A stretch of 64,000 bases of DNA, taken from assembly GCA_021292165.1 (NCBI GenBank), contig CM037877.1:34050197-34114196 (forward strand), given 5' to 3'. Position numbers and translations under genes: made by a program. Numbering within the stretch: the first letter of the stretch is position 1; every line of letters begins with the position of its first letter. This DNA comes from Shinisaurus crocodilurus (lineage: Eukaryota; Chordata; Lepidosauria; Squamata; Shinisauridae). The notes beneath the pieces were generated by a model. It was not told the DNA's origin and did no database searches. It saw only the letters and a program-made list of their open reading frames with translations. Shown piece by piece: positions 1 through 64,000 of this stretch.

Positions 1-1100
1 AGTCACTGTTAGTTTCAATGTAATTTTTAAAAGCACAAAATAAAATAATTATTTTCCTGGTCATCTCTGGGACAGGTACCAGCATCCCATTGCGGCCAGT
101 TTAGACCTTTGAGAATTTAACTTTAAAAAACCACAAGTTACTAGGCCTCATAATTACAGAACAAAATCAGAATTCAGTGCCAATCAAAGTGCCTACCCCC
201 TGATCTAAGACAAATGATTGTTTGACATGTTTTGCAGCCTATGTGTGAACTTTCTACCCTATTGGCACAGTTATTTCCCTGTTTAAATTTATACGGGGAT
301 TTGTAAATAAGGATATTTTCATACTTAATGCCAGACAGAATTGAGATTCACCTGTTTCTTGATCTGAACTGGTCGGATGGAATAAGTTGCTCTAGGGAGC
401 TACATGAACAGTTCCCATCTTGCTTTAGTGTCAATGTATGCAGCATGGGTCACTGTGATAATTTTAACAGCTATAAATATGAAAGTACTTCTGTGATACA
501 ATCCTCAACCACTTATTTCAGGCCTGTGGCACGGATGTCCCATTGAACCTGCTGAGATTCCAAGCATAATCCAAAGCAAGTGTTCTTTTGTAAGTGGAAT
601 TATAGTCTGAGGCCTGCTTCATAGAGGCAGCCCTCCCATGCCAATACAACCCTTTGTTTTGAAGGACCTGACCTGGCCAGATTAACATCCACCTAAACCG
701 TGTGGGGAGTTGCTCATGGAAGCAGCTTACCATGGCAAGTTCTGCCTACACGGCTGAGTATCTTCAAGTAATCACACATGTGGGTGGCTACATGTATGAA
801 GTGAATCCAGATTATTCATACCATTCATTGGATAGCCAACGCCACCAAAGGTAGAAAAAAAGTGGAGTTAATGAGAGAAAATGTCTATTATAGTCCAGGC
901 CCAGCGCATTTTGGACCCTAATGGTCCTTCATCAGGGAAATATAGAATTAAAGTACAAATAACTTTAGGTATACAAATTAAACATATCCATATATCTGTA
1001 TCTATATATGTGTATCACCGCAATAATATAACGAACTGCAGAAGCCATATCAATCAATAAAAATATGTAAAATATGTAAAACATATGTAAACATTTGTAA
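1..1100. other. Unassigned AT-rich DNA
   Basis: No gene or repeat recognised with confidence. The phrase AGCGCATTTTGGACCCTAAT (about 902-921) with GGTCCTTCATCAGGGAAA resembles a recurring repeat end, but I cannot assign it. Confidence 0.4.
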
Positions 1101-1117
1101 AAATATAGACTGTTGGC

Positions 1118-1290
1118 AGTGGATTATACAAGGGGAAATAAATGGGAAAAGAAGTGTAGGAAGAAGAAGACGGTCTTGGCTGAAAAACCTTAAAGAATGG
1201 TTTGGGGTCAATACAATATCATCGTTTAGAGAAGCCATATCAAAAGACTGTTTAGTCATGAGGACGTCCAACCTCCAGTAGGAAAGGAAC
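1118..1290 (+). mobile_element. Possible LINE ORF2 C-terminal fragment
   Basis: Plus-strand reading QGEINGKRSVGRRRRSWLKN then LKEWFGVNTISSFREA resembles the GKRxxGRRRxSWLxNLRxWxG block at the end of some non-LTR ORF2 proteins. Only about 55 codons are visible and no other domain. Assignment to a clade is not possible. Confidence 0.45.
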
Positions 1291-1469
1291 AACAAGAAGA
1301 AACATCATTCCTAAAATGGAAAAAAAAACCCAGTAATATTGTTATCCTATCATTAAGACATGTGTTTATAAAACATGATTCCAAACCATACAAGACGTCT
1401 AACAGAAAAATGAGGCTCCGATGTTCATGAATTAAAAACATCTCCTTATAAATTATGAAAAACAATAAC

Positions 1470-1493
1470 ATACACACACGCACACACACACAC

Positions 1494-1539
<46 letters not shown>
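1470..1539. repeat. (CA)n(ATC)n compound microsatellite
   Basis: CA dinucleotides with one CG interruption followed by about fourteen ATC/TCA triplets. Confidence 0.95.
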
Positions 1540-2389
1540 TAGTACTCATATATCTTCCAAGGGATAAACTAACTCAGTACAAAGACGTGTTCAGATGATC
1601 TGAATGTGCTGGCCCTTCAGCCTCCTGTACGATAGGATTTTGTATCCAATACCACACAGCTGAACCATTCACACGTTTTCATAGGTACTCCGCAAGGGGG
1701 TTAGTTGCTTTATTCAACACACTCTAGATTTTTTTTCCCCCTGAGTGTGCATGTAGACATGCTAACTTAATAGTAGGTGAAAGTGGAATCCAGACTACCC
1801 ACTGCAACAAAATAGCGCGGGCTTAGAGTAGTCAAATATAACTAAGGGAGCCAATAATAAGTGTCCGTCTATATTCACAGAAATATACCAAATGATATTT
1901 AAGTGGAATGGACTTTGTGATTATCAACTTACACCTTGTATATGTAAGAACATTTAAAGGACATCCACAATAGCAGGCAACATTTACGTCAGCTGGAACG
2001 AGGCCCAATCTAATTTTATTTTGTGGGAGGTTTTTCTGCTGATGCAAGAGCTGTACATCCCAGCCAGTTACACAGCCAGGGGGTGACTGTGTGTGGCCTG
2101 CTCATTATCATTTGTTCACCTAGTTGCTAAAAAAATCAGGATTCTAACATTTCAGGGATGGCCTCCGCAGACAGAAGAGTCTCTCCTCTGCAGACCGTCA
2201 CCCTCAATGTGTGTAGAGGGTGACGAGAATGGTGAGGAAGGGGGCAGGGTTAGCACATTCACCCCGATTCACCCTCCTTGCATGTAGAGCTTACACATGA
2301 GAATGCCTCAATAGGACTGACAATTTAGCGATGAACTGAAACAGGGAAATCCGGCTCATTTGAGATTGCCAGATTTCCTGCCCGCTTCC

Positions 2390-2690
2390 ATACCCTCCAA
2401 CATTTCACAGATTAAAATAGGGACATACATGTGAATTTGTAAGAGGTATGGTTAAGCAACATGAAAGTGTGATCAAGAGGTTTTTACCCAGGCATGGCCA
2501 AGGGTATGGCCAGGCAACCAAAGAGCATGGTCAAGTACAAAAGTTATTAGAGGAAACACACAAAATCTTACATATTACAATTATTACATTATTATATTAT
2601 ATATTATTGGGGTGGTGGTGGTGGTGTCAGCGCTTGCAAAAAGAAATCTCTTTTTGTTTTAAAATGGTCAGGACTGGCACAAATTCAACA
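2390..2690 (+). repeat. Dispersed repeat, copy 1 (ACCCTCCAACATTTCACAGA family)
   Basis: Matches 58555-58925 in the same orientation with a high level of identity through GTGAATTTGTAAGAGGTATG, AGCAACATGAA and GGAAACACACAAAATCTTA. It lacks about 90 bp present in copy 2. Family unknown to me. Confidence 0.75.
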
Positions 2691-2880
2691 GGTGAAGCTT
2701 ACCCACCCACCCCACACCCCCAAACATGGAGCTTCAGAGAGAAGGGGAAGTTTCTTGCATTTCCTTCTGACACTGTAACCTCACCTGTTAGAGGCACAGT
2801 CAGCTCTGTTAGGAAATAAAATCTTTGGCAATATAAAGATAGGAATCATGTGATAAATTCCCTCATTCACCTCTCCCTCT

Positions 2881-2922
2881 GCGCATGCGCACATGCACAT
2901 GCGCGCGCACACACACACACAC
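2881..2922. repeat. Alternating purine-pyrimidine tract
   Basis: GCGCATGCGCACATGCACAT, then GCGCGCGC and CA repeats: unbroken alternation, the classic Z-DNA-prone pattern. Confidence 0.9.
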
Positions 2923-3253
2923 ATCCTTCCAGGAACACGCATCTGTTCCTTCCCTGCTGGGCCCTGGCCGCAGATCCTTTTAAGTAGCCGTGACATGGAC
3001 TGGAGGGAAAACTTTCCTTCAGCCCGCTCCCGGGGGGGCCTACATCCCACCACACCCTGATTGGGCTGGGGAAGCACGCCAGCGGGAAACTGTGCAGTCA
3101 CCGCCAGAAACATCCTGCCAGCACGCACCTCCCCCACACCGCTCCAGAACCGCTTCCCCTTTCCCGCCAGCAGCCACCTGCGCCGCCACACAAACTGGAG
3201 CCCCCAGGGAAGTTGGGGACTCCAGCTTCTAAGCTAAACCAGTCCCAGATGTT

Positions 3254-3280
3254 GTAACCTTTCCTTGTAGGAAAGGTTAC
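3254..3280. repeat. Perfect 11-bp stem-loop
   Basis: GTAACCTTTCC, loop TTGTA, GGAAAGGTTAC. No T run or other sign of a terminator; function unknown. Confidence 0.7.
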
Positions 3281-3289
3281 CAGTTACCA

Positions 3290-4660
3290 ACTGAGACATC
3301 CCTTGCCTGCCATTTTTTTTGCCCTCCCTTCTTCCAGGACTCGTGTCATGAACACGACAATGTCAGTACGGGCAAATCACTGTGCCCTCACACTGCATGG
3401 CTGAAGGCAGAGGCTCAGGTTCTGGGCTTTCAAAACTGTCCCACAGTGTCATGTCCTGCAGAATGCCAACATGTTTGGCACATTCCAAAACAGGACTAGA
3501 AAATCAGGGAACACGTTGGTGTGCGTCATCACCAGGCAATTATGTGCTGGCGTCCTTCCCAGCCAGGAAGACAAACCTGGAAGTAAGCAGAACTAGAAGC
3601 AGGGAGCAATGAAAGAAGCCGAAAGAGGGTGCTGCATTTAATGGTTTGACCATCTGTTTTCAAAGCTGAGGTAGTTCGGGCCTAGCAATGAGGCTCCCAT
3701 AGCCTTGGTTTACCAACTTGTATAATACATATCTGTATGCATAAAACTTTCTATAAATGAATGTGCTCAGTGAAAAAGCAAAGTATGTGCTAACTCAGTT
3801 TGACTTTGCTGATTTCTCTTGGCATGAAGTTCATAAATAACTTAATTCTACCTTGTCCTAGCGCCCCCAGACAGTATGACAGGCACTCAGGCTTGGAGCT
3901 AAAGGAATACAGGGTGGATTTTTAAACACTGGAAGCTGAATTTTTGTTAGATTTGTTGAGGTTTGCTTTTTCATTTCAATTATAGTATCTCTTTTAAAAG
4001 AAATGGTTTTAAATGAAATCTGAATTCGATACAGACAAATATCCGAAAGTCAATACTTATCGTCTCCTAAAACTGAATCATGACCAGCTATCAAACAGAT
4101 TGAATTAAAAGCAGATTTTCTAAGGTGAGAAGAAGAACCATAAGGGAAAATATTTGACTTCTCTGAGTTTAAGCAGGATAATCATCACGATGTCACACAT
4201 TATATTTATTATTGTGGGCTTCCTGTGGAACTTGAGGGCTACAACGTTATCAAAGGCATGAGGATGCCAGGGATGGCCGGTGAAGTGGTTCACTGCTGGC
4301 CACCACTCAGGGTGAGAGTCAGCGTGATGGGAAGGGAGGGGAATTCCCATCCTTACTAGAACAAGACAGAAAGCAGAGTGGAGAGCAGGGATTGTATCAG
4401 TCGGTGTCATGGGTTGCTGATAGGCCAGCTACCCTTGTGGATTAGCAGCCCACGCCTGCCTGGAGGAGGGGTTGCTAATTTGAAACTACACTTGCATAGT
4501 GCTTTGAGACCCCCACTGTCTACCACCACCACCCATCTGTTTCTGGTCAGGATGGAAATTCCCCCCACCCCTTTGGTAGGTCTTACTTAAAAAAAAAATA
4601 CTTCACTTGCTGAGAGATGCCACTGGTAGATGCTGTCCTGTATTGCACCAGAATCATCCA
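3290..4660. other. Unassigned DNA
   Basis: No host exon or classified repeat seen. All open frames are short and without domain similarity. Confidence 0.4.
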
Positions 4661-4672
4661 CAGAGCCTAAAC

Positions 4673-4807
4673 CAGTGTTCTCCAACCTTGGGTCCCCAGA
4701 TGTTTTTGGCCTACAACTCCCAGCATGCCCCAGCCAGCTACGTTGGCTGGGGCATGCTGGGAGTTGTAGGTCAAAAACATCTGGGGACCCAAGGTTGGAG
4801 AACACTG
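4673..4807. mobile_element. Nearly perfect palindromic hAT MITE
   Basis: A 135-bp element from CAGTGTTCTCCAACC to its complement, palindromic over almost its full length, with a perfect 8-bp target duplication GCCTAAAC (4665-4672 and 4808-4815). Arms include the motif TACAACTCCCAGCATGCC shared with several related elements in this window. The near identity of the arms and the intact duplication suggest a young insertion. It can fold into a single long hairpin if transcribed. Confidence 0.93.
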
Positions 4808-5037
4808 GCCTAAACATTATCCTCCATTTTATGCTCTCAGTCTCAACCTATCTGAGCTCGCAATATTCTCGAATCATAAACATTTATGACAAATTATGGG
4901 ATTATTGTTCCATTTCATGGGAATGCACTATTTGGCCCAGTAAATATCATTCCTTGCTTATGGAAAATTCCGGATATTTACAGCCCCAACCTTATGCATG
5001 CTTACTAACCAGTAACTCCCACTTTGTTCAACAGGGC

Positions 5038-5142
5038 TTACATTCAAAGCAGTACGTGTACACACTGTCCTTGGCATTAGCAACATTGAACTCAGTGGAA
5101 CTTACTTCTGTGTAGGCATCTATAGGATTGCACTGTCAGTCT
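5038..5142. mobile_element. Palindromic squamate repeat, diverged copy
   Basis: CTCAGTGGAACTTACTTCTGTGTAGGCATCTATAGGATTGCA-type right arm; left arm mostly lost. Confidence 0.6.
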
Positions 5143-5442
5143 TCAGGCAGGTATGTGGTCCTGTTTTTTAACCTTGAACCTTGCTTGCATACAAAGAGAG
5201 CCAAGAAGGAATGTGTGTCTTGTCTCAAAGCAGATGTAATTCTGCAGTGCAAAAGAAATATGGTCCCTGGGGCTGAAGACTTTGGCTTCTACTCCTTGGT
5301 TATAAAAAGGCTCTATTTAGAAACAAGCCAATTGTTACAGCAGCCGGATAGTAGCCTTGCTTCTTCAAGAAATACATGCATTTTCAAAATGGGAACTTTC
5401 ATTTAACTCAGGGATGTCAACTGGTCTTTTTCCTCCCTTGGT

Positions 5443-5464
5443 GATTTAAATTGCAATTTAAATC
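5443..5464. repeat. Perfect 22-bp palindrome without loop
   Basis: GATTTAAATTG followed by CAATTTAAATC. AT-rich perfect dyad, possibly a chance or a protein-binding dyad. Confidence 0.7.
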
Positions 5465-5946
5465 AATCTCCTCTGAATGAATGGCTGAATTACTGTGTCT
5501 TATGACTATGACTTACGTGGCAACTTAGTTTTATACAAGCTTCTTCAAAGTTTGTCCATAACTAGCATCCTGCTGAAGATGAGCTTGTGGAAAGTTTGGC
5601 CAAGAGCAAGGATGACTGATTATTGTTCTGAACGGTTACATGCCAGTCCTGCTTCAATCCATGAAAATATTCACTGACTGTTATTATCTATTTAGGAAGT
5701 GCCTATAGTAACAACCTTTAAATCACTTTCAGCTTAAAGGATAATGGATTATATTAGCAGCACATTAATCAAGTTATCCAGCATTCAAATGGCACATGTT
5801 GCTCACAGATGTTAAGGAGATCTGAAGACCTTTCTTCTTCTTCTAAGCGCTAGGAAATATTGACTAACTATACGGCTGCAGTCCTGCGCACGTAAAAAGA
5901 ATTCAGTGGAGTTTTGCTGACGTACTAAGACTAAGGAAAAGAAAAT

Positions 5947-5972
5947 ATAAGAAAGAAAGAAAGAAAGAAAGA
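5947..5972. repeat. (GAAA)n microsatellite
   Basis: Six GAAA/AAGA units. Confidence 0.9.
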
Positions 5973-6998
5973 GATCTGTAATGATTCTCATCATGAATTA
6001 GCTGTTGAATGCTTGAAAGCAAACTGGAATACAAAACTGCTCTCCTCACCCAGGGCCATTTCTTTGGAGGTGGGGGAAACAGAGCAGTCTCCTTGTGTGC
6101 CAAATTCCGGAGGCACCAAAATGACTCTCTGAAAGCGGCGGCAGCACTCTGGCTCCTCCCCCATGCTGACTGCCCACCCATTTGTGCCACCGAGAGAGCC
6201 CGCATGCCTGCCCAATCCCTTACTCTGAGAACTCTCTCAGAGTAAGAGATCGACTGGGCAGGCTTTCTGGAGAACCACGCCAGCCACACAAAGTGCTGGC
6301 CAGGCCCAAATGCCATGCTTCGAGGGGTCCTTTCTTGAAGTGAGGCATGCTGTGTGAGGTGGCTATGAAGATTGCCTGTGTGCTGCCGTGGCAAAGGCGA
6401 TCTCCAGGGCCACCTCGCCCAGAATGTCTCACTTTCAGAAAAGAGCCCTTGAAGCATGCCATGGGGGGGAGAGTAAAGAAGAGGAGGAAGACTGCAGCAG
6501 CTAGAGAAGAAGAGGAGGTTGGAGTGAGGGTGGGTGGGTGGTGGCGGCCGCAGCAGGCATGGTCAGGGGTGCCTGGGGGTGGGGGGAGAGAAGAGAGGGG
6601 CATGGCCGGGGGACAGGGGAAGGGGAGAGAGAAGGCAGCAGGGGCAGCATGTCCACTGGGGCATCACAATACCACCTTGCCTAGGGCACCCAAGCACCTA
6701 GAGGTGGGCCTGCCCTCATATCTCCTCCTATATCCTGCCCCCGTGGAAGACAGATCCTGGTGATGTCCATCCTACTGGGCCCTCTGCTGAATCTCTAAAC
6801 TGCTTGCACGTTACGTTACCATTCTGTGAATGATGGTGGGGTAGCTGGTAGGAAGGACTGTGTACCTTAGACCTCTGGGAGATTGTGATGTATCTTATAT
6901 TAGGGGTGGGCCCACATTTTGTCACTTTTTTCCTTTACAATAAGAACTTACTGTTATTCACACATTTCTCCATAAATGGGAGGGAAAGAACGTGAGAT

Positions 6999-7021
6999 AT
7001 TTAAAAAAAAAAAAAAAAAAA
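6999..7021. repeat. Poly(A) run
   Basis: About 20 A residues with no recognised SINE or LINE body directly upstream. Confidence 0.9.
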
Positions 7022-7106
7022 TCAGTGTGGGAGAAAGCGAAAGTGATAGATTCATCCACCCAGGGCTTTGAGTTTTTAGCTCTTAAAAGTCTGGGTTTGA
7101 ATCCCC

Positions 7107-7700
7107 CAGGGATGTTGAAGAGTCCTTGGTTTCGAGTCACGAGTCGAGTCACGAGTCTTTGGACCCGAGTCTCGAGTCCGAGTCCGAGTCCTTGGTCCAA
7201 AATGGTGACTCACGAGTCACGAGTCACTTCCAAAGCTGACTCCACGAGTCCCTATTAAAATCATTGGGGGGGTTTCCCAACAAAATAAGGCTATTTCAGA
7301 TGTGTGGCTTAAATAAATTCTAGGCACAAGTGTGCCTTTTTATTTCAAAACTCTGCAACTGATTTTGACAAGAACAGACCAGGCAGACAAACCCAAAATA
7401 ACCAGGCAGGCAGAGGAGGCAGGGAACCCCAAAGCAGGCAGGCAGAGGCAGCCAAACCCAAAATGTCTGAAAGGTTGAATTTTAGGGAAATTATTTTAAA
7501 AAATAAACTTGCTGTACTTCCTAAAACCTATCCATGTTGCATTTGAGGAACACGATTTTGGAACACGAGTCCTTGGTCTCGAGTCCCGAGTCGAGTCTCA
7601 AGTCCCATTAAAAATATTGGGACTCGAGTCTGACTCGAGTCAGAGGGGGGACTCAGTCCGACTCACGAGTCGAGTCCTGGAGTCCGAGTCCCCATCCCTG
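7107..7700. mobile_element. hAT element with subterminal GAGTC arrays
   Basis: Ends are CAGGGATG and CATCCCTG, flanked by a perfect 8-bp duplication GAATCCCC (7099-7106 and 7701-7708). Inside both ends lie degenerate arrays of the pentamer GAGTC, with about ten units each: 7134-7250 and 7564-7694. Units are spaced by 0-3 bases (CGAGTCACGAGTC...), and some are inverted as GACTC. The middle (7260-7550) is unrelated and includes CAGG-rich DNA. No transposase is encoded. The arrays look like reiterated binding sites near each terminus. Confidence 0.85.
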
Positions 7701-8089
7701 GAATCCCCGTGTCCAATGTTTGTGGTGCTGAATTAGGGTTACCGCCTCTTTTTTTCTGACAGGCTCTCACCTTTAGGAGCTATATGGCAGGCAGGTACAA
7801 CATGGTCCTCTCCATGCTGGGAATAGCTGTACCTCTTGAATGTGGCCAGTGCAGATGGATGAACATCTTGTTTGATTCATTGTTTGGTAAGAATTTACCA
7901 AAATTTACAGATTTCTTTATAAACAGAACTTGAGATTTTTTTTAAAGACACTGAATGTGGAAGAAAGCAAAAGTGGCAGATTCAGCCATACTTAATAATA
8001 TATACACTTCAAACAAATTCCACTTATTTTCCCTAGTCTTTTACAGAAAGAGACAGTCTGTGTCACAGATTAATGCTGTGCAAGAATGT

Positions 8090-8186
8090 TAGACCACTCA
8101 CAGTGGGATCCTATACTTGTCTACTCAGAAGTAAGTCCCACTGAGTTCATTGGGGCTTACTCCCAGTATAGGATTGCAGCCTTAGG
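8090..8186. mobile_element. Palindromic squamate repeat (ACTCAGAAGTAAGTCCCA family)
   Basis: Arms GATCCTATACTTGTCTACTC...AAGTAAGTCCCACTGA and GGGGCTTACTCCCAGTATAGGATTGCAG. Best copy of a short palindromic family recurring across the window. Confidence 0.8.
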
Positions 8187-8615
8187 GCCAATCCTATCGG
8201 GATGCCCAGAAGCCCCCGAACTTGGAGGCAGAGACAATCTACCTCCTCATCCTCCCACCGCTCTGCATTTTCACTAGATGGGCTTTTTTTGCCCGTCTAG
8301 CTGGAGCATCTCAGAGGGGGAAGGAAGGAGGTTGGAGTGGCTGCAGGATACATTGTATCCTGGCCACTCCAGTCTCATCCCCTCCGCACACCCTTTACCC
8401 CTCTCCAAGGTTGCTTTCCTGACCTTGGAGAGCAGCCAGTGTGTGTGTGGGGGGGGTCATGCCAGCTGCGAGGGGGCAGGGGAGGGGGGCCGGAACGCCC
8501 GTTCCCAGCTCCGAGGTCAGAATACTGTCCCCGACCTCGGAGCTGGGAATCCAAACTAACCTATGCCCCCTCAGACAATGTCTAGGGGCCATAGGATCAT
8601 TCCCTCCAACTCTAC
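8170..8615. repeat. Multi-hairpin element, copy 1
   Basis: Bounded by GGCCAATCCTATCGGG and GGGGCCATAGGATCATTCCC. Between them are separate stem-loops: TAGATGGGC/GCCCGTCTA (about 8276-8301), GGAGTGGC...GTATCCTGGCCACTCC (about 8334-8370), CCAAGGT/ACCTTGG (about 8406-8430) and CCCAGCTCCGAGGTC/GACCTCGGAGCTGGG (about 8505-8548). Non-coding. Confidence 0.75.
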
Positions 8616-8977
8616 AAGAAGACACTGCACTTGGATTCTAGAAGGAAACCGACAAGGTTCCTAACGCTTCATTGAAGTTAAATGATGCCCTTGTCTCCTA
8701 TGTCAACTCTGTTATGACGAAACAGTGCCTGGCAGGCCAAGGCTCTCTTGCACCTCCTTTTTAAATACCATGTTCTATTAAATATAAGGTGTGTGAAATA
8801 TAAGCATTAAGAATGATTGTGTAGGCTGTCCAGTTCCATGGCTTTCAAAGACATTTGTGTTCAGTTGTGGCAGCTGGACATCTTCAGAGCTCTAGACCAG
8901 ACAGTATATAGGCTCAGGTGAATTCCGTCCATGGCATAGTTAACCGACCTTAGTTCCAGGTGCAGAAACTCAGGCCC

Positions 8978-9006
8978 AGAGTGGGGTGGGGTGGGGTGGG
9001 GTGGGG
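8978..9006. repeat. (GGGGT)n pentanucleotide repeat
   Basis: Five GGGGT units; G-rich strand could form a quadruplex. Not a telomere motif. Confidence 0.9.
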
Positions 9007-9117
9007 ATCCAGCCTGCCTGGGTTCTCAGTCTGGCCTTCCAGGGTTCCACAGACAGCCATGACTCCTTCTCCTGGCCCACCCCCTTCGGATTTGCTCATG
9101 AATCCAATGCCTTAATC

Positions 9118-9532
9118 CAGGGGTGCAGAAACTCTTTCAGCCCGAGGGCCAAATTCCATTTTAGAGAAGCTCTCGGGGGACCACATTCTACTGGTGGGCA
9201 GGGCTGAAGGCAAAAAGGCCGGATCAAAGGCAAAGTGGGTTGTTGTTGTTTGTTTTTTACCAGAAATACCAATAATGCCAATAATGCCTATTTTAGCTTA
9301 AAGCTCTCACTGTCAGTAAGTAAGCCCTAGGAGAGGCATTTCAGCCTTTTAGAATGGGGGGAAACTGCACAAAAGTCAGGAAACCACCAATCAGTGGTCA
9401 GGGGAAAGGGGAAAGGGAGTGGAGGCACAGGAAGGGAACGTGGCCTTCTGGGGAAGCCCGGAGGGTCGGACTGAGAATCCAGGCAGGCCGGATTTGCTCC
9501 TCCCTCCCCGGGCCTGAGGTACTGCACCCCTG
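9118..9532. mobile_element. hAT element with 11-bp perfect TIR
   Basis: 415 bp bounded by CAGGGGTGCAG and CTGCACCCCTG; the flanking 8-mers CCTTAATC and TCTTCACT match only partly. The subterminal GGGCCAAATT / GGCCGGATTT type words fit hAT elements. Non-coding and older than the perfect-TSD copies. Confidence 0.7.
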
Positions 9533-9702
9533 TCTTCACTGGATACTTACTTGTGAGTCATTTATGTGCTGCTTTCTGCATGCGTGGACTTAAAAAGAAT
9601 GACACAGGTGCAAGGAGGGGCAAACTTGATAGCGCTTGCCCCAAGATCAGAGAAGCTAGTGAAGGCACACATTCACACAGGGACTCTCTAGTCTGTTTAC
9701 GG

Positions 9703-10016
9703 CAGGAGTGGGCACCTTGTGGCCCTCCAGATGTTCTGGCCTGCAAATCCCATCAGCTCTAGCCAGCATAGCCAATAGTGAGAGATGGTGGCTGTTCATA
9801 GATTCATAGATCTGATAGAGTTGGAAGGGGCCTACAAGGCCATCGAGTCCAACCCCCTGCTCAATGCAGGAAACTAGAGGAGGGGTCTCCCATCCAAGTC
9901 ATAACCAGGCCTGACCCTGCTTAGCTTTCCACACTCAGACAAGCTGAGCCAGCGTGAGCCACAGGCCTGTTGTTGTAGGCCAAAACGTCTGGAGGGCCAC
10001 AAGGTGCCAACTCCTG
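9703..10016. mobile_element. hAT MITE split by a 5S-derived SINE
   Basis: Starts CAGGAGTGGGCACCTTGTGG and ends CCACAAGGTGCCAACTCCTG; flanks GTTTACGG / GTTTATAC match at 5 of 8. Sequence 9703-9796 plus 9967-10016 aligns with the uninterrupted relative at 56654-56789. The intervening SINE is therefore a later insertion. Confidence 0.82.
9797..9966 (-). mobile_element. 5S-rRNA-derived SINE inserted in a hAT MITE
   Basis: Reverse copy of the SINE described at 55505. Flanked by CTGTT on both sides (9792-9796, 9967-9971), a likely target duplication. The 3' part is CR1-like (GAGTTGGAAGGGGCCTACAA on the plus strand) and ends in CATAGATTCATAGAT, the reversed CR1 tail style. Confidence 0.85.
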
Positions 10017-10068
10017 GTTTATACAGCTCATGACATCCATCCTCATCATAGTCCTCAGCAGGAGCAGA

Positions 10069-10104
10069 GCTTCCTTCCTTCCTTCCTTCCTTCCTTCCTT
10101 CCTC
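10069..10104. repeat. (TTCC)n microsatellite
   Basis: About eight TTCC units. Confidence 0.95.
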
Positions 10105-10215
10105 CAGCCCCCATGATGCATCAGAATGCTGGGATCATGCACTCTGTCCTTCGTTTGCACGTGGGACACAGAGCGCACAAGTGGCAGCCTGTAAGCAGGA
10201 GCCATATTACATTTC

Positions 10216-10455
10216 TTATCACTTATTGCACTTTTGTCCCATCCTCCCTCCAAGTTGCTCGGAGCAGCACACATCATCATCCACCTCTCCTTTTATCCTC
10301 ACAACAGCCCTGTGAAGTAGGATAGGCTGAGAGAGCGCGACTGGCCCAAGGTTGTCCAGTCAGCTTCATGGCTGAGTGGGGATTCGAAGCGGGTCTCCCT
10401 GTCCTTAGTCTGACGCTCCCTCTACGATGCCACACTCGTTCTCACCTTGTGGCTA
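10216..10455 (-). mobile_element. Diverged Sauria-like SINE
   Basis: Reverse copy: head on the right (complement of GATGCCACACTCGTTC), middle with ATCCTCACAACAGCCCTGTG and AAGGTTGTCCAGTCAGC. The 3' part (CCTCCAAGTTGCTCGGAGCA on the plus strand) differs from the other copies, so it is an older or different subfamily. Confidence 0.7.
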
Positions 10456-11383
10456 CCGTTCGTTTACACTTCATGCCAGCGAATCGTCTGGGATTCTCTG
10501 ATTTTAATGAAAAAGTGCTGCTTCCCCCCCCCCACACACACACACACACATACACACCTCCTCACTATCTCCAGTTCTGTTTGTCTTTGCTTTCCCATCT
10601 GCAACAGATATAATATCTGAAGAGGCAGGGCTTCTGGGTGACATAAAAAGTCTGAGCTGAGCTCTAACATGGGGGAAGCCGCCCCCAGAATGCCTGGTAT
10701 GCCTAGGTCTATATACTGTGCGAGCCAAACATTACATATCAGGCAAAGCATAAATACTGCACAAGGGAAATGACATAGAGGATACTGTTTCACACATATT
10801 TCCCTGTTGGCAACAGTTCTGCCAGGATTTGGGGGGAGGGGGACATGTGTGCTGAATGGCTAAGGAGGAAAACGCCTCTGCCAATGGATATATTTGCAAA
10901 CACCTTGCTTCATTGTCTGCCTCTTACCAAACCACCATTACTTCATCTCCACTAATATCATTGTAAGGTTGCAGAGTATTGACAGGAGTTAAATATCACT
11001 CAATCTATAAACTGCCGCCAATCAACATGCCTTGCAATTGCTGCTCAAAATCCTCAATAGGATTGAATAATAGAAGGGAGGTAAATCAAAGCTAACAGCT
11101 TTTAGCTCCAGCCAGTCTGTCTCCACTGAAGGCTTCCATTCAGCTGGGAAGCATATCAAAATTTATAACCTCGACATTTATTGTGCAGGGCATTAAAATG
11201 ATGAGGAACCCTACACTCATGCCATGAGAGCCATTAAGAGGAGGTAGAGCCTATATTTGCACCATCCTATACAATTGCTCAGTAGCCAAAAGCAGCAGGG
11301 AGAACTGAAACATTTATCTATACTCCAGTCAGATTTAATCCCTGTGCAATGACAAAGGCTTTTCTTTTTTTGGAAAGGAATGC

Positions 11384-11462
11384 TGCAATCCAAAGCATAC
11401 TTAACCGGATACAGGTCCCACTGAATTGCGATGGGGCTTATTTCTGAGTGAACAAGTTGCAG
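11384..11462. mobile_element. Palindromic squamate repeat, diverged copy
   Basis: GCAATCCAAAGCATACTTAA, then GGTCCCACTGAATTGCGATG and GGGCTTATTTCTGAGTGAAC. Confidence 0.65.
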
Positions 11463-11665
11463 AATATTAAGAATTTTCCTAGAAAGCAAAAAAAAAACAA
11501 AAAAACATTTTCTCTTCTAAATCAGAACCTAGTGAGGATGTCATTCTACAGGATAGGATGGTTTAATTAATACTGGATTTTCCAGATAAAAATACTGCAT
11601 GGATCTCTCAAATCTACAATGCTTGTTTAATCAGTACTGATGACTCGTTTGATCAACTGCTGAAG

Positions 11666-11791
11666 CAACCTTCCGCAGACTGGCACCTTCCAGATGTGTT
11701 GGATTACAACTCCCGGCACCCCCAGTCAGCATGGGGGATGATGGGAGTTGTGGTACAACACAACTGGAGGGCACCAGGTTAGGGAAGGCGG
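11666..11791. mobile_element. Diverged palindromic hAT MITE
   Basis: Arms contain CAGATGTGTTGGATTACAAC and the inverted counterpart, ending GGGAAGGCGG. Same family as 23705 but older; no duplication is visible. Confidence 0.7.
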
Positions 11792-12350
11792 CACTAAAAC
11801 TTATCTGTGTTCTGTGATTTTTGCGTGCACAGCGGGTAGAGAATTTGGCAACCAGGGAATCTCATGTGCTTGTGTGTTCCTTCCAGGTCCTTATGGATGC
11901 AAAAAATAAGGTTGGGAAATTTGCCCATTCGTATCTCCAAAGCCAAGAGAAGGGTGAGCAATAGGATTTCCAGTGGCAAGGAGGTGTGGATTCAGTCCCT
12001 TGCATAACTTTCCATGACTATTCGAAGCAGAATGAATCATGCAAATATGAAAATATAAGTAAGCTTCTCAGAATACTTAATTTATATGTTGCAGAATTCA
12101 ACATTTCTTGGGGTAGAATTTGAGTTCCATTGAACAGAATTTTCTGTTTTTAGTTTTTTTTAAAGTGGAGTATACACCACCCCAATGAAATGCATAATGA
12201 ACAGCTATTATTTTCCAGCACACATTGTAGATTGGTCACAATGAGAGCTCTGTCAGTGCCCAGAGTATGGCTGGTTCTGCTACTGCAAATGTTCCAGATG
12301 CAAGTTCAGCAATGGCATGCCAGCCTCAACTTGAGCCTATTGTGGAACTA

Positions 12351-12737
12351 GGGATGCAGGAGAAATGTGTTGGGTTCACATTTTTATGCTAACTTCCCTG
12401 ATTTTGCACTTTTGATCCAGTATGCAAACCAAAACTCAATTATCCTTCTCAAATCACACTTCCCCTAATGTTGTAATGGAGTTCTCTTTAAAAAAAAATG
12501 TTTTAATGGGTACAAAAATGGAAAATGACATCCGGAAATGTGTTATACTGGGAAAGTTGCATGCAAAAATGTGTATATTATGCAAACTTGCATGCAAAAA
12601 ATGCATGTATTAGAAGGAAGGCATACAAATTTTCATGGAAACTTTAAAAAAAAATCTCAAAGTTCAGGACAAACAAAATGCAAAATTTGGAAAAATGAGA
12701 ACTGGAGAGAAACTGAAATGGACACATTCATCTATCC
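12351..12737. mobile_element. TAGGGATG-type hAT element, AT-rich
   Basis: Starts TAGGGATGCAGGAGAAATG and ends CATCTATCCCTA. The interior is AT-rich with repeated ATGTGTATATTATGCAAA-like words. Flanks TGTGGAAC and GGGAACCC share GGAAC only. Confidence 0.6.
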
Positions 12738-13268
12738 CTAGGGAACCCACATATGGAGAACCTGCAAACTGGATCATTAAAGAAATTACCGCACGGTGTC
12801 CTTAGTAGCTTTGTAAATCAGCATTCAATTATTCAATTTCCTCAGAATTCAAATATGAGAGCAGTCATTTTGCCTCCTTAGTTATCAGCCTCAAGTTAAA
12901 GCAATAGGTCTGATTTGGCATTATTTTCTCTGCCTCTTTCTGTGTTGGGATTTAAACTAAAAGGACCTGAGTATGAATTCTTCCCACATGCTTCCAAACT
13001 ATTCTTTACTTTGTTTGTTTCTAACAATCTGACAGTGACTAATGGAATCCTACTATGCGACCCGAAGCCGTGGAAATATGCAGTCAATTACATGCACAGT
13101 TATGTGTTAATTAATGTCCCACTGATTGCAGTGGCAGATACTGTGGCTTCTGCTACTGCTATTACAGTTTGGAGCATTAGTCCAGGCTTGTAAATATCCA
13201 GTTGCCTGACTGCTTGTGGCGAGCAAGACTCTTTTCCAAGCACAACCAGGCAAGGAAGCTTTAGGATA

Positions 13269-13342
13269 ACCTTCCTGGGGGATGCTGGGTGTTGTAGACC
13301 AACATATCTGGAGGGCGCCAGGCTGGGGAAGGCTGCTTTAGG
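13269..13342. mobile_element. Half of a palindromic hAT MITE
   Basis: Only the right arm is present (GATGCTGGGTGTTGTAGACC ... GGCTGGGGAAGGCTG). The left arm is deleted. Confidence 0.65.
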
Positions 13343-13535
13343 AAACCTCCTTTGTTGATGTTCTTGTCACAAATTACCAACACCGGTATGTGCAAATGGG
13401 CTAGTGAAAAACGCTGTGGCCTGGGCCTGTACTTATAAACCTGCATTCATCTGATTCCAAAATGGACTCGTTATAATCAAAACTTGGCCAGGTAAATATG
13501 AACAAACAGGCAGACTGTTGTAATGCACTAGAGCA

Positions 13536-13623
13536 GCCATATCTTATGCAATGCCTACTCAGACGTGAGTCTTGCTGTGTTTAGTGGGCTCGCTCCCAGG
13601 TTAATGTACATAGGATTGCAGCC
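13536..13623. mobile_element. Palindromic squamate repeat, diverged copy
   Basis: CTACTCAGACGTGAGTCTTG...GTGGGCTCGCTCCCAGG... CATAGGATTGCAGCC. Same family as 8090. Confidence 0.65.
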
Positions 13624-13739
13624 TGAATGTGGCTCCTCTTGATGACTGGCTGGAAGAATCCACTGGTGTAAAATTGTCTGATTACTTCCTGAGCAGGGTC
13701 AGTCTCCAAAAGCATATTACAGCAGCTACATTATTTTGA

Positions 13740-13815
13740 CCAGAATTCAACATGCTGGTTGTAGTTTATAAACCCCTAAATGGCTTGGCCTACATGCCTC
13801 AGGGTGCATCCTGTC
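13740..13815 (+). mobile_element. Short L2-type LINE fragment
   Basis: About 75 bp reading as MLVVVYKPLNGLAYMP, the FKxLxxYKALNGL block of L2-type ORF2. Flanking sequence is unrelated, so only a scrap remains. Confidence 0.5.
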
Positions 13816-14504
13816 CAGCAGTTTCTCATGTGATCTTCTACTTACCGGTACATTCTTTGAGGAAGTGGTAGACACCTCACACCCTGTGATTTCATTAATT
13901 AGCATTTTGTTTTCGCTTTTGAATTGATGCTCTTTTAAAATTATACTTCACAAAGTTGCCATATACTAAATTTGTTTAGACAAACTAAACCTACCTGTGT
14001 AATGATGCTGCCTCAACAATTCCTCGCAATGTCCGGCTAGATATTCTATGAACATTGCAAATGCGAACATTGTCCTCTAACCATCAGGGTGCATTAATGT
14101 GGCACGTTCACTGGAAAACCAGCACACCTGCAGCTTAGTAAATTTAGTTGTGGGTAGGTGTACCAGCCTAACATTTCAAGTGGCAGACTAATGTCCTTAC
14201 CCATAAATTATTACTTGTGAGTAGACTGGACTGCCTATCCATGAGTAAATTTTGCTTGAGAGAAGGTGCCCCAACTTGCAGTTTGAATTAGCACATTTGT
14301 CATGTCCTTTGTCATGTCTTTTCTCCATCTTAGTTCTGCTGATCTGTAGTATTTTGTAAATGCACAAAGGACAACACAGGCATAAATGATTGGGCAATGA
14401 GAGACAAATATGTCTGCCTGCCTATCCATGTATGAGCCCACCCTTTCACTATGATCATAATTGGAGTCCCTTCTTTGGGTGCCCCCACAGTCACAGATAT
14501 GGTT

Positions 14505-14835
14505 CATGGCAACCAGAGATCAGGCCTTTTTAGAGATGATCTCCCAATTATAGAATGCTCTCTCCAGAGAGACTTGCCTGGTGCCTAGATTGTTGTCATT
14601 TCAGAGCCAAGCAAAGATATGTTAATTTTCCCAGGCACTTTAAGCATGTTTTATCTCCAATGTTCTTTTTTATGCTGTTTAGCCATTGCTGTTTTAGTTT
14701 TTGTAAATTGATTTCATCTGTATTTTATTATTGTTTTTATTATGTTCTGTAAGTCATCCTGGGAAAGTTTTTGAAGGGTGATATATAAATCCTTAAAATA
14801 AATAAACAAAGAAATAATAACGGAAACAAAAAGAA
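14505..14835 (+). mobile_element. L2-type LINE 3' end
   Basis: Contains the ATTATAGAATGCTCTCTCCA block (L/W-N-x-L-P region of the C-terminus), then an AT-rich 3' UTR and a CATCCTGGGAAAGTTTTTGA...ATATATAAATCC end with AAATAAATAAAC tail. Confidence 0.75.
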
Positions 14836-15213
14836 ATATGAACTGGCTCTGGTCACACAATACTGCTAGCTGTGATGGATAATGTTACAGAGTCTCATGG
14901 CGGGGGATTAAATAGGACAAATCCCTCTCTCTTTAAGTACTAGTTGCTAGTAGCAATCAATTTGCTTTTGTCAGCATTAAGTTAGTGAATGTCGCATAAT
15001 GGAAGTCACTAACACTTTTCTTCAGGCATTATTCGCAGGAACAGGGAAATTGTGGGGAAAGGTGCAGCGGGGTCACACATTCAGCCCTGCCCCAAAAGTC
15101 ATGCTGCTGAGCATAACTGCTGGAGCAGGGGGGGCTCCTATACTTGTGAAGTCTCCTACGTGAGTTACAAACCTGCATCATTTGGGTTCTATGTCATGAG
15201 ACTTGAAAGGAAC

Positions 15214-15601
15214 CGTGCTGGCTCCAGGTTTTGGGAGCCCTTGAGCAAGACACCCTCAATGGACCCCCTTCCTCAGTGAGTCTACCTTCTCACTGCCACT
15301 GCCACCAGCTGCTCTTGCTCCTCTTCCTCTGTCTTATCATTGCTACCTCTTGCTTGCTTGACAGGCAGAGAGCCGGTGGGCGAGCATCTGCTCCTCCTCC
15401 TCCTCCTCCTCCTCCTCCTCCTCCTCCTCCTCCTCCTCCCCACCACCATTGTTTGGGCCAGAGCGAGAGGCAGTGAATCGGCAGGTTGCAATGGTGAAGA
15501 GGAGGAGCAACTCCCGGAGGCTCCTGTTCAGTGAGTCACTGCAGGGTTGTGTGCCCTTGGCAGGTGTCTGCCCATTCTTACCGTTGTTGATGCTGGTCCT
15601 G
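15214..15601 (+). mobile_element. Dispersed element, copy A (GTGCTGGCTCCAGG family)
   Basis: Starts with CGTGCTGGCTCCAGGTTTTG and ends GTTGATGCTGGTCCTG; aligns over its length with an inverted copy at 39127-39503. Contains an expanded CTC microsatellite (15388-15440). Flanking duplication is weak. The family resembles hAT in length and termini but is not firmly classified. Confidence 0.6.
15388..15440. repeat. (CTC)n microsatellite
   Basis: About seventeen CTC units inside the dispersed element 15214-15601. Long Pro/Leu or Glu/Arg frames across it are artefacts. Confidence 0.95.
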
Positions 15602-15639
15602 AGAAGGAGTGGTGCAACCTTGGTGGCAGGGCTAACTTG

Positions 15640-17140
15640 TGCTGCCTCTTTCCCCACAATTTCACTATACATGTGGTGTGAGGAAGATGTGAATAGGGCT
15701 ACGGTCTATGGATTTTCTAGTTTCCTCCTTTCTGTCTAAAAGAATATCTAACAGTGCGACCCTGTCATGTGTACTCAGAAGCATAAGACTGCACTGAACA
15801 GCTGGTTCACACGGTGCTTTGTACATGTGAACAGTCCCAACCATCCTCAGTCGTGTGCTCACGTGGACAGCTGTAATATGGGAACTGGTGATAACGGAAA
15901 CAGGAGGCAGGAATTTTCAGGACCATGGTGCTCGGAGCACAATATCCATGATCACCCAGTTCACAGATTATATTCGTTCACATGAGCAAGTGCATGAGGG
16001 TGGTTGAGACTGTTTATAGAAGTCACAATCTAGTCACAGTAAAGCATGTTAAAAAGTTCCCATTTATTAAGGAGGACATACTGGGCAGTATCCAATACTG
16101 CCACTGCACTCCTGCTCAATCTGTTGCACCAACAGGACTCATCATTCAAACCACAGAAAGCTAGTGATTCTAAAAGCAACTCCAGAAGCAAGTGGAAATG
16201 TTTGCATCTGGATTGGGAGATGTCAGCAGAGCTTCCTTCTTCTGCAAGCTCCGCTGACGGCTGACCTGCCCCGTTCCGGAAGCCAGCATTTACACTCGTT
16301 TCGGGTTGCTTACAGAACCACTAGTTCCCCATCACACTATTGACAGATCCTCCTGGTGTGTGGGCAGGCGTGGATACTGCCCTCTGTTCATTTGTTTTTA
16401 ATGTTTCTAAATTGCCCCTCTGCCCATTGGACTCTCAAGGAGATATACAAAATTCTGATAAAGTTCTTAACTCTCTCATTGAAATTGATGCTTAGCTTTC
16501 TCTGGTTCACGACCCCAGAAGGTACACTGTTGACTGTCCTAACAGGTTGCTTGCATGAGTCTTTGTCTATGATTCAGTATTTAGAAGCAGCAACAGTTGC
16601 TAAATTATAAAAAGGGAAAGAATCTACCTTGTGTAAAAGAAATAGAAAAAAGGGGGGAGAGAGAAATAAGTTTTCTTCATGCTTTGTTGACTATCCTATG
16701 ACCTCAGTGAAATATGCTGAAGATCTAGAAACTAGATATGGTGGTATTGCTGGACTTTCTTGTGGTGCTGCTAGTTCTAACTAAAAGAAGGTCTCTCTCT
16801 AAATACAAAGCATAATTTGCTCAACTTCTGTTGCCTAAACCAAACCGATTTTGCAAGAAGCTAGCTACTAATCCCATGCAAACATTGCACTCCAATTGCT
16901 CATGTCTTTGGAATGATTCTGCACTGAAAAATCTGTGCTACATATAGGCTAACAGCCTATTTTTAAATAGAGCAATCTCTAGTCTGCCTCGAACAATCAT
17001 CACAGCTGCATTTCAATAGGAATCAATCCATTTCCCTGTCACTTTGACCACTGTCTAGAACAGAGAGAGACCAAAATAGACAGTTATTTCATAGTTCATT
17101 ATGTCTACTCCATGCAAGCTAGTGTACTATATGTAGGAGA
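15640..17140. other. Unassigned DNA
   Basis: Single-copy-looking, mildly AT-rich. One degraded palindromic-repeat fragment near 15745-15795. No exon recognised. Confidence 0.4.
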
Positions 17141-17146
17141 CAATGG

Positions 17147-17221
17147 GAAACGGAAGAGGAGCCCTGTTGGATCAGATCCAAGGTCCCTTTAGTCCAGCAT
17201 CCCATTGCCAACAGTGGCCAG
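17147..17221 (-). mobile_element. CR1-like LINE 3' UTR fragment
   Basis: Contains GGAGCCCTGTTGGATCAGATC and TAGTCCAGCATCCC, the reversed 3'-UTR signature of the LINE family at 42940-43661. Only the extreme 3' end is present. Confidence 0.7.
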
Positions 17222-17262
17222 TCAACTACTTCTAGGAAACCCACAGTAACTAAGAAGATAAT

Positions 17263-17335
17263 AGGCCTTCTTCTTCTTCTTCTTCTTCTTCTTCTTCTTC
17301 TTCTTCTTCTTCTTCTTCTTCTTCTTCTTCTTCTT

Positions 17336-17376
<41 letters not shown>
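17263..17376. repeat. Compound (TTC)n(CTGCTC)n microsatellite
   Basis: About 24 TTC triplets, then about six CTCCTG hexamers, then TTC again. Hexamer units probably arose within the triplet tract. Confidence 0.95.
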
Positions 17377-17427
17377 TCTTCTTCTGCCTCCCAGCAGCTA
17401 GGGATGGAAAGACCCACCCTTTATGGG

Positions 17428-17624
17428 AGGGTCTGTGATGCAATGGTAAAGCACCTGCTTTTCATGCAGAAGGTCCCAGGTTCAATCCCCAACATGTCCA
17501 GGTAGGGCAGGAAAAACTCCTGCTTGAAACCCTGGAGAGCCGCTGCTATCAGTCAGTGTCAACAACAATACTGGGCTAGATGGACCAATGGTCTGACTCC
17601 GCATAAGGCAGCTTCCTATGTTCC
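17428..17624 (+). mobile_element. tRNA-derived SINE, MIR-like design
   Basis: tRNA-like head GTGATGCAATGGTAAAGCAC with B box GGTTCAATCCCC, a central CTGGAGAGCCGCTG...CAGTCAGTGT block, and end AAGGCAGCTTCCTATGTTCC. No anticodon-arm structure good enough for a tRNA gene. Lies just after a compound microsatellite. Confidence 0.8.
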
Positions 17625-17978
17625 TTTCTGTTTCACTTTCCATAATGTTCACATTCTTTCAAGCACATTCCATCCCATTTCCGCATCAGCCGGCAATTTT
17701 TTCCCCCTCATGCATTTTCATGTGCTTTTTCATATGCACAAAAATTGGTACACATTTCCCCCCCTCATATATGCATTTTTCCAAGCACTCTTCCCTAATA
17801 TGTGCCTTATTGTATGCAATTTCCCCTAATGTGCACATGTTTTGTTCTGAGAAACAAATTCAGAAAAGTGCAAGACCAAAAATGTTATTTCTGCATGCGA
17901 ACACATATTAGGGGAATTTATCACCCGTGTAAAGGGGGAAATGTACTGTGTAGACTGTATAAAGTTCTTGATATAAGA

Positions 17979-18220
17979 AGAGCCAGTGGGGCATAGTAGT
18001 TAGAGGGTTTGACTAGCACTCGGGAGATCCGGGTTTGAGTGCCCACTCGGCAGTGAAGCTCACCTGGTGACTTTGGGCCAGTCACTGACTCTCAGCCTAA
18101 CCTACCTCACAGGGTTGTTGTGAGGATAAAAATGGAGAGGAGGAGGAGGAGGAGGATTATGTAAGTTGCCTTGTAGGAAAAAAGGCAGGATATAAATATA
18201 ATAAATAAATAAATAAATAC
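17979..18220 (+). mobile_element. Sauria-type tRNA-derived SINE
   Basis: tRNA-like head (AGAGCCAGTGGGGCATAGTA) with B-box-like GGTTTGAGTGC, then TTTGGGCCAGTCACTGACTC, ACAGGGTTGTTGTGAGGATA, and AAGGCAGGATATAAATA with an AATA-rich tail. This order is that of squamate Sauria SINEs, which use a Bov-B-like 3' end. A GGA microsatellite has expanded inside. Confidence 0.9.
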
Positions 18221-18236
18221 ATTTAGATTAATTAGC

Positions 18237-18345
18237 CAGAATCCTAGGCATATATACCTATTTGGGAATAAGCCTCATTGAATACTTTAAGTAAGCCCAG
18301 TCAGGTTTACTTCTGAGTAAACATGTATATAGTTGTGCTGTCACT
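18237..18345. mobile_element. Palindromic squamate repeat
   Basis: AGAATCCTAGGCATATATAC ... AATAAGCCTCATTGAATACT ... GGTTTACTTCTGAGTAAACATG. Follows the Sauria SINE at 17979. Confidence 0.65.
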
Positions 18346-18685
18346 TTGGGCCAGTTTGCACTACTAAATTCCTCTACACTATCATGTAAATGTCTTACCC
18401 AACTAAATAATAGTTTCATGTGAATCAGCAGCTATTTCTGTCACTGGAACTGCCAGCTTGCCATGTCTACAGCCCAGTGTACACGAAACCCTCTTGAGAA
18501 AGTCAGTACCCAAGTATGCAATCATAGGGAGGAATTTACAGTAGCAATATGAACAGGCCCTACTTTACTTACTCTCTATATGCTTTTTATATATGCTTCC
18601 TATATTGGGTGGAGGATAAAGCACTACGGCGACCGGCGTATGTCACCCATTACATTTTTAGCTGTGCATCTAACATGTTTAAAGT

Positions 18686-18740
18686 GTGTCTGTCTGTCTG
18701 TCTGTCTGTCTATCCATTTTATTATTTATTTATTTATTTG
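18686..18740. repeat. (TGTC)n and (TTTA)n repeats
   Basis: Six TGTC units followed by TATTTATTTATTTATTTGG. Confidence 0.9.
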
Positions 18741-18933
18741 GTTGGTTAGTTAGTTATTACAATATTTCTAGGCTGCCTTTAAAATATAGAGCATGGATCA
18801 TGTGGCAAGCAGGTACATACAAGTACTGTACAGGTATCATTCAGGAATGCTCCTCAGGGAGCCTAAGACTTCGGTCTGCTTCCGCACACCATGTTAAATA
18901 AATTACCCTAAGTGTGAATTGTAAGTTAACTAA

Positions 18934-19003
18934 GTTGCAATCCTATACACACCTACCTGAGCAAGTCCCATTTACTTACTTCTGAGTAGGGGTGCATAGG
19001 ATT
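18934..19003. mobile_element. Palindromic squamate repeat
   Basis: TGCAATCCTATACACACCTA ... TTACTTCTGAGTAGGGGTGC ATAGGATTG, both ends preserved. Confidence 0.75.
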
Positions 19004-19130
19004 GTACTTTTAGTATATATTTTCAGGTGCTAATTCCATTAGTAACAGGGACAACACAGTCACAATGTAAGCATTTTGTTATCGGAGAGAGCCATATCAT
19101 ATGTATATTGGATGTTACATGCACTTAAAT

Positions 19131-20050
19131 CAGGGGTGGGCTACACGCGGCCCGTGGGCTGCATGTCAGCCCCCCCCTTCCTTCTTAGCAGCCCTGACCA
19201 CCACCCTGCCATGGAATCACCACCAAATGTTGGTGGTCTGTAGTGGCAGCAAGAAAAAAGCCTTGAAACTAGGCACTTCTGGGAGCATGGTTCTGCATTA
19301 AAACAAGGGCAGAAATTACAACATTGGAAGGACAAACAGGCACCTTCGATAACAGTGGGTTGAGACTTTAACACCGCTTTCCATTTTTGACCGGGTGGTC
19401 TTTAGGCATAATCTATGAATGGATAAATATATGGATATTTGCCCTGCCTTTGTTGAAGTCTGTCTATAACTATGCCTACAGATAGTAGTGTATCTCACTT
19501 TATATAAAATATATAGGGGTATACATTATTGCATATGTATGTATTGTAAGTGATCTATTCAAATCTCATATAAGAAAACTGTAATACTTCTTTATTGTGA
19601 ACTGTCCAGAGAGCTTCAGCTGTTGGGTGTTATAGAAATGTAATAAATAAATAAATAAATAAATATTTTTAAATGTTTTTTTTTAATTGTTTTTGTTTTG
19701 ATTTGTTTTGATTTGATTTGATTTGAAGAGCCAGTGTGGCATAGTGGAGAGAGTGCTGGACTGGGACTCAGGAGATCTGGGTTCTAGTCCCAGCTCGGCC
19801 ATGAAACTCACTGGGTGACTTTGGGCCAGTCACTGACTCTCAGCCTAGCCTACCTCACAGGGTTGTTGTGAGGATAAAATGGAGAGGAGGAGGAGGATTA
19901 TGTAAGCCGCCTTGGGTTCCTTGCAGGAAAAAAGGTGGGGTACAAATATAATTTTTTAAAAAAAATATTGAAATGCACAATAAAAAAAGAAAAAGAAAAA
20001 GAAAACAAGGGCAGAAATTGGCCTTGGACCCTCCAAAGTTGCCCACCCCG
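19131..20050. mobile_element. hAT element with nested LINE tail and Sauria SINE
   Basis: Starts CAGGGGTGGGC and ends GCCCACCCCG; flanks ACTTAAAT and GCTTAAAC differ only by two transitions, so they are a slightly aged 8-bp duplication. Its length of 920 bp includes later insertions: a LINE 3' tail (about 19585-19665) and a Sauria SINE (19726-19956). The remaining body has no transposase frame. Confidence 0.75.
19726..19956 (+). mobile_element. Sauria-type SINE nested in a hAT element
   Basis: Complete head-to-tail copy with GGGTTCTAGTCCC B box. Lies within the hAT element 19131-20050, just after a TTGAT pentamer run that probably hosted the insertion. Confidence 0.9.
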
Positions 20051-20469
20051 GCTTAAACAATCATGTATCAGTTTGCTGTCACTTGACTGTGGTGTTTGTA
20101 TGATAGGTATATTTCAGCAGTGTTAAGAAAGGCTATCCAGTATTGTTGACTGAAGGAGGAAGCCCACAGATACCGCGCTCTAGAGACAAAGGTTAATTGG
20201 CAGAGCTTAGAGTCAGCTGGGACTTATTAGCCTCCAACAATCCCAGCCCAGAGCAGTAATAAAGGGGATGAGAGACAGGTGCTGTGACCGGATCAGCAGC
20301 CAAGCGGATTCTCAAAGGATAAAGGGAGGGAGGCAGCTTTTTTGTGTGTGTGGGGTGGGGGTGGAAATGGCTACGATTGCTCCCTGTTCTGGAATGAGAG
20401 AAACTGTTAGATCGGGAGAAATAAGCCACACATTCCTGGATAGGGATAATCTAGCCATTGTGATCCATG

Positions 20470-21140
20470 TACTGGTAACCTCATGATTAGACTACTGCAA
20501 TGCACTCTATATGGGGCTGCCCTTGGGTCTGCCTGGTTCAGAAGCTGCAGCTAGCGCAGAATGCAGCGGCTAAGGGTGCTCACTGGGACACCTGACCCAG
20601 CTATGCTCACAGAAGACCTGCAATAAAAGAACTGCACTGGCTGCCTATTAGCTACCAGGCCATGTTCAAGGTTATGGTATTGTCATACAAAGCCCTAAAC
20701 AACTTAGGACCAGGATACCTAGCAGACTGCCTTCCCTTGTATATATCCAACCTACCATTAAGATCATCTGAGGAGATATTGCTGGTCATTCCAAGATTAT
20801 CAGAATGTCGCCATGCAATACCTTGACAGCGGGCCTTCTCAGTAGTGGCCCCTGCCATGCAGAAAAAACTCCCTTGTGCAGTTTGGGAGGCAGAAAATTT
20901 GACATCTTTTAAACGCCTCCAGGCTTTCCCTGGCCCGTCATTAAATTAACCATGCTGACCCATTTTTACTGCTTCTGTACTGCTGTGTATTATTGTGTAT
21001 TATTATTGTAATTATATTGTTTTTTAAAATTGTATTTTAAATGTGGTTTTAATTGTGATTTTAATATTTATATGGAAACCTCTTAGGGATTTTTCTTACT
21101 ATTTAGCAGTACACAAATAGTGCAAATAACTAAATAAACA
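20470..21140 (+). mobile_element. L2/CR1-type LINE: ORF2 C-terminus and 3' end
   Basis: Frame blocks typical of L2-like ORF2 C-termini: DYCNALYMGLP-type start (20487), LQLAQNAAA-type, LHWLPISYQAMFKVM-type, YKALNNLGPGYLADCLP-type, LRSSEEILLVIPRLSECRHA-type, AFSVVAPAMQKKLPCAVWEA-type. These are followed by an AT-rich 3' UTR with TGTATTATTGTGTATTATTA and a tail near 21140. Stops and frameshifts are present; not functional. Confidence 0.85.
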
Positions 21141-21210
21141 AAAGGGCGTGGTCTGACTGATGGCAAGGATGCCGCCTCCTGGCTAATTCTGAACAGCTCT
21201 GGCTGTAGCC

Positions 21211-21350
21211 CAGGGAGGGGGAGCGTGTGGCCCTCCAGACGTTGTGGGACTGCGCAGCTCCCACCCTACTTCACCATTGGCTATGTTGGCTGGGACTGAT
21301 GGGAGTTGCAGTCCAATGACCTTTGGAGGGCCACACATAGCCCAGCCTTG
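21211..21350. mobile_element. Palindromic hAT MITE next to an (ATT)n repeat
   Basis: Fold-back arms with GTGTGGCCCTCCAGACG and GGAGGGCCACAC, centre TTGGCTATGTTGGCTGGGA. Related to the 56654 family. Immediately followed by an ATT microsatellite, which hides any target duplication. Confidence 0.65.
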
Positions 21351-21352
21351 CT

Positions 21353-21353
21353 C

Positions 21354-21396
<43 letters not shown>
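21353..21396. repeat. (ATT)n microsatellite
   Basis: About fourteen ATT triplets between a hAT MITE and a reversed LINE 3' end; it may derive from the LINE tail. Confidence 0.95.
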
Positions 21397-21399
21397 TCA

Positions 21400-21910
21400 T
21401 TTCTATACCGCCCCACAGCCGAAGCTTTCTGGGCAGTTCACAACAATTCATACAATAAAAATCTACATAAAAACCAACAATAAAAACATACAACGCAGTT
21501 AAAAGTTTAAAACCTAATTTAAAAATGCAGTTTAAAATGACAATACTAAATAGTTAATAAAACTAACCCTACAGGTGACAATTACCCCGCCCCATGTGCC
21601 ATTTTGAACAGTTAGGTATTGAATGCCTTGGCATAGAGGGAAGTCTTAACCTGGCGCTGAAAAGATAGTAAGGTTGGCACCAGGCCGGCTTCAGTGGGAA
21701 GCTTATTCCAGAGTTGGGGGGCTGCCACTGAGAAGGCCTTCTTCCTTGTTGCCACCAACCAAGCCTCCCTTGGAGGTGGCAGTCGGAGGAGGGCCCCAGA
21801 TGTTGAGTGCAGTGTCCGGGTAGATTGCAGTTGGGAGAGACGTCTCTGGATGGGAAACCACCTGGGAACAGCCCTCTGAGTTCCATGATGGAACAAAGGT
21901 GGGATAGGAA
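21400..21910 (-). mobile_element. L2-type LINE 3' end, reversed
   Basis: Minus strand encodes LVATRKKAFSVAAPQLWNKL and LVPTLLSFQRQVKTSLY, then an AT-rich 3' UTR whose end (CCGCCCAGAAAGCTTCGGCT type) lies at the left, beside the ATT microsatellite. Truncated at the 5' side near 21910. Confidence 0.85.
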
Positions 21911-22009
21911 TGGATTGAATAAAGAAAAGAACTACCAACTGACTTACTGGTGAAACTAGCAGAATTATTTAAAACTTCATTTTTTAAAAATCAGAATGTG
22001 GAGAGCTCC

Positions 22010-22345
22010 TAAGAATTATCGGAGAGAGCAATCCTATGGTCCCAGCACAGCATTCCGGGGACCATAGGATTCTTCCGAGTCCCACCTCCAAGGCCACAGA
22101 CACTGCTACGACCTCTGAAGGGGGACTTCAGAATCCAATTCCTCCCCACCACCACCCCATCGCAGCTGTCATGGAAAGAACCGTGCCAGCTGCTTTCTGA
22201 GGTCCCCAAAGCAGCCTCGGAGGATCTTGGAGAGGTCTGAAAGGGGGCGTTGCAGTGGGCGGGGTGGAGAGGCGAGAGGAGAGGCCGTGACAGAATGTTT
22301 CCTATGGCCTCTCCAGCCTCAGCTCCATCTCTGGCAGCACGACTA
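22010..22345. repeat. Multi-hairpin element, copy 2
   Basis: Begins with AATCCTATGGTCCC paired with GGGACCATAGGATT (22030-22071), a strong stem-loop. Further weaker inverted words follow in GC-rich DNA. Less complete than the copies at 8170 and 48963. Confidence 0.55.
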
Positions 22346-23704
22346 CTCTAGATGGGCTCAGAGGCCTGTCTAGATGAAAAAGTATGAACAGGAGGATGGG
22401 GGGGGGGGTAAAACTTGCCTCTGCTGCAATTATCCTGGCAGGGCACTGGATACTCAGAAGCCTCTGAGATCAGAGGTTTCCATCTAATGAGGACACAGCC
22501 CATAGAATTATGCCCTTAATGAATCAGCAGGTTCATATGGGAGCAGGGCAGGCAATCCTCTGTATATACCCCTGGTAGTGTGCCATAAAAATTAGGGATG
22601 TATGAGGATTCCAATTTAGAGTGAAATCTCGTTGGATTTTACCGGTTCAGCCCTGCTGGATTTTGTTCCGTTTCCCCCCGCTGGCTTCAACTCAATCTGT
22701 AGTGAGGCAATCCCATACATGGATTTTGGTGGTGTTGTTTTTAAATGGCAGCAATTTGTGCAAATGGTATGGTGGGGGTCCAGTGATTTGAGCAAATTGG
22801 ATCGTAATTCCCCGTCCCCCAGGGTCTTGCACAAATGAGCATTTGGGCAAGTCCTCCAATCTGCTATGTAGCCCCCCAGAGGGATATTCCCCTCTTGTAA
22901 ATACGCTTGTCAGTTTCATCATTTTTCCCCACACACTATTTGTTTAGCCCAGCAGAGCCATATCCATTCTTGTCAAAGAACTTGTCAATTTCATCCTCCA
23001 CCTAGGCGCTTCCCAAGTGAAACTGGCAGCTCCCCCGCCACCAATCAGATTGCTAAGGGATTTAGAGGTTTAAACCCCACGTTTTATACATCTCTGATCT
23101 ATCTTCGGCTTCCACTGCGTAGCAATCTTTGTGTGTGCGTGCGTGTTCTGCTCATTGATTTTACAGCGAGCTAAGAAAAAATATGCAAAATGTTACATAC
23201 TAGCAAAAGTTCCGTAAATTGTGGTGACTTTTTGCGTATTTTTTCCTGAAGGGACTGAGGGTGGGAATCTGAATCCGTCAATGAGTGGACGACAGAGTGG
23301 ACAATGCCTGAAAATCCACAAAACACAGACAGCCCAGATTAAACACAATCTGCACATCCCTGGTGTAGACATCAGCCCTGTACTGTCACCATTCTTGACA
23401 AGGCTGGAGAAGGTGGAAGTTTGGCAGCCTAACAGAATCAACTAGGCATCTTGTTAAAGGGACAGGGCTGCCCCCTCATTTCTCTCCCCCCCCCCCCCAG
23501 ACACACACTAAGTCAGGAGAGCAACCCATCAGCACAACTACAGTATGAATCCTATGTGGGAATCCCACATAAATCATACTGACATAAAGAGATGTTGTGT
23601 AGCAGCAGTGCGGTGAGCTGCATCCCAAGGGTATTGCTGTGCCTGCTACTGATGTTGCTGTCGCTGTTTAAAGATGTGGTATTCCTAACCCCATCTATCT
23701 AGCT

Positions 23705-23840
23705 CAGCCTTCCCCAGCCTGGTATCCTCCAGATGTTTTGGACTACAACTCCCCGCATTCCCAGCCAGCATGGCCAATGGTCTGGCATGCTGGGAGTTGT
23801 AGTCCAAAACATCTGGAGGGCACCAGGTTGGGGAAGGCTG
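23705..23840. mobile_element. Palindromic hAT MITE (CAGCCTTCCCC family)
   Basis: 136 bp with ends CAGCCTTCCCCAGCCTGG and complement, containing GGACTACAACTCCC on both arms. Flanks ATCTAGCT / GTCTAGCA match at 6 of 8. It could fold into one hairpin. Confidence 0.85.
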
Positions 23841-24234
23841 GTCTAGCAGGCAGGGTTTCACACTTGTCTGTCTTTCATTTCTAATGGGGCCAAATTCAGA
23901 ATTCAGGGAGTTCAAAATATGAAGCCTCCCCCTATTTTGAGCCAGGCACAAACTCCTTTGGACTCAGGTCTGGCTCAAAATTGGATTTGCCTCTGCCTAC
24001 AACAAGTCTTCCCTGGCAGTTCCCTGCTCCTTTTTGCAAGCAAAAGCATCTGGCCTTTGAGAAGGGGGAAGGGGGTAACCCATGCCAGGGAGAGCTTGCT
24101 ATAGGGGAGACCTTACTGGCTTCTCCTCGGGAGCACCATTTCTTGCTGGGAAACACATGGGATTTGTTGCTTTGTCTGCCTCCTAAATAAAATCAGGAGA
24201 CAGAGAAAACTGCAAATCCCATGTTCCAGTAAAG

Positions 24235-24378
24235 CAGCCTTTTCCAACCTGGTGCCCTCCAGATCTGTTGAACTACAACTCCTATCATCTCCAGCCAAAA
24301 GTCTCAATGGCCATTCTGGCTGGGGGATGATGGGAGTTGTAGACCAACATTTGGGAGGACATCAGTTTGGGAAGTCTG
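24235..24378. mobile_element. Palindromic hAT MITE (CAGCCTTCCCC family)
   Basis: 144 bp, starts CAGCCTTTTCCAACCTGG, ends GGGAAGTCTG; flanks CAGTAAAG / CCATAAAG match at 6 of 8. More diverged between arms than the copy at 23705. Confidence 0.8.
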
Positions 24379-25321
24379 CCATAAAGGAAAATGTTGTATT
24401 CCCGCCCCCATCCCATGGAAAAATACAAATCCTGTCCTCGCGTCAGAGGCTTGCGCACCTGTCCTAGAGAGCAGATACAACAACAAACATTTGGATGTGA
24501 AAGAAAAACATGGGGAATAGGAAGAGCAAGTCAGCTCTGCTTCGTGTTCCCCCTGCTTGGCATCACATCAAAATGGCTCCGTTTCTCCTTTCTCTTGCTT
24601 GTAACTCCATGCACATATTGCATGCATGTTGCCTCTCCACTGGCTTCTGCTCGCATAAGTCAATTACAGCAGGGGGAACAAATGACTATTTTGTCCTAAT
24701 GCCTCAGGAATCTTGGACTGGTTGACAGAAGGCAACCCTCGAGCAAACCTTACCATCTTAGATGCTTCCTATTGCAGTTGAACAACAAATTCGTTATTTC
24801 CCAATAGACAATTTGTCACACACACGCACAATACAATGTCCTGTAGTCACACAGTATACGTCCGATTACAGAATAAATCAGGGCTGACTCTCTTGACCTA
24901 CTTTTGGACTCGGTTTCAAGTCAGATTTAACCAGTGCAGCCTCATTTATTAAATGTGCATGTCATATTTTGAGTGGTTCATCATGACATGGGAATGCTGG
25001 CAAGTCCACCGTCCGTGACCCTTGTCAAAATGTCCATACACCTCTACCTGATTGCGAAACAACTTGTACGTTTCAGGTTGAATCATCGAGAATTGTGGGA
25101 TCTTCCTTGTCATGATTTAAAGGCACATGCTGACTTCCACTTGTCACTCCTATGTTGCAAAAGACAGCATGCATAATGTATATGAGTAAACCTGTGAATT
25201 GCAAGCAGGCCAGTTCATGGGCCAACCAGGCCAGGTGGGGGGAGGAGGGGATATATCTAATATTAATTCCAATAAGGTGTTCTACATTCTTTTTGCACAT
25301 TCATGTTTATAAACACTAATA

Positions 25322-25444
25322 CAGCCTTCTCCAACCTGGTGCCCTCCAGATGTTCTGGTTGATAATTCCCAGAATGCCTGACCATTAGCCATGGGAGTTG
25401 AAGTCCAAAACATCTGGAAGGCACCAAGTTGGGGAAGAAGACTG
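25322..25444. mobile_element. Palindromic hAT MITE (CAGCCTTCCCC family)
   Basis: 123 bp, starts CAGCCTTCTCCAACCTGG, ends GGGGAAGAAGACTG; flanks CACTAATA / CATTAAGA match at 6 of 8. Centre partly deleted compared with relatives. Confidence 0.8.
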
Positions 25445-25449
25445 CATTA

Positions 25450-27895
25450 AGAGATTGCTAGACCCTCACCCCCAACACAGAGAACTACAATTCCTAGGGT
25501 TCCCTGGGGCAAGGGAATGGCTATTAAACCAGTTTAAATCTGGTGTAGATATCCTTCTGTAAGGTAGAGATGTCCTGTGCTGATGCCCTATTTATTGTTG
25601 TTTTGAAATTCTGTTTCAGCTTGGATACTAAAACATTCCTTGAGTGAGTGATTTGCTTCCAGCACTTGCATTCATACAGCAACTTTCAAATTGGAAAGAA
25701 CCTGCAGAAGGGCTGTATTCCGATATGTTTCAGCAATGCTCAATATATCATGGTAATGGGCAAGCTTGTAAATGTCTCTGCAGAGTTTCTAATTTGCTCT
25801 GAATCACTGTTCTGATTCTCACTCTATAAACAAAACAAGCGTATTTTTTCCCCTTTGGGGGTGTGTGGCATAGCTAGATGCTCACTTTGGACTGCTGCTG
25901 TCATCTACATCTGGGAGATTAGTTCTCGGAATAGGGGCTTACATAAAAATAGAAAGCTCTATTAAAAATCCTGCACAAGTCATTTCAGTCTCCAAAATAT
26001 GACACTCCAAAAAGGTGGCTATTTTCCTGGCACCCAGTGACTGTGCTTACACGATGGACACATCCAACTCTGCTGAATAGTAATTATTGACAGGTCATAA
26101 CCCACAGCTCCTGGTTGGTAGCTGGTGAGTGTATTTCTCTTTAAAATGTATAACTGTTAACTGAAAAGGTCACAGTATGCTTGTTTTGTTCTAGAATGCA
26201 GTTCAGTTAAGTCCACTTCACTTTGGAGTTCAAATGATAGATTATTTCCATTCTTCAGTAAAGTGTGCCCATATTTCTGTGAGATATAATAAGAGATATT
26301 TATACTTAGGCATCTATTTAAGTAGCATCTATTCAGACCTCATGGAGCCTGAATGGAACACCTGACGATTTGTGTATTTATGTGTGTGCTCCACAGGCAG
26401 AGAACTGATCTGGTGACAGATGTGTACGGCAGACTAAAGATGGACCTTATTTGGAATGGGGCCACACTGCTAGAAAGAAGGAACCTGGGGAAGGATAACA
26501 TGTATATACAATGGCAGGAATAGCAGAAATACTGTGAGACATTTCAGTGCTTAACTTGGAACTATTTGTTTGTTACAAAAATTGTCTCAAACACTGAAAA
26601 CCTACACTGAAAACCCAGAACAGGGGTGCAAACAGTGCAGCACATGGGCCACAGATGCCCCTCCTCAGCCCTGTCTGGCAGCCCCAAGACCTCCAGCATC
26701 TTTTGCTGCCAAAAAGGGGGGGGGGGGACAGGAACAATGCTCTAGGAACTCTATGGTTCTTGCCATAGAAGTCTCATTCCTAGAGCATCCCTGGAGTGCC
26801 TGAAGGTTCCTGCCTACTTTCTAGGATGTTGTGGGGATGGTCTAGGAATGTGGCTGTTGCTATAAATCAAAGATCTGCTGCTGCTGGGTGAGGGGTATGT
26901 GCGAGTGGGGGAGTGGTATGTGCATGCGCATACATGTGTACTCATGTGCACCCCCTGCCTGAGCAGCAGACACCCAATGCAACCCTTGGGGCTGAAAAGA
27001 TTATGCACCTTGACTGATGCAATTTAAAATAACCAAACAGCTTGTCTTTCAACATAGCTTATTCCTGAGTCTCTGACCTGGTTCACATGATCAAAATAAG
27101 CCACTGTGGCTTATTTAAATCGTGGTGCATGCTAGGTGTGTACTAGGCGCGATTTCCAGAATTCCAAATAACTCATGGGCAGTTGTAGTGTTATCGGAAG
27201 GTTGTTTCCCCCTCCAGCAAGCCATGCCGCCTGGGTTTGGATGACACAACAAGCCACATCCAGGCGTGATTATGGAACTCACGCCCCGCATTTTGATTGT
27301 GCGAGCCAGTCCACTGAGATAATGCAGCAACTAACTACTGCATAAAATAAGTGTGCATACCAACTAAATCTGAGTGTTGTGAAATGGCTCGAAATCAGCA
27401 AAGCTAGCAAGAAACATTCTGCCATAAAGCACTACTGCTGAAAAAATGCAGTAAAACAGAACAGTTCTGAAGAAGTTGCAGTGGCAAATCTTGTTTGTAA
27501 GTACGGTACTCCTTTAAGAAGATGTAATTTAAGGCTGCTATTACTTTCCCTTTTGAATTAATTCTTGTATCAAAGACAATGTTTTTCAAGCACTTTTTAA
27601 GCAGGCACATCTTTGCCCTGAACTTTGAATTTTTGAACTGCTATATGTATTATGCATATCTCAGCCTCTGTGCACGTCACCTTTGGAAGTTATTCCTCCA
27701 CACATTCAACGAACATACGGATGGGGAGTGGAGTCCATGGGTACTGGCTCCTACCCAAATGTCCCCATCCCCCACCTGCTCTCCTCATGCTTTGGGCAGG
27801 AAGATCTGAAAGGGGAATCTTTGTACATGTGGCTGAATGTGCTTCGAATCCTTCCTGTGATCAGGTCAGGAGCCCCGACTGAGTGCAGTTGTCCA
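25450..27895. other. Unassigned DNA upstream of the DHRS11-carrying element
   Basis: No gene recognised. Joined to 29751 onwards it gives the pre-insertion site CCACCGCATGGAGGATTCTA. Confidence 0.4.
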
Positions 27896-27970
27896 CCGCA
27901 TGGAGGCAGAGGCGTAGCGTGGGGGGTGCAGGGGGGGCCGGCCGCACCGGGCGCAACATCTGGGGGGCGC

Positions 27971-28226
27971 ACTCGCAGCTCTCTGCCCCAGCTCTTCCTC
28001 CTCCTGCTCCCCCCCCCAGAGGCGGCTGCCCTTGGAGAAAGGGGCGATCAGCCGCCCGCCGCCCCCCTCGCTGCTAGCCGCCGCCGCAGCCGCGCCTGCC
28101 CGGGTCGTGCGCCTCGGAGAGGCGCGCGCGGGCGGGGCGGGAGGCGAGGAAGGAGGCGCCAGGCCGGTGCGGTCCGGGGCCGGGCATGCGGAGGGCGAGT
28201 GCAGCCGCAGCGCGGCCGCGTGGGCC
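27971..28226 (+). promoter_or_regulatory. Captured CpG-island upstream region of DHRS11
   Basis: Very CpG-dense sequence directly upstream of the DHRS11-like ATG, including a consensus GC box (GGGCGGGGCGGG, about 28131-28142). It runs without a break from the left TIR to the exon, so the element seems to have taken the 5' UTR and proximal promoter together with the exon. Whether it still drives transcription is unknown. Confidence 0.5.
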
Positions 28227-28358
28227 ATGGAGCGCTGGAAGGGGCGCGTGGCGCTGGTGACATGGCGCCTCGGTGGGCATCGGGGCGGCCGTGGCCCGCG
28301 CCTGGTGCAGCGCGGCATGCAGGTGGTGGGCTGCGCCCGGAGCGTGGACAAGATCGAG
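28227..28358 (+). pseudogene. DHRS11: DHRS11 exon 1 fragment, frameshifted
   Basis: DHRS11 is a cytosolic NADP(H)-dependent short-chain dehydrogenase/reductase acting on steroids and other carbonyl compounds. The fragment starts at ATG 28227 with MERWKGRVALVT and ends LVQRGMQVVGCARSVDKIE, directly followed by GT at 28359-28360 (GAG|GTATGG), a good donor. These match the family N-terminus. Between about 28262 and 28303 the reading is shifted by one base and then restored: one extra base near 28262 and one missing near 28303. In the shifted frame the Rossmann core GASVGIGAAVARA is readable, but in the ATG frame the glycine-rich cofactor motif is lost. The total of 132 nt equals the 44 codons expected. 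A retained donor means DNA-level capture, not a processed mRNA copy. No further DHRS11 exon follows. Confidence 0.85.
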
Positions 28359-28359
28359 G

Positions 28360-29090
28360 TATGGAGGGAGAGCGAGGAGAGAGAGGAAGAAAGAAAGGGA
28401 GGAGAAGAGAGAGAGAGAGAGAGAGAGAGAAGGGGAGGGAGGGAGGAACAAGAGAGGAGAGAGAGAAAGAAGGGAAGGAAGGAAGGAGAAGGGGGAGGGA
28501 GGAAGAGAGAAAGAAAGGAAAAGAAAGAGGAAGGGAGGAAAAGAGGAGCGAGAGAATGAAGGGAAGAGGAAAGATGGGGAATGAGAAAGGGGTAAAGAAA
28601 GTTGGGAGACGAGAAAAGGAAGGATGGAAGGCAGATAGAAAGAAAGAGAAAGGGAGGGAGGCAGGAAAGGAAGATGAGGAAGGAGAGGAAAAAGAGTGAC
28701 CGGGGAAAGGAGAGAAGAAGGAAGGAAGGAAGAAGAAAGAGAAAGAGAGAGAGAAAAGGAAGGACAAAGCGGAGAACAGCAAAGGAGAGAGAAAGGAAAA
28801 TGGGGGAAAGGAGAAAAGAGGAAAGGGAAAAAGGATGGCGAGAGAAAAGGAGGAGAGAGAGAAATGGGAGAGGGTGGGAGGGTGAAGGGAGGAGGGGAGA
28901 AAAGGGGGGGAGAAAGGAAAGAGGAGGGCAAAGAAAGAAGAGGTACATTTTTAAAAAGCCAGGAAAGGAGGAGGGAGAAAGGAAATGGGCTAGAAAAAGA
29001 AGGGAAAGGGGCGTGTGGGGAAATGGGATCGGGGGACCGATGAATGAAGAAATGGAGGAGGCAGGAAGTTGAGTTGAACTTGTTGAAGGG
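28360..29090 (+). repeat. 700-bp polypurine (GA/GGA/GAAA) tract
   Basis: Almost pure A/G on the plus strand, made of imperfect GA, GGGA, GGAA and GAAA units with few pyrimidines. It directly follows the captured splice donor, so it is probably intron 1 of the donor gene, perhaps expanded. Long reading frames on either strand here are low-complexity artefacts. The tract could form triplex or slip during replication. Confidence 0.85.
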
Positions 29091-29145
29091 ACAGGTGGAA
29101 AGCGGGAGGAGGCCCGAGCAGAGCAGAGCAGAGCAGCGCGGGGTG

Positions 29146-29189
29146 TGTCTTCTTCTTCTTCTCCTCCTCCTCCTCCTCCTCCTCCTCTT
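29146..29189 (+). repeat. (CTT)n(CTC)n microsatellite inside the hAT element
   Basis: Short run of CTT then CTC triplets on the opposite purine/pyrimidine polarity from the preceding tract. It closes the polypurine part of the element before the AT-rich right part. Confidence 0.85.
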
Positions 29190-29254
29190 GGGGAGTCTCC
29201 CTTATTGCTTCTCCCTCTTTCTAGACCTCTGTGTGACCTCCCCGAATTTAAATT

Positions 29255-29277
29255 AATCTGTATATTATATACAGATT
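29255..29277. repeat. Perfect odd palindrome in the right part of the hAT element
   Basis: AATCTGTATAT, one T, then ATATACAGATT: an 11-bp perfect stem in the AT-rich right part of the DHRS11-carrying element. Role unknown; subterminal palindromes in hAT elements can be protein-binding sites, but this is only a possibility. Confidence 0.6.
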
Positions 29278-29750
29278 GATATCTTGCACTTCTATTAAAG
29301 AATTACAATTAGAGGTACAGGATTGAGGAAGTTGGCTCCATCTAGCCCAGTCTTGGATCATCTCCAGGGTATGGTTCCATTTTGATGTTTAGTTTTTGTT
29401 CTTGATATTTTTTGTCATTTACGATGGTTGTGAGACGACATATAATAGCATGGCCCATGCTAGGTTACTACATTTGTAGATTTGTATTCATAGACCTGCT
29501 GAAAATGTGGAGAATGTGTAATGCATGTTCGCACTCAATAAAGTGTTTGAAAATAAACTTGTATTTAGATGCATTTTACTTTAATTACATCAGTATTTTC
29601 ATAACAAACAATACATGTGCTTAGGGGGTAAGGGTTTCTTTAACTAATCTAGTGGAAGAGCCTTGAGTGCTAAAATCCACGGGTTAGGGGGCGCAAATTA
29701 CTTGCCTTGCCCCGGGTGCTGACAACCCACGCTACGCCACTGCATGGAGG

Positions 29751-31925
29751 ATTCTAAGCATGTTCAGCTGAACTCACAAAGATTCCCACTTCAAATTAAT
29801 GGAAAGAATGTAAACAAATATGGGCCTAAAATTATCGAAAGGTATGGGTGAAATGGGAAAAATATGTGGTTAAAAAGTTTGTCTCTTAGATAAATAGGTG
29901 GAAAGAAGCTAGGGATTTTTGCTAAAAATGAGTAGAAATCTTTAATATTGTTTAATTAGAAGAATTGGTATCTATGTTTAAGGTTAAAATGATGTTTTGT
30001 GAACTTGTGAGTTTGATGAACAAGAAGAATAAGAGTTGACAATAGAAAAAAGAGAAATATCTTTGTATCTATAGAGTATTTAATGTTACTTATACTTTTG
30101 TGGAAAAATCGGAAGTCCATTCTAGGTTAGTTTTTGTTGTTTTTGTATTGTTTCTCTGTTTTTTACTTTTTATGTTTGTTTAGTTTTGCTTTGCTTTTCT
30201 TTCAAAATAAAAAAAATTAAGCACAACGAAGATTCCCAGTTCAGACCTTTCCACTCAATCTCTGAAGGTCAGGGGTGGAGCCAGAAGGGAGGTGGGACTA
30301 GTTTGCACACCTGTGGATGCCCCCCCCCCGTACACATTATGAAATAACCTCTGAAGAGAGCTAATATCTTAATTGGAGAATTACATACTTCAGGATGGAT
30401 CCAAAGATGCTTTGTGTGAGTAGGGACTCTTCTGTTTCTGCAAAGTGGCCCCCTGAATTTTGTAGAGCCAGCCCTCCTTGTGTAGTCCCCCATGCCTCCT
30501 CCCAAACTGTTCTGAGGAGCGGTCCCCTCACCCTCAAGGGTAGATTTTGAGGAATGCAGTGGACTGAAATGGGCAGGGCAGGGCGGGGGGAAGGCTGAGA
30601 ACAACCTGGTTGTGTTTCTCTGTATCCAGTTGTGATGACTCATTGGGGGTTGCCAAGGCATGCCCTGCCCTAGGAGACCCCATTGCAGATCTTTCACTCA
30701 TAAGGCCACTCACCTCTCAACTGAGGCAGCAAGAAGTGCAGACAGACTGTTTGGGATAGACAACAAATGGGGGAGGATGGAGAGAGGACAGAGAAGAGAA
30801 AACAAGGCAGAGAAAAACAGAGGCAGAAGTAGGAGGAGAGGCGGGGAGTTGGAGGAGGGAGAGAAAGCGAAACCACGTGGAGGAAAAGAACAGCAGGCAA
30901 GCAGAGGGAGCCAAGACGGAAGAGTTGTTTCAACCCCTACCCAGATTCCTGCAGCAGAAAGGGTGGAGAAACCTATACCTACCTGGCAGGAAGAAACAGA
31001 CCCCAGGGGTGCAGGTGAAAAGATACCTAGTAGAAGAACTTGCTCATCTCCAGATTGGGTGAGCTTCTGGGGGAAAGACATAGGCACATCCTACCATAAT
31101 CCTGTGCATGCTGACTATCCCGGTCCTCAGTGGAGCTGGTAAAAAAAAAAACAATGTCTCAAGGAACAACACCAGGGTGAAGACAAGGAGAAGGAACTCC
31201 TGGCCCAGAGCTCATTTCCCCAACAGACTTAGAAGACAGAGGGAGCAGAGGGGCTTACCTGGCTGCAAGCCAAAGCTCACAACCTTAAAGGGATTTTGTT
31301 ATAAGAAACTTCTGTGAGGCATTTCCCTGGCTTGGGGGTTTATACTTTATTTTGTGTTGGCTGCCAGTGCTGTAACTTGATGCCTTTTGAGTGATCCATA
31401 TAAGTTTCTGTAAGAATTCGTGGCCACGTGATCTGTGGATTAAGGGAACAAGGAGGATTTGATGTGCCTCTTCCAATGGACTCGCGGACACCAATCCTTC
31501 ATTTTTAACAGCTCTTTGGAGGATATTTATGTAGTACAAGGACAAGAAAGGTTGCTTCTATTGTCTGAAGGCACACAACACCGCAACCTTGCTGAAGCTA
31601 ATTAGGTTTGTGTCTGGTCAGTGCCCAGATGGGAGTCTGAGAACTCCACACAGGGTAACTTTAGATCCATTGAAGTGAGGATGGATATAACCATAATAAA
31701 TAAATGAATAACTCCTTTCTGTCATCTGAAATTTTACAATCACTAAGTTAAGAAGACATCATTTCAAGCAGGACTTGCTTCCCTTTGAAATGAAGGCTAG
31801 GGCTGGGGAGCAACAGAGATTTGACCAAAACTTTGTGAAACTCACCCAGTAATTCAAGGAGAAATGGTTTCATGGGAATGGCCCCGCCCACAACTTTGTT
31901 TCTCTGAATCATTTTGCTGATTCTT
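29751..31925. other. Unassigned DNA
   Basis: Contains an AT-rich stretch (29820-30220) and a purine-rich stretch (30740-30920). No exon with splice sites and domain similarity. An LTR-like origin of 30700-31550 is possible but unsupported. Confidence 0.35.
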
Positions 31926-31929
31926 TAGC

Positions 31930-32010
31930 ACATATACTTGGGAGACATTTCTAGTTAAGTCCATGGGGTTTACTTCTGATTAGGCATGCATAGGATTGTA
32001 ATGTTAATCC
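31930..32010. mobile_element. Palindromic squamate repeat
   Basis: TAAGTCCATGGGGTTTACTTCTGATTAGGCATGCATAGGATTG; right arm complete, left arm degraded. Confidence 0.65.
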
Positions 32011-32559
32011 CTGCTCTCTGCCCCCCTCAAAAATCACATGGGTGCCTTTTAAACCTTTGGGAGTGGGGGTTGCAAGAGATTTTTATTTTATTTTTTAAGA
32101 AAGAAAGAATCCAAACTTTAAAAAATCCTAGCAGTTCAGGTTGAAAAATAGGGTGACATGGAGTGGCACATTTGACTTCGTATTTTTAACAAGCCTCCTT
32201 CAACCACTGCCCTTGCTTTGGAGAAGTATTTAACACTGTGCTTCTCGAATAAAATCTGCTGGTGGGGGAATGATCTGCCTACTCTGTAAAAATATGCACT
32301 TTTCTGTAGATATTCAGCTGGTATTCACTATAATGGTGCCTTGCAGTGAGTGGCAAAGGAGGCAGCCATTTTCTGTGGTGGCAAACATTTTGAAACAACT
32401 GAGAAATGGTCCTTATCAATTCAGTGCAGTCCTAGTCAAGACCTGAGAATAAGAATTATAAACTGAAGTGGGAAAGGGGTTTATATTACCAAATAACACT
32501 AAATCAGTAAATGCATCCCTATTCAAGGCAATTTTATTCCGGTATGTGTGTGTGAATAC

Positions 32560-32927
32560 TAGGGAGGGGTGAATGAGCGATGTTCAAGATTGCTAGGATT
32601 CTCTGAACATTGTCCTACCACTCATCTCATGCTCGATTCCTGTTTGCATTTGTGATCTCTGCTTGTTTTGCACGAACAGGAGATCTGCGCAGATCTTCCA
32701 AAATTTGTGCAAATCTTCTCCATGCTGTAGTCTAAAGCAGGGGCTGATTTAGTGTACTGAGGAAATTTGCACAAATTGAACTTGGAATCAGGAACAAGAC
32801 AAATGCGAGCATGTGTCCGCCGATTTGTGGACATTTTCAGCAGACACGTGCTCACGCTCAAGGCTTCAAATAGGGGGCACACACTCACACGTTTTGAGAG
32901 CAAAAATGAAAATCTCATATATCCCTA
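32560..32927. mobile_element. hAT element of the TAGGGATG type
   Basis: 368 bp starting TAGGGAGGGG and ending ATATCCCTA with perfect duplication GTGAATAC (32552-32559 and 32928-32935). It shows that elements of this window with TAGGGATG...CATCCCTA ends make 8-bp duplications. No coding capacity. The interior has several AAATTTGTGCAAAT-like words. Confidence 0.88.
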
Positions 32928-33679
32928 GTGAATACTATGCTTGTCCAGTTGAATCAAAGCCGAAGCACTTCAAGGTGAGGTGTGGGTAGGCTGACTGGCC
33001 TTGAAGAAGAATGAGGAAGAATGGAATTGCTTCCGGATCCAGTGGCAAATATGGAAGCACATCAGGTTATAACTTTAAAAGGCAATGTGTCTTGCTGATT
33101 TCAAATGTGCTTTGAGTACATTTTCCTTTCTCTGTCTTTTTTCCTGACTCTGCTTCTCCTCATTTCCCCTTACTTCCTTCAAAATTGCTTTTTATTAACA
33201 TTTCATGTTACTGCTCATTAATTTCTCATAAAGGATTTTAATTTTCACTTTTTCTTAAACTGCTAGATCTTCTGTCACCATCTGTGATCCAGATAACTTG
33301 TCCACTTCCCAATGTTCAAAGAAGCTTCTGGAAAAAGCAGATTTTCCACATGCATGCTATAAAGATATTGGCCAGTATTATAACCACTGTCTGAAAAGAA
33401 GAGACTATTGGTTTATATTATGTACCCTGATACTATTCATTGCTAAATTACTTTCAGATGAATGTGATTCCTTTACAACTTGGAGGAAAATCGCAACCCA
33501 TTTGGATGCATCTGTATTTCAAAGAATTTGGGTACAGAGATGGATAACATTTCATGCTGTTCCACATACGGACTTGATGCTCAGCAGTATATCAAAAGCC
33601 TGTTCATGTCTACAGGCCAGTGAGATCTCAAGGTTCCTAGAAGTTGACTTTGTTGGGTGAATGCCATGGAACAGATAGA

Positions 33680-33862
33680 CATTGTTCTTAAGTCTTCCAA
33701 GACCATGGGATTGCAGCCTTATCTTCCATGATTTTTTCAAATCCTCTTTTAAACCATCTAAGTTAGTAGCCATTGGAATCTCCTGCCAATCCCCTGCATT
33801 GGATGACCCTGATTCTAATGTTATGACACAAGGAGAAAAACCGGTAGATATTCTTACAAAAA
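33680..33862 (-). mobile_element. CR1-like LINE C-terminal fragment
   Basis: Minus-strand reading includes IPMATNLDGLKEDLKKSW, the conserved C-terminal block of the same LINE family, followed by AGATAAGGCT-type 3' sequence. Truncated on both sides. Confidence 0.6.
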
Positions 33863-34514
33863 GCAAACAAAGCAACATTTTATAGAAGCATTTATTGCAA
33901 AGTGATATTGATTTTGCCTTTCATGGTGACTGAAAATTGAAATGGCTGTGTAGGATAATATAGGGCTATGATGCACACTACAAATCAGTGTTGTCCCAGC
34001 TCCAAATTTAATAATTAAATTGTTTTTGGAGCTGAGCATAATTGGCCTCCCCAAATCTCTACCCTAATTGTGGGTGGCAAAAGTGGGGGACCGTTTTGCC
34101 AACTATTCTCAAAGATGGGAGGCAAATTCTCTAACAGTTTGACAAAGAACATTCTTGGGGAAATGCCTCAGAAAATTCCCGTATAAGAAAATTCCACTCA
34201 GTTAATACTGAATTAAACCCTTGTTGTTTGTATACAAGTATTTTCTGGTGTTGCAAAAGGAACTCAGGTTAGTGCACACACGGCTTCTGTGGGAGCAAGC
34301 TGCGTACAGTGGCATGAAGGAGCGAGTCTCCCTTCTGTGTACGATATTAATTTAAGTTGTGACACACAAGGCTGCCATCATATGATCCCTTCATCTCTTT
34401 TTCAGGAGGGATGGATGGTATGACTGGGGAGCCACATACATACAGGTTTTGCATTGGTGTAAAAACATTGCATGTGTGCTGTAGAATTGTACCCATGCAG
34501 GGGATGGTATCGTT

Positions 34515-34907
34515 GTTGTTTGTTTGTTTGTTTATTATATTTATACCCCGCCTTTTTTCCTGCAAGGAACCCAACGCGGCTTACAGTATTTTTCCACGTA
34601 TAAGACTATACTTTTTCCTAAAATTGTTAGACTAAAAATTGAGGGTCGTCTTATACACGGAAGTAAGACGAGGAGAGAACCACGCGGTTGCAAAACTGCC
34701 CAGTGGGGGGTGTCTTATACACGGAAAAATACGGTACATAAGCCTCTTCCTCCTCCTCCATTTTTATCCTCACAACAACCCTGTGAGGTAGGTTAGGCCG
34801 AGAGTCAGTGACTGGCCCAAAGTCACCCAGTGAGTTTCATGGCTGAGCAGGGACTAGAACCCGGATCTCCCGAGTCCCAGTCCAACACTCTCACCACTAC
34901 GCCACTA
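34515..34907 (-). mobile_element. Sauria-type SINE interrupted by a MITE
   Basis: Reverse-oriented SINE (tail at 34515, tRNA-like head ending at 34907) split by the 151-bp TA-flanked element at 34584-34734. The head is cut a few bases short. Confidence 0.9.
34584..34734. mobile_element. TA-flanked mariner-type MITE inside a Sauria SINE
   Basis: 151 bp, CAGTATTTTTCC to GGAAAAATACGG, flanked by TA on both sides (34582-34583, 34735-34736). Removing the element and one TA restores the exact SINE sequence GGCTTACATAA found in the copy at 38896. Inner TIR continues as CGTATAAGAC / GTCTTATACACG. The TA duplication and restored site point to a Tc1/mariner-type mobiliser. Confidence 0.88.
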
Positions 34908-35217
34908 TTATTAGTATAAACAAAGTATCATTTTTTTCCACTCTGAATAGGCTTCAGGATCATGCCACATAGCCAATGTCACTAAACCACATACGAATGA
35001 GGGCAATGCTTCCTACCCTCACTTTGAATGGGTGGATTAACATTTTTGCCCTGTTCATAGCCATCTCCCCCTCCCCCAATGACTGAGAGGAGACCTTCCA
35101 GGTTGCAAAAGCTTTTACAAAGGCACACACATTTGTTTCAGCTCACTACTATTTATTTCTCATTTGATTATCTTGGTGATCATGGGCAATAGTTTTCTAT
35201 TTGACCATCACATTCTA

Positions 35218-35675
35218 GGGATGTGGGAGAAATTTATTCGGTTCGCATTTCATTTTGCACTTTTGAACCAATACGCAAAACAAAGCTCAGTCTTCAAAAT
35301 TAACATTTCTCTGAATGTTGCAATGGACATGTGTACATCTGTACAAAACGTGTGTACAAAAATGTGTACGTTAGGGGAAAGCACAATAAAAATGGATGCA
35401 TAATGTTAAAATAATAATGTTAAAAATGCATTACATTACATGAATTGCTTTCAAAAGTGTGTATATTAGGCAACATTGTGTACAAAAATTAGGATTATTT
35501 GGAGAAATGTGCACAAAATATGTACAAATTTTCATGTTAACTTTTCCCCTCAAAATTCAGGATGAACCAAATTTAAGATTGGGAAAATTCTCAAATTTCG
35601 GGACGAACTGAATTGAAGATTGGAAAAATGAGAAACTGAGAGAACCTGAAATCGCCAGATTTGCCCATCCTTACA
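35218..35675. mobile_element. TAGGGATG-type hAT element, AT-rich
   Basis: Starts TAGGGATGTGGGAGAAATTT and ends near TTGCCCATCCTTA; related to 12351-12737 through TTTTGCACTTTTGAACCAAT and following words. No duplication remains. Short frames inside are not genes. Confidence 0.6.
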
Positions 35676-36714
35676 ATGGACCCTATCTCACTATCTTAAG
35701 AAACGTTCCACGCCTCAAAATTTAAGCATTACAGGCACAAAACATGTAGTGTGATGTTTTTGGACACACTTATGTTCTCATTACTGACCTAGCATTTTAA
35801 AATATAAATATAAACATCAATTAGGCAAAAGGGAATTTCTTCATCAGATGTCAGTCATCCCAGGACTATTCCAAGAACTGCTTTTCCTTGGATTAAATAA
35901 GGTTGATATGTTACTCCTCTCCTTCTGTAACCTTATTTGACATACTGTTAATAAGATGACTGTAGGAGATGACGTTGGTGTTATGCTCCATTGACACATT
36001 TGCACCAGCACACATTCTTAAGGAGGCAAACTCTGCAACGTAGTCTAGTGTAGTAATTCTTAAACTGTGGTCTGCTGTCCACCGCATGAAGCCAGGTCAG
36101 AAATAATAGAAGGCAAATCCTGTGGGCATTTCCAGAGCAAAAAGCTAAATTATTGTGAAAGCTAAATTACATGAAAGCTAATTTTTTTCTATATTCTTGT
36201 GCCACTATACTGATTATGCCTACCCCTATGTAGCAACTCTTCCTCTTTCCCTTGATTCCATGCATTCAGATCAGCTGTGTGACTGTTGGAAGGAAGTTTA
36301 TTTTAACTTGGAAGTCATAATGAAACATGGAAGTCTACAAAGAACCAAGCAAGCCAGAATAGTAATACACAATAAAATAAACTTTGAGAACTATTTGAAG
36401 TAAACAATAGCAAACACTGGCACAGATTTACATGGGAAGGGACTGCATTCCATATGAAATGTACTGCATAGCAAAAATGTCAAAGTAAAGGCAGAATCCG
36501 AAAGGGGGCTGAAAATCTGACAGATTTTCATTATTTGGCCCCTAGATTCTGGTTCGCCAACCTTGCGCTGGTGCTGACTTGCTATGATGCGAGTTGAGCC
36601 AGCTCATGGACTTCCATCTCTAAGACGGGCTGCGGTTTGCGCATTTTAAAAAAAAGCCACTAAGGAAATTTGCGCAAATGGCTTCCAGCCTCTAGTTTGA
36701 AATTTATTATACTC

Positions 36715-37300
36715 TGTCTGGGCATACTCCAAAGTGCTGGTTAAGACCTATAAAGCCCCACATAACTTGGGATCAGACTATTTGAAGGAGAGCATTCTCC
36801 CATATGAGCCTGTCTGAGTTTTAAGATCTTTAGGGCACAATCCTATGCACGTTTAGACAAAGAAAAGTCCTACAACTCCCAGCATTCCCCAGCCAGCATC
36901 CAATTACAGGGATGATGGGAGTTGGACTTTTTTCTGTCTAAACATGCATAGGATTGCACACTTAGGTGAGGCCGTTCTGCCACAATCAGAGGCAAATTTG
37001 CAGAGAACACAAGAGAAAGCCTTCTCAGAGACTGCTCCCAGGCTCTGGAACAGGGCTGCCAAGAGAAGTCAGGCTAGCGCCATCTTTCTTAAACCTCTGC
37101 CAACAGATAAAGACGGTCAGACAAGTGTTTTGGCTTTTAAGCTGACTTGTTTTCTGAAGTAGGTTTTAGCTGGTGGGTCTATTTATTTATTTTTTGTGGA
37201 TGCATATTTAATAGATTTGCTTTTATATTTTAATCATATTTTTTAAAAATTATCTTCTATTTTATTATTGTTAGCCACCTTGAGCACTATTTGTAGTGGA
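36715..37300 (+). mobile_element. L2-type LINE 3' end split by a palindromic MITE
   Basis: VLVKTYKAPHNLGSDYLKE-type block before the MITE (36834-36961), then AFSETAPRLWNRAAKRSQAS after it. The 3' UTR ends near CCACCTTGAGCACTATTTGT. The MITE sits between conserved blocks, so it inserted after this copy did. Confidence 0.8.
36834..36961. mobile_element. Palindromic MITE inside an L2-like LINE fragment
   Basis: Arms GGCACAATCCTATGCA...TTTAGACA and inverted counterpart, with central CTACAACTCCCAGCATTCCC. Flanked by TTAG on both sides (36830-36833, 36962-36965), possibly the remnant of the duplication. It joins the CAATCCTAT terminus of one family to the ACTCCCAGCAT core of another. Confidence 0.75.
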
Positions 37301-37312
37301 AGGGTAGGATTC

Positions 37313-37740
37313 ATAGATTTCATAGATCATAAGAGTTGGAAGGGGCCTACAAGGCCATCGAGTCCATCATCATCAGGCGATCACTCGTGACCGAGTAAGA
37401 TTGTCTTCCGGGATAAAAGGAGGAAATTCTAAAGAAGATTGTGTAGACTCTAGCGATGGGTCCGTAAGTGACTGTGGAGGCCAATTCTAGATCCACACAG
37501 CTTCCCACAGTGAGGACACAGGTTACCAGATAGAAGATGGTCCTCTAAAGGATTCATTTGACGTGCTTTTCACTTTGCACGTTTCTCCCTTTCACCTTGC
37601 ACTCGGGCTTCTTCAAAGTCCATGGAACCTTTGTGAAAGGCCAACCTCCATTTAGATCGTTCATGGGCCAGGCCTGACCCTGCTTAGCTTTCCACACTCA
37701 GACAAGCTGAGCCAGTGTGAGCCACAGGCCTGTACTCTAC
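37313..37740 (-). mobile_element. 5S-derived SINE with a foreign 295-bp middle
   Basis: Reverse copy whose 3' tail (37313-37365) and 5S head (about 37666-37740) are intact. The middle found in the other copies, from ACCCCCTGCTCAATGCAGG to CCAAGTCATAA, is missing and replaced by 37366-37662. That segment (GGCGATCACTCGTGACCGAG..., GGGTCCGTAAGTGACTGTGG) is unrelated to anything else here. Confidence 0.75.
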
Positions 37741-38895
37741 TACAATTATATATAAATTTAATAAATACATAAATAAATATATGGAGTTTATCTCCTGGTT
37801 AATAACTATCATCAAGGGAGAACAGATCAGGAAGAAGATATGAGAGGATTGATTTTTTAAAAAATAAATAAATTACGACTCTTCTGCAACTGCCAGGGAA
37901 ACCAATGGGTGATTCAGCAACCACATCTAAGTGAGAATTTCAGTTTCTTCAGGTTAATCTACAATTCTTTTTCTATCTTCTTTTTAAAATGTAGACTTTG
38001 GATTAGTTAAAATAAGTGTTTAAATTTTAAACTTTGAAATAATCTTACTAATCCTTTACTCTTCTTTTTTTTAACCTATCCCAGCTCAGTTTTCCATGGG
38101 ATCAGGTCAGAAAGGTCACCAAGAGTTGGCAAGAAGCAAACAGCTGAGAATGAGAACTTTTACTGTTATATTTTTGTCTGAAAGCTATAAACGCAGGTTT
38201 ACAAGGAGCAGCTGAGAGTTCCAGAACCGGCAGTATACGTGATTTTTCTCTTTTAAACATGAATACAATGTGAATTTTAAAGCACGCTTTTTTAACAAAA
38301 CAAAACAAAGTTAGGCTGAGAATGTATATGTTTTAAAGCCCTGGCATCCCGTTTTATTATATCCTAGTTTAAAGAGGAATTTATCAAATTAGTTAAAATA
38401 GCAGCCCACTTAAGAAAGCACATTTACGTTGAGGTTTCTACTCCCTGGGTGGCAGGAGACATGGATATGCATGGTTACAACCATACATTTTGCAATGCAT
38501 TATTTACTCACTGCAGCCCATCTATTATGTTCTATAGATATAACTCCTACACTTAAAGCTAAGCGTTGTGCTATAATTCTAGAGTATTTGCTTCAGGTCA
38601 CAGTCTGGCTTTTCAATATAAATCTTTTGTGGAATAAATTGTCGGGCCTCACTCCACTATTATGCACATTTTGCCCTAGCACAGATCCATATGGAATTTT
38701 ATGGGGTTTCATATACCGGTAAGTTCAAAAGGCCCACACGCTCATTGTTAGCCTTGCCATGCTCCACAAGAGAGGGAGAGGTGAAGGCCTTGAGTGCCAT
38801 TTTTCTAAGTAGAAAGGTGGGGTACAAATCAAATGAAAGAAAGAAAGAAATCAGGGATGGGTGTCTGAACGGTGCAGCAAGACTTCTGAAAAGGT

Positions 38896-39119
38896 TTATT
38901 TATTATTTATTTATTATATTTATACCCTGCCTTTTTTCCTGCAAGGAACCCAAGGTGGCTTACATAATCCTCCTCCTCACAACAACCCTGTGAGGTAGGT
39001 TAGACTGAGAGGCAGTGACTGGCCCAAAGTCACCCAGTGAGTTTCATGGCGGAGCAGGGACTAGAACCCGGATCTCCCAAGTCCCAGTCCAACACTCTCA
39101 CCACTACGCCACACTGGCT
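38896..39119 (-). mobile_element. Sauria-type SINE
   Basis: Complete reverse copy from an ATTTATT tail to the head ending GCCACACTGGCT. Gives the uninterrupted reference for the copy at 34515. Confidence 0.9.
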
Positions 39120-39126
39120 AGGTTGG

Positions 39127-39503
39127 CCCTAGTAGCAGCACCAGCATCAAGGGTAGGCATCGTCAGGCACTTGCCGAGGGCCCACACTCCAGGAGGGGCC
39201 ACTGACAACAGCCCCCTGGACTTGCTCCTCCTCTTCACCACTGCATCCTGCTTGTTCATTTGCCTCTTGCTCTGACCCAGACGATGAAGATGGCGAGAAG
39301 GAGGAGCGGTAAATACCACGGCCTACTTGATCACTGGCTGCCTGTCTGCCTGTCAAGCCAGCAAGTGGTGGCAGTGATGAGAAAGAGGACGAGGAGCAAG
39401 AGCATCTGGTGACCATGGCAGTGAGAAGGTAGACTCACAGAGGGAGGGGGCCCATTGGGGGTGTCTTGCCCAAGCCCCCCCCCAAAACCTGGAGTCAGCA
39501 CTG
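39127..39503 (-). mobile_element. Dispersed element, copy B (GTGCTGACTCCAGG family)
   Basis: Reverse-oriented relative of 15214-15601, starting CAGTGCTGACTCCAGG on the minus strand. Flanks TAGGTTGG (39119-39126) and GAGGTGGG (39504-39511) match at 6 of 8, consistent with a hAT duplication. The left duplication abuts the Sauria SINE ending at 39119. Confidence 0.65.
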
Positions 39504-39749
39504 GAGGTGGGGATGGGCTGCTTGGGGATCTGCTTCAGGTAACAAAATGCCTTGAGCTTGCCCTGCATACTGCTATTGTGATGAATATGTCTACACGTGT
39601 GGAGCTTGTGCTTGTCTCCCACGTGAGTTTCCCTTCGGATATTACCAAAAATACCCAAAACAAAACCCCACTGCCAGCTGTATGCACACGTCACCCGCAC
39701 AAATCACCAGAGCTCTCCATTGTCAATTGATAGATCATATAATGTATGT

Positions 39750-39990
39750 TAAGAACATCAGAGAAGAGCCCTGCTGAATCAGACCCAGGGTCCATCTAGT
39801 CCAGCATTCTGTCCACACAGTGGCCAACCAGCTGCCCACGGGATCCCACAAGCAGGACAGGAGTGTAACAGCACCCTCCTGCCCATGTTCCCCAGCAATT
39901 TGTGTACATAGACGTACTGCCTCTGATACTGGACGTAGCATATCACCAGCAGGACTAGTAGCCATTAATAGCCTTCTCCTTCATGAATTT
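39750..39990 (-). mobile_element. CR1-like LINE 3' UTR fragment
   Basis: Reversed tail (TTAAGAACATCAGAGAAGAG) and body (GCCAACCAGCTGCCCACGGG, AGCACCCTCCTGCCCATG, CCTCTGATACTGGA). Longest 3'-UTR copy of this family here. Confidence 0.75.
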
Positions 39991-40127
39991 GTCCAATGTT
40001 TCTTTGATTAGATTAGGAACTGGAGGAAGGTTGGGCATTAACAATATCATGAGATTTAGCAGGTGTGGACACTCACTTCTCTATTTCAATGTAGGGTTTT
40101 GGCAGGACACATTCAAGTGCATTTTGT

Positions 40128-40370
40128 AGAGCCAGTGTGGCGTAATGTTGGACTGGGATGTGGGAGATCCGGGTTCTAGTCCCTGCTCGGCCATGAAACT
40201 CACTGGGTGACTTTGGGCCAGTCACTGAATCTCAGCCAAACCTACCTCACAGGGTTGTTGTGAGGATAAAATGGAGAGGAGGATGAGGATTATGTAAGCC
40301 ACCTTGGGTTCCTTGCAGGAAAAAAGGCGGGGTATAAATATAATATAATAAAATAAATAAATAAATAAAT
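40128..40370 (+). mobile_element. Sauria-type SINE
   Basis: Full copy, with a few bases lost in the head (AGCCAGTGTGGCGTAATG...), ending in an AAATAAATAAAT tail. Confidence 0.9.
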
Positions 40371-41804
40371 AGCTCACTAGATCCTTTCCAGACTAGCTGA
40401 CCTACCCAACCTTTTGAGCCAAGGTGCTTGTGAGGGACAAACAAAATGGTGGTGGAACTGTGCACTCTGGCAACTGGGTATTTCAAGGTAATTCTTTCAG
40501 GCACAAGCATGCTGGGGTTTGCCCCCCTTTTAAAATAATCATATTTCAAATTTGTTTAGAGCAGGCTTTCAATAGGTTGGGTTTCATGGGATATTTTCGC
40601 CTTTTAAAATTGATTTTACTGTTGCAAGGTTTTTCCCTTCCAGGAATTACACATCATATCCCTTCTGGAGAGAGTGAAAGATCAGATTCCATAAACCTTT
40701 GCCAGAGAATTATCCCTGTTTGATCCAATTTAGATAAAAACCCAAACAATTGGGTTCTAAAATGAAATAAAACATTTTATTTACTCCTTACTTTGTGTGT
40801 CTGTGTTTTCCTGTGAGGTTTCTTTCCTGCCCCACTCCCCACCCCCACATTTTAAGCTGATCTCTGTTCATTTGTCCCTAGCCTTCATTTTGCACTTAGT
40901 GCCTTTCTTTCAGCGTTGATCCAGCTATGTCTTGGGCCGAGCCCTGATTTCATTCTCCTCAGCATTTAGAAGCGAAAAAGAACATCGTGTTCCTGTACAT
41001 GGCCCAGCAAATATGCTTCATGGCTGTGCCAAGTTTGCAGCTGACCAATTGGCCCATATTCTGAGGGGATTCATTTTCAAAGATGTCTTCTTTACAAATA
41101 AGCTGACAATGGTGAAAGATTCTTTGATTTTGTTGAGATAGAGAGTTGGATCCAATTCCCAGTGAAGTCGAGAATGAAAGTCGGATTACTATGAGCTGGT
41201 TAAACTTCTATACTAGTTTTATTGCTGTGGCCACCTGTGTGAAATACTTTATTGAGAGGCTTCCATCCTCAGGAGATGACTAAACCTCATTCCATATGGT
41301 GCTAGTCTCTGGCAACTCGGGTTGGAAGAAACAGTTTGATTTATGTACACTGGATTTACCATCCCATTGTCCAAAACTATTTATAAAAATGAAGTCAAAG
41401 ACGTGTCCATCTCAAGTAACCCAGCCAAATTTATTAAAGCCCAATTTCTTTGACCTGTCTGAATGGCCAGCTTCACACCCAGCATCTCTTTTTATTTTTA
41501 CAACCCACGATTGCAAAGTAGTCATAATAGTAGTGGAAATGGCTACTTGCCATTGCAGTTTGCACCCATAAAACTCTGGTTCATAGTGATGTTTCTTTCA
41601 TGGAAGAAGAAATAAACAGCTGACTTGTCCCCAAAAAAGTCCAACACAGTCACATTTGACTTCAGCAGAGGAAACTTCTCTAAAGTCAGGAGATTAGTAA
41701 AAAATTGAAAGGGAAATTCTAGCTAGTCGAATCTCTCCAGAATGCTTGTGAGTTACTCAAAACCACAAAAAGAGTAGCTCAGATAGAATGCTTACCACAG
41801 GTTA

Positions 41805-42450
41805 GGAAAGGTACCACCAAGTCCAAGAGGCCACCTGCATGGTTAACTAACAGTGTCAAGGAAGCTATTAGAGAAAAGAAGGAAGTGTTACCCAAATGAG
41901 GAGAACAAAAAGGAACACAAACATGCACAAAAGAAATGTAAGCAGACAAGGGATGCAAAAAACATTTTGAGAAGCATATTGGCAATGACATTAAGACCAA
42001 CAATCATATATTTTTTTAAAAAAATCTTTAAATACATCGGAATCAGGAAACTGGAGCAGGAGGAGGTTGATCCATTGGATGACAAGGGAGTTACAGCGAC
42101 AATGACATTGCATAGAAGCTGAATTAATTCTTTGTGTCTGTCTTCACTGTGGAAGATATAGGTCAGACACCCATACCCAAACTGAATTTTTTAGGGAAAG
42201 TGATTGAGGAACTAAGGCAAACAGTGTGACAAGAGATGGATGCTCTGGACCTTACTGACAAATTGGGAAAAAACACCAAATCGTTTGGTCCAAATGGTAT
42301 CAATGCAAGAATTCTTAAAGAACTCAAATGTGAAACTGCTGATCTAACAAAAATATGTAAGATGGGCTGGAAAGTGGCCAATGTAACCCCAATTTTTTAA
42401 AAAAGGGAGCTGGGGGATCTAGGAAATGGCAGGCTGATTGAATCCAATGC
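41805..42450 (+). mobile_element. Decayed CR1-like LINE: linker and start of reverse transcriptase
   Basis: Broken frames can be followed through several shifts. First comes a lysine-rich linker between endonuclease and RT (RPPAWLTNSVKEAIREKK), then KYIGIRKLEQEE, then the RT start, with GPNGINARILKEL corresponding to the GPDGIHxRxLKEL block and KVANVTPIF to the KxANVTPIFKKG block. Multiple stops and indels make it non-functional. The catalytic RT part downstream is missing. Confidence 0.75.
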
Positions 42451-42454
42451 TATC

Positions 42455-42700
42455 ATTCTGCTGATGAAACTGTTTCTGTCAGCGGAACTGTGCGTGTGAT
42501 CCACCCATCCCCCACAGCCTTCTGCATGACCCTCAAAATCTGCTCCAGAGGGCCCCTCCAGAGCAGATTTTTGGGTGGCATAGAAGACTGCATGGGTGGG
42601 GAGCAGAGAAGGGGGAAAGTCCCATCATGCTAGCAGAAGGAGCAGCCTTCTCATTGTTCTGGTGCCCTCATTGGCCACATGTCCCCAAAGGCAACATTTG
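42455..42700. repeat. Hairpin element with AAATCTGCTCCAGAGG stem
   Basis: Stem at 42536-42575 (AAAATCTGCTCCAGAGG and CCTCCAGAGCAGATTTTT) enclosed by a weaker CCACCCATCCCCCAC / GGGTGGGGA pair. The same stem occurs at 54596-54637. It replaces the RT core of the surrounding LINE. Confidence 0.6.
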
Positions 42701-42939
42701 ATTGGTTCAGTTTGCTGCCTGTGCCTGCCTGCTAATCACACTTAGGAAGACTGAAAATGGTGCAAGGCTGCAGGCCCAGCCTGACAGCTACCATACCACT
42801 TTCCTTTTGCAGACTGGTGAGCACACCATGACATCACTGTCACTCAGTGGGTCATTTGAGGCCCCTCCCAGACCACAGGGCACCAGAACTACTCTCCATG
42901 GTCTGGCCCAAGTAGCACCACTGGTTGGGGTCACTGCAT

Positions 42940-43661
42940 CTGAAAAAGAAAATTGTAGAGCTGGAAAAGGTGCAGAAAGGGGCAACTAAAATGATCGAGA
43001 GGCTGGAGGAATGCCCCTAAATCAGGGTTCTCCAACTTCTTGGGTCCCCAGATGTTGCTGGACTACAGCTCCCAGAATCCCTTGCCATTAGCCATGCTGG
43101 CCGGGTATGCTGGGAGCTGTAGGCCAGCAACATCTGGGGACCCAAGGTTGGAGAGCCCTGCCCTAAATGGAAAGATTACAGCATTTGAGACGGTTAAGAT
43201 TAGAAAAAAGGTGAGTAGTGGGGGACATGATAGCAAATTATACATGCTGTGGAGAAAGTAGATAGGAAAGTGGATCATTCATAATTCTAGAACCCAGGGC
43301 CATCTAATGAAGCTGAGTGATGTGAGATTCAGGACAGATAAAAGGAAATATTTCTTCACACAGTGCATAGCTAAACTATGGAATTTGCTTCCACAAGATG
43401 CAGTGATGGCCATCAACATAGAAGGGGATTAGAAAAATTCATGGAGGTTAAGGCTATCAATGGCTTCTAGTCATGATGGCTGTATACTCTCTCCAGTGTC
43501 AGAGGATGCATGCCTTTCAATACAAGTCTCTGGGGAACATGAGCAAGCATGTGCCCTTGGGCTTATGTCCTGCATGTGGGCTGCCCATAGGCAACTGGTT
43601 GACCAATGTGGAAACAGAATGCTGGACTAGATAGGCCTTTGGTCTGATCCAGCATTCCTCC
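42940..43661 (+). mobile_element. CR1-like LINE ORF2 C-terminus and 3' UTR, split by a MITE
   Basis: Before the MITE: VELEKVQKGATKMIERLEE. After it: a decayed segment, then the LWNLLPQDAVMA-type block (about 43376-43440) and the 3' UTR ending CTGGTCTGATCCAGCA-like sequence. The MITE 43023-43160 is a clean insertion. It may be the other half of the copy at 41805, with the RT core replaced by 42455-42935. Confidence 0.75.
43023..43160. mobile_element. hAT MITE inserted in a CR1-like LINE
   Basis: 138 bp, starts CAGGGTTCTCCAAC and ends GTTGGAGAGCCCTG, with perfect 8-bp duplication CCCTAAAT (43015-43022 and 43161-43168). It is a fold-back relative of the element at 4673. Removing it rejoins the reverse-transcriptase C-terminal region of the surrounding LINE, so it is younger than that LINE copy. 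Confidence 0.93.
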
Positions 43662-43767
43662 TCCTCCTCCTCCTCCTCCTCCTCCTCCTCCTCCCCCCCT
43701 CCTCCTCCTCCTCCTCCTCCTCCTCCTCCTCCTCCTCCTCTTCTTCTTCTTCTTCTTCTTCTTCTTC
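43654..43767. repeat. (CTC)n / (TTC)n compound microsatellite
   Basis: CTC units interrupted by CCCCCC, then TTC units; grows out of the 3' end of the CR1-like LINE copy. Confidence 0.95.
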
Positions 43768-43831
43768 ATATTCAATTAATTGGTTTAGTACATACTCATC
43801 TTGGGGGCCAAGATTTCTTAATCTGGGCAAG

Positions 43832-43836
<5 letters not shown>

Positions 43837-43873
<37 letters not shown>
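43837..43873. repeat. (AT)n microsatellite
   Basis: About 18 AT dinucleotides. Confidence 0.95.
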
Positions 43874-43875
<2 letters not shown>

Positions 43876-44513
43876 TTTTGGCTTTATTTTGTGGTTAACT
43901 TGTGCTGGAAAAAGCAGTCATATCAATTTATTTGAGTGATGCTTGAACTCAAAAGATAAGCATCTGGCCATTACTCCTCACTATAAAAAGACATAAATTA
44001 GGAAGTGGTTCAGCTGCCAATGTGGAAGAGTAAAGCTGCCAAGCTGTATTCATGTCCGTACTCATGCACACCTAAAAAATGATCAATCATGTTGTCTTTC
44101 CCAAGGCAGGAATGCTGGAAGGGCCCTGTATTACCTGTATTATATGAAGGGGGGAAGCAGTTGACCTTTTTGCAATGTTTTTTAAAACATGTTTTTTATG
44201 GAAAGAGTTTTCAGAAGTGGGAAGGACATCATACTTTTGCCATCCTTGGCCAATGGCATCTTTGGTCTGGTGTGATGTCACTGACCCATTCATCTATATA
44301 GGCCCAAAGTGGATAAGTTTGTTGGGTTCATCTGCTCTCAGTTTTCAGAGTAAGATGATTACAATTTGTCAACAAGGTTTATGCTAGGTTCAGAATTTAG
44401 TGAAGAAATATATTACAGATGGCAAGAAGTAGGCAGATGAGGATGTCAGTCAAAGGCAGGAGAAAAATGGTGTGATGTTATGTCATTTGGGTTTAAATTT
44501 AAAGTGTATAGGT

Positions 44514-45435
44514 CAGTGTTGGCGAACCTATGGCACGGGTGCCACAGCTGGCACGCAGGGACCTCTCTGTGGGCACTCGAGCCATTGGTCACCAGATCGT
44601 GAAAAGACTGTCCCCTTCTGCAAAACACTAATGATTTTGTTCTTTCTCACAGTGTGGAACAGAATGATTTTATTCTAGAATTCCTGTTACAGAATTCTAA
44701 CATAACATTGTTATCACATTTAAAAGATTTTGAAGAATGATGCACAGAGCATGGCTTGGATGTAAAGCCCTAACAGTTGACCTGAGTGCTGCATGTGTTG
44801 CTCTCAAACTAATGGAGTATGAGCCAAGGTTGACAAATTATCAGCATGCATGCAATAGCAAAAATCACATTAATTGTGCAAAAGCATGCCCAATACAAAC
44901 TTTTACCTAATACAGTGTTTGCAGTCCAAGACATAAAGTGTTTAAAATGTGTTAAGCATGTTTAGTTTTCTTGTTTATCTTGCTCATCCTAGTACAGGTT
45001 GACTTTTACTTTTACTAATCCGAAACCTGTAGAAGCAGGGAAAGGACCCGGGGTAAAGCTTGCCCCATACAATTTCAGTCTGGCATATAATCATATTACA
45101 AGTTGAGAATCCCTTATCCAAAAATACATGTGCCTAATTATTTAAAAAGTTTGTATAAATTCCCTTCAGGCTATGTGTACAATGTAGTACTATAATAATT
45201 TTTTTAGTTGATTTTTTTCCCCAACAAAAAACTGTTTGTATCATTGAAAGCTCTGTTATTGTGTTTTTCTTTTAAGACAAAAGATGTTAATTAGTTCGGA
45301 CAACTGTATGAGTTGTTTTTCTAAAACTAAAACCTCGGTATTCAGGTTTAATTGCAGTGTTGGCACTTTGAAATAAATAAGTTGGTTTTGTGTTGCAGTT
45401 TGGGCACTCGGGCTCAAAAAGGTTCGCCATCACTG
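44514..45435. mobile_element. 922-bp Charlie-like hAT element, non-autonomous
   Basis: Ends CAGTGTTGGCGAACCTATGG and the complement of CAGTGATGGCGAACCTTTTT, with perfect duplication GTATAGGT (44506-44513 and 45436-45443). The interior is AT-rich and contains no recognisable transposase frame; the right part has TTTGAAATAAATAAG, a possible polyadenylation signal retained from an autonomous parent. This terminus type is known to me from Charlie-group hAT elements of several tetrapods. Confidence 0.88.
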
Positions 45436-45712
45436 GTATAGGTGGTAAGTATAATGTGTTTGTGTATTAAGTATAAGTATGCCTGCTGTATCTGGGTGAG
45501 TGAGAAAGGATGGGTAGGAAGAATGGTGTATTTACATGTGTGACATGACTGGCTGAGAGAGTGAGAAGGGGGGGGGTAGAGCCTATGTTATATAAACAGT
45601 GGACGGTGCTGTTCATGCAGGTTTTGGGGATTCTGTGGAGAGTTCAGGAGTGAGTGGAATGTGAAGTGCTGTTTGGGAGTCTGTGAAGCTGACTGGAGAG
45701 AGCTGAGTGATT

Positions 45713-46111
45713 TAGTGATGTACACGTACCTTTTCGGGTGCTCGCCTTGTGCTCGGCAAGCACCCCCGCAGCTCGAATCCTCCCATGGTGGCAGGATGGC
45801 CTCCCGGAGGACTTTGCCGGGACCCAGCAGTGATGCAACGGGTCCTGGCACTGCGGTTTTAGCGTAAATATCATAGAAAACCACCTTAAAACGGCTGTGT
45901 GGGCTGTTTTAAGGTGGTTTTCTATGATATTTATGCTAAAACCGCAGCGCCAGGGTCCCGTTGCATCACTTCCTGGAAGTTCCTCTCCCCGGCTCCTCTC
46001 CGGGGAGATGTGACAAGCTGGGGAGAAGGTGAGAACCGCGGGGCTCGGGGGGTCACGCGGGGGCGAGTGTGCCCCCGCTTCCACCCCCATCGAGCTTTCG
46101 GGACATCCCTA
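45713..46111. mobile_element. GC-rich fold-back hAT element
   Basis: About 399 bp with TAGTGATG...CATCCCTA ends and a 6/8 duplication GAGTGATT / GACCGATT. The central part is a long inverted repeat centred near 45899: arms of about 60 bp containing GGTTTTAGCGTAAATATC and its complement with very few mismatches. CpG-rich flanks surround the stem. The reading frames in it are mirror images of each other and not genes. Confidence 0.85.
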
Positions 46112-47029
46112 GACCGATTATATTAGGATTCTTAAGAGTTTAGCTAGTGAGTGCAGGGATTGATATTGGGAACAGTTGTTGAGGGAGGATTGGTACTAGG
46201 ATAAGATAGTACATTACTTAGGATTAACTGAAACTTACACTTAAAACATTTCCAGAACTTGTTATATTTTAAAATAAACTTTTTAAAAATATTATTTAAA
46301 CAGCCTGTGTAGAAGCTGGGCTTATTGTACTGGTCAAAGAGGTATAAGGTAGGGATTACACATCCCAAAGGCAGTGTGAGAGGGGTAAGGGTAAAAGGGT
46401 AAGGGTTAGAGGAAAAGAAAACCCAAACTTCACATAAGCGCACCCAGAGATCCCAATAAGGAGTGCAAGCTTGAGGCCCTATTGAGGGGTGGGGTGTAAC
46501 ACATGGTCAAGAGGGTCTGGCCAGTAGGGAACACAGCAGTCCTTCTGATACGCTCTGGCACCAGTTTACTGGAGGAATGTTCAAGGCCTGAAGGTTTGTA
46601 CAGGGATCTCAGCTGTCAGGCCAAACCTGAGAAATCCCTGAAGAAACAGTGAAAGACTGGAAGGTTTCCACATCATGAAACATATCAAACATTAGTTGGT
46701 CATGTAATCAGTACTCAGAGGCTGTTTTGACTAAGATATTCACATCCAGGATCAAACAAGCAAACCCACATGTGCATATCTGAGGTAGTGCCCTTCCCAA
46801 TATTTGAATCAGCTCCTTCTCAGGCTTATTATGCTGGTCAAGTGCCTGCAGCCCTATGGAACCTAATTAGCAGGGCCAAATGGCTCCAATGGCAGATCAT
46901 GAGGGGCGGAGAAGCAGCCCCCCCATCTGCCACTCCCCCCCCCGGCTGCCCATTGTTGCCACCAACCACCGTGCCTCCTCCAGCAGCTGCTGCAGCCCAG
47001 CCATCAATTAAGAACCACAGAGGCTAAAA

Positions 47030-47395
47030 TAACAGGCATCACAACAAGATCACAGATATCACCGAAATAAAACTATTTAAAAACTCAACATAGCAGTGGA
47101 AATATATAGAGGATTTAAAAGCCTGAATGAATAAAAAGGCCTTTGCATAGCCCTGAAAACATAACAAAGGTGCCCGGCGGACCACTTTGGGGAGGGTGTT
47201 CCAGAACTGAGGGGCTACTTTAGAAAAGGCCCGCTCCTGAGTAGCCACCCATCGTACCTCAGCATACAAGGACATGCAGAGCAGGGCCTCTGAGGACAAT
47301 CTCAGGGCTCAGGTAGGAATATACGGGAAGAGGCACTCCTTCACCTACTGTGGCCACAAGCTGCAAAGGGCTTCATCTTAGATCCATCTAACACC
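47030..47395 (-). mobile_element. L2-type LINE 3' end, reversed
   Basis: Minus strand carries RWVATQERAFSKVAPQFWNT and ends in an AT-rich 3' UTR at about 47040. Same family as 21400-21910, more decayed. Confidence 0.75.
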
Positions 47396-47542
47396 AGCAC
47401 TTACAATTAATGATGGACGAACTTACCCCAACAGAAATCATAATTTACTCGTCAGGTTCTGAATCAAAGAAACAAAAGAAAAAGAAAACTAGCACTTCAG
47501 ATTATTTCCAACTGGCATGACTGCTTTAGCATCATTCCGAGA

Positions 47543-47856
47543 CAGGGCCAGCCCTACCATTAGGCAGAGTGAGGCAAACACCTCAGTGGCAGATGCTGGG
47601 GGTAGCAGCAGCCTCCTGTCAGCCATTCCTCCTAAGCCACCATTGCTCTGTCTTGGAGGACAGAGCTGTGTGTGCAGCATGGCCTGTCTTGCACCCGCTA
47701 AACTAGCCTGTTGCCCTCTGGTGTGGTGGAGGATTCTATCCCGTTGCCAGTGTTGAAGTAAGATCCAACTGCAATTCCTGTTGGTTTTTGTACATGGAAT
47801 GGAAGGGGGCATCTTGCCCTTTGCCTCAGGCAGCAAAATGTCTTGGGCTGGCGCTG
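47543..47856. mobile_element. hAT element (CAGGGCCAGCCC type)
   Basis: 314 bp between CAGGGCCAGCCC and GGGCTGGCGCTG; flanks TTCCGAGA / CTAGGAGA match at 5 of 8. Inner words AGGCAGAGTGAGGCA and TGCCTCAGGCAGCAAAAT are on opposite arms. Non-coding. Confidence 0.7.
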
Positions 47857-47950
47857 CTAGGAGAATGAAACTGCTTAGAGGTCTCTGTCCATATTTTATG
47901 CTGCAAGGAATATATAGTTTGCTACAATACAGCAGACGCCTTGTATGTGC

Positions 47951-48095
47951 AAAATAGATTTCATAGATCATAGAGTTGGAAGGAGCCTACAAGGCTATCA
48001 AGTCCAACCCCCTGCTCAATGCAGGAAACTAGAGGAGGGGTCTCCCATTCAAGTAACAACCAGGCCTGACCCTGCTTAGCTTTCCTCACTCAGAT
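47951..48095 (-). mobile_element. 5S-derived SINE, 5' truncated
   Basis: Reverse copy with CR1-like tail on the left and 5S-like GACCCTGCTTAGCTTTCC on the right, breaking off in the head at about 48095. Confidence 0.85.
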
Positions 48096-48356
48096 GTCCC
48101 ACACTGTGCATGTGAAGAAGGATCCTGAGAACGTTTGTCCTTTTATCTCTTCTGAAATCTAGACTGGACGGTTCAGGGGGGTGAGAGTAAAATAACTGAA
48201 AAGGACAAGAATATGATGAGGTAAATGGGCCCTCAGCAAGCCAGCACACACACAGGACAAATGGAAGAACTGGCAAGGTCTGTATATTAACAGAGGAATT
48301 TCCCTGTTCTATTCAGCTCCAGACTGACTGTCTAGAAAGCAGAAAGAGCATAAAGC

Positions 48357-48521
48357 CAGGACCGGTGCAAGGCAGTTTGGTGCCCTAGGCAAGATCAGAT
48401 ATTTAGCGCCCCCCTTCCCACTTGAGAGCGCTGTATTTTGTTTTCAAGGCGTTTCTGGCACCCCCTTTAGCCCTGCGCCCTAGGCGGCTGCCTAGTTGGC
48501 CTAATGGTAGCACCGGCCCTG
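48357..48521. mobile_element. hAT MITE with perfect TSD
   Basis: 165 bp from CAGGACCGGTGCAAGGC to GGTAGCACCGGCCCTG with perfect duplication CATAAAGC (48349-48356 and 48522-48529). The interior has the GCGCCCTAGGCGGCTGCCTA type of sequence. It is a different family from the CAACTCCCAGCAT palindromes. Confidence 0.92.
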
Positions 48522-48962
48522 CATAAAGCAAAGATTCAAACCATCTTTCAAGTGTACATTTCTTAGTCTTCTTAACCATGGGGAGTTATTGTAGAGCAAC
48601 ACTTTGAAAGATAGTCACAAAGGTTGTGATTTTAAAAGAAAAAAGTTTACTGAAGCCAATAGCGCTGATCCTGTTTCTGTTTCAAAGCCATTATAGGCCT
48701 TCAAAGGAAAGTAATTGATAAAATGTAAGAAATACTAATGAGGATTACACATGAAGAGAAAATTAGCAAGGGGTTGGTGTAGTTTAAAGGATAAATGAAG
48801 AATGGAAAACTTTGTCAATTCTAATCAAGTTTTAATTCAGACTTACCATATTATTATTATTTTATATCTGCTGGGAGGTGAGGATCAGGTCAGCTCGCAT
48901 CAGAAGTCTCAAAGATCAAACTCCTCAAACATCCCTGTCTGTAGGCCCTGCTGTATGCCAAT

Positions 48963-49290
48963 TAGGGCGCAACCCTATGGCCACTAGACAGAGTCTAGAT
49001 GGCCATAGGAGAGGTCAGAGTACCAGTTCTGACCTCGGTAATGTGCTCGGAGCACCCTCTCTCCGCCCTCGCAGCTGGCACAGAAGGAACTGTGCCTCGA
49101 AGCCGGAATTCTGTGGGTGTTCTGGGGGATACCTAGTATCCTGCCAGTGCCTCAGCCTCTCCTCCTCGTACTCTGGGGGGAAAGACTTAGATGGCCGAAA
49201 TCGGCCATCTAAGTCTTTTGCCTGGCAGGAGAAGCACGGAGGCGACCTTTGCCTCTGCGCTCCTTCCGCCCTCCATTGGATGCCAGTAAT
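48963..49290. repeat. Multi-hairpin element, copy 3, continued after 49806
   Basis: CCTATGGCCACTAGAC/TCTAGATGGCCATAGG, GAGGTCAGA/TTCTGACCTC, a GGCACAG/CTGTGCC pair, and a perfect 18-bp stem at 49181-49218. The fold-back hAT element at 49299-49805 interrupts it; the right part continues at about 49806-49845 (TTTGGAGGGTCATGGGCAGC). Confidence 0.75.
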
Positions 49291-49298
49291 CCTCTGAG

Positions 49299-49805
49299 TA
49301 GTGGTACATTTCATACCTTTGGGGGGGGCTGTATTGCCTCTCCTCTCCTCGGCGAGCAGCCCCCCCGATCCTCCTATTCTCTACGGTGCGGAGGGGCTCT
49401 CCGGCCGCTCTCCGCACTGCTCGGGCAGCCACGCCACGCGCACGGGCTCCCTTCGCGACACTTCCGGCTGGCCGGAAGTGACGCAGTGGGCCCTGTGCCG
49501 ACGCGGCTGAACCCTGCACCGCGGTTTTGGCATAGAAACCAGGGCAAGCCCATTTTAAGCCCTGTTGCCCTGGTTTCTACGCCAAAACCGCGGTGCAGGG
49601 TTCAGCTGCGTTGGCAGGGCCTGTCGTGTCACAGCCGGAAATGATGTGCTGGGAGCCCGCGCGGGTAGCGCGGTGCGGCAAACCAAGCAGCGGACCGAGC
49701 GGGTGGCAAGGTAGGCCCGCGAATCGCCACGAATATCGGGGGGCTGCGATCGGGGCCGATTTCAGCTCACTCCAGTCCCCTGATATATTCACGGTCACAT
49801 CCCTA
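49299..49805. mobile_element. GC-rich fold-back hAT element inside a multi-hairpin repeat
   Basis: About 507 bp, TAGTGGTAC...CATCCCTA ends, 7/8 duplication CCTCTGAG (49291-49298) / CCTCCGAG (49806-49813). The centre is an inverted repeat with arms of about 58 bp (about 49490-49547 and 49564-49622), containing ACCGCGGTTTTGGC and its complement. Strongly CpG-rich. It interrupts the multi-hairpin element that begins near 48963. Confidence 0.85.
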
Positions 49806-50691
49806 CCTCCGAGTTTGGAGGGTCATGGGCAGCCACATTGGAATGCACTGTTATAAGTCTACTGACCTCATTGTTTGGCTGCAGTAACCTTCAGGGTGTG
49901 GATTTAGCCTGCCCTCATTATACAAGGGCCCTCAGTTCTCCTGCACAAGATCAATGAGAGGCTCAAAATGTACTGTGGCCTGAACAGAATGGATCAGGAC
50001 CTGCCTCCTCTTCTGCCTCTGAATGACTCTTTCCTCTGGCCAAATGGGTGACCCAGTCTTGGTTCCAGTCAGAACCTGCTGGAAGATTTGGCAAGTGTCC
50101 CCCCCCCCCTTTATATTCCATGGCGGCTTTTACTTGGTGGAACCCTAAATCCCTGCCAAATTCTGGGTGCTTCTGAAACCTGGAGCAACCTCAGGCTGGG
50201 CTAAAAATTATATAAACTAGGAGAAGCAAAGGTAGCCATGTTGGCCATAAGCAAAATTATTACACTTATATGGATTTTGTGCACAGAAATTGTATTTAGA
50301 GATATTTTACATCAACTGAACTAGCATGCTTCCAGACAAGGCTTTTATTTCACAAATTTTGCCCCACTTCATTCATAGAATTTTACAGGGGGTCCAGATG
50401 TCGTCGTCTTCTATTTGTAACCCTCTCGTGTTTTCCCACTGCCTTTTCTATCTTTTTTTCTTACCACAGAAGATCCATTAAGGAGGGAAAGATGGAATAG
50501 CTGCACAATGTCTCTTGATTGGTAGCGCTAGGAGTCCTTCATCTGGAAGCACCCCCTGTCTGAAAAGATCAATTGCTCGTATTCATCCTGGGCCTTCATG
50601 TGTATAATATTGGCTGAGAAGTTCACAATGCCATAATCAATGCCTATGAAAATAATATTGCCATCAGTGATGGGATCTGCCTAGCCTGTGC

Positions 50692-50718
50692 ATAGATAGA
50701 TAGATAGATAGATAGATA
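50692..50718. repeat. (ATAG)n microsatellite
   Basis: Six ATAG units. Confidence 0.95.
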
Positions 50719-51867
50719 TTTCAAAGCATATGTTTGATGAACCAAGTTTGATAGTTGCTTTACCATGTTAAAAAATTGCAAATTTACTCATGAATAGTCC
50801 CACTGACCTTAGTAAGTCTTACATGTGCTATCTGGGCTGAACTGCAAACATCAATTTGCATACAACTCTTATCTGCAATATGCAGTTGGTAGCAGAAAGT
50901 AAAATATTTTTGTCCTATCTGTTCCTAAGCTCCTACACTATATCCACAGGGACAGGGGGTAGAGAGATGAATTAGCCTGACTCTGGCCTTGTCACCTTGT
51001 TTCTCTTAAACAGCCTACTTCTGCTATAGAAAATCATTTCTTGAGAAGAAGACCCAAATCTGAAGTGGTAAATAGTTCCTTCCTTGGTTATTTTTTGTCT
51101 AGGAGGGCCTTACACAATACTCATTTGTTGGCCACTCCAGAACATCTGAGTCTTTCTGAGATAAAACATACATATGGCCAAGATGTTCTCATAGAAGATT
51201 AACATTCCATTCTTTATCAATAATAACAAATTAGTCATTGTTTTTCACACTCTTGCACTTTGGAATCAGAACAACATAACATATTAACTGTTCTCATACT
51301 CTATCATACAAAAGCAAGTGTTTTAGATAATTGCTAAAATATGAGCTTCACTTAGGATCAAATACATTGTAGTACACCGGTGCCAAAAGGGAATTTCAAT
51401 AATCAAAAAATGGGAATGTTTCTCATTAACACTTAGGAATTCCACTTGAATTGAACAGCTGAATGCTTCCTTGCTTATTACCAATAAGTGCTGTTTTTGT
51501 TATTTATTTTAGTTATTTTAAGGCTGCTGGGTAAAAATACCTAGAAAATAAAGAAATAAAAGATACGTGTTCAAGGTCAATTGTACAAGGCTTGCCTTGA
51601 TGAGTTCTTCTTTCAGAAATCACCTCATTTAAAATCGTGCAGCTTTTGAGGAACGGGGTATCAAAGCATGGTCTATTGCCTGCATTGTCAGAGTGGGCTA
51701 CCGGAGCAAAGGAGTGGCATGTGCATATGTGTGCCAAACTATTCCTTCCTTTAACCAGATCTTTTAGCAATGATATGCCCTCAATAAACCTGCAGCTCAG
51801 CAGTTGTGTTCTTTAGACTCTCTGAGGAACAGCCCTTGCAACAGTTCCTGTTACTATGGTTGTCAAC

Positions 51868-51896
51868 CAACACACACACACACACACACACACACT
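51868..51896. repeat. (CA)n microsatellite
   Basis: About fourteen CA units. Confidence 0.95.
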
Positions 51897-52476
51897 GACT
51901 TGGCCAGTTTTCTTGTTTTAAGAGACAGTTGCCACTGCCATACAAGCCAAGGGCAAGGTTGGTCCTTTCTCTCACCCAAGCCGCCGTCGCCTTCTTTTTT
52001 TTAAATGTAGCTTGATGCCTTATGTGAATGATCAGCTTTCATGCTGGGCTTTGTCCCCTGGACCCAGCAGAAATCTACCCCAATACCAGGGTCCTCCTCC
52101 ATGTCCTGCACAGGTATCCATTTGTTTTTATTTCAAGATTTAGCAACCCTATGTGTGATATCAATGGTTTCCACATCCAGTAGTTGTCCCCAATAGTGTC
52201 TTGACACATTGTGTCATAGATGTTGGGCATTAATGTTGTGTTCTTTCCTAAGAAATCATCTGAAGAATTATTGCAAGTACTGAAACAAATACTATTGTCT
52301 TTGGTCATAAAATCAGTCTGAGAGAGAGAGAGAGAAGGATGAGTTAGTAGTGAATAATCCTATACTTAAGATCTGCTGGCAGAGGGGTTATAAGATTTGG
52401 TGGGAGTCCTGTTATGCGGTTGGCATTTGAGATATGCCCCCAGCATGAAAGATACAGTGGCAGAACTGCCTAGATA

Positions 52477-52730
52477 CAGCCATGCCTTGGATTGAGAGCA
52501 TAATTCGTTCCGGAAACGTGCTTGTAATCCAAAACACTCTTATATCAAAACGAAATCCCCCCCCCAAAAAAATTTGTACAGAGGTTTTTAATTTAAGCCG
52601 TACTACAGTACTTGTATTGCAAGACGGCGCTTGTATATCAAGTTAAAAAAAATTAAATAAATATTTAAAAATTTGCTTGTCTTGCAAAATGCTCTCAAAC
52701 CAAGTTACTTGCAATCCAAGGTATTACTGT
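52477..52730. mobile_element. TA-flanked pogo/mariner-type MITE
   Basis: 254 bp between TA dinucleotides (52475-52476, 52731-52732). Termini CAGCCATGCCTTGGATTG and the complement of CAGTAATACCTTGGATTG. The terminus style and TA target resemble Tigger/pogo elements. Non-coding, AT-rich middle. Confidence 0.75.
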
Positions 52731-52904
52731 ACATGGGTGGAACACTCCTATGTAGTTTCTAGTCCTGGTGTATGTGCACAAGGGTGCTTGAGAACTGGGC
52801 TTTCTCCACTTTTTCTCTGTCTCTGTCTCTCTCTCGCTTTCTCTCCAGAGCTCCTGGAGGGAATGTTGGGGTTGTGGAATACATCCCCTGTTAGGGATGG
52901 GAGA

Positions 52905-53062
52905 ATCAGCAAGGCTTGGGTGGGAGTGTGCTGTTGCACTCATGTCCTGCTTGTGGGATCCCGTGGGCAGCTGGTTGACCAACTTGGCCACTGCATGAAC
53001 AGAATGCTGGACTGGATGGACCCTTGGTCTGATCCAGCATGGCTCTTCTTATGTTCTTACTA
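52905..53062 (+). mobile_element. CR1-like LINE 3' UTR fragment
   Basis: Plus-strand 3' UTR ending GATCCAGCATGGCTCTTCTT ATGTTCTTA. Abuts the RTE-like repeat starting near 53062. Confidence 0.75.
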
Positions 53063-53810
53063 GCTGTTGCCCGCGGCTGCGCTCGCGTGGATTTTAGGAT
53101 TTGGTATAATTGTTTTTAAAAGAAACATGTATGGAAAAGATGCAGTGTCTCTGACTGAAAGTGTAACGTTTAGGCTGGGTGCTGGCAGCAGAAATCTTTT
53201 GTGACAGAAATATCTGTTCGTAAAGAAAAACCAGGTTAATCCTGAGAGTCTACAGGTGATGAAGAGTGAGCACGCCAAGTTTGGGGTAGATCCATCTAAA
53301 CGTGATGGAGCCTATGCGACGATGCCCCACACACAACAGTCAGTCAGTCATTTAAAAAGTTTCTCTCCCTTTTCACCCCATCATGTAAAAAGTTTCCCTC
53401 CCTTTTCACCCCCTCAGAGAACATTCTAAATGGCCTAGGGAAGATTTGCATACCCAGCCCTATTGGCCCCTGCAGGAATTCATACGAACATTCTAAGTGT
53501 CATATGGGCTATTTGCATAACTGCTGCTATTGGCTCCTGCAGCAAGTTGGCTCCTGCAGCAATTATGAGTTGAGGCCTATTTGCAGAACTACAGATATGA
53601 GAGAGGGGCGATTTTGCCCCCTTTTTTCACCCCCTTAGGGATGGAATTTCCCAAAATCCTTCCTTAGTGGGGGTCTACATCATAAAAGCAATGTCCCTTC
53701 AAAATTTCACGTTCCTAGATTAAACAGTTTGAGCTGGGCGTTGATGAGTCAGTCAGTCAGTCAGTCAGTCAGGACACCTTCTTATATATATATAGATGTA
53801 CCTTGTTGGG
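53054..53810 (+). mobile_element. RTE-like non-LTR repeat, non-coding part
   Basis: Begins ACTAGCTGTTGCCCGCGGCT, contains AAAATTTCACGTTCCTAGAT and GGCGTTGATGAGTCAGTCAG, and ends in a TATATATATATAGAT tail. Start and tail are features I associate with RTE-group 3' regions, but no coding part is present. Internal duplications: TTTCTCTCCCTTTTCACCCC twice (about 53359 and 53392) and GGCTCCTGCAGCAA twice. Confidence 0.55.
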
Positions 53811-54419
53811 GTTCTCTGAGTTCCACCTCCAACTCAGCTCGCCCTCTCCCCCATTCGAATGGGAAGAGTATGCATGCATTTTGGTGTACATTGTTTTTTA
53901 AGTGCCCACCCAAGTGCATACTTTCCCCCAATTGACTAAAGTGAAAAATGTGCATTTTTCCAAAGCACACATTTTTCTAAAGTACACATTTTGTGAACAC
54001 GCATCACAAGCTCGGGCATATGCGAGCTTTGCCCACAAAATGCACTCACGTTCAGGGGTGCGAGCAGGACAAGTTCTGGTCTTAAACGAAATGCCGGTAC
54101 ATCCCTGCACGGTCCTGTGTGGTTTTCTGCGCATGCCCTTGATGAGACTTCAGATGCTTGAGAGCTGCATGCACTTTGCCTGCTTCCACCAGCCCCCCCC
54201 CCTCTTGTCCTGGACCTTCCCAGCCAATATTAGGGTGTGTGCCACAGGTTTTCCCCTTGTGGTATTTGAATCAGGGGCAGTGCTATGTACCAAAAAGATC
54301 CGGGGCTCAGGTACACAGGACCAAAAAAAAGCACAAATGCGCATATGCTAATTTACATATGCTCTAAAGCCTGTGTTTGTTTTAAAGGACCCTGTCCCCT
54401 CAGGACACCCCTATTTCTA

Positions 54420-54675
54420 AAAGGGATGTATGGACAGGGGAGAGGAAGGCATTTGATTTCAGAACATACCCTCAGGCCGAAGGATTCAAGGGGGAGGGGC
54501 AGCAGGAGGTGAAGCACATGTGGGCAAAAAGCCAGCTCATCCAGGGGAATCAGATGCAACAGAGATCATCAGGCCCCCTGTACCTGTATTTCAGCAAATC
54601 TGCTCTGGAGGTTCCCCCAACCCTCTGGAGCAGATTTGACAGTGTGCGGGGGGGGGGGTGCAAGGGGGAGAGAGA
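54420..54675. repeat. Hairpin element with AAATCTGCTCTGGAGG stem
   Basis: Stem 54596-54637 (AAATCTGCTCTGGAGG ... CCTCTGGAGCAGATTT) followed by a G run. Shares the stem with 42536-42575, so both belong to one family. Confidence 0.6.
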
Positions 54676-54950
54676 GAATCTCCCCCATCCACATTCTGTT
54701 CTGAGGTTCTATATTATGCTATCTGAAAGGAATTGTACATGACTCTGATTTGGACTTACTAATGAATTTATTTACAGACACTAAGATACGTATGGAAAAA
54801 AGCAATGAGTCTGTCCTCTACACCCTACTGATTACAAAAAAAGAAAAACAAATGTGGACCATACCATTCATGGCAAAATTAATTTATTCTACAAGACAAT
54901 GGTGTAGTTCCAAACAGATTTATTAAGAGATAGATATGGTTTATTATGGG

Positions 54951-55082
54951 TAGGATGCAAATTAGCCGACAGTTGAACTTAAGTCCCATTGAAATAACAA
55001 GGAACAAGTTAACTCTGATATCACTCCCATTGATTTCAATGGGAACTATATTCAGCTAACTAAATCTGGATCCAACCCTATG
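54951..55082. mobile_element. Palindromic squamate repeat, larger variant
   Basis: GTAGGATGCAAATTAGCC ... TTAAGTCCCATTGAAATAAC ... TCACTCCCATTGATTTCAATGGG ... GATCCAACCCTA. Two nested inverted parts. Confidence 0.55.
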
Positions 55083-55504
55083 TATTAGAATAACACGTTC
55101 CAGGACAGTGTGTGTGTATTCCTTTATATGATTAATGTGCATTTTAATATTCAAATTAATTTAAAAATTAATATTGCATACAAAATATTTTACAAGCAAT
55201 GTTGTAGCAAAGCTGATTTTATGAATCAAGAAAGTTCAGTGGAAGTAAAGCATTGTTTTGTTACTGGATGTATATATAGTATGTTGTAATATGTATATTA
55301 AAGTATGTTGTACATACTCTACAACCATAAATCTCTTTGATAGAAAAATTCACTCTGCACCATTTCACAGAATCTGAGACTGCATGAATAAGATTTTCAT
55401 GGAAAACCCTTTTGGTGCCTCTTCTGTAGTCCAAACAGACAAAGAAACAAACAAAACCAAGAAAACAAACTGATGGGCAAGAAAGGGGATTCAAGTACAG
55501 AGCA

Positions 55505-55672
55505 GGCCTGTGGCTTACGCTGGCTCAGCTTGTCTGAGTGTGGAAAGCTAAGCAGGGTCAGGCCTGGTTATTACTTGGATGGAAGACCCCTCCTCTAGTT
55601 TCCTGCATTGAGCAGGGGGTTGGACTCGATAGCCTTGTAGGCTCCTTCCAACTCTATGATCTATTAAATCTA
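55505..55672 (+). mobile_element. 5S-rRNA-derived SINE with CR1-like 3' end
   Basis: Head GGCCTGTGGCTTACGCTGG, then 55541-55589 matches the internal pol III promoter region of vertebrate 5S rRNA: box A AGCTAAGCAGGGTCA, intermediate element GCCTGGTTA, box C TACTTGGATGGAAGACC. The tail CAGGGGGTTGGACTCGATAG ... TTCCAACTCTATGATCTAT is that of CR1 LINE 3' ends, whose machinery would have copied it. This is a SINE3-class design and not a working 5S gene: the 5' 40 and 3' 20 bases of 5S are replaced. Confidence 0.9.
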
Positions 55673-56653
55673 TAAGTAGTAGTGCTATGTATATCATAGA
55701 GCAGAATGAGCCAACCAAGGGAGAGGGGAAAGCAAAGCAATGCAAACAAATAATACCTGTCAAATTTCTGGAAGACACTTGTCAAAATTTTAACTTTCAA
55801 AAACCATTTCTTGCTCTTTCTACCTCAGAATCAGCACGGAACACCCTCGTACCAACCTCTCCTACACTGTAATGTTTTAGATCAATCATCTGTTGAGCCA
55901 TTTTCTAAGTATAAGCCATAGAACCGACATGCAGCCTCCCCCTGATTTCTGCTTATAATGGCAGAATGCGATCCATCCAACTCACCCTTGACCTAGGGAC
56001 ATTGTGGCCCTGTACTACATCCCTATCCATATTAAAGAAAATTCAAAACAGTTTCATAACAACAAATACATAATAAAATGGCAAAATCAAGACTATTAAC
56101 TAATTGTCTGTCTGTGTCCCTTCTTCTACACAGAGTGTCTGAAGAAGAGGCTATTTTCTGATGTGGTATATAAACAATTGTGGACTTCACTTTGGAGTGT
56201 ATACAAATCTAGTGGAATATGACTCTTCTGAGCTAGAAGTTAATAACGTTCTTTGCCAACTTAACAATTTTCTGCTTCATTCTTGGCAGAAGCCACAATA
56301 CAGACATATATTTTTTTTGCAGAGGCCATGGATGTTGAAGGCTTCCCTGAGAAGAAATACAATGAGAATTTTCACATAGGAATTGGGCCAGATGGCACAC
56401 CATGGACCTTCAATTTCACATAATTCCACTTCCACTGCTTGAGTGGGTGAAGGAGCCAGAATTTTTTTTTTAAACCATCAGTACGAAAAAGAAAATGTCT
56501 GCATAGTATTCAATGCTTGGGAGCAAGTTCGCAGTGGGTGAGATGTGTGCCCACACTTTGACTTCTAGTCCTGCGGACCCATATTACTGCACCACTGTTA
56601 AACTATTACCAGCTTTAGCATTAGCATTCTGTAATCTAGTAGTTCCTATAAGG

Positions 56654-56789
56654 CAAGTGTGAACAATTTGTGGCCCTCCAGATGTTTTGGCCTGCAACTC
56701 CCACCCATCCTAACCAGCATAGCCAATAGTGACGGATGATAGGAGTTTTAGACCCAAACATCTGGTGGTCCACAAGTTGCCCACCCCTG
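56654..56789. mobile_element. hAT MITE with perfect TSD
   Basis: 136 bp with perfect duplication CTATAAGG (56646-56653 and 56790-56797). Ends are CAAGTGTGAACAATTTGTGG and the complement of CAGGGGTGGGCAACTTGTGG. Its interior matches the element at 9703-10016, for which it serves as the uninterrupted reference. Confidence 0.92.
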
Positions 56790-57699
56790 CTATAAGGGCA
56801 GAACTGAACTATATACATTGCCTTTGTTGTGGAAAAATTGATCTACTGTGTTGTGTTTTGGACAGGTTCTTAGAGAGGAAAGTTTATTAGTGAATTCAGG
56901 GATGGCATCTGAGCACAGTCAGGAATGCCAACAAGGATGAAAGGAAGACACTTCCATTTATACTGAAGAGTATCACATAGAGATCAGGTAACAATGAGTC
57001 AGTACAACAAGACAATTCTAAAAGGAAGCACCTAGGTCTGACAAAAGGTCAGACACTGCTCATCTTCCAGCCATCATGGCTTTACATAAGGTAATCAGTA
57101 CAGTCTTTTGCAAGGGGATATGGCACACAGTACTCTTTAGCATAACAGAGCAGAGGCTAGGCACAAGGGATCAATGAGTGATTTGCCCTCAGGGTTGTTC
57201 TTGGAAAGTGAAGGAAAGGTTTGACTTGCCCTTCCAGGCCTTTCTGTTGAACTGAAGCCTGAACAACATTTACTTCTACACCTTTACCTTAGCAAAGGTA
57301 TGATGCCATACCCCTGTCTGCTGAGGTAATGCGAACGGAGTGATGGAGGCATTTCTATGAGAGAATAGACAGGTGGGAGGAGGTGCTTGACTCTCCTCCA
57401 AGCCAATTTTCTTCTGCTGTGTTTACTTCCAATCCTCCCTCATTGGGCTTTCTTCCCCAGCTGGTGAAAGAGTAAGCTAAAATCGGGGGGGGGGGGGTAT
57501 CAAAAGGGAAGAATCAATGCAAATGCCTCCTTAGCCCCTACTTTCGTGTTACAACAGAAACATGGGATTTGGGAATCCCATGTTTGTGCCACAATGACAC
57601 GTAGTCCAGATCCAAGCTAGTGGCTCTCAAACTTGGCCATGTAAAGTTTCTCTCAGGGCCAGTTCTTCCGACACGCATATATGTCACTTTATTTTTCAG

Positions 57700-58400
57700 C
57701 ATCATGCTAGCAGAACAGACCACTAGCGCAACAGGAACTAGCGGTTCCTGAAACAACTTGAAAACAAGCAGCCACATTTGTTTCTGGAACAGGGCAGGTC
57801 AGCGGAGCTCCCAGAATCCTATACTGCTGCTATGCCTCTGCTAGTTCTGTTGCATTAGCGGAACGGACTGCTAGCACAACAGGAACTAGCGGTTCCTGAA
57901 ACAACTGGAAATGAGCAGCAACAATCCACTGACCTGCCCTGTTCCAGAAAGAACAGGTTGCTTACCTGTAACTGTGGTTCTTCGAGTGGTCATCTGTGCA
58001 TTCACACATGTGGGCTCTGCACCTGTGCTGAGAATCTTTGGGAACCTTCTAAAGCTGAGGAGTTTTAGGTGGGAACCCTTCCCCCACTGTCCTATTGTGC
58101 ATGCTCCTAGCAGGTTCCCACCTATTCCCTCAGTTCCTTGAGACCGCCTATTGTGGCCTCGGAATGGAGGGAATTCTTGGCACCATAATATCGATACAAA
58201 GGACCGACATCGGTACTGATGGTGAAAACCGCTTCAGATAGCCCCATCGAGATCGACAGTGACACCGAAGTGGGGACGGTGGGTGGGTTGTGTTCCTGTT
58301 GTGCTAGCTGTCTGTTCCGCTAGTGAAACACAACTAGCAGAAGCACAGCAGCAGTACAGGATACTGCCTGTAGCATTCAGCTCATCCCACTTCTCAAGAG
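57700..58400. repeat. Inverted-repeat element split by another repeat
   Basis: Words such as ACAGGAACTAGCGGTTCCTG (57737 and 57880) and CTGTTCCGCTAGTG (about 58310) recur in direct and inverted orientation. From about 57949 to 58283 an unrelated segment intervenes (GGTTGCTTACCTGTAACTGT, GGTTCTTCGAGTGGTCATCT), of a kind I recall from reptile repeats, perhaps LTR or DIRS-like. Boundaries are approximate. Confidence 0.5.
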
Positions 58401-58554
58401 TGGTGAGAGGTTCCACGGGCACAGCAGTTAGCCTGGTTTGGTTTCCTTCGGAAGGAGATCACTGGTGGCTTATTGGTGTTTCATAATATTTGAGTTTATT
58501 TACAGATATTTATAGATATGCAGGTTAAGCATAGATGGAGGCACAAGACTCCAA

Positions 58555-58925
58555 TAGCATACCCTCCAACATTTCACAGATGAAAATTGGGACACACATG
58601 TGAATTTGTAAGAGGTATGGTTAAGCAACATGAAGGTGTGATCAAGAGGGCGTGGCCAGGCAACATGAGGGCGTGGCCAAGGGTATGGCCAGGCAACCAA
58701 AGGGTATGGTCAAGTACAAAAGTTACTAGAGGAAACACACAAAATCTTATATATTATAATTATTACATTATTATATTATATATTATTTTATAATATTTTA
58801 TTAGTGGCTTTTGTATTTTTTTAAACCTTACTTAAACCCTTAATTGCTGATATATGGTGTTTTTCATGGGGGCAGGGGGGGGTCAGTGCTTGCAGGGCAA
58901 TCTCTTTTTGTTTTAAAATTGTCAG
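58555..58925 (+). repeat. Dispersed repeat, copy 2 (ACCCTCCAACATTTCACAGA family)
   Basis: Longer relative of 2390-2690, with repeated GGGCGTGGCCA and GGGTATGGCCAGGCAACCAA units (a short degenerate tandem array at 58645-58710). Confidence 0.75.
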
Positions 58926-59059
58926 GATTGGTCCTGCATTTTCAGGGCAGTTGGAGAAGGAGAAGAAGGAGATGCGGAGGAGGGGGAGCTTTTGGGTGGG
59001 GGAAAATACAAAAAGACACATTGGGGGTTTGAGCCCCTTCAACGTTTTGCTCCAACACC

Positions 59060-59995
59060 TCTACATCTACACTTCTATCTACAGCTCTGGTTTTTAAGCA
59101 CAAGGAGTAACTTTGAGAGGCTGAACAGCTTTGTTGTTGTTCGTTATTGTGGAAAGGCCCCAGTTTAAAGCACTATTTGTGTTCTATTCACACAATTTAT
59201 GTTGGGACTTGAAAAAGATGCTAGGAGAGGATATATTGTTGAGTATTATCCTTCCTATCTCATGTTAGAGAGATCAGCAGAGTAGAGTCCCTTTCCAGTT
59301 TAAAAGAAGCTTAGATCTGGCTAGTGTTAGCCAGTTAGCATTTGGTAATCCAGGATGCTTTAAGGCAGACTGGATTTCCCTGGTTTTGCCCCCTTTTCTC
59401 TCCCTCAAAACAATAATCAGAAACACAGTCTTGTAAAAGTTAAAAGTAACATTTACACACTCAGATTATGCAGTTTCATTCAGGCAGGCTTAAAAGCGTT
59501 TCTTACAGTTGGTTACAGTACATTTGGAAATACTTGGGGTCTGAACTTGTGGAGTTCAGACCAGCAACTCTGGTTACAGGCTGCTGTTAGAACAACGTGG
59601 AGGCAACTCTGTTTACTACCACATTCAGAGTCTCAGTAGGAAGGAAAAGAGCTGAGAGCTACGCCCACTTCCTGCTGATGCTCAGCTAAGCACACACTGA
59701 GTATCTTCTAGGGAATCCACCTTAGAAGATACTAGTGGCCTTAACCATTTCATCCAACTAACTGGTGAAACATGAGCCATTGGTTTTGACTGCACTTTTA
59801 AATATCTCACAATTTAGATTTAAAGAAACACTTAAACTGGAATAATCTTACAGAATTTAGCTAACGTGAAATAAGTTAAAACAAACAGTACAATCCTACG
59901 CACAGTTGCTCTGGAGTAAGTACCGTACAAATGTCTTCAACAGGTCTTACTTACCCTGGGGGCCTGGTCAGAGGCAGCAGGTAGAGTTCACGTGG
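59060..59995. other. Unassigned DNA near SNED1
   Basis: No exon recognised. A degraded palindromic-repeat copy lies near 59888-59955. Confidence 0.4.
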
Positions 59996-59997
59996 GG

Positions 59998-60090
59998 TAA
60001 GGTGACCATATGTACTGGTTTTACCAGTACAGTACTGGTTTTCTGGACATTGTCCTGGTTAGTCATGAGATGTAACCAGTACAGTTTAGG
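59998..60090 (+). repeat. Dispersed repeat (AAGGTGACCATATGTAC), copy 1
   Basis: Starts AAGGTGACCATATGTACTGG and has an internal ACTGGTTTTACCAGT hairpin. Shares its start and orientation with 60537-60660. The two bracket the promoter-like segment 60200-60530. Confidence 0.5.
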
Positions 60091-60199
60091 ACAAAATCAA
60101 AAATTATTAATTTATCAAAAGATTGAGTAAATCAAATCAATCCTTGATAAACCAGCCTAAATCAATTTTATTAATTTATCCTAGTTTTAGTTTTAGTTT

Positions 60200-60530
60200 A
60201 CACGACGGTTCTCGTCATTGGATCTCGGCAATACTCGGCATTCAGCACACGCACTCTCACTATATTGTGGCCGCGGCGACTCTTCGATAATACTCCCGCA
60301 CAGTACATACAGCCCGACCGTGGGAACTCGATGATGACGTCATCACACAGAGCCCTCCAAAATCGACCAATTCAGTGTTAGCTTCGGACTATAAAAGGCC
60401 CTCCGCAGCACAAGACAGGCACCAGTAATCTGGCATCTTCGGACCGTGATACTGGCCCTCAGAGCTCCACGCTCTCTCGGTTACTCGAGCTTTTCGCTCT
60501 GCCGTTGACAGCGCACCTCGCTGCTTCGCC
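60200..60530 (+). promoter_or_regulatory. CRE-CCAAT-TATA cluster, pol II promoter-like
   Basis: In CpG-rich DNA on the plus strand: perfect 14-bp palindromic CRE TGATGACGTCATCA (60332-60345), CCAAT (60367-60371) and TATAAAAG (60390-60397) in canonical order and spacing. A start site would be expected near 60420. It points towards SNED1 exon 1, antisense to that gene. It could be an LTR or other TE promoter, or a host antisense promoter. I recognise no coding sequence downstream. Confidence 0.5.
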
Positions 60531-60536
60531 AGGACT

Positions 60537-60660
60537 AGGTTGACCAAATGTACCGTTTAAAAAGGGACAGTCCCATTTTTTTCATATTTCCTGACTGTCC
60601 CTTCTTTTTAATATAAATGTCAGTTTTGTCCCATTTTTAGTAAACTATATATAGTTTTTA
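60537..60660 (+). repeat. Dispersed repeat (TAGGTTGACCAAATGTAC), copy 2
   Basis: Starts TAGGTTGACCAAATGTACCG with repeated GGGACAGTCCCA-type words. Lies between the promoter-like cluster and the SNED1 CpG-rich region. Confidence 0.5.
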
Positions 60661-60801
60661 ATTTTTTGTAAAAAAACTGAACGCGGCTTGTTTATTTCTC
60701 ATAAGACTCTCCGCATTAAGAAACCTCGGGGGGGTGGGGGGTGAGCCAAGCCCCATGCGGAGCTGCTCCCGCGCTCTCCTTAGCCCTTAGACAGGGCGAC
60801 T

Positions 60802-60813
60802 ACTGACGTAGTC
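60802..60813 (-). other. SNED1: Possible exon 1 splice donor inside a short inverted repeat
   Basis: On the minus strand the reading GACTAC|GTCAGTAGTC offers a donor-like TAC|GTCAGT with the intron starting at 60807. The 16 bases 60798-60813 are a perfect inverted repeat (GACTAC, 4-base loop, GTAGTC). The in-frame TAG overlaps its outer edge, so an exon ending at this donor would include the stop. The true exon boundary needs transcript data. Confidence 0.3.
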
Positions 60814-60815
60814 TA

Positions 60816-61022
60816 GAGCGCCGTGTGAGCCACGCCAAAGAAAGGGAACTTCACGGCGATGGGCCAGAGCCCGGAGCCGTTGTCGTCTTGCTGCGGGGTA
60901 GCCACATCCCCCTGCGCAAGCCTGAAGGGGTAGAAATCAGGCAGGGGCACAGCACCCTTCGCCCGCAGCCGGAGCCAGCTGCTGAGCGCCAGCAGCACCA
61001 TCCAGCCAGACAGGCCCTGCAT
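60816..61022 (-). CDS. SNED1: First coding exon of SNED1 (partial gene)
   Basis: SNED1 is a secreted extracellular-matrix glycoprotein of about 1400 residues: signal peptide, nidogen-like NIDO domain, then EGF, follistatin, sushi and FN3 modules. Here only the first 69 codons are present. Residues 1-23 form a signal peptide with hydrophobic core WMVLLALSSWL. The segment after it has the SNED1 landmarks DFYPF, GDxxTPxQDD, GSGL and FPFFG. The ATG at 61020-61022 is chosen because it puts the signal peptide at the N-terminus; the frame is open further upstream but only through GC-rich 5' DNA without family similarity. Odd: the frame ends in TAG (60813-60815) at the point where the family continues into the NIDO domain, just before a donor-like TAC|GTCAGT. 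It could be the genuine exon with a lineage-specific change, a sequence error, or a decayed copy. Tectorin-alpha and nidogen share the module but fit less well. Confidence 0.75.
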
Positions 61023-61560
61023 TTCTCTGGCGGGCGTCGAACCCTGGGCAAGTAGGCGAGACGGCAGAGCTGACACATGGGTGGGTGGCAAGAGGCAGCG
61101 TGGAGACAGGCCAGGCCGGGCAGCAGCGCGCCGGGTGGGAGCATGAAGACCCGAAGGGACACAGACCCCCTGCATGCTCTGCGGCAGGACCACAGCCGGG
61201 ATGCGAGACGGGGGTCTGCCAGTGGCAGCGACAGCGGAGGCAGCTGAGAGGAGACCCACATGCACACTGAGCCTCTCTGCATGGCGGCGAGGGAGGGGAC
61301 AGCGGCTCATTCACACAGGTCAGGGCATACATATTCATGCCCTGGTCAGCCAATTAGGACGGGACCTGAAGGAGGCGGGTTGTGGAGGTTAGAGGTGGAC
61401 TTAGGAGGATCAGCCTTTTCTTAAAGTGCTAAGAAGACTGGACGGGGAGAGCGAAGCCGTGCAGCTCGCACTAAGGAGGAGGCGCAGTGTGTGGCAGGCG
61501 GCCGGACAAGCAGGCGAGCTCAGGGCACATCGGACTGCAGGCAAAGCTAAGACACACTTG
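61023..61560 (-). promoter_or_regulatory. SNED1: CpG-rich 5' region and probable promoter of SNED1
   Basis: DNA upstream of the SNED1 ATG is markedly richer in G+C and CpG than the surrounding AT-rich, repeat-filled sequence (for example GCGCGCCGGGTGGGAG near 61126-61141). I see no TATA box placed for SNED1. This fits a CpG-island promoter with the 5' UTR inside it. The island continues into the exon and about 100 bp past it. Promoter activity is inferred from composition and position only. Confidence 0.55.
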
Positions 61561-61569
61561 TCACTAGCG

Positions 61570-61693
61570 CAGCCGTTCTCAACCTCTGGATGTGTCAGGA
61601 CTACAACTCCCAGCATCCCCAACCAGCCAGCTGGCTGGGGGTGCTGGGAGTTGTAGTCCCACATATCTGGAGGGCACTAGGTTGGAGAAGGCT
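61570..61693. mobile_element. Palindromic hAT MITE upstream of SNED1
   Basis: Fold-back element CAGCCGTTCTCAACC ... GGTTGGAGAAGGCT with the shared GGACTACAACTCCCAGCAT arm. It lies at the outer edge of the CpG-rich SNED1 region, on the upstream side of the gene. No clear duplication remains. Confidence 0.75.
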
Positions 61694-61807
61694 TTAGTAA
61701 GGAGTGAGTTAGCCCTATTGAAGCCAGTGGGAGTCACTTTCCAGTACAAACCCCTATCAGATCCCTCTGCAAGCCACTGAGTGCTCTTTCCTTCTGGATT
61801 AATATAC

Positions 61808-62114
61808 TGACTAGGTTCAGACAACATGATAACCACACTCAGGGTTGAGTATGGGTTGTCGTTGAACCGTGGGTTGTCGTTGAACCATGGGTTATCGTCT
61901 GAACCCAGCTGAGATAAGAAACCATGGTGAACAACCCACAGTTCACAGCCCAATAACAACCATGGGTTCTCTTCGTGGGTTGGTTGTGGTTAAGAACCCA
62001 TGGCTTGTTAGTGCAGGTGGGTTCAGACAACACAACCCACGTTTCAGCAACAACCCACACTCAACCCATACTCAACCCCTGAGTGTGGGTTATCATGTTG
62101 CCTGAACCCAGTCA
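61808..62114. mobile_element. Inverted-repeat element with CAACCCA arrays
   Basis: About 305 bp. Ends share a TIR of roughly 50 bp beginning TGACTRGGTTCAGRCAACAT and including AACCCACACTCAGGGGTTG. Inside both arms lie repeated ACAACCCA / TGGGTTGT words, about ten in all. No clear duplication, so the superfamily is not settled. Confidence 0.7.
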
Positions 62115-62517
62115 TTGCGGATAACCATCAGTCCCCACCATGGTCTTTAGGCCATTGTCCCCATGATCCACTCTGGCTGTGTGCAGGCCTAGCTGTGGGG
62201 TTACACAGAATGGCAAGGGAAAGGCGCTGTGTGTGTAGCCAGTGAAAACTTCCTCCTTATTAGTACAGTACTACTTAATGGTAGTTCAGTACTAAATTTT
62301 GAAGTGCAGGCACTCATCATTACAGCCCCAATGACCATACCCCGACAACCCATAATGCAGGCAGCTGTGTTGATCCATTATAGATAGATACCCCCAAAGA
62401 AAATCAGTCCATAGCATACTAGCTAATTTATTAGGATCAGCTGAAAAAAGTGCCAGAGCTCTGGGACCCAGTGTTCCCACTCCACTACACCAGGGCTTCT
62501 TTATCAGAGGGGAAGGG

Positions 62518-62668
62518 GCCATTGCTCAATGGCAGAGCACCCATCTTGCGTGCAAAAGGTCCTGGGTTTCATCCCTGGTATCTCCAGGTGAGACTGGGAA
62601 AGACTCCTGTGTAACCCCCTGGAGAGCCACTGCCAGTCAGTGTGTAGGCAACAATGAGCTAGATCAAG
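62518..62668 (+). mobile_element. tRNA-derived SINE, MIR-like, truncated
   Basis: Same family as 17428: CATTGCTCAATGGCAGAGCA head, B-box-like GGTTTCATCCC, then CTGGAGAGCCACTGCCAGTC. The 3' end is replaced by half of a hAT MITE (about 62672-62707). Confidence 0.8.
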
Positions 62669-62879
62669 CGTGGGGAACCTATGACCCTCCAGATCTTGTT
62701 GGACTACTGTGAAGGATTGAGGCCTACCCAGGCTTGAGTTAGGTTGAAGCCTGAAGGCCCAAATATCTCCTGATGGGAGGGGGCATTTGTGACTTCGGGG
62801 GTACCACAAGGGCAAGGGCCACCCCCTAACACTGCTATTTGTTGCTCGGTGCCCTTGGTGGGGGGGATTGTTTTTCCCT

Positions 62880-64000
62880 GTCTAGGGCCTGAAAATGTGC
62901 CTTGGAGGGGAGTCATGGGGCCAAGTGGGGGGTTCTGTGGGGGGCCCAATTAGTGTAATAACGGGTAGAGGGAGATATGGCATTGGGAGGAGGACTAGCC
63001 AGGTAAGGGGAACACAGCCGAGAAACTTAATGGTTGTCCCTTGTTCCGGCCCTCCTCACACCCACAGGTTTGGTGGTTGCCCTATCAGCCTGCCCTCGGG
63101 TCTCTGGATGCTGCTTCTAAATGCCAGATTGGTGCAAAATAAAACCTCCCTCATCCATGATTTAATAGTGGATGAGGCGGCCGATCTGGCATGCATTACC
63201 AAGACCTGGGTGGGAGAACAGGGAGGAGTTAGTCTCTCCCAGCTTTGCCCACCGGGGTACTTGGTGCAGCATCAGGGTAGAGCTGAGGGCCGGGCCGGGG
63301 GGGGGGGGTTGCTGTGGTCTATAGGAATTCTATCTCTTTCTCCAGGCTCCCTGTCCATCTGAGCACTGGTCTGGAGTGTTTGCACCTTTTGTTGGGCCAG
63401 TGGGACAGATTAGGGATTCTGCTGGTGTACTGCCCACCCCACTGCTCAACAGACTCCCTGACTGAGCTGACGGAGGTGGTCTCGCTGGCGATGCTGAGGC
63501 CCCCCAGGCTGTTGGTCCTGGGGGATGTTAACATCCATGCTGAGGGCACCTTGTCTGGTGTGGCTCAGGAATTCATGGACTCCATGACAACCATGGGACT
63601 GTCCCAACATGTCATCGGCCCAACACATGTAGCAGGGCACACTCGACCTGTTTTTTTCAGCCAAGCATGGAGATGGTGATCTGAAGGTGGGGGACTTTGA
63701 ATCAGTCCCCTTGCCATGGTCAGATCACTACCTGCTGAGATTTAAGCTAACGGCAGCTTTCCCGCTCTGCAAGGGTGGGGGACCTATTAAGATGGTCCGC
63801 CCCCGGAGGCTGATGGATCCGGATGGTTTCCAGAGGACCCTTGGGGGGTTTCTGGCTGATATAGCTGGCGGTCCTGTCGAATCCCTGGTTGATCTCTGGA
63901 ATAGACTAGAGAGATGACCCGGGCGGTTGACACGATCGCTCCTGAGTGCCCTCTCTGTAGTAGAGCTCGTACGGCTCCATGGTATACCCCAGAGCTGAGA
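62880..64000 (+). mobile_element. 5' part of an L2/CR1-type LINE ORF2 (endonuclease domain), runs off the window
   Basis: The frames together give an APE-type endonuclease of the exonuclease-endonuclease-phosphatase fold, which nicks target DNA for retrotransposition. In order: LNARLVQNKTSLIHDL, the DLACITKTW block (usually ETW), LLVYCPPHCSTDSL, the catalytic-type LVLGDVNIHAEG (usually GDFNxH), THVAGHTRPVFF, the WSDHYLLRF block (catalytic SDH), MVRPRRLMDPDGF, and MTRAVDTIAPE...APWYTPELR at the edge. The frame shifts at the G run 63298-63308 and again before 63687 and near 63915, so this copy is defective. The reverse transcriptase would lie beyond 64000. The 62880-63060 leader may be 5' UTR. 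Confidence 0.85.

Follow-up and report, generated by a model that had tools for sequence, protein, structure and literature searches.

A multicopy Pack-hAT family carrying the 5' end of the DHRS11 gene in the genome of Shinisaurus crocodilurus

The non-autonomous hAT element of 1836 bp located at 27907-29742 of the window (the whole 64-kb stretch of DNA that was analysed) belongs to a multicopy Pack-hAT family in which CAGWGGCGTAGCGTGGG ends surround a block of the DHRS11 gene. The joint explanation judged highly probable is that of a multicopy Pack-hAT whose DHRS11 block would have been captured by template switching, which would be mobilised in trans, and for which the block would be a passenger cargo that possibly gives rise to a short RNA.

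Boundaries and parts of the element

The first-pass annotation of this DNA, made from the window alone, had proposed a hAT-type transposon with matching TIRs and an 8-bp duplication. Both were recovered: the duplication of CATGGAGG is perfect, and CAGAGGCGTAGCGTGGG matches the reverse complement of CAGTGGCGTAGCGTGGG at 16/17 positions with a single mismatch (Table 1). The 13-base TIR core GGCGTAGCGTGGG has exactly two occurrences in the 64 kb, the 11 further sites listed having 3 mismatches each, and chance TIRs were rejected on these grounds. hAT elements have short TIRs beginning with CAG, and in the present family TIRs of this type (CAGAGGCGTAGCGTGGG and CAGTGGCGTAGCGTGGG) are accompanied by an 8-bp TSD in 44/45 two-ended copies. 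Helitrons are not known to create a TSD, and the element departs from them in having both TIRs and 8-bp TSDs. HelibatN3-like Helitron insertions are described as falling between A and T (PMC4778049).

Table 1. Features of the element and its borders in the window (positions counted from the first letter of the 64-kb stretch).
Feature	Positions	Strand	Remark
Left target-site duplication CATGGAGG	27899..27906	.	
Entire non-autonomous hAT element, 1836 bp	27907..29742	+	Perfect 8-bp TSDs at boundaries, 44/45 two-ended copies
Left TIR CAGAGGCGTAGCGTGGG	27907..27923	+	CAGAGG start in 45/45 copies
hAT 5' end, ~65 bp, common to the DHRS11-free sibling	27907..27970	+	15/15 sibling loci match consensus 1-62 or beyond
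~22 bp at the 5' breakpoint	27971..27992	.	Outside both sibling and parental BLAST alignments
Captured 5' flank of DHRS11, with presumed promoter and presumed 5' UTR, CpG-island-like, GC boxes	27993..28226	+	
Captured DHRS11 exon 1, 44 codons	28227..28358	+	Window copy with +1 and -1 shifts, consensus intact
GT splice donor in phase 0, taken over from parental exon 1	28359..28360	+	Kept in 37/45 copies
Captured proximal part of DHRS11 intron 1 with its purine tract	28359..29244	+	
Candidate internal splice acceptor derived from DHRS11 intron 1, a pyrimidine-rich tract with terminal TAG	29205..29224	+	
Interior 250 bp outside the DHRS11 block	29245..29494	+	Absent from the sole complete sibling (L099)
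hAT 3' end, 248 bp	29495..29742	+	Consensus 99.2% identical to sibling L099
Pair of poly(A) signals, AATAAA at 29537 and at 29552	29537..29557	+	First signal and context kept in 43/45 copies
Right TIR CAGTGGCGTAGCGTGGG	29726..29742	-	
Right target-site duplication CATGGAGG	29743..29750	.	

Between the TIRs, the CpG island with a GC box, the ATG, the 44-codon DHRS11-like exon and the GT donor that had been described were all found to be present. Consensus positions 89-440 are CpG-island-like, with a GC content of 0.80 and a CpG o/e of 0.96. The frame of 44 codons, which runs from the ATG at 28227 to the GT at 28359, matches human DHRS11 with a phmmer E of 3.7e-7 to PDB 1xg5 and a tblastn E of 4e-9 to a human DHRS11 query sequence. 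The exact 5' breakpoint of the block is uncertain because of its C/T-rich context.

Ten ORFs of the window were scanned with Pfam; for the four that lie inside the element no match fell below E 0.1, and no transposase domain was recognised. Neither these ORFs (Pfam) nor the complete sibling described below, which has no long ORF, provided an autonomous partner or transposase. Viral contigs searched with the 3' end of the element gave 0 matches. In the surrounding DNA, the window copy has split another inverted repeat with 54-nt arms that are 74% complementary (27804-27857 and 29743-29796), and positions 63314-63679 display a weak, sub-threshold similarity to the endonuclease/reverse-transcriptase family PF14529 (E 8e-4), likely a LINE remnant.

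Family copies, parental gene and DHRS11-free sibling

All genome searches were confined to the genome of the window (2.19 Gb). The whole-element search returned 2072 first-look candidates, many of which may be purine repeats, and among the best 40, which were scored, at least 29 near-full-length matches with 91-100% identity were distributed over many contigs. The exon-region search returned 271 candidates, a figure made up of unscored candidates apart from the 40 that were scored, with 41 matches listed at 92-100% identity. From these lists, 48 exon-bearing loci, mostly top-scoring, were analysed, namely 28 of the 29 near-full-length matches and 20 further exon-region stretches; L040 (C1385:142-318), which lies at a contig edge, was left out, and seven other loci from the exon-region search coincided with places already included. 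Both ends could be paired in 45 of the 48 loci (all but L047, L049 and L063), and a perfect 8-bp duplication borders 44 of these 45 two-ended copies, the exception being L062 with 3 of 8. The target octamers are different in all 45. One and the same chimera is thus present at 45 sites with 45 distinct octamers, as in multicopy Pack-TIRs, and it follows that the chimera transposed as a unit. The capture and spread put forward in the first-pass annotation are therefore borne out: the same DHRS11 block recurs in numerous copies bordered by TSDs, and a parental gene exists elsewhere in the genome. A search with the 3' end of the element returned 964 candidates, 40 of which were scored, and in the sample of 19 loci that were in neither earlier list the junction between DHRS11 and the hAT 3' part was the same in 19/19.

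The 3' part of the 45 copies has a median distance to the consensus of 0.41%, and the burst of copies consequently looks young, with the reservation that the copies are mostly top-scoring, which biases the values for divergence and intactness towards young ones. The outlier L061, at 21.5% from the consensus, owes its value to an alignment that spans a deletion. Variants shared between copies suggest several subfamilies. Rearranged copies were also observed: L047 consists of two 5' halves of the element, head-out and inverted, ~5 bp apart, while L052 is enlarged internally by ~1 kb and L058 by ~0.4 kb, the TSDs of both still being perfect.

The parental gene was located with residues 50-260 of human DHRS11, for which 14 candidates were returned and all scored; 4/4 matches fell on contig C1107. 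In the 40 kb around the match, seven segments cover DHRS11 residues 6-260 with exons 2 onwards in place, exon 1 is on the minus strand at approximately C1107:182130-182261, and no family end was found except for one chance-like site with 3 mismatches ~31 kb off. Homology between consensus and parent is continuous from consensus positions 89 to 1321 and defines a captured block of ~1.25 kb, in which the 5' flank is followed by exon 1 with its phase-0 donor and by 0.9 kb of intron 1. Beyond what had first been annotated, captured DHRS11 intron 1 extends to 29244 and takes in the purine tract. Exon 1 and the donor are identical to the parent at 135/135 bases, and the unique stretches differ by 4 substitutions in 478 aligned bases (99.2% identity), all of them in the 5' flank. 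The length ratio is 1233/1382 = 0.89. Over the whole alignment the identity is only 79%, owing to the numerous indels in the repeat-rich purine tract. The parental intron 1 has the donor GAG/GTATGG and the acceptor TTGCAG/AAATTG and is in phase 0; the GT of the element is therefore the parental donor.

The family starts with CAGAGG in 45/45 members. An exact 35-base motif beginning with CAGTGG was found at 15 sites in the genome, with no control match, and at 15/15 of these loci the first 62-70 bases are common with the Pack element, a single mismatch at position 4 being present in most. Within the 617 bp examined per locus, an unrelated interior lacking DHRS11 follows. The only sibling read complete, L099, measures 2089 bp, has the TSD AGTTCAGG, and its last 248 bp are 99.2% identical to the Pack consensus. 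In this copy the ends are shared at both sides, so that these hAT ends also exist on an element lacking DHRS11, which is the support that the first-pass annotation had looked for in parent hAT copies. The sibling, which lacks a long ORF, appears itself to be non-autonomous. An Rfam search of L099 gave 0 matches. The 1.8-kb interior of L099 (L099:82-1857) has a donor-like site, GTAAGTG, near its 5' end, and this interior may be a second captured segment or a hAT interior. At another place (C4:154468965-154472925, L090 and L091) two sibling 5' ends face each other ~3.9 kb apart with the octamer CTTACCAC on both sides, as if an element with two 5'-type ends had transposed.

Among the criteria set out for Pack-TIRs by Tan et al. 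2021 (PMC8277862) are an internal non-TE sequence of 100-5000 bp between the ends of one TIR element, a unique parental copy with at least 90% identity and a length ratio of 80-120%, and a parental copy without flanking TEs within 100 bp. Here, a non-TE DHRS11 block of ~1.25 kb lies between ends common with the DHRS11-free sibling, and it is by comparison with this sibling that the ends were defined. A DHRS11 match alone could also signify that the insertion is part of the DHRS11 gene, a segmental duplication or a retrocopy, which is extremely improbable since the homology stops within the element and the octamers differ between copies. A retrocopy was rejected because the captured block includes intron 1, and a DHRS11 gene in place was rejected because exons 2 onwards, named in the first-pass annotation as the downstream sequence to be feared for its reading, are absent from the 64-kb window by tblastn. 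It is likewise very improbable that a resident hAT received DHRS11 DNA during break repair and that the block never moved as cargo. Such in-place gap filling is given as the origin of most single-copy animal Pack-TIRs (Tan et al. 2021, PMC8277862), but the chimera is found at 45 sites with 45 octamers and with the same 3' junction at 19/19 more loci. This multicopy evidence led to its rejection for the window copy, and gap filling could still describe the first capture event.

State of the captured exon and possible transcription

The two compensating 1-base shifts reported in the first-pass annotation are real in the window copy, where the frame is broken. The +1 insertion occurs in 1/45 copies, i.e. 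in the window copy only, the -1 loss in the C run in 5/45 (L001, L017, L046, L055 and L057), and the two are combined in the window copy only, the consensus having neither. Since the consensus exon is intact and identical to the parent, frame loss is a trait of the window copy and some others and not of the family. The overall interpretation of the first-pass annotation stands as regards capture and spread but not as regards frame loss as a family trait. The GT donor is retained in 37/45 copies and is taken away together with the exon end by a common 18-bp deletion in 8/45 (L008, L011, L012, L018, L021, L022, L024 and L026), while a change of ATG to ACG is common to 6/45. Subfamilies without the ATG or without the donor spread too.

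Maintenance of the copies by selection for the DHRS11 peptide, that is for a coding function, is improbable. The parental 44 residues are encoded exactly by 16/45 copies, and in the 30 indel-free donor-bearing exons the distinct changes, 9 nonsynonymous vs 6 synonymous, are slightly richer in synonymous ones than the 290 nonsynonymous vs 106 synonymous changes possible in the exon. These counts are, however, too small for a verdict on purifying selection in either direction (CpG transitions N:S being 7:2 observed vs 23:13 possible), ATG-less and donor-less subfamilies amplify, and the near-identity of copies is accounted for by youth. The captured CpG-rich 5' flank may start transcripts at some sites. 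These would most likely splice to the candidate acceptor of the element at 29224 (CTTCTCCCTCTTTCTAG), which is the best-ranked internal AG by pyrimidine content and is kept in 43/45 copies, and would end at AATAAA, giving a short two-exon RNA; a consensus transcript spliced in this way is predicted to encode the 44 residues followed by TSV and then a stop. Now and then the donor could instead be spliced to a host exon further downstream, likewise in phase 0. The candidate acceptor at 29224 and the AATAAA signals at 29537 and 29552 lie 3' of the donor and could end transcripts inside the element, and exon trapping of host genes would have to compete with them.

A mobile exon trap, in which the promoter would fire and the exon 1 donor would splice into host exons to create chimeric genes with a DHRS11 N-terminus, as the first-pass annotation had it, is conceivable but rather unlikely. 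An indel-free open exon 1 with both ATG and GT donor is present in 24/45 copies (the frame-shifted window copy not being counted), the phase-0 donor is identical to the parental one, and no ATG lies upstream in the consensus. HelibatN3 of bats, with a similar cargo, is described as driving chimeric transcripts (PMC4778049). These points have to be weighed against the candidate acceptor and the poly(A) signal 3' of the donor, each kept in 43/45 copies, against a donor of only medium strength (7.65 of 12.62 by a scoring matrix), and against the upstream ATG at 28186 in the window copy itself.

Origin, related systems and significance

The mobility of the Pack-hAT family would be due to a hAT transposase acting in trans on its ends and also moving the DHRS11-free sibling. 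The capture itself was probably the result of template switching from the hAT to DHRS11 and back, near or within a hAT, and was then followed by transposition, in line with the FoSTeST model (template switching, then transposition) proposed for multicopy Pack-TIRs by Tan et al. 2021 (PMC8277862). As subfamilies without ATG or donor also spread, the DHRS11 cargo would be a passenger for mobility.

Vertebrate Pack-hATs are not new, since 208/370 animal Pack-TIRs are counted as hATs in PMC8277862, whereas multicopy cases represent only 4 of the 281 unique animal Pack-TIRs and tend, according to the same source, to take GC-rich regions. The nearest hAT, Pack-hAT-N8_XT of the western clawed frog, likewise has a host-gene 5' end between hAT TIRs and copies with distinct TSDs, but its cargo is described as a 291-bp piece of 5' UTR at three places (PMC8277862), whereas the block here measures ~1.25 kb, combines a coding exon and its donor with 5' flank and intron sequence, and is present in 45 two-ended copies and with 271 candidates, 40 of them scored. 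Among vertebrates, the capture of gene starts with large-scale spread is documented for bat Helitrons, and HelibatN3 resembles the present family in having a promoter, a start codon and a donor as cargo amplified in a vertebrate genome, in its case the NUBPL promoter, 6 codons and a splice donor (PMC4778049). It is a rolling-circle Helitron without TIRs whose transcripts were demonstrated (PMC4778049), whereas those of the hAT element are putative; the latter differs further by its whole 44-codon exon and by its own candidate acceptor and poly(A) signals. Ssk-FB4 of Drosophila is also a multicopy TIR transposon with a host gene and its 5' upstream region; it is reported with a nearly whole gene, protein evidence, four copies in the surveyed populations, TSDs of 9-10 bp and TIRs of about 700 bp (PMC8277862). 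In the open-licence literature, nothing relevant on DHRS11 with transposons was found, judged by titles, and searches on squamate or lizard hAT, transduplication and captured-exon hAT returned no comparable case. A hAT family of such size with a 5' flank, a whole first coding exon and a donor had no counterpart among the cases compared.

Plant Pack-TYPE elements belong mostly to superfamilies other than hAT. The DHRS11 family is similar to Pack-MULEs and other Pack-TYPE elements as non-autonomous DNA transposons shuffling gene fragments, and differs from them in that they are elements of plants (PMC8903248).

A currently or very recently active Pack-hAT might seed hundreds of mini-genes made of CpG-island promoter, start exon and phase-0 donor across one genome, some of which would drive chimeric transcripts of neighbouring genes, a view that is conceivable but rather unlikely. 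If true, each module with its own acceptor and poly(A) signal would be a self-contained mobile mini-gene. The family, apparently amplified recently in a genome that also contains its parental gene and a sibling free of cargo, offers a clean natural system in which the subfamilies lacking the donor or the ATG provide internal controls for the effect that scattered promoters may have on host transcription.
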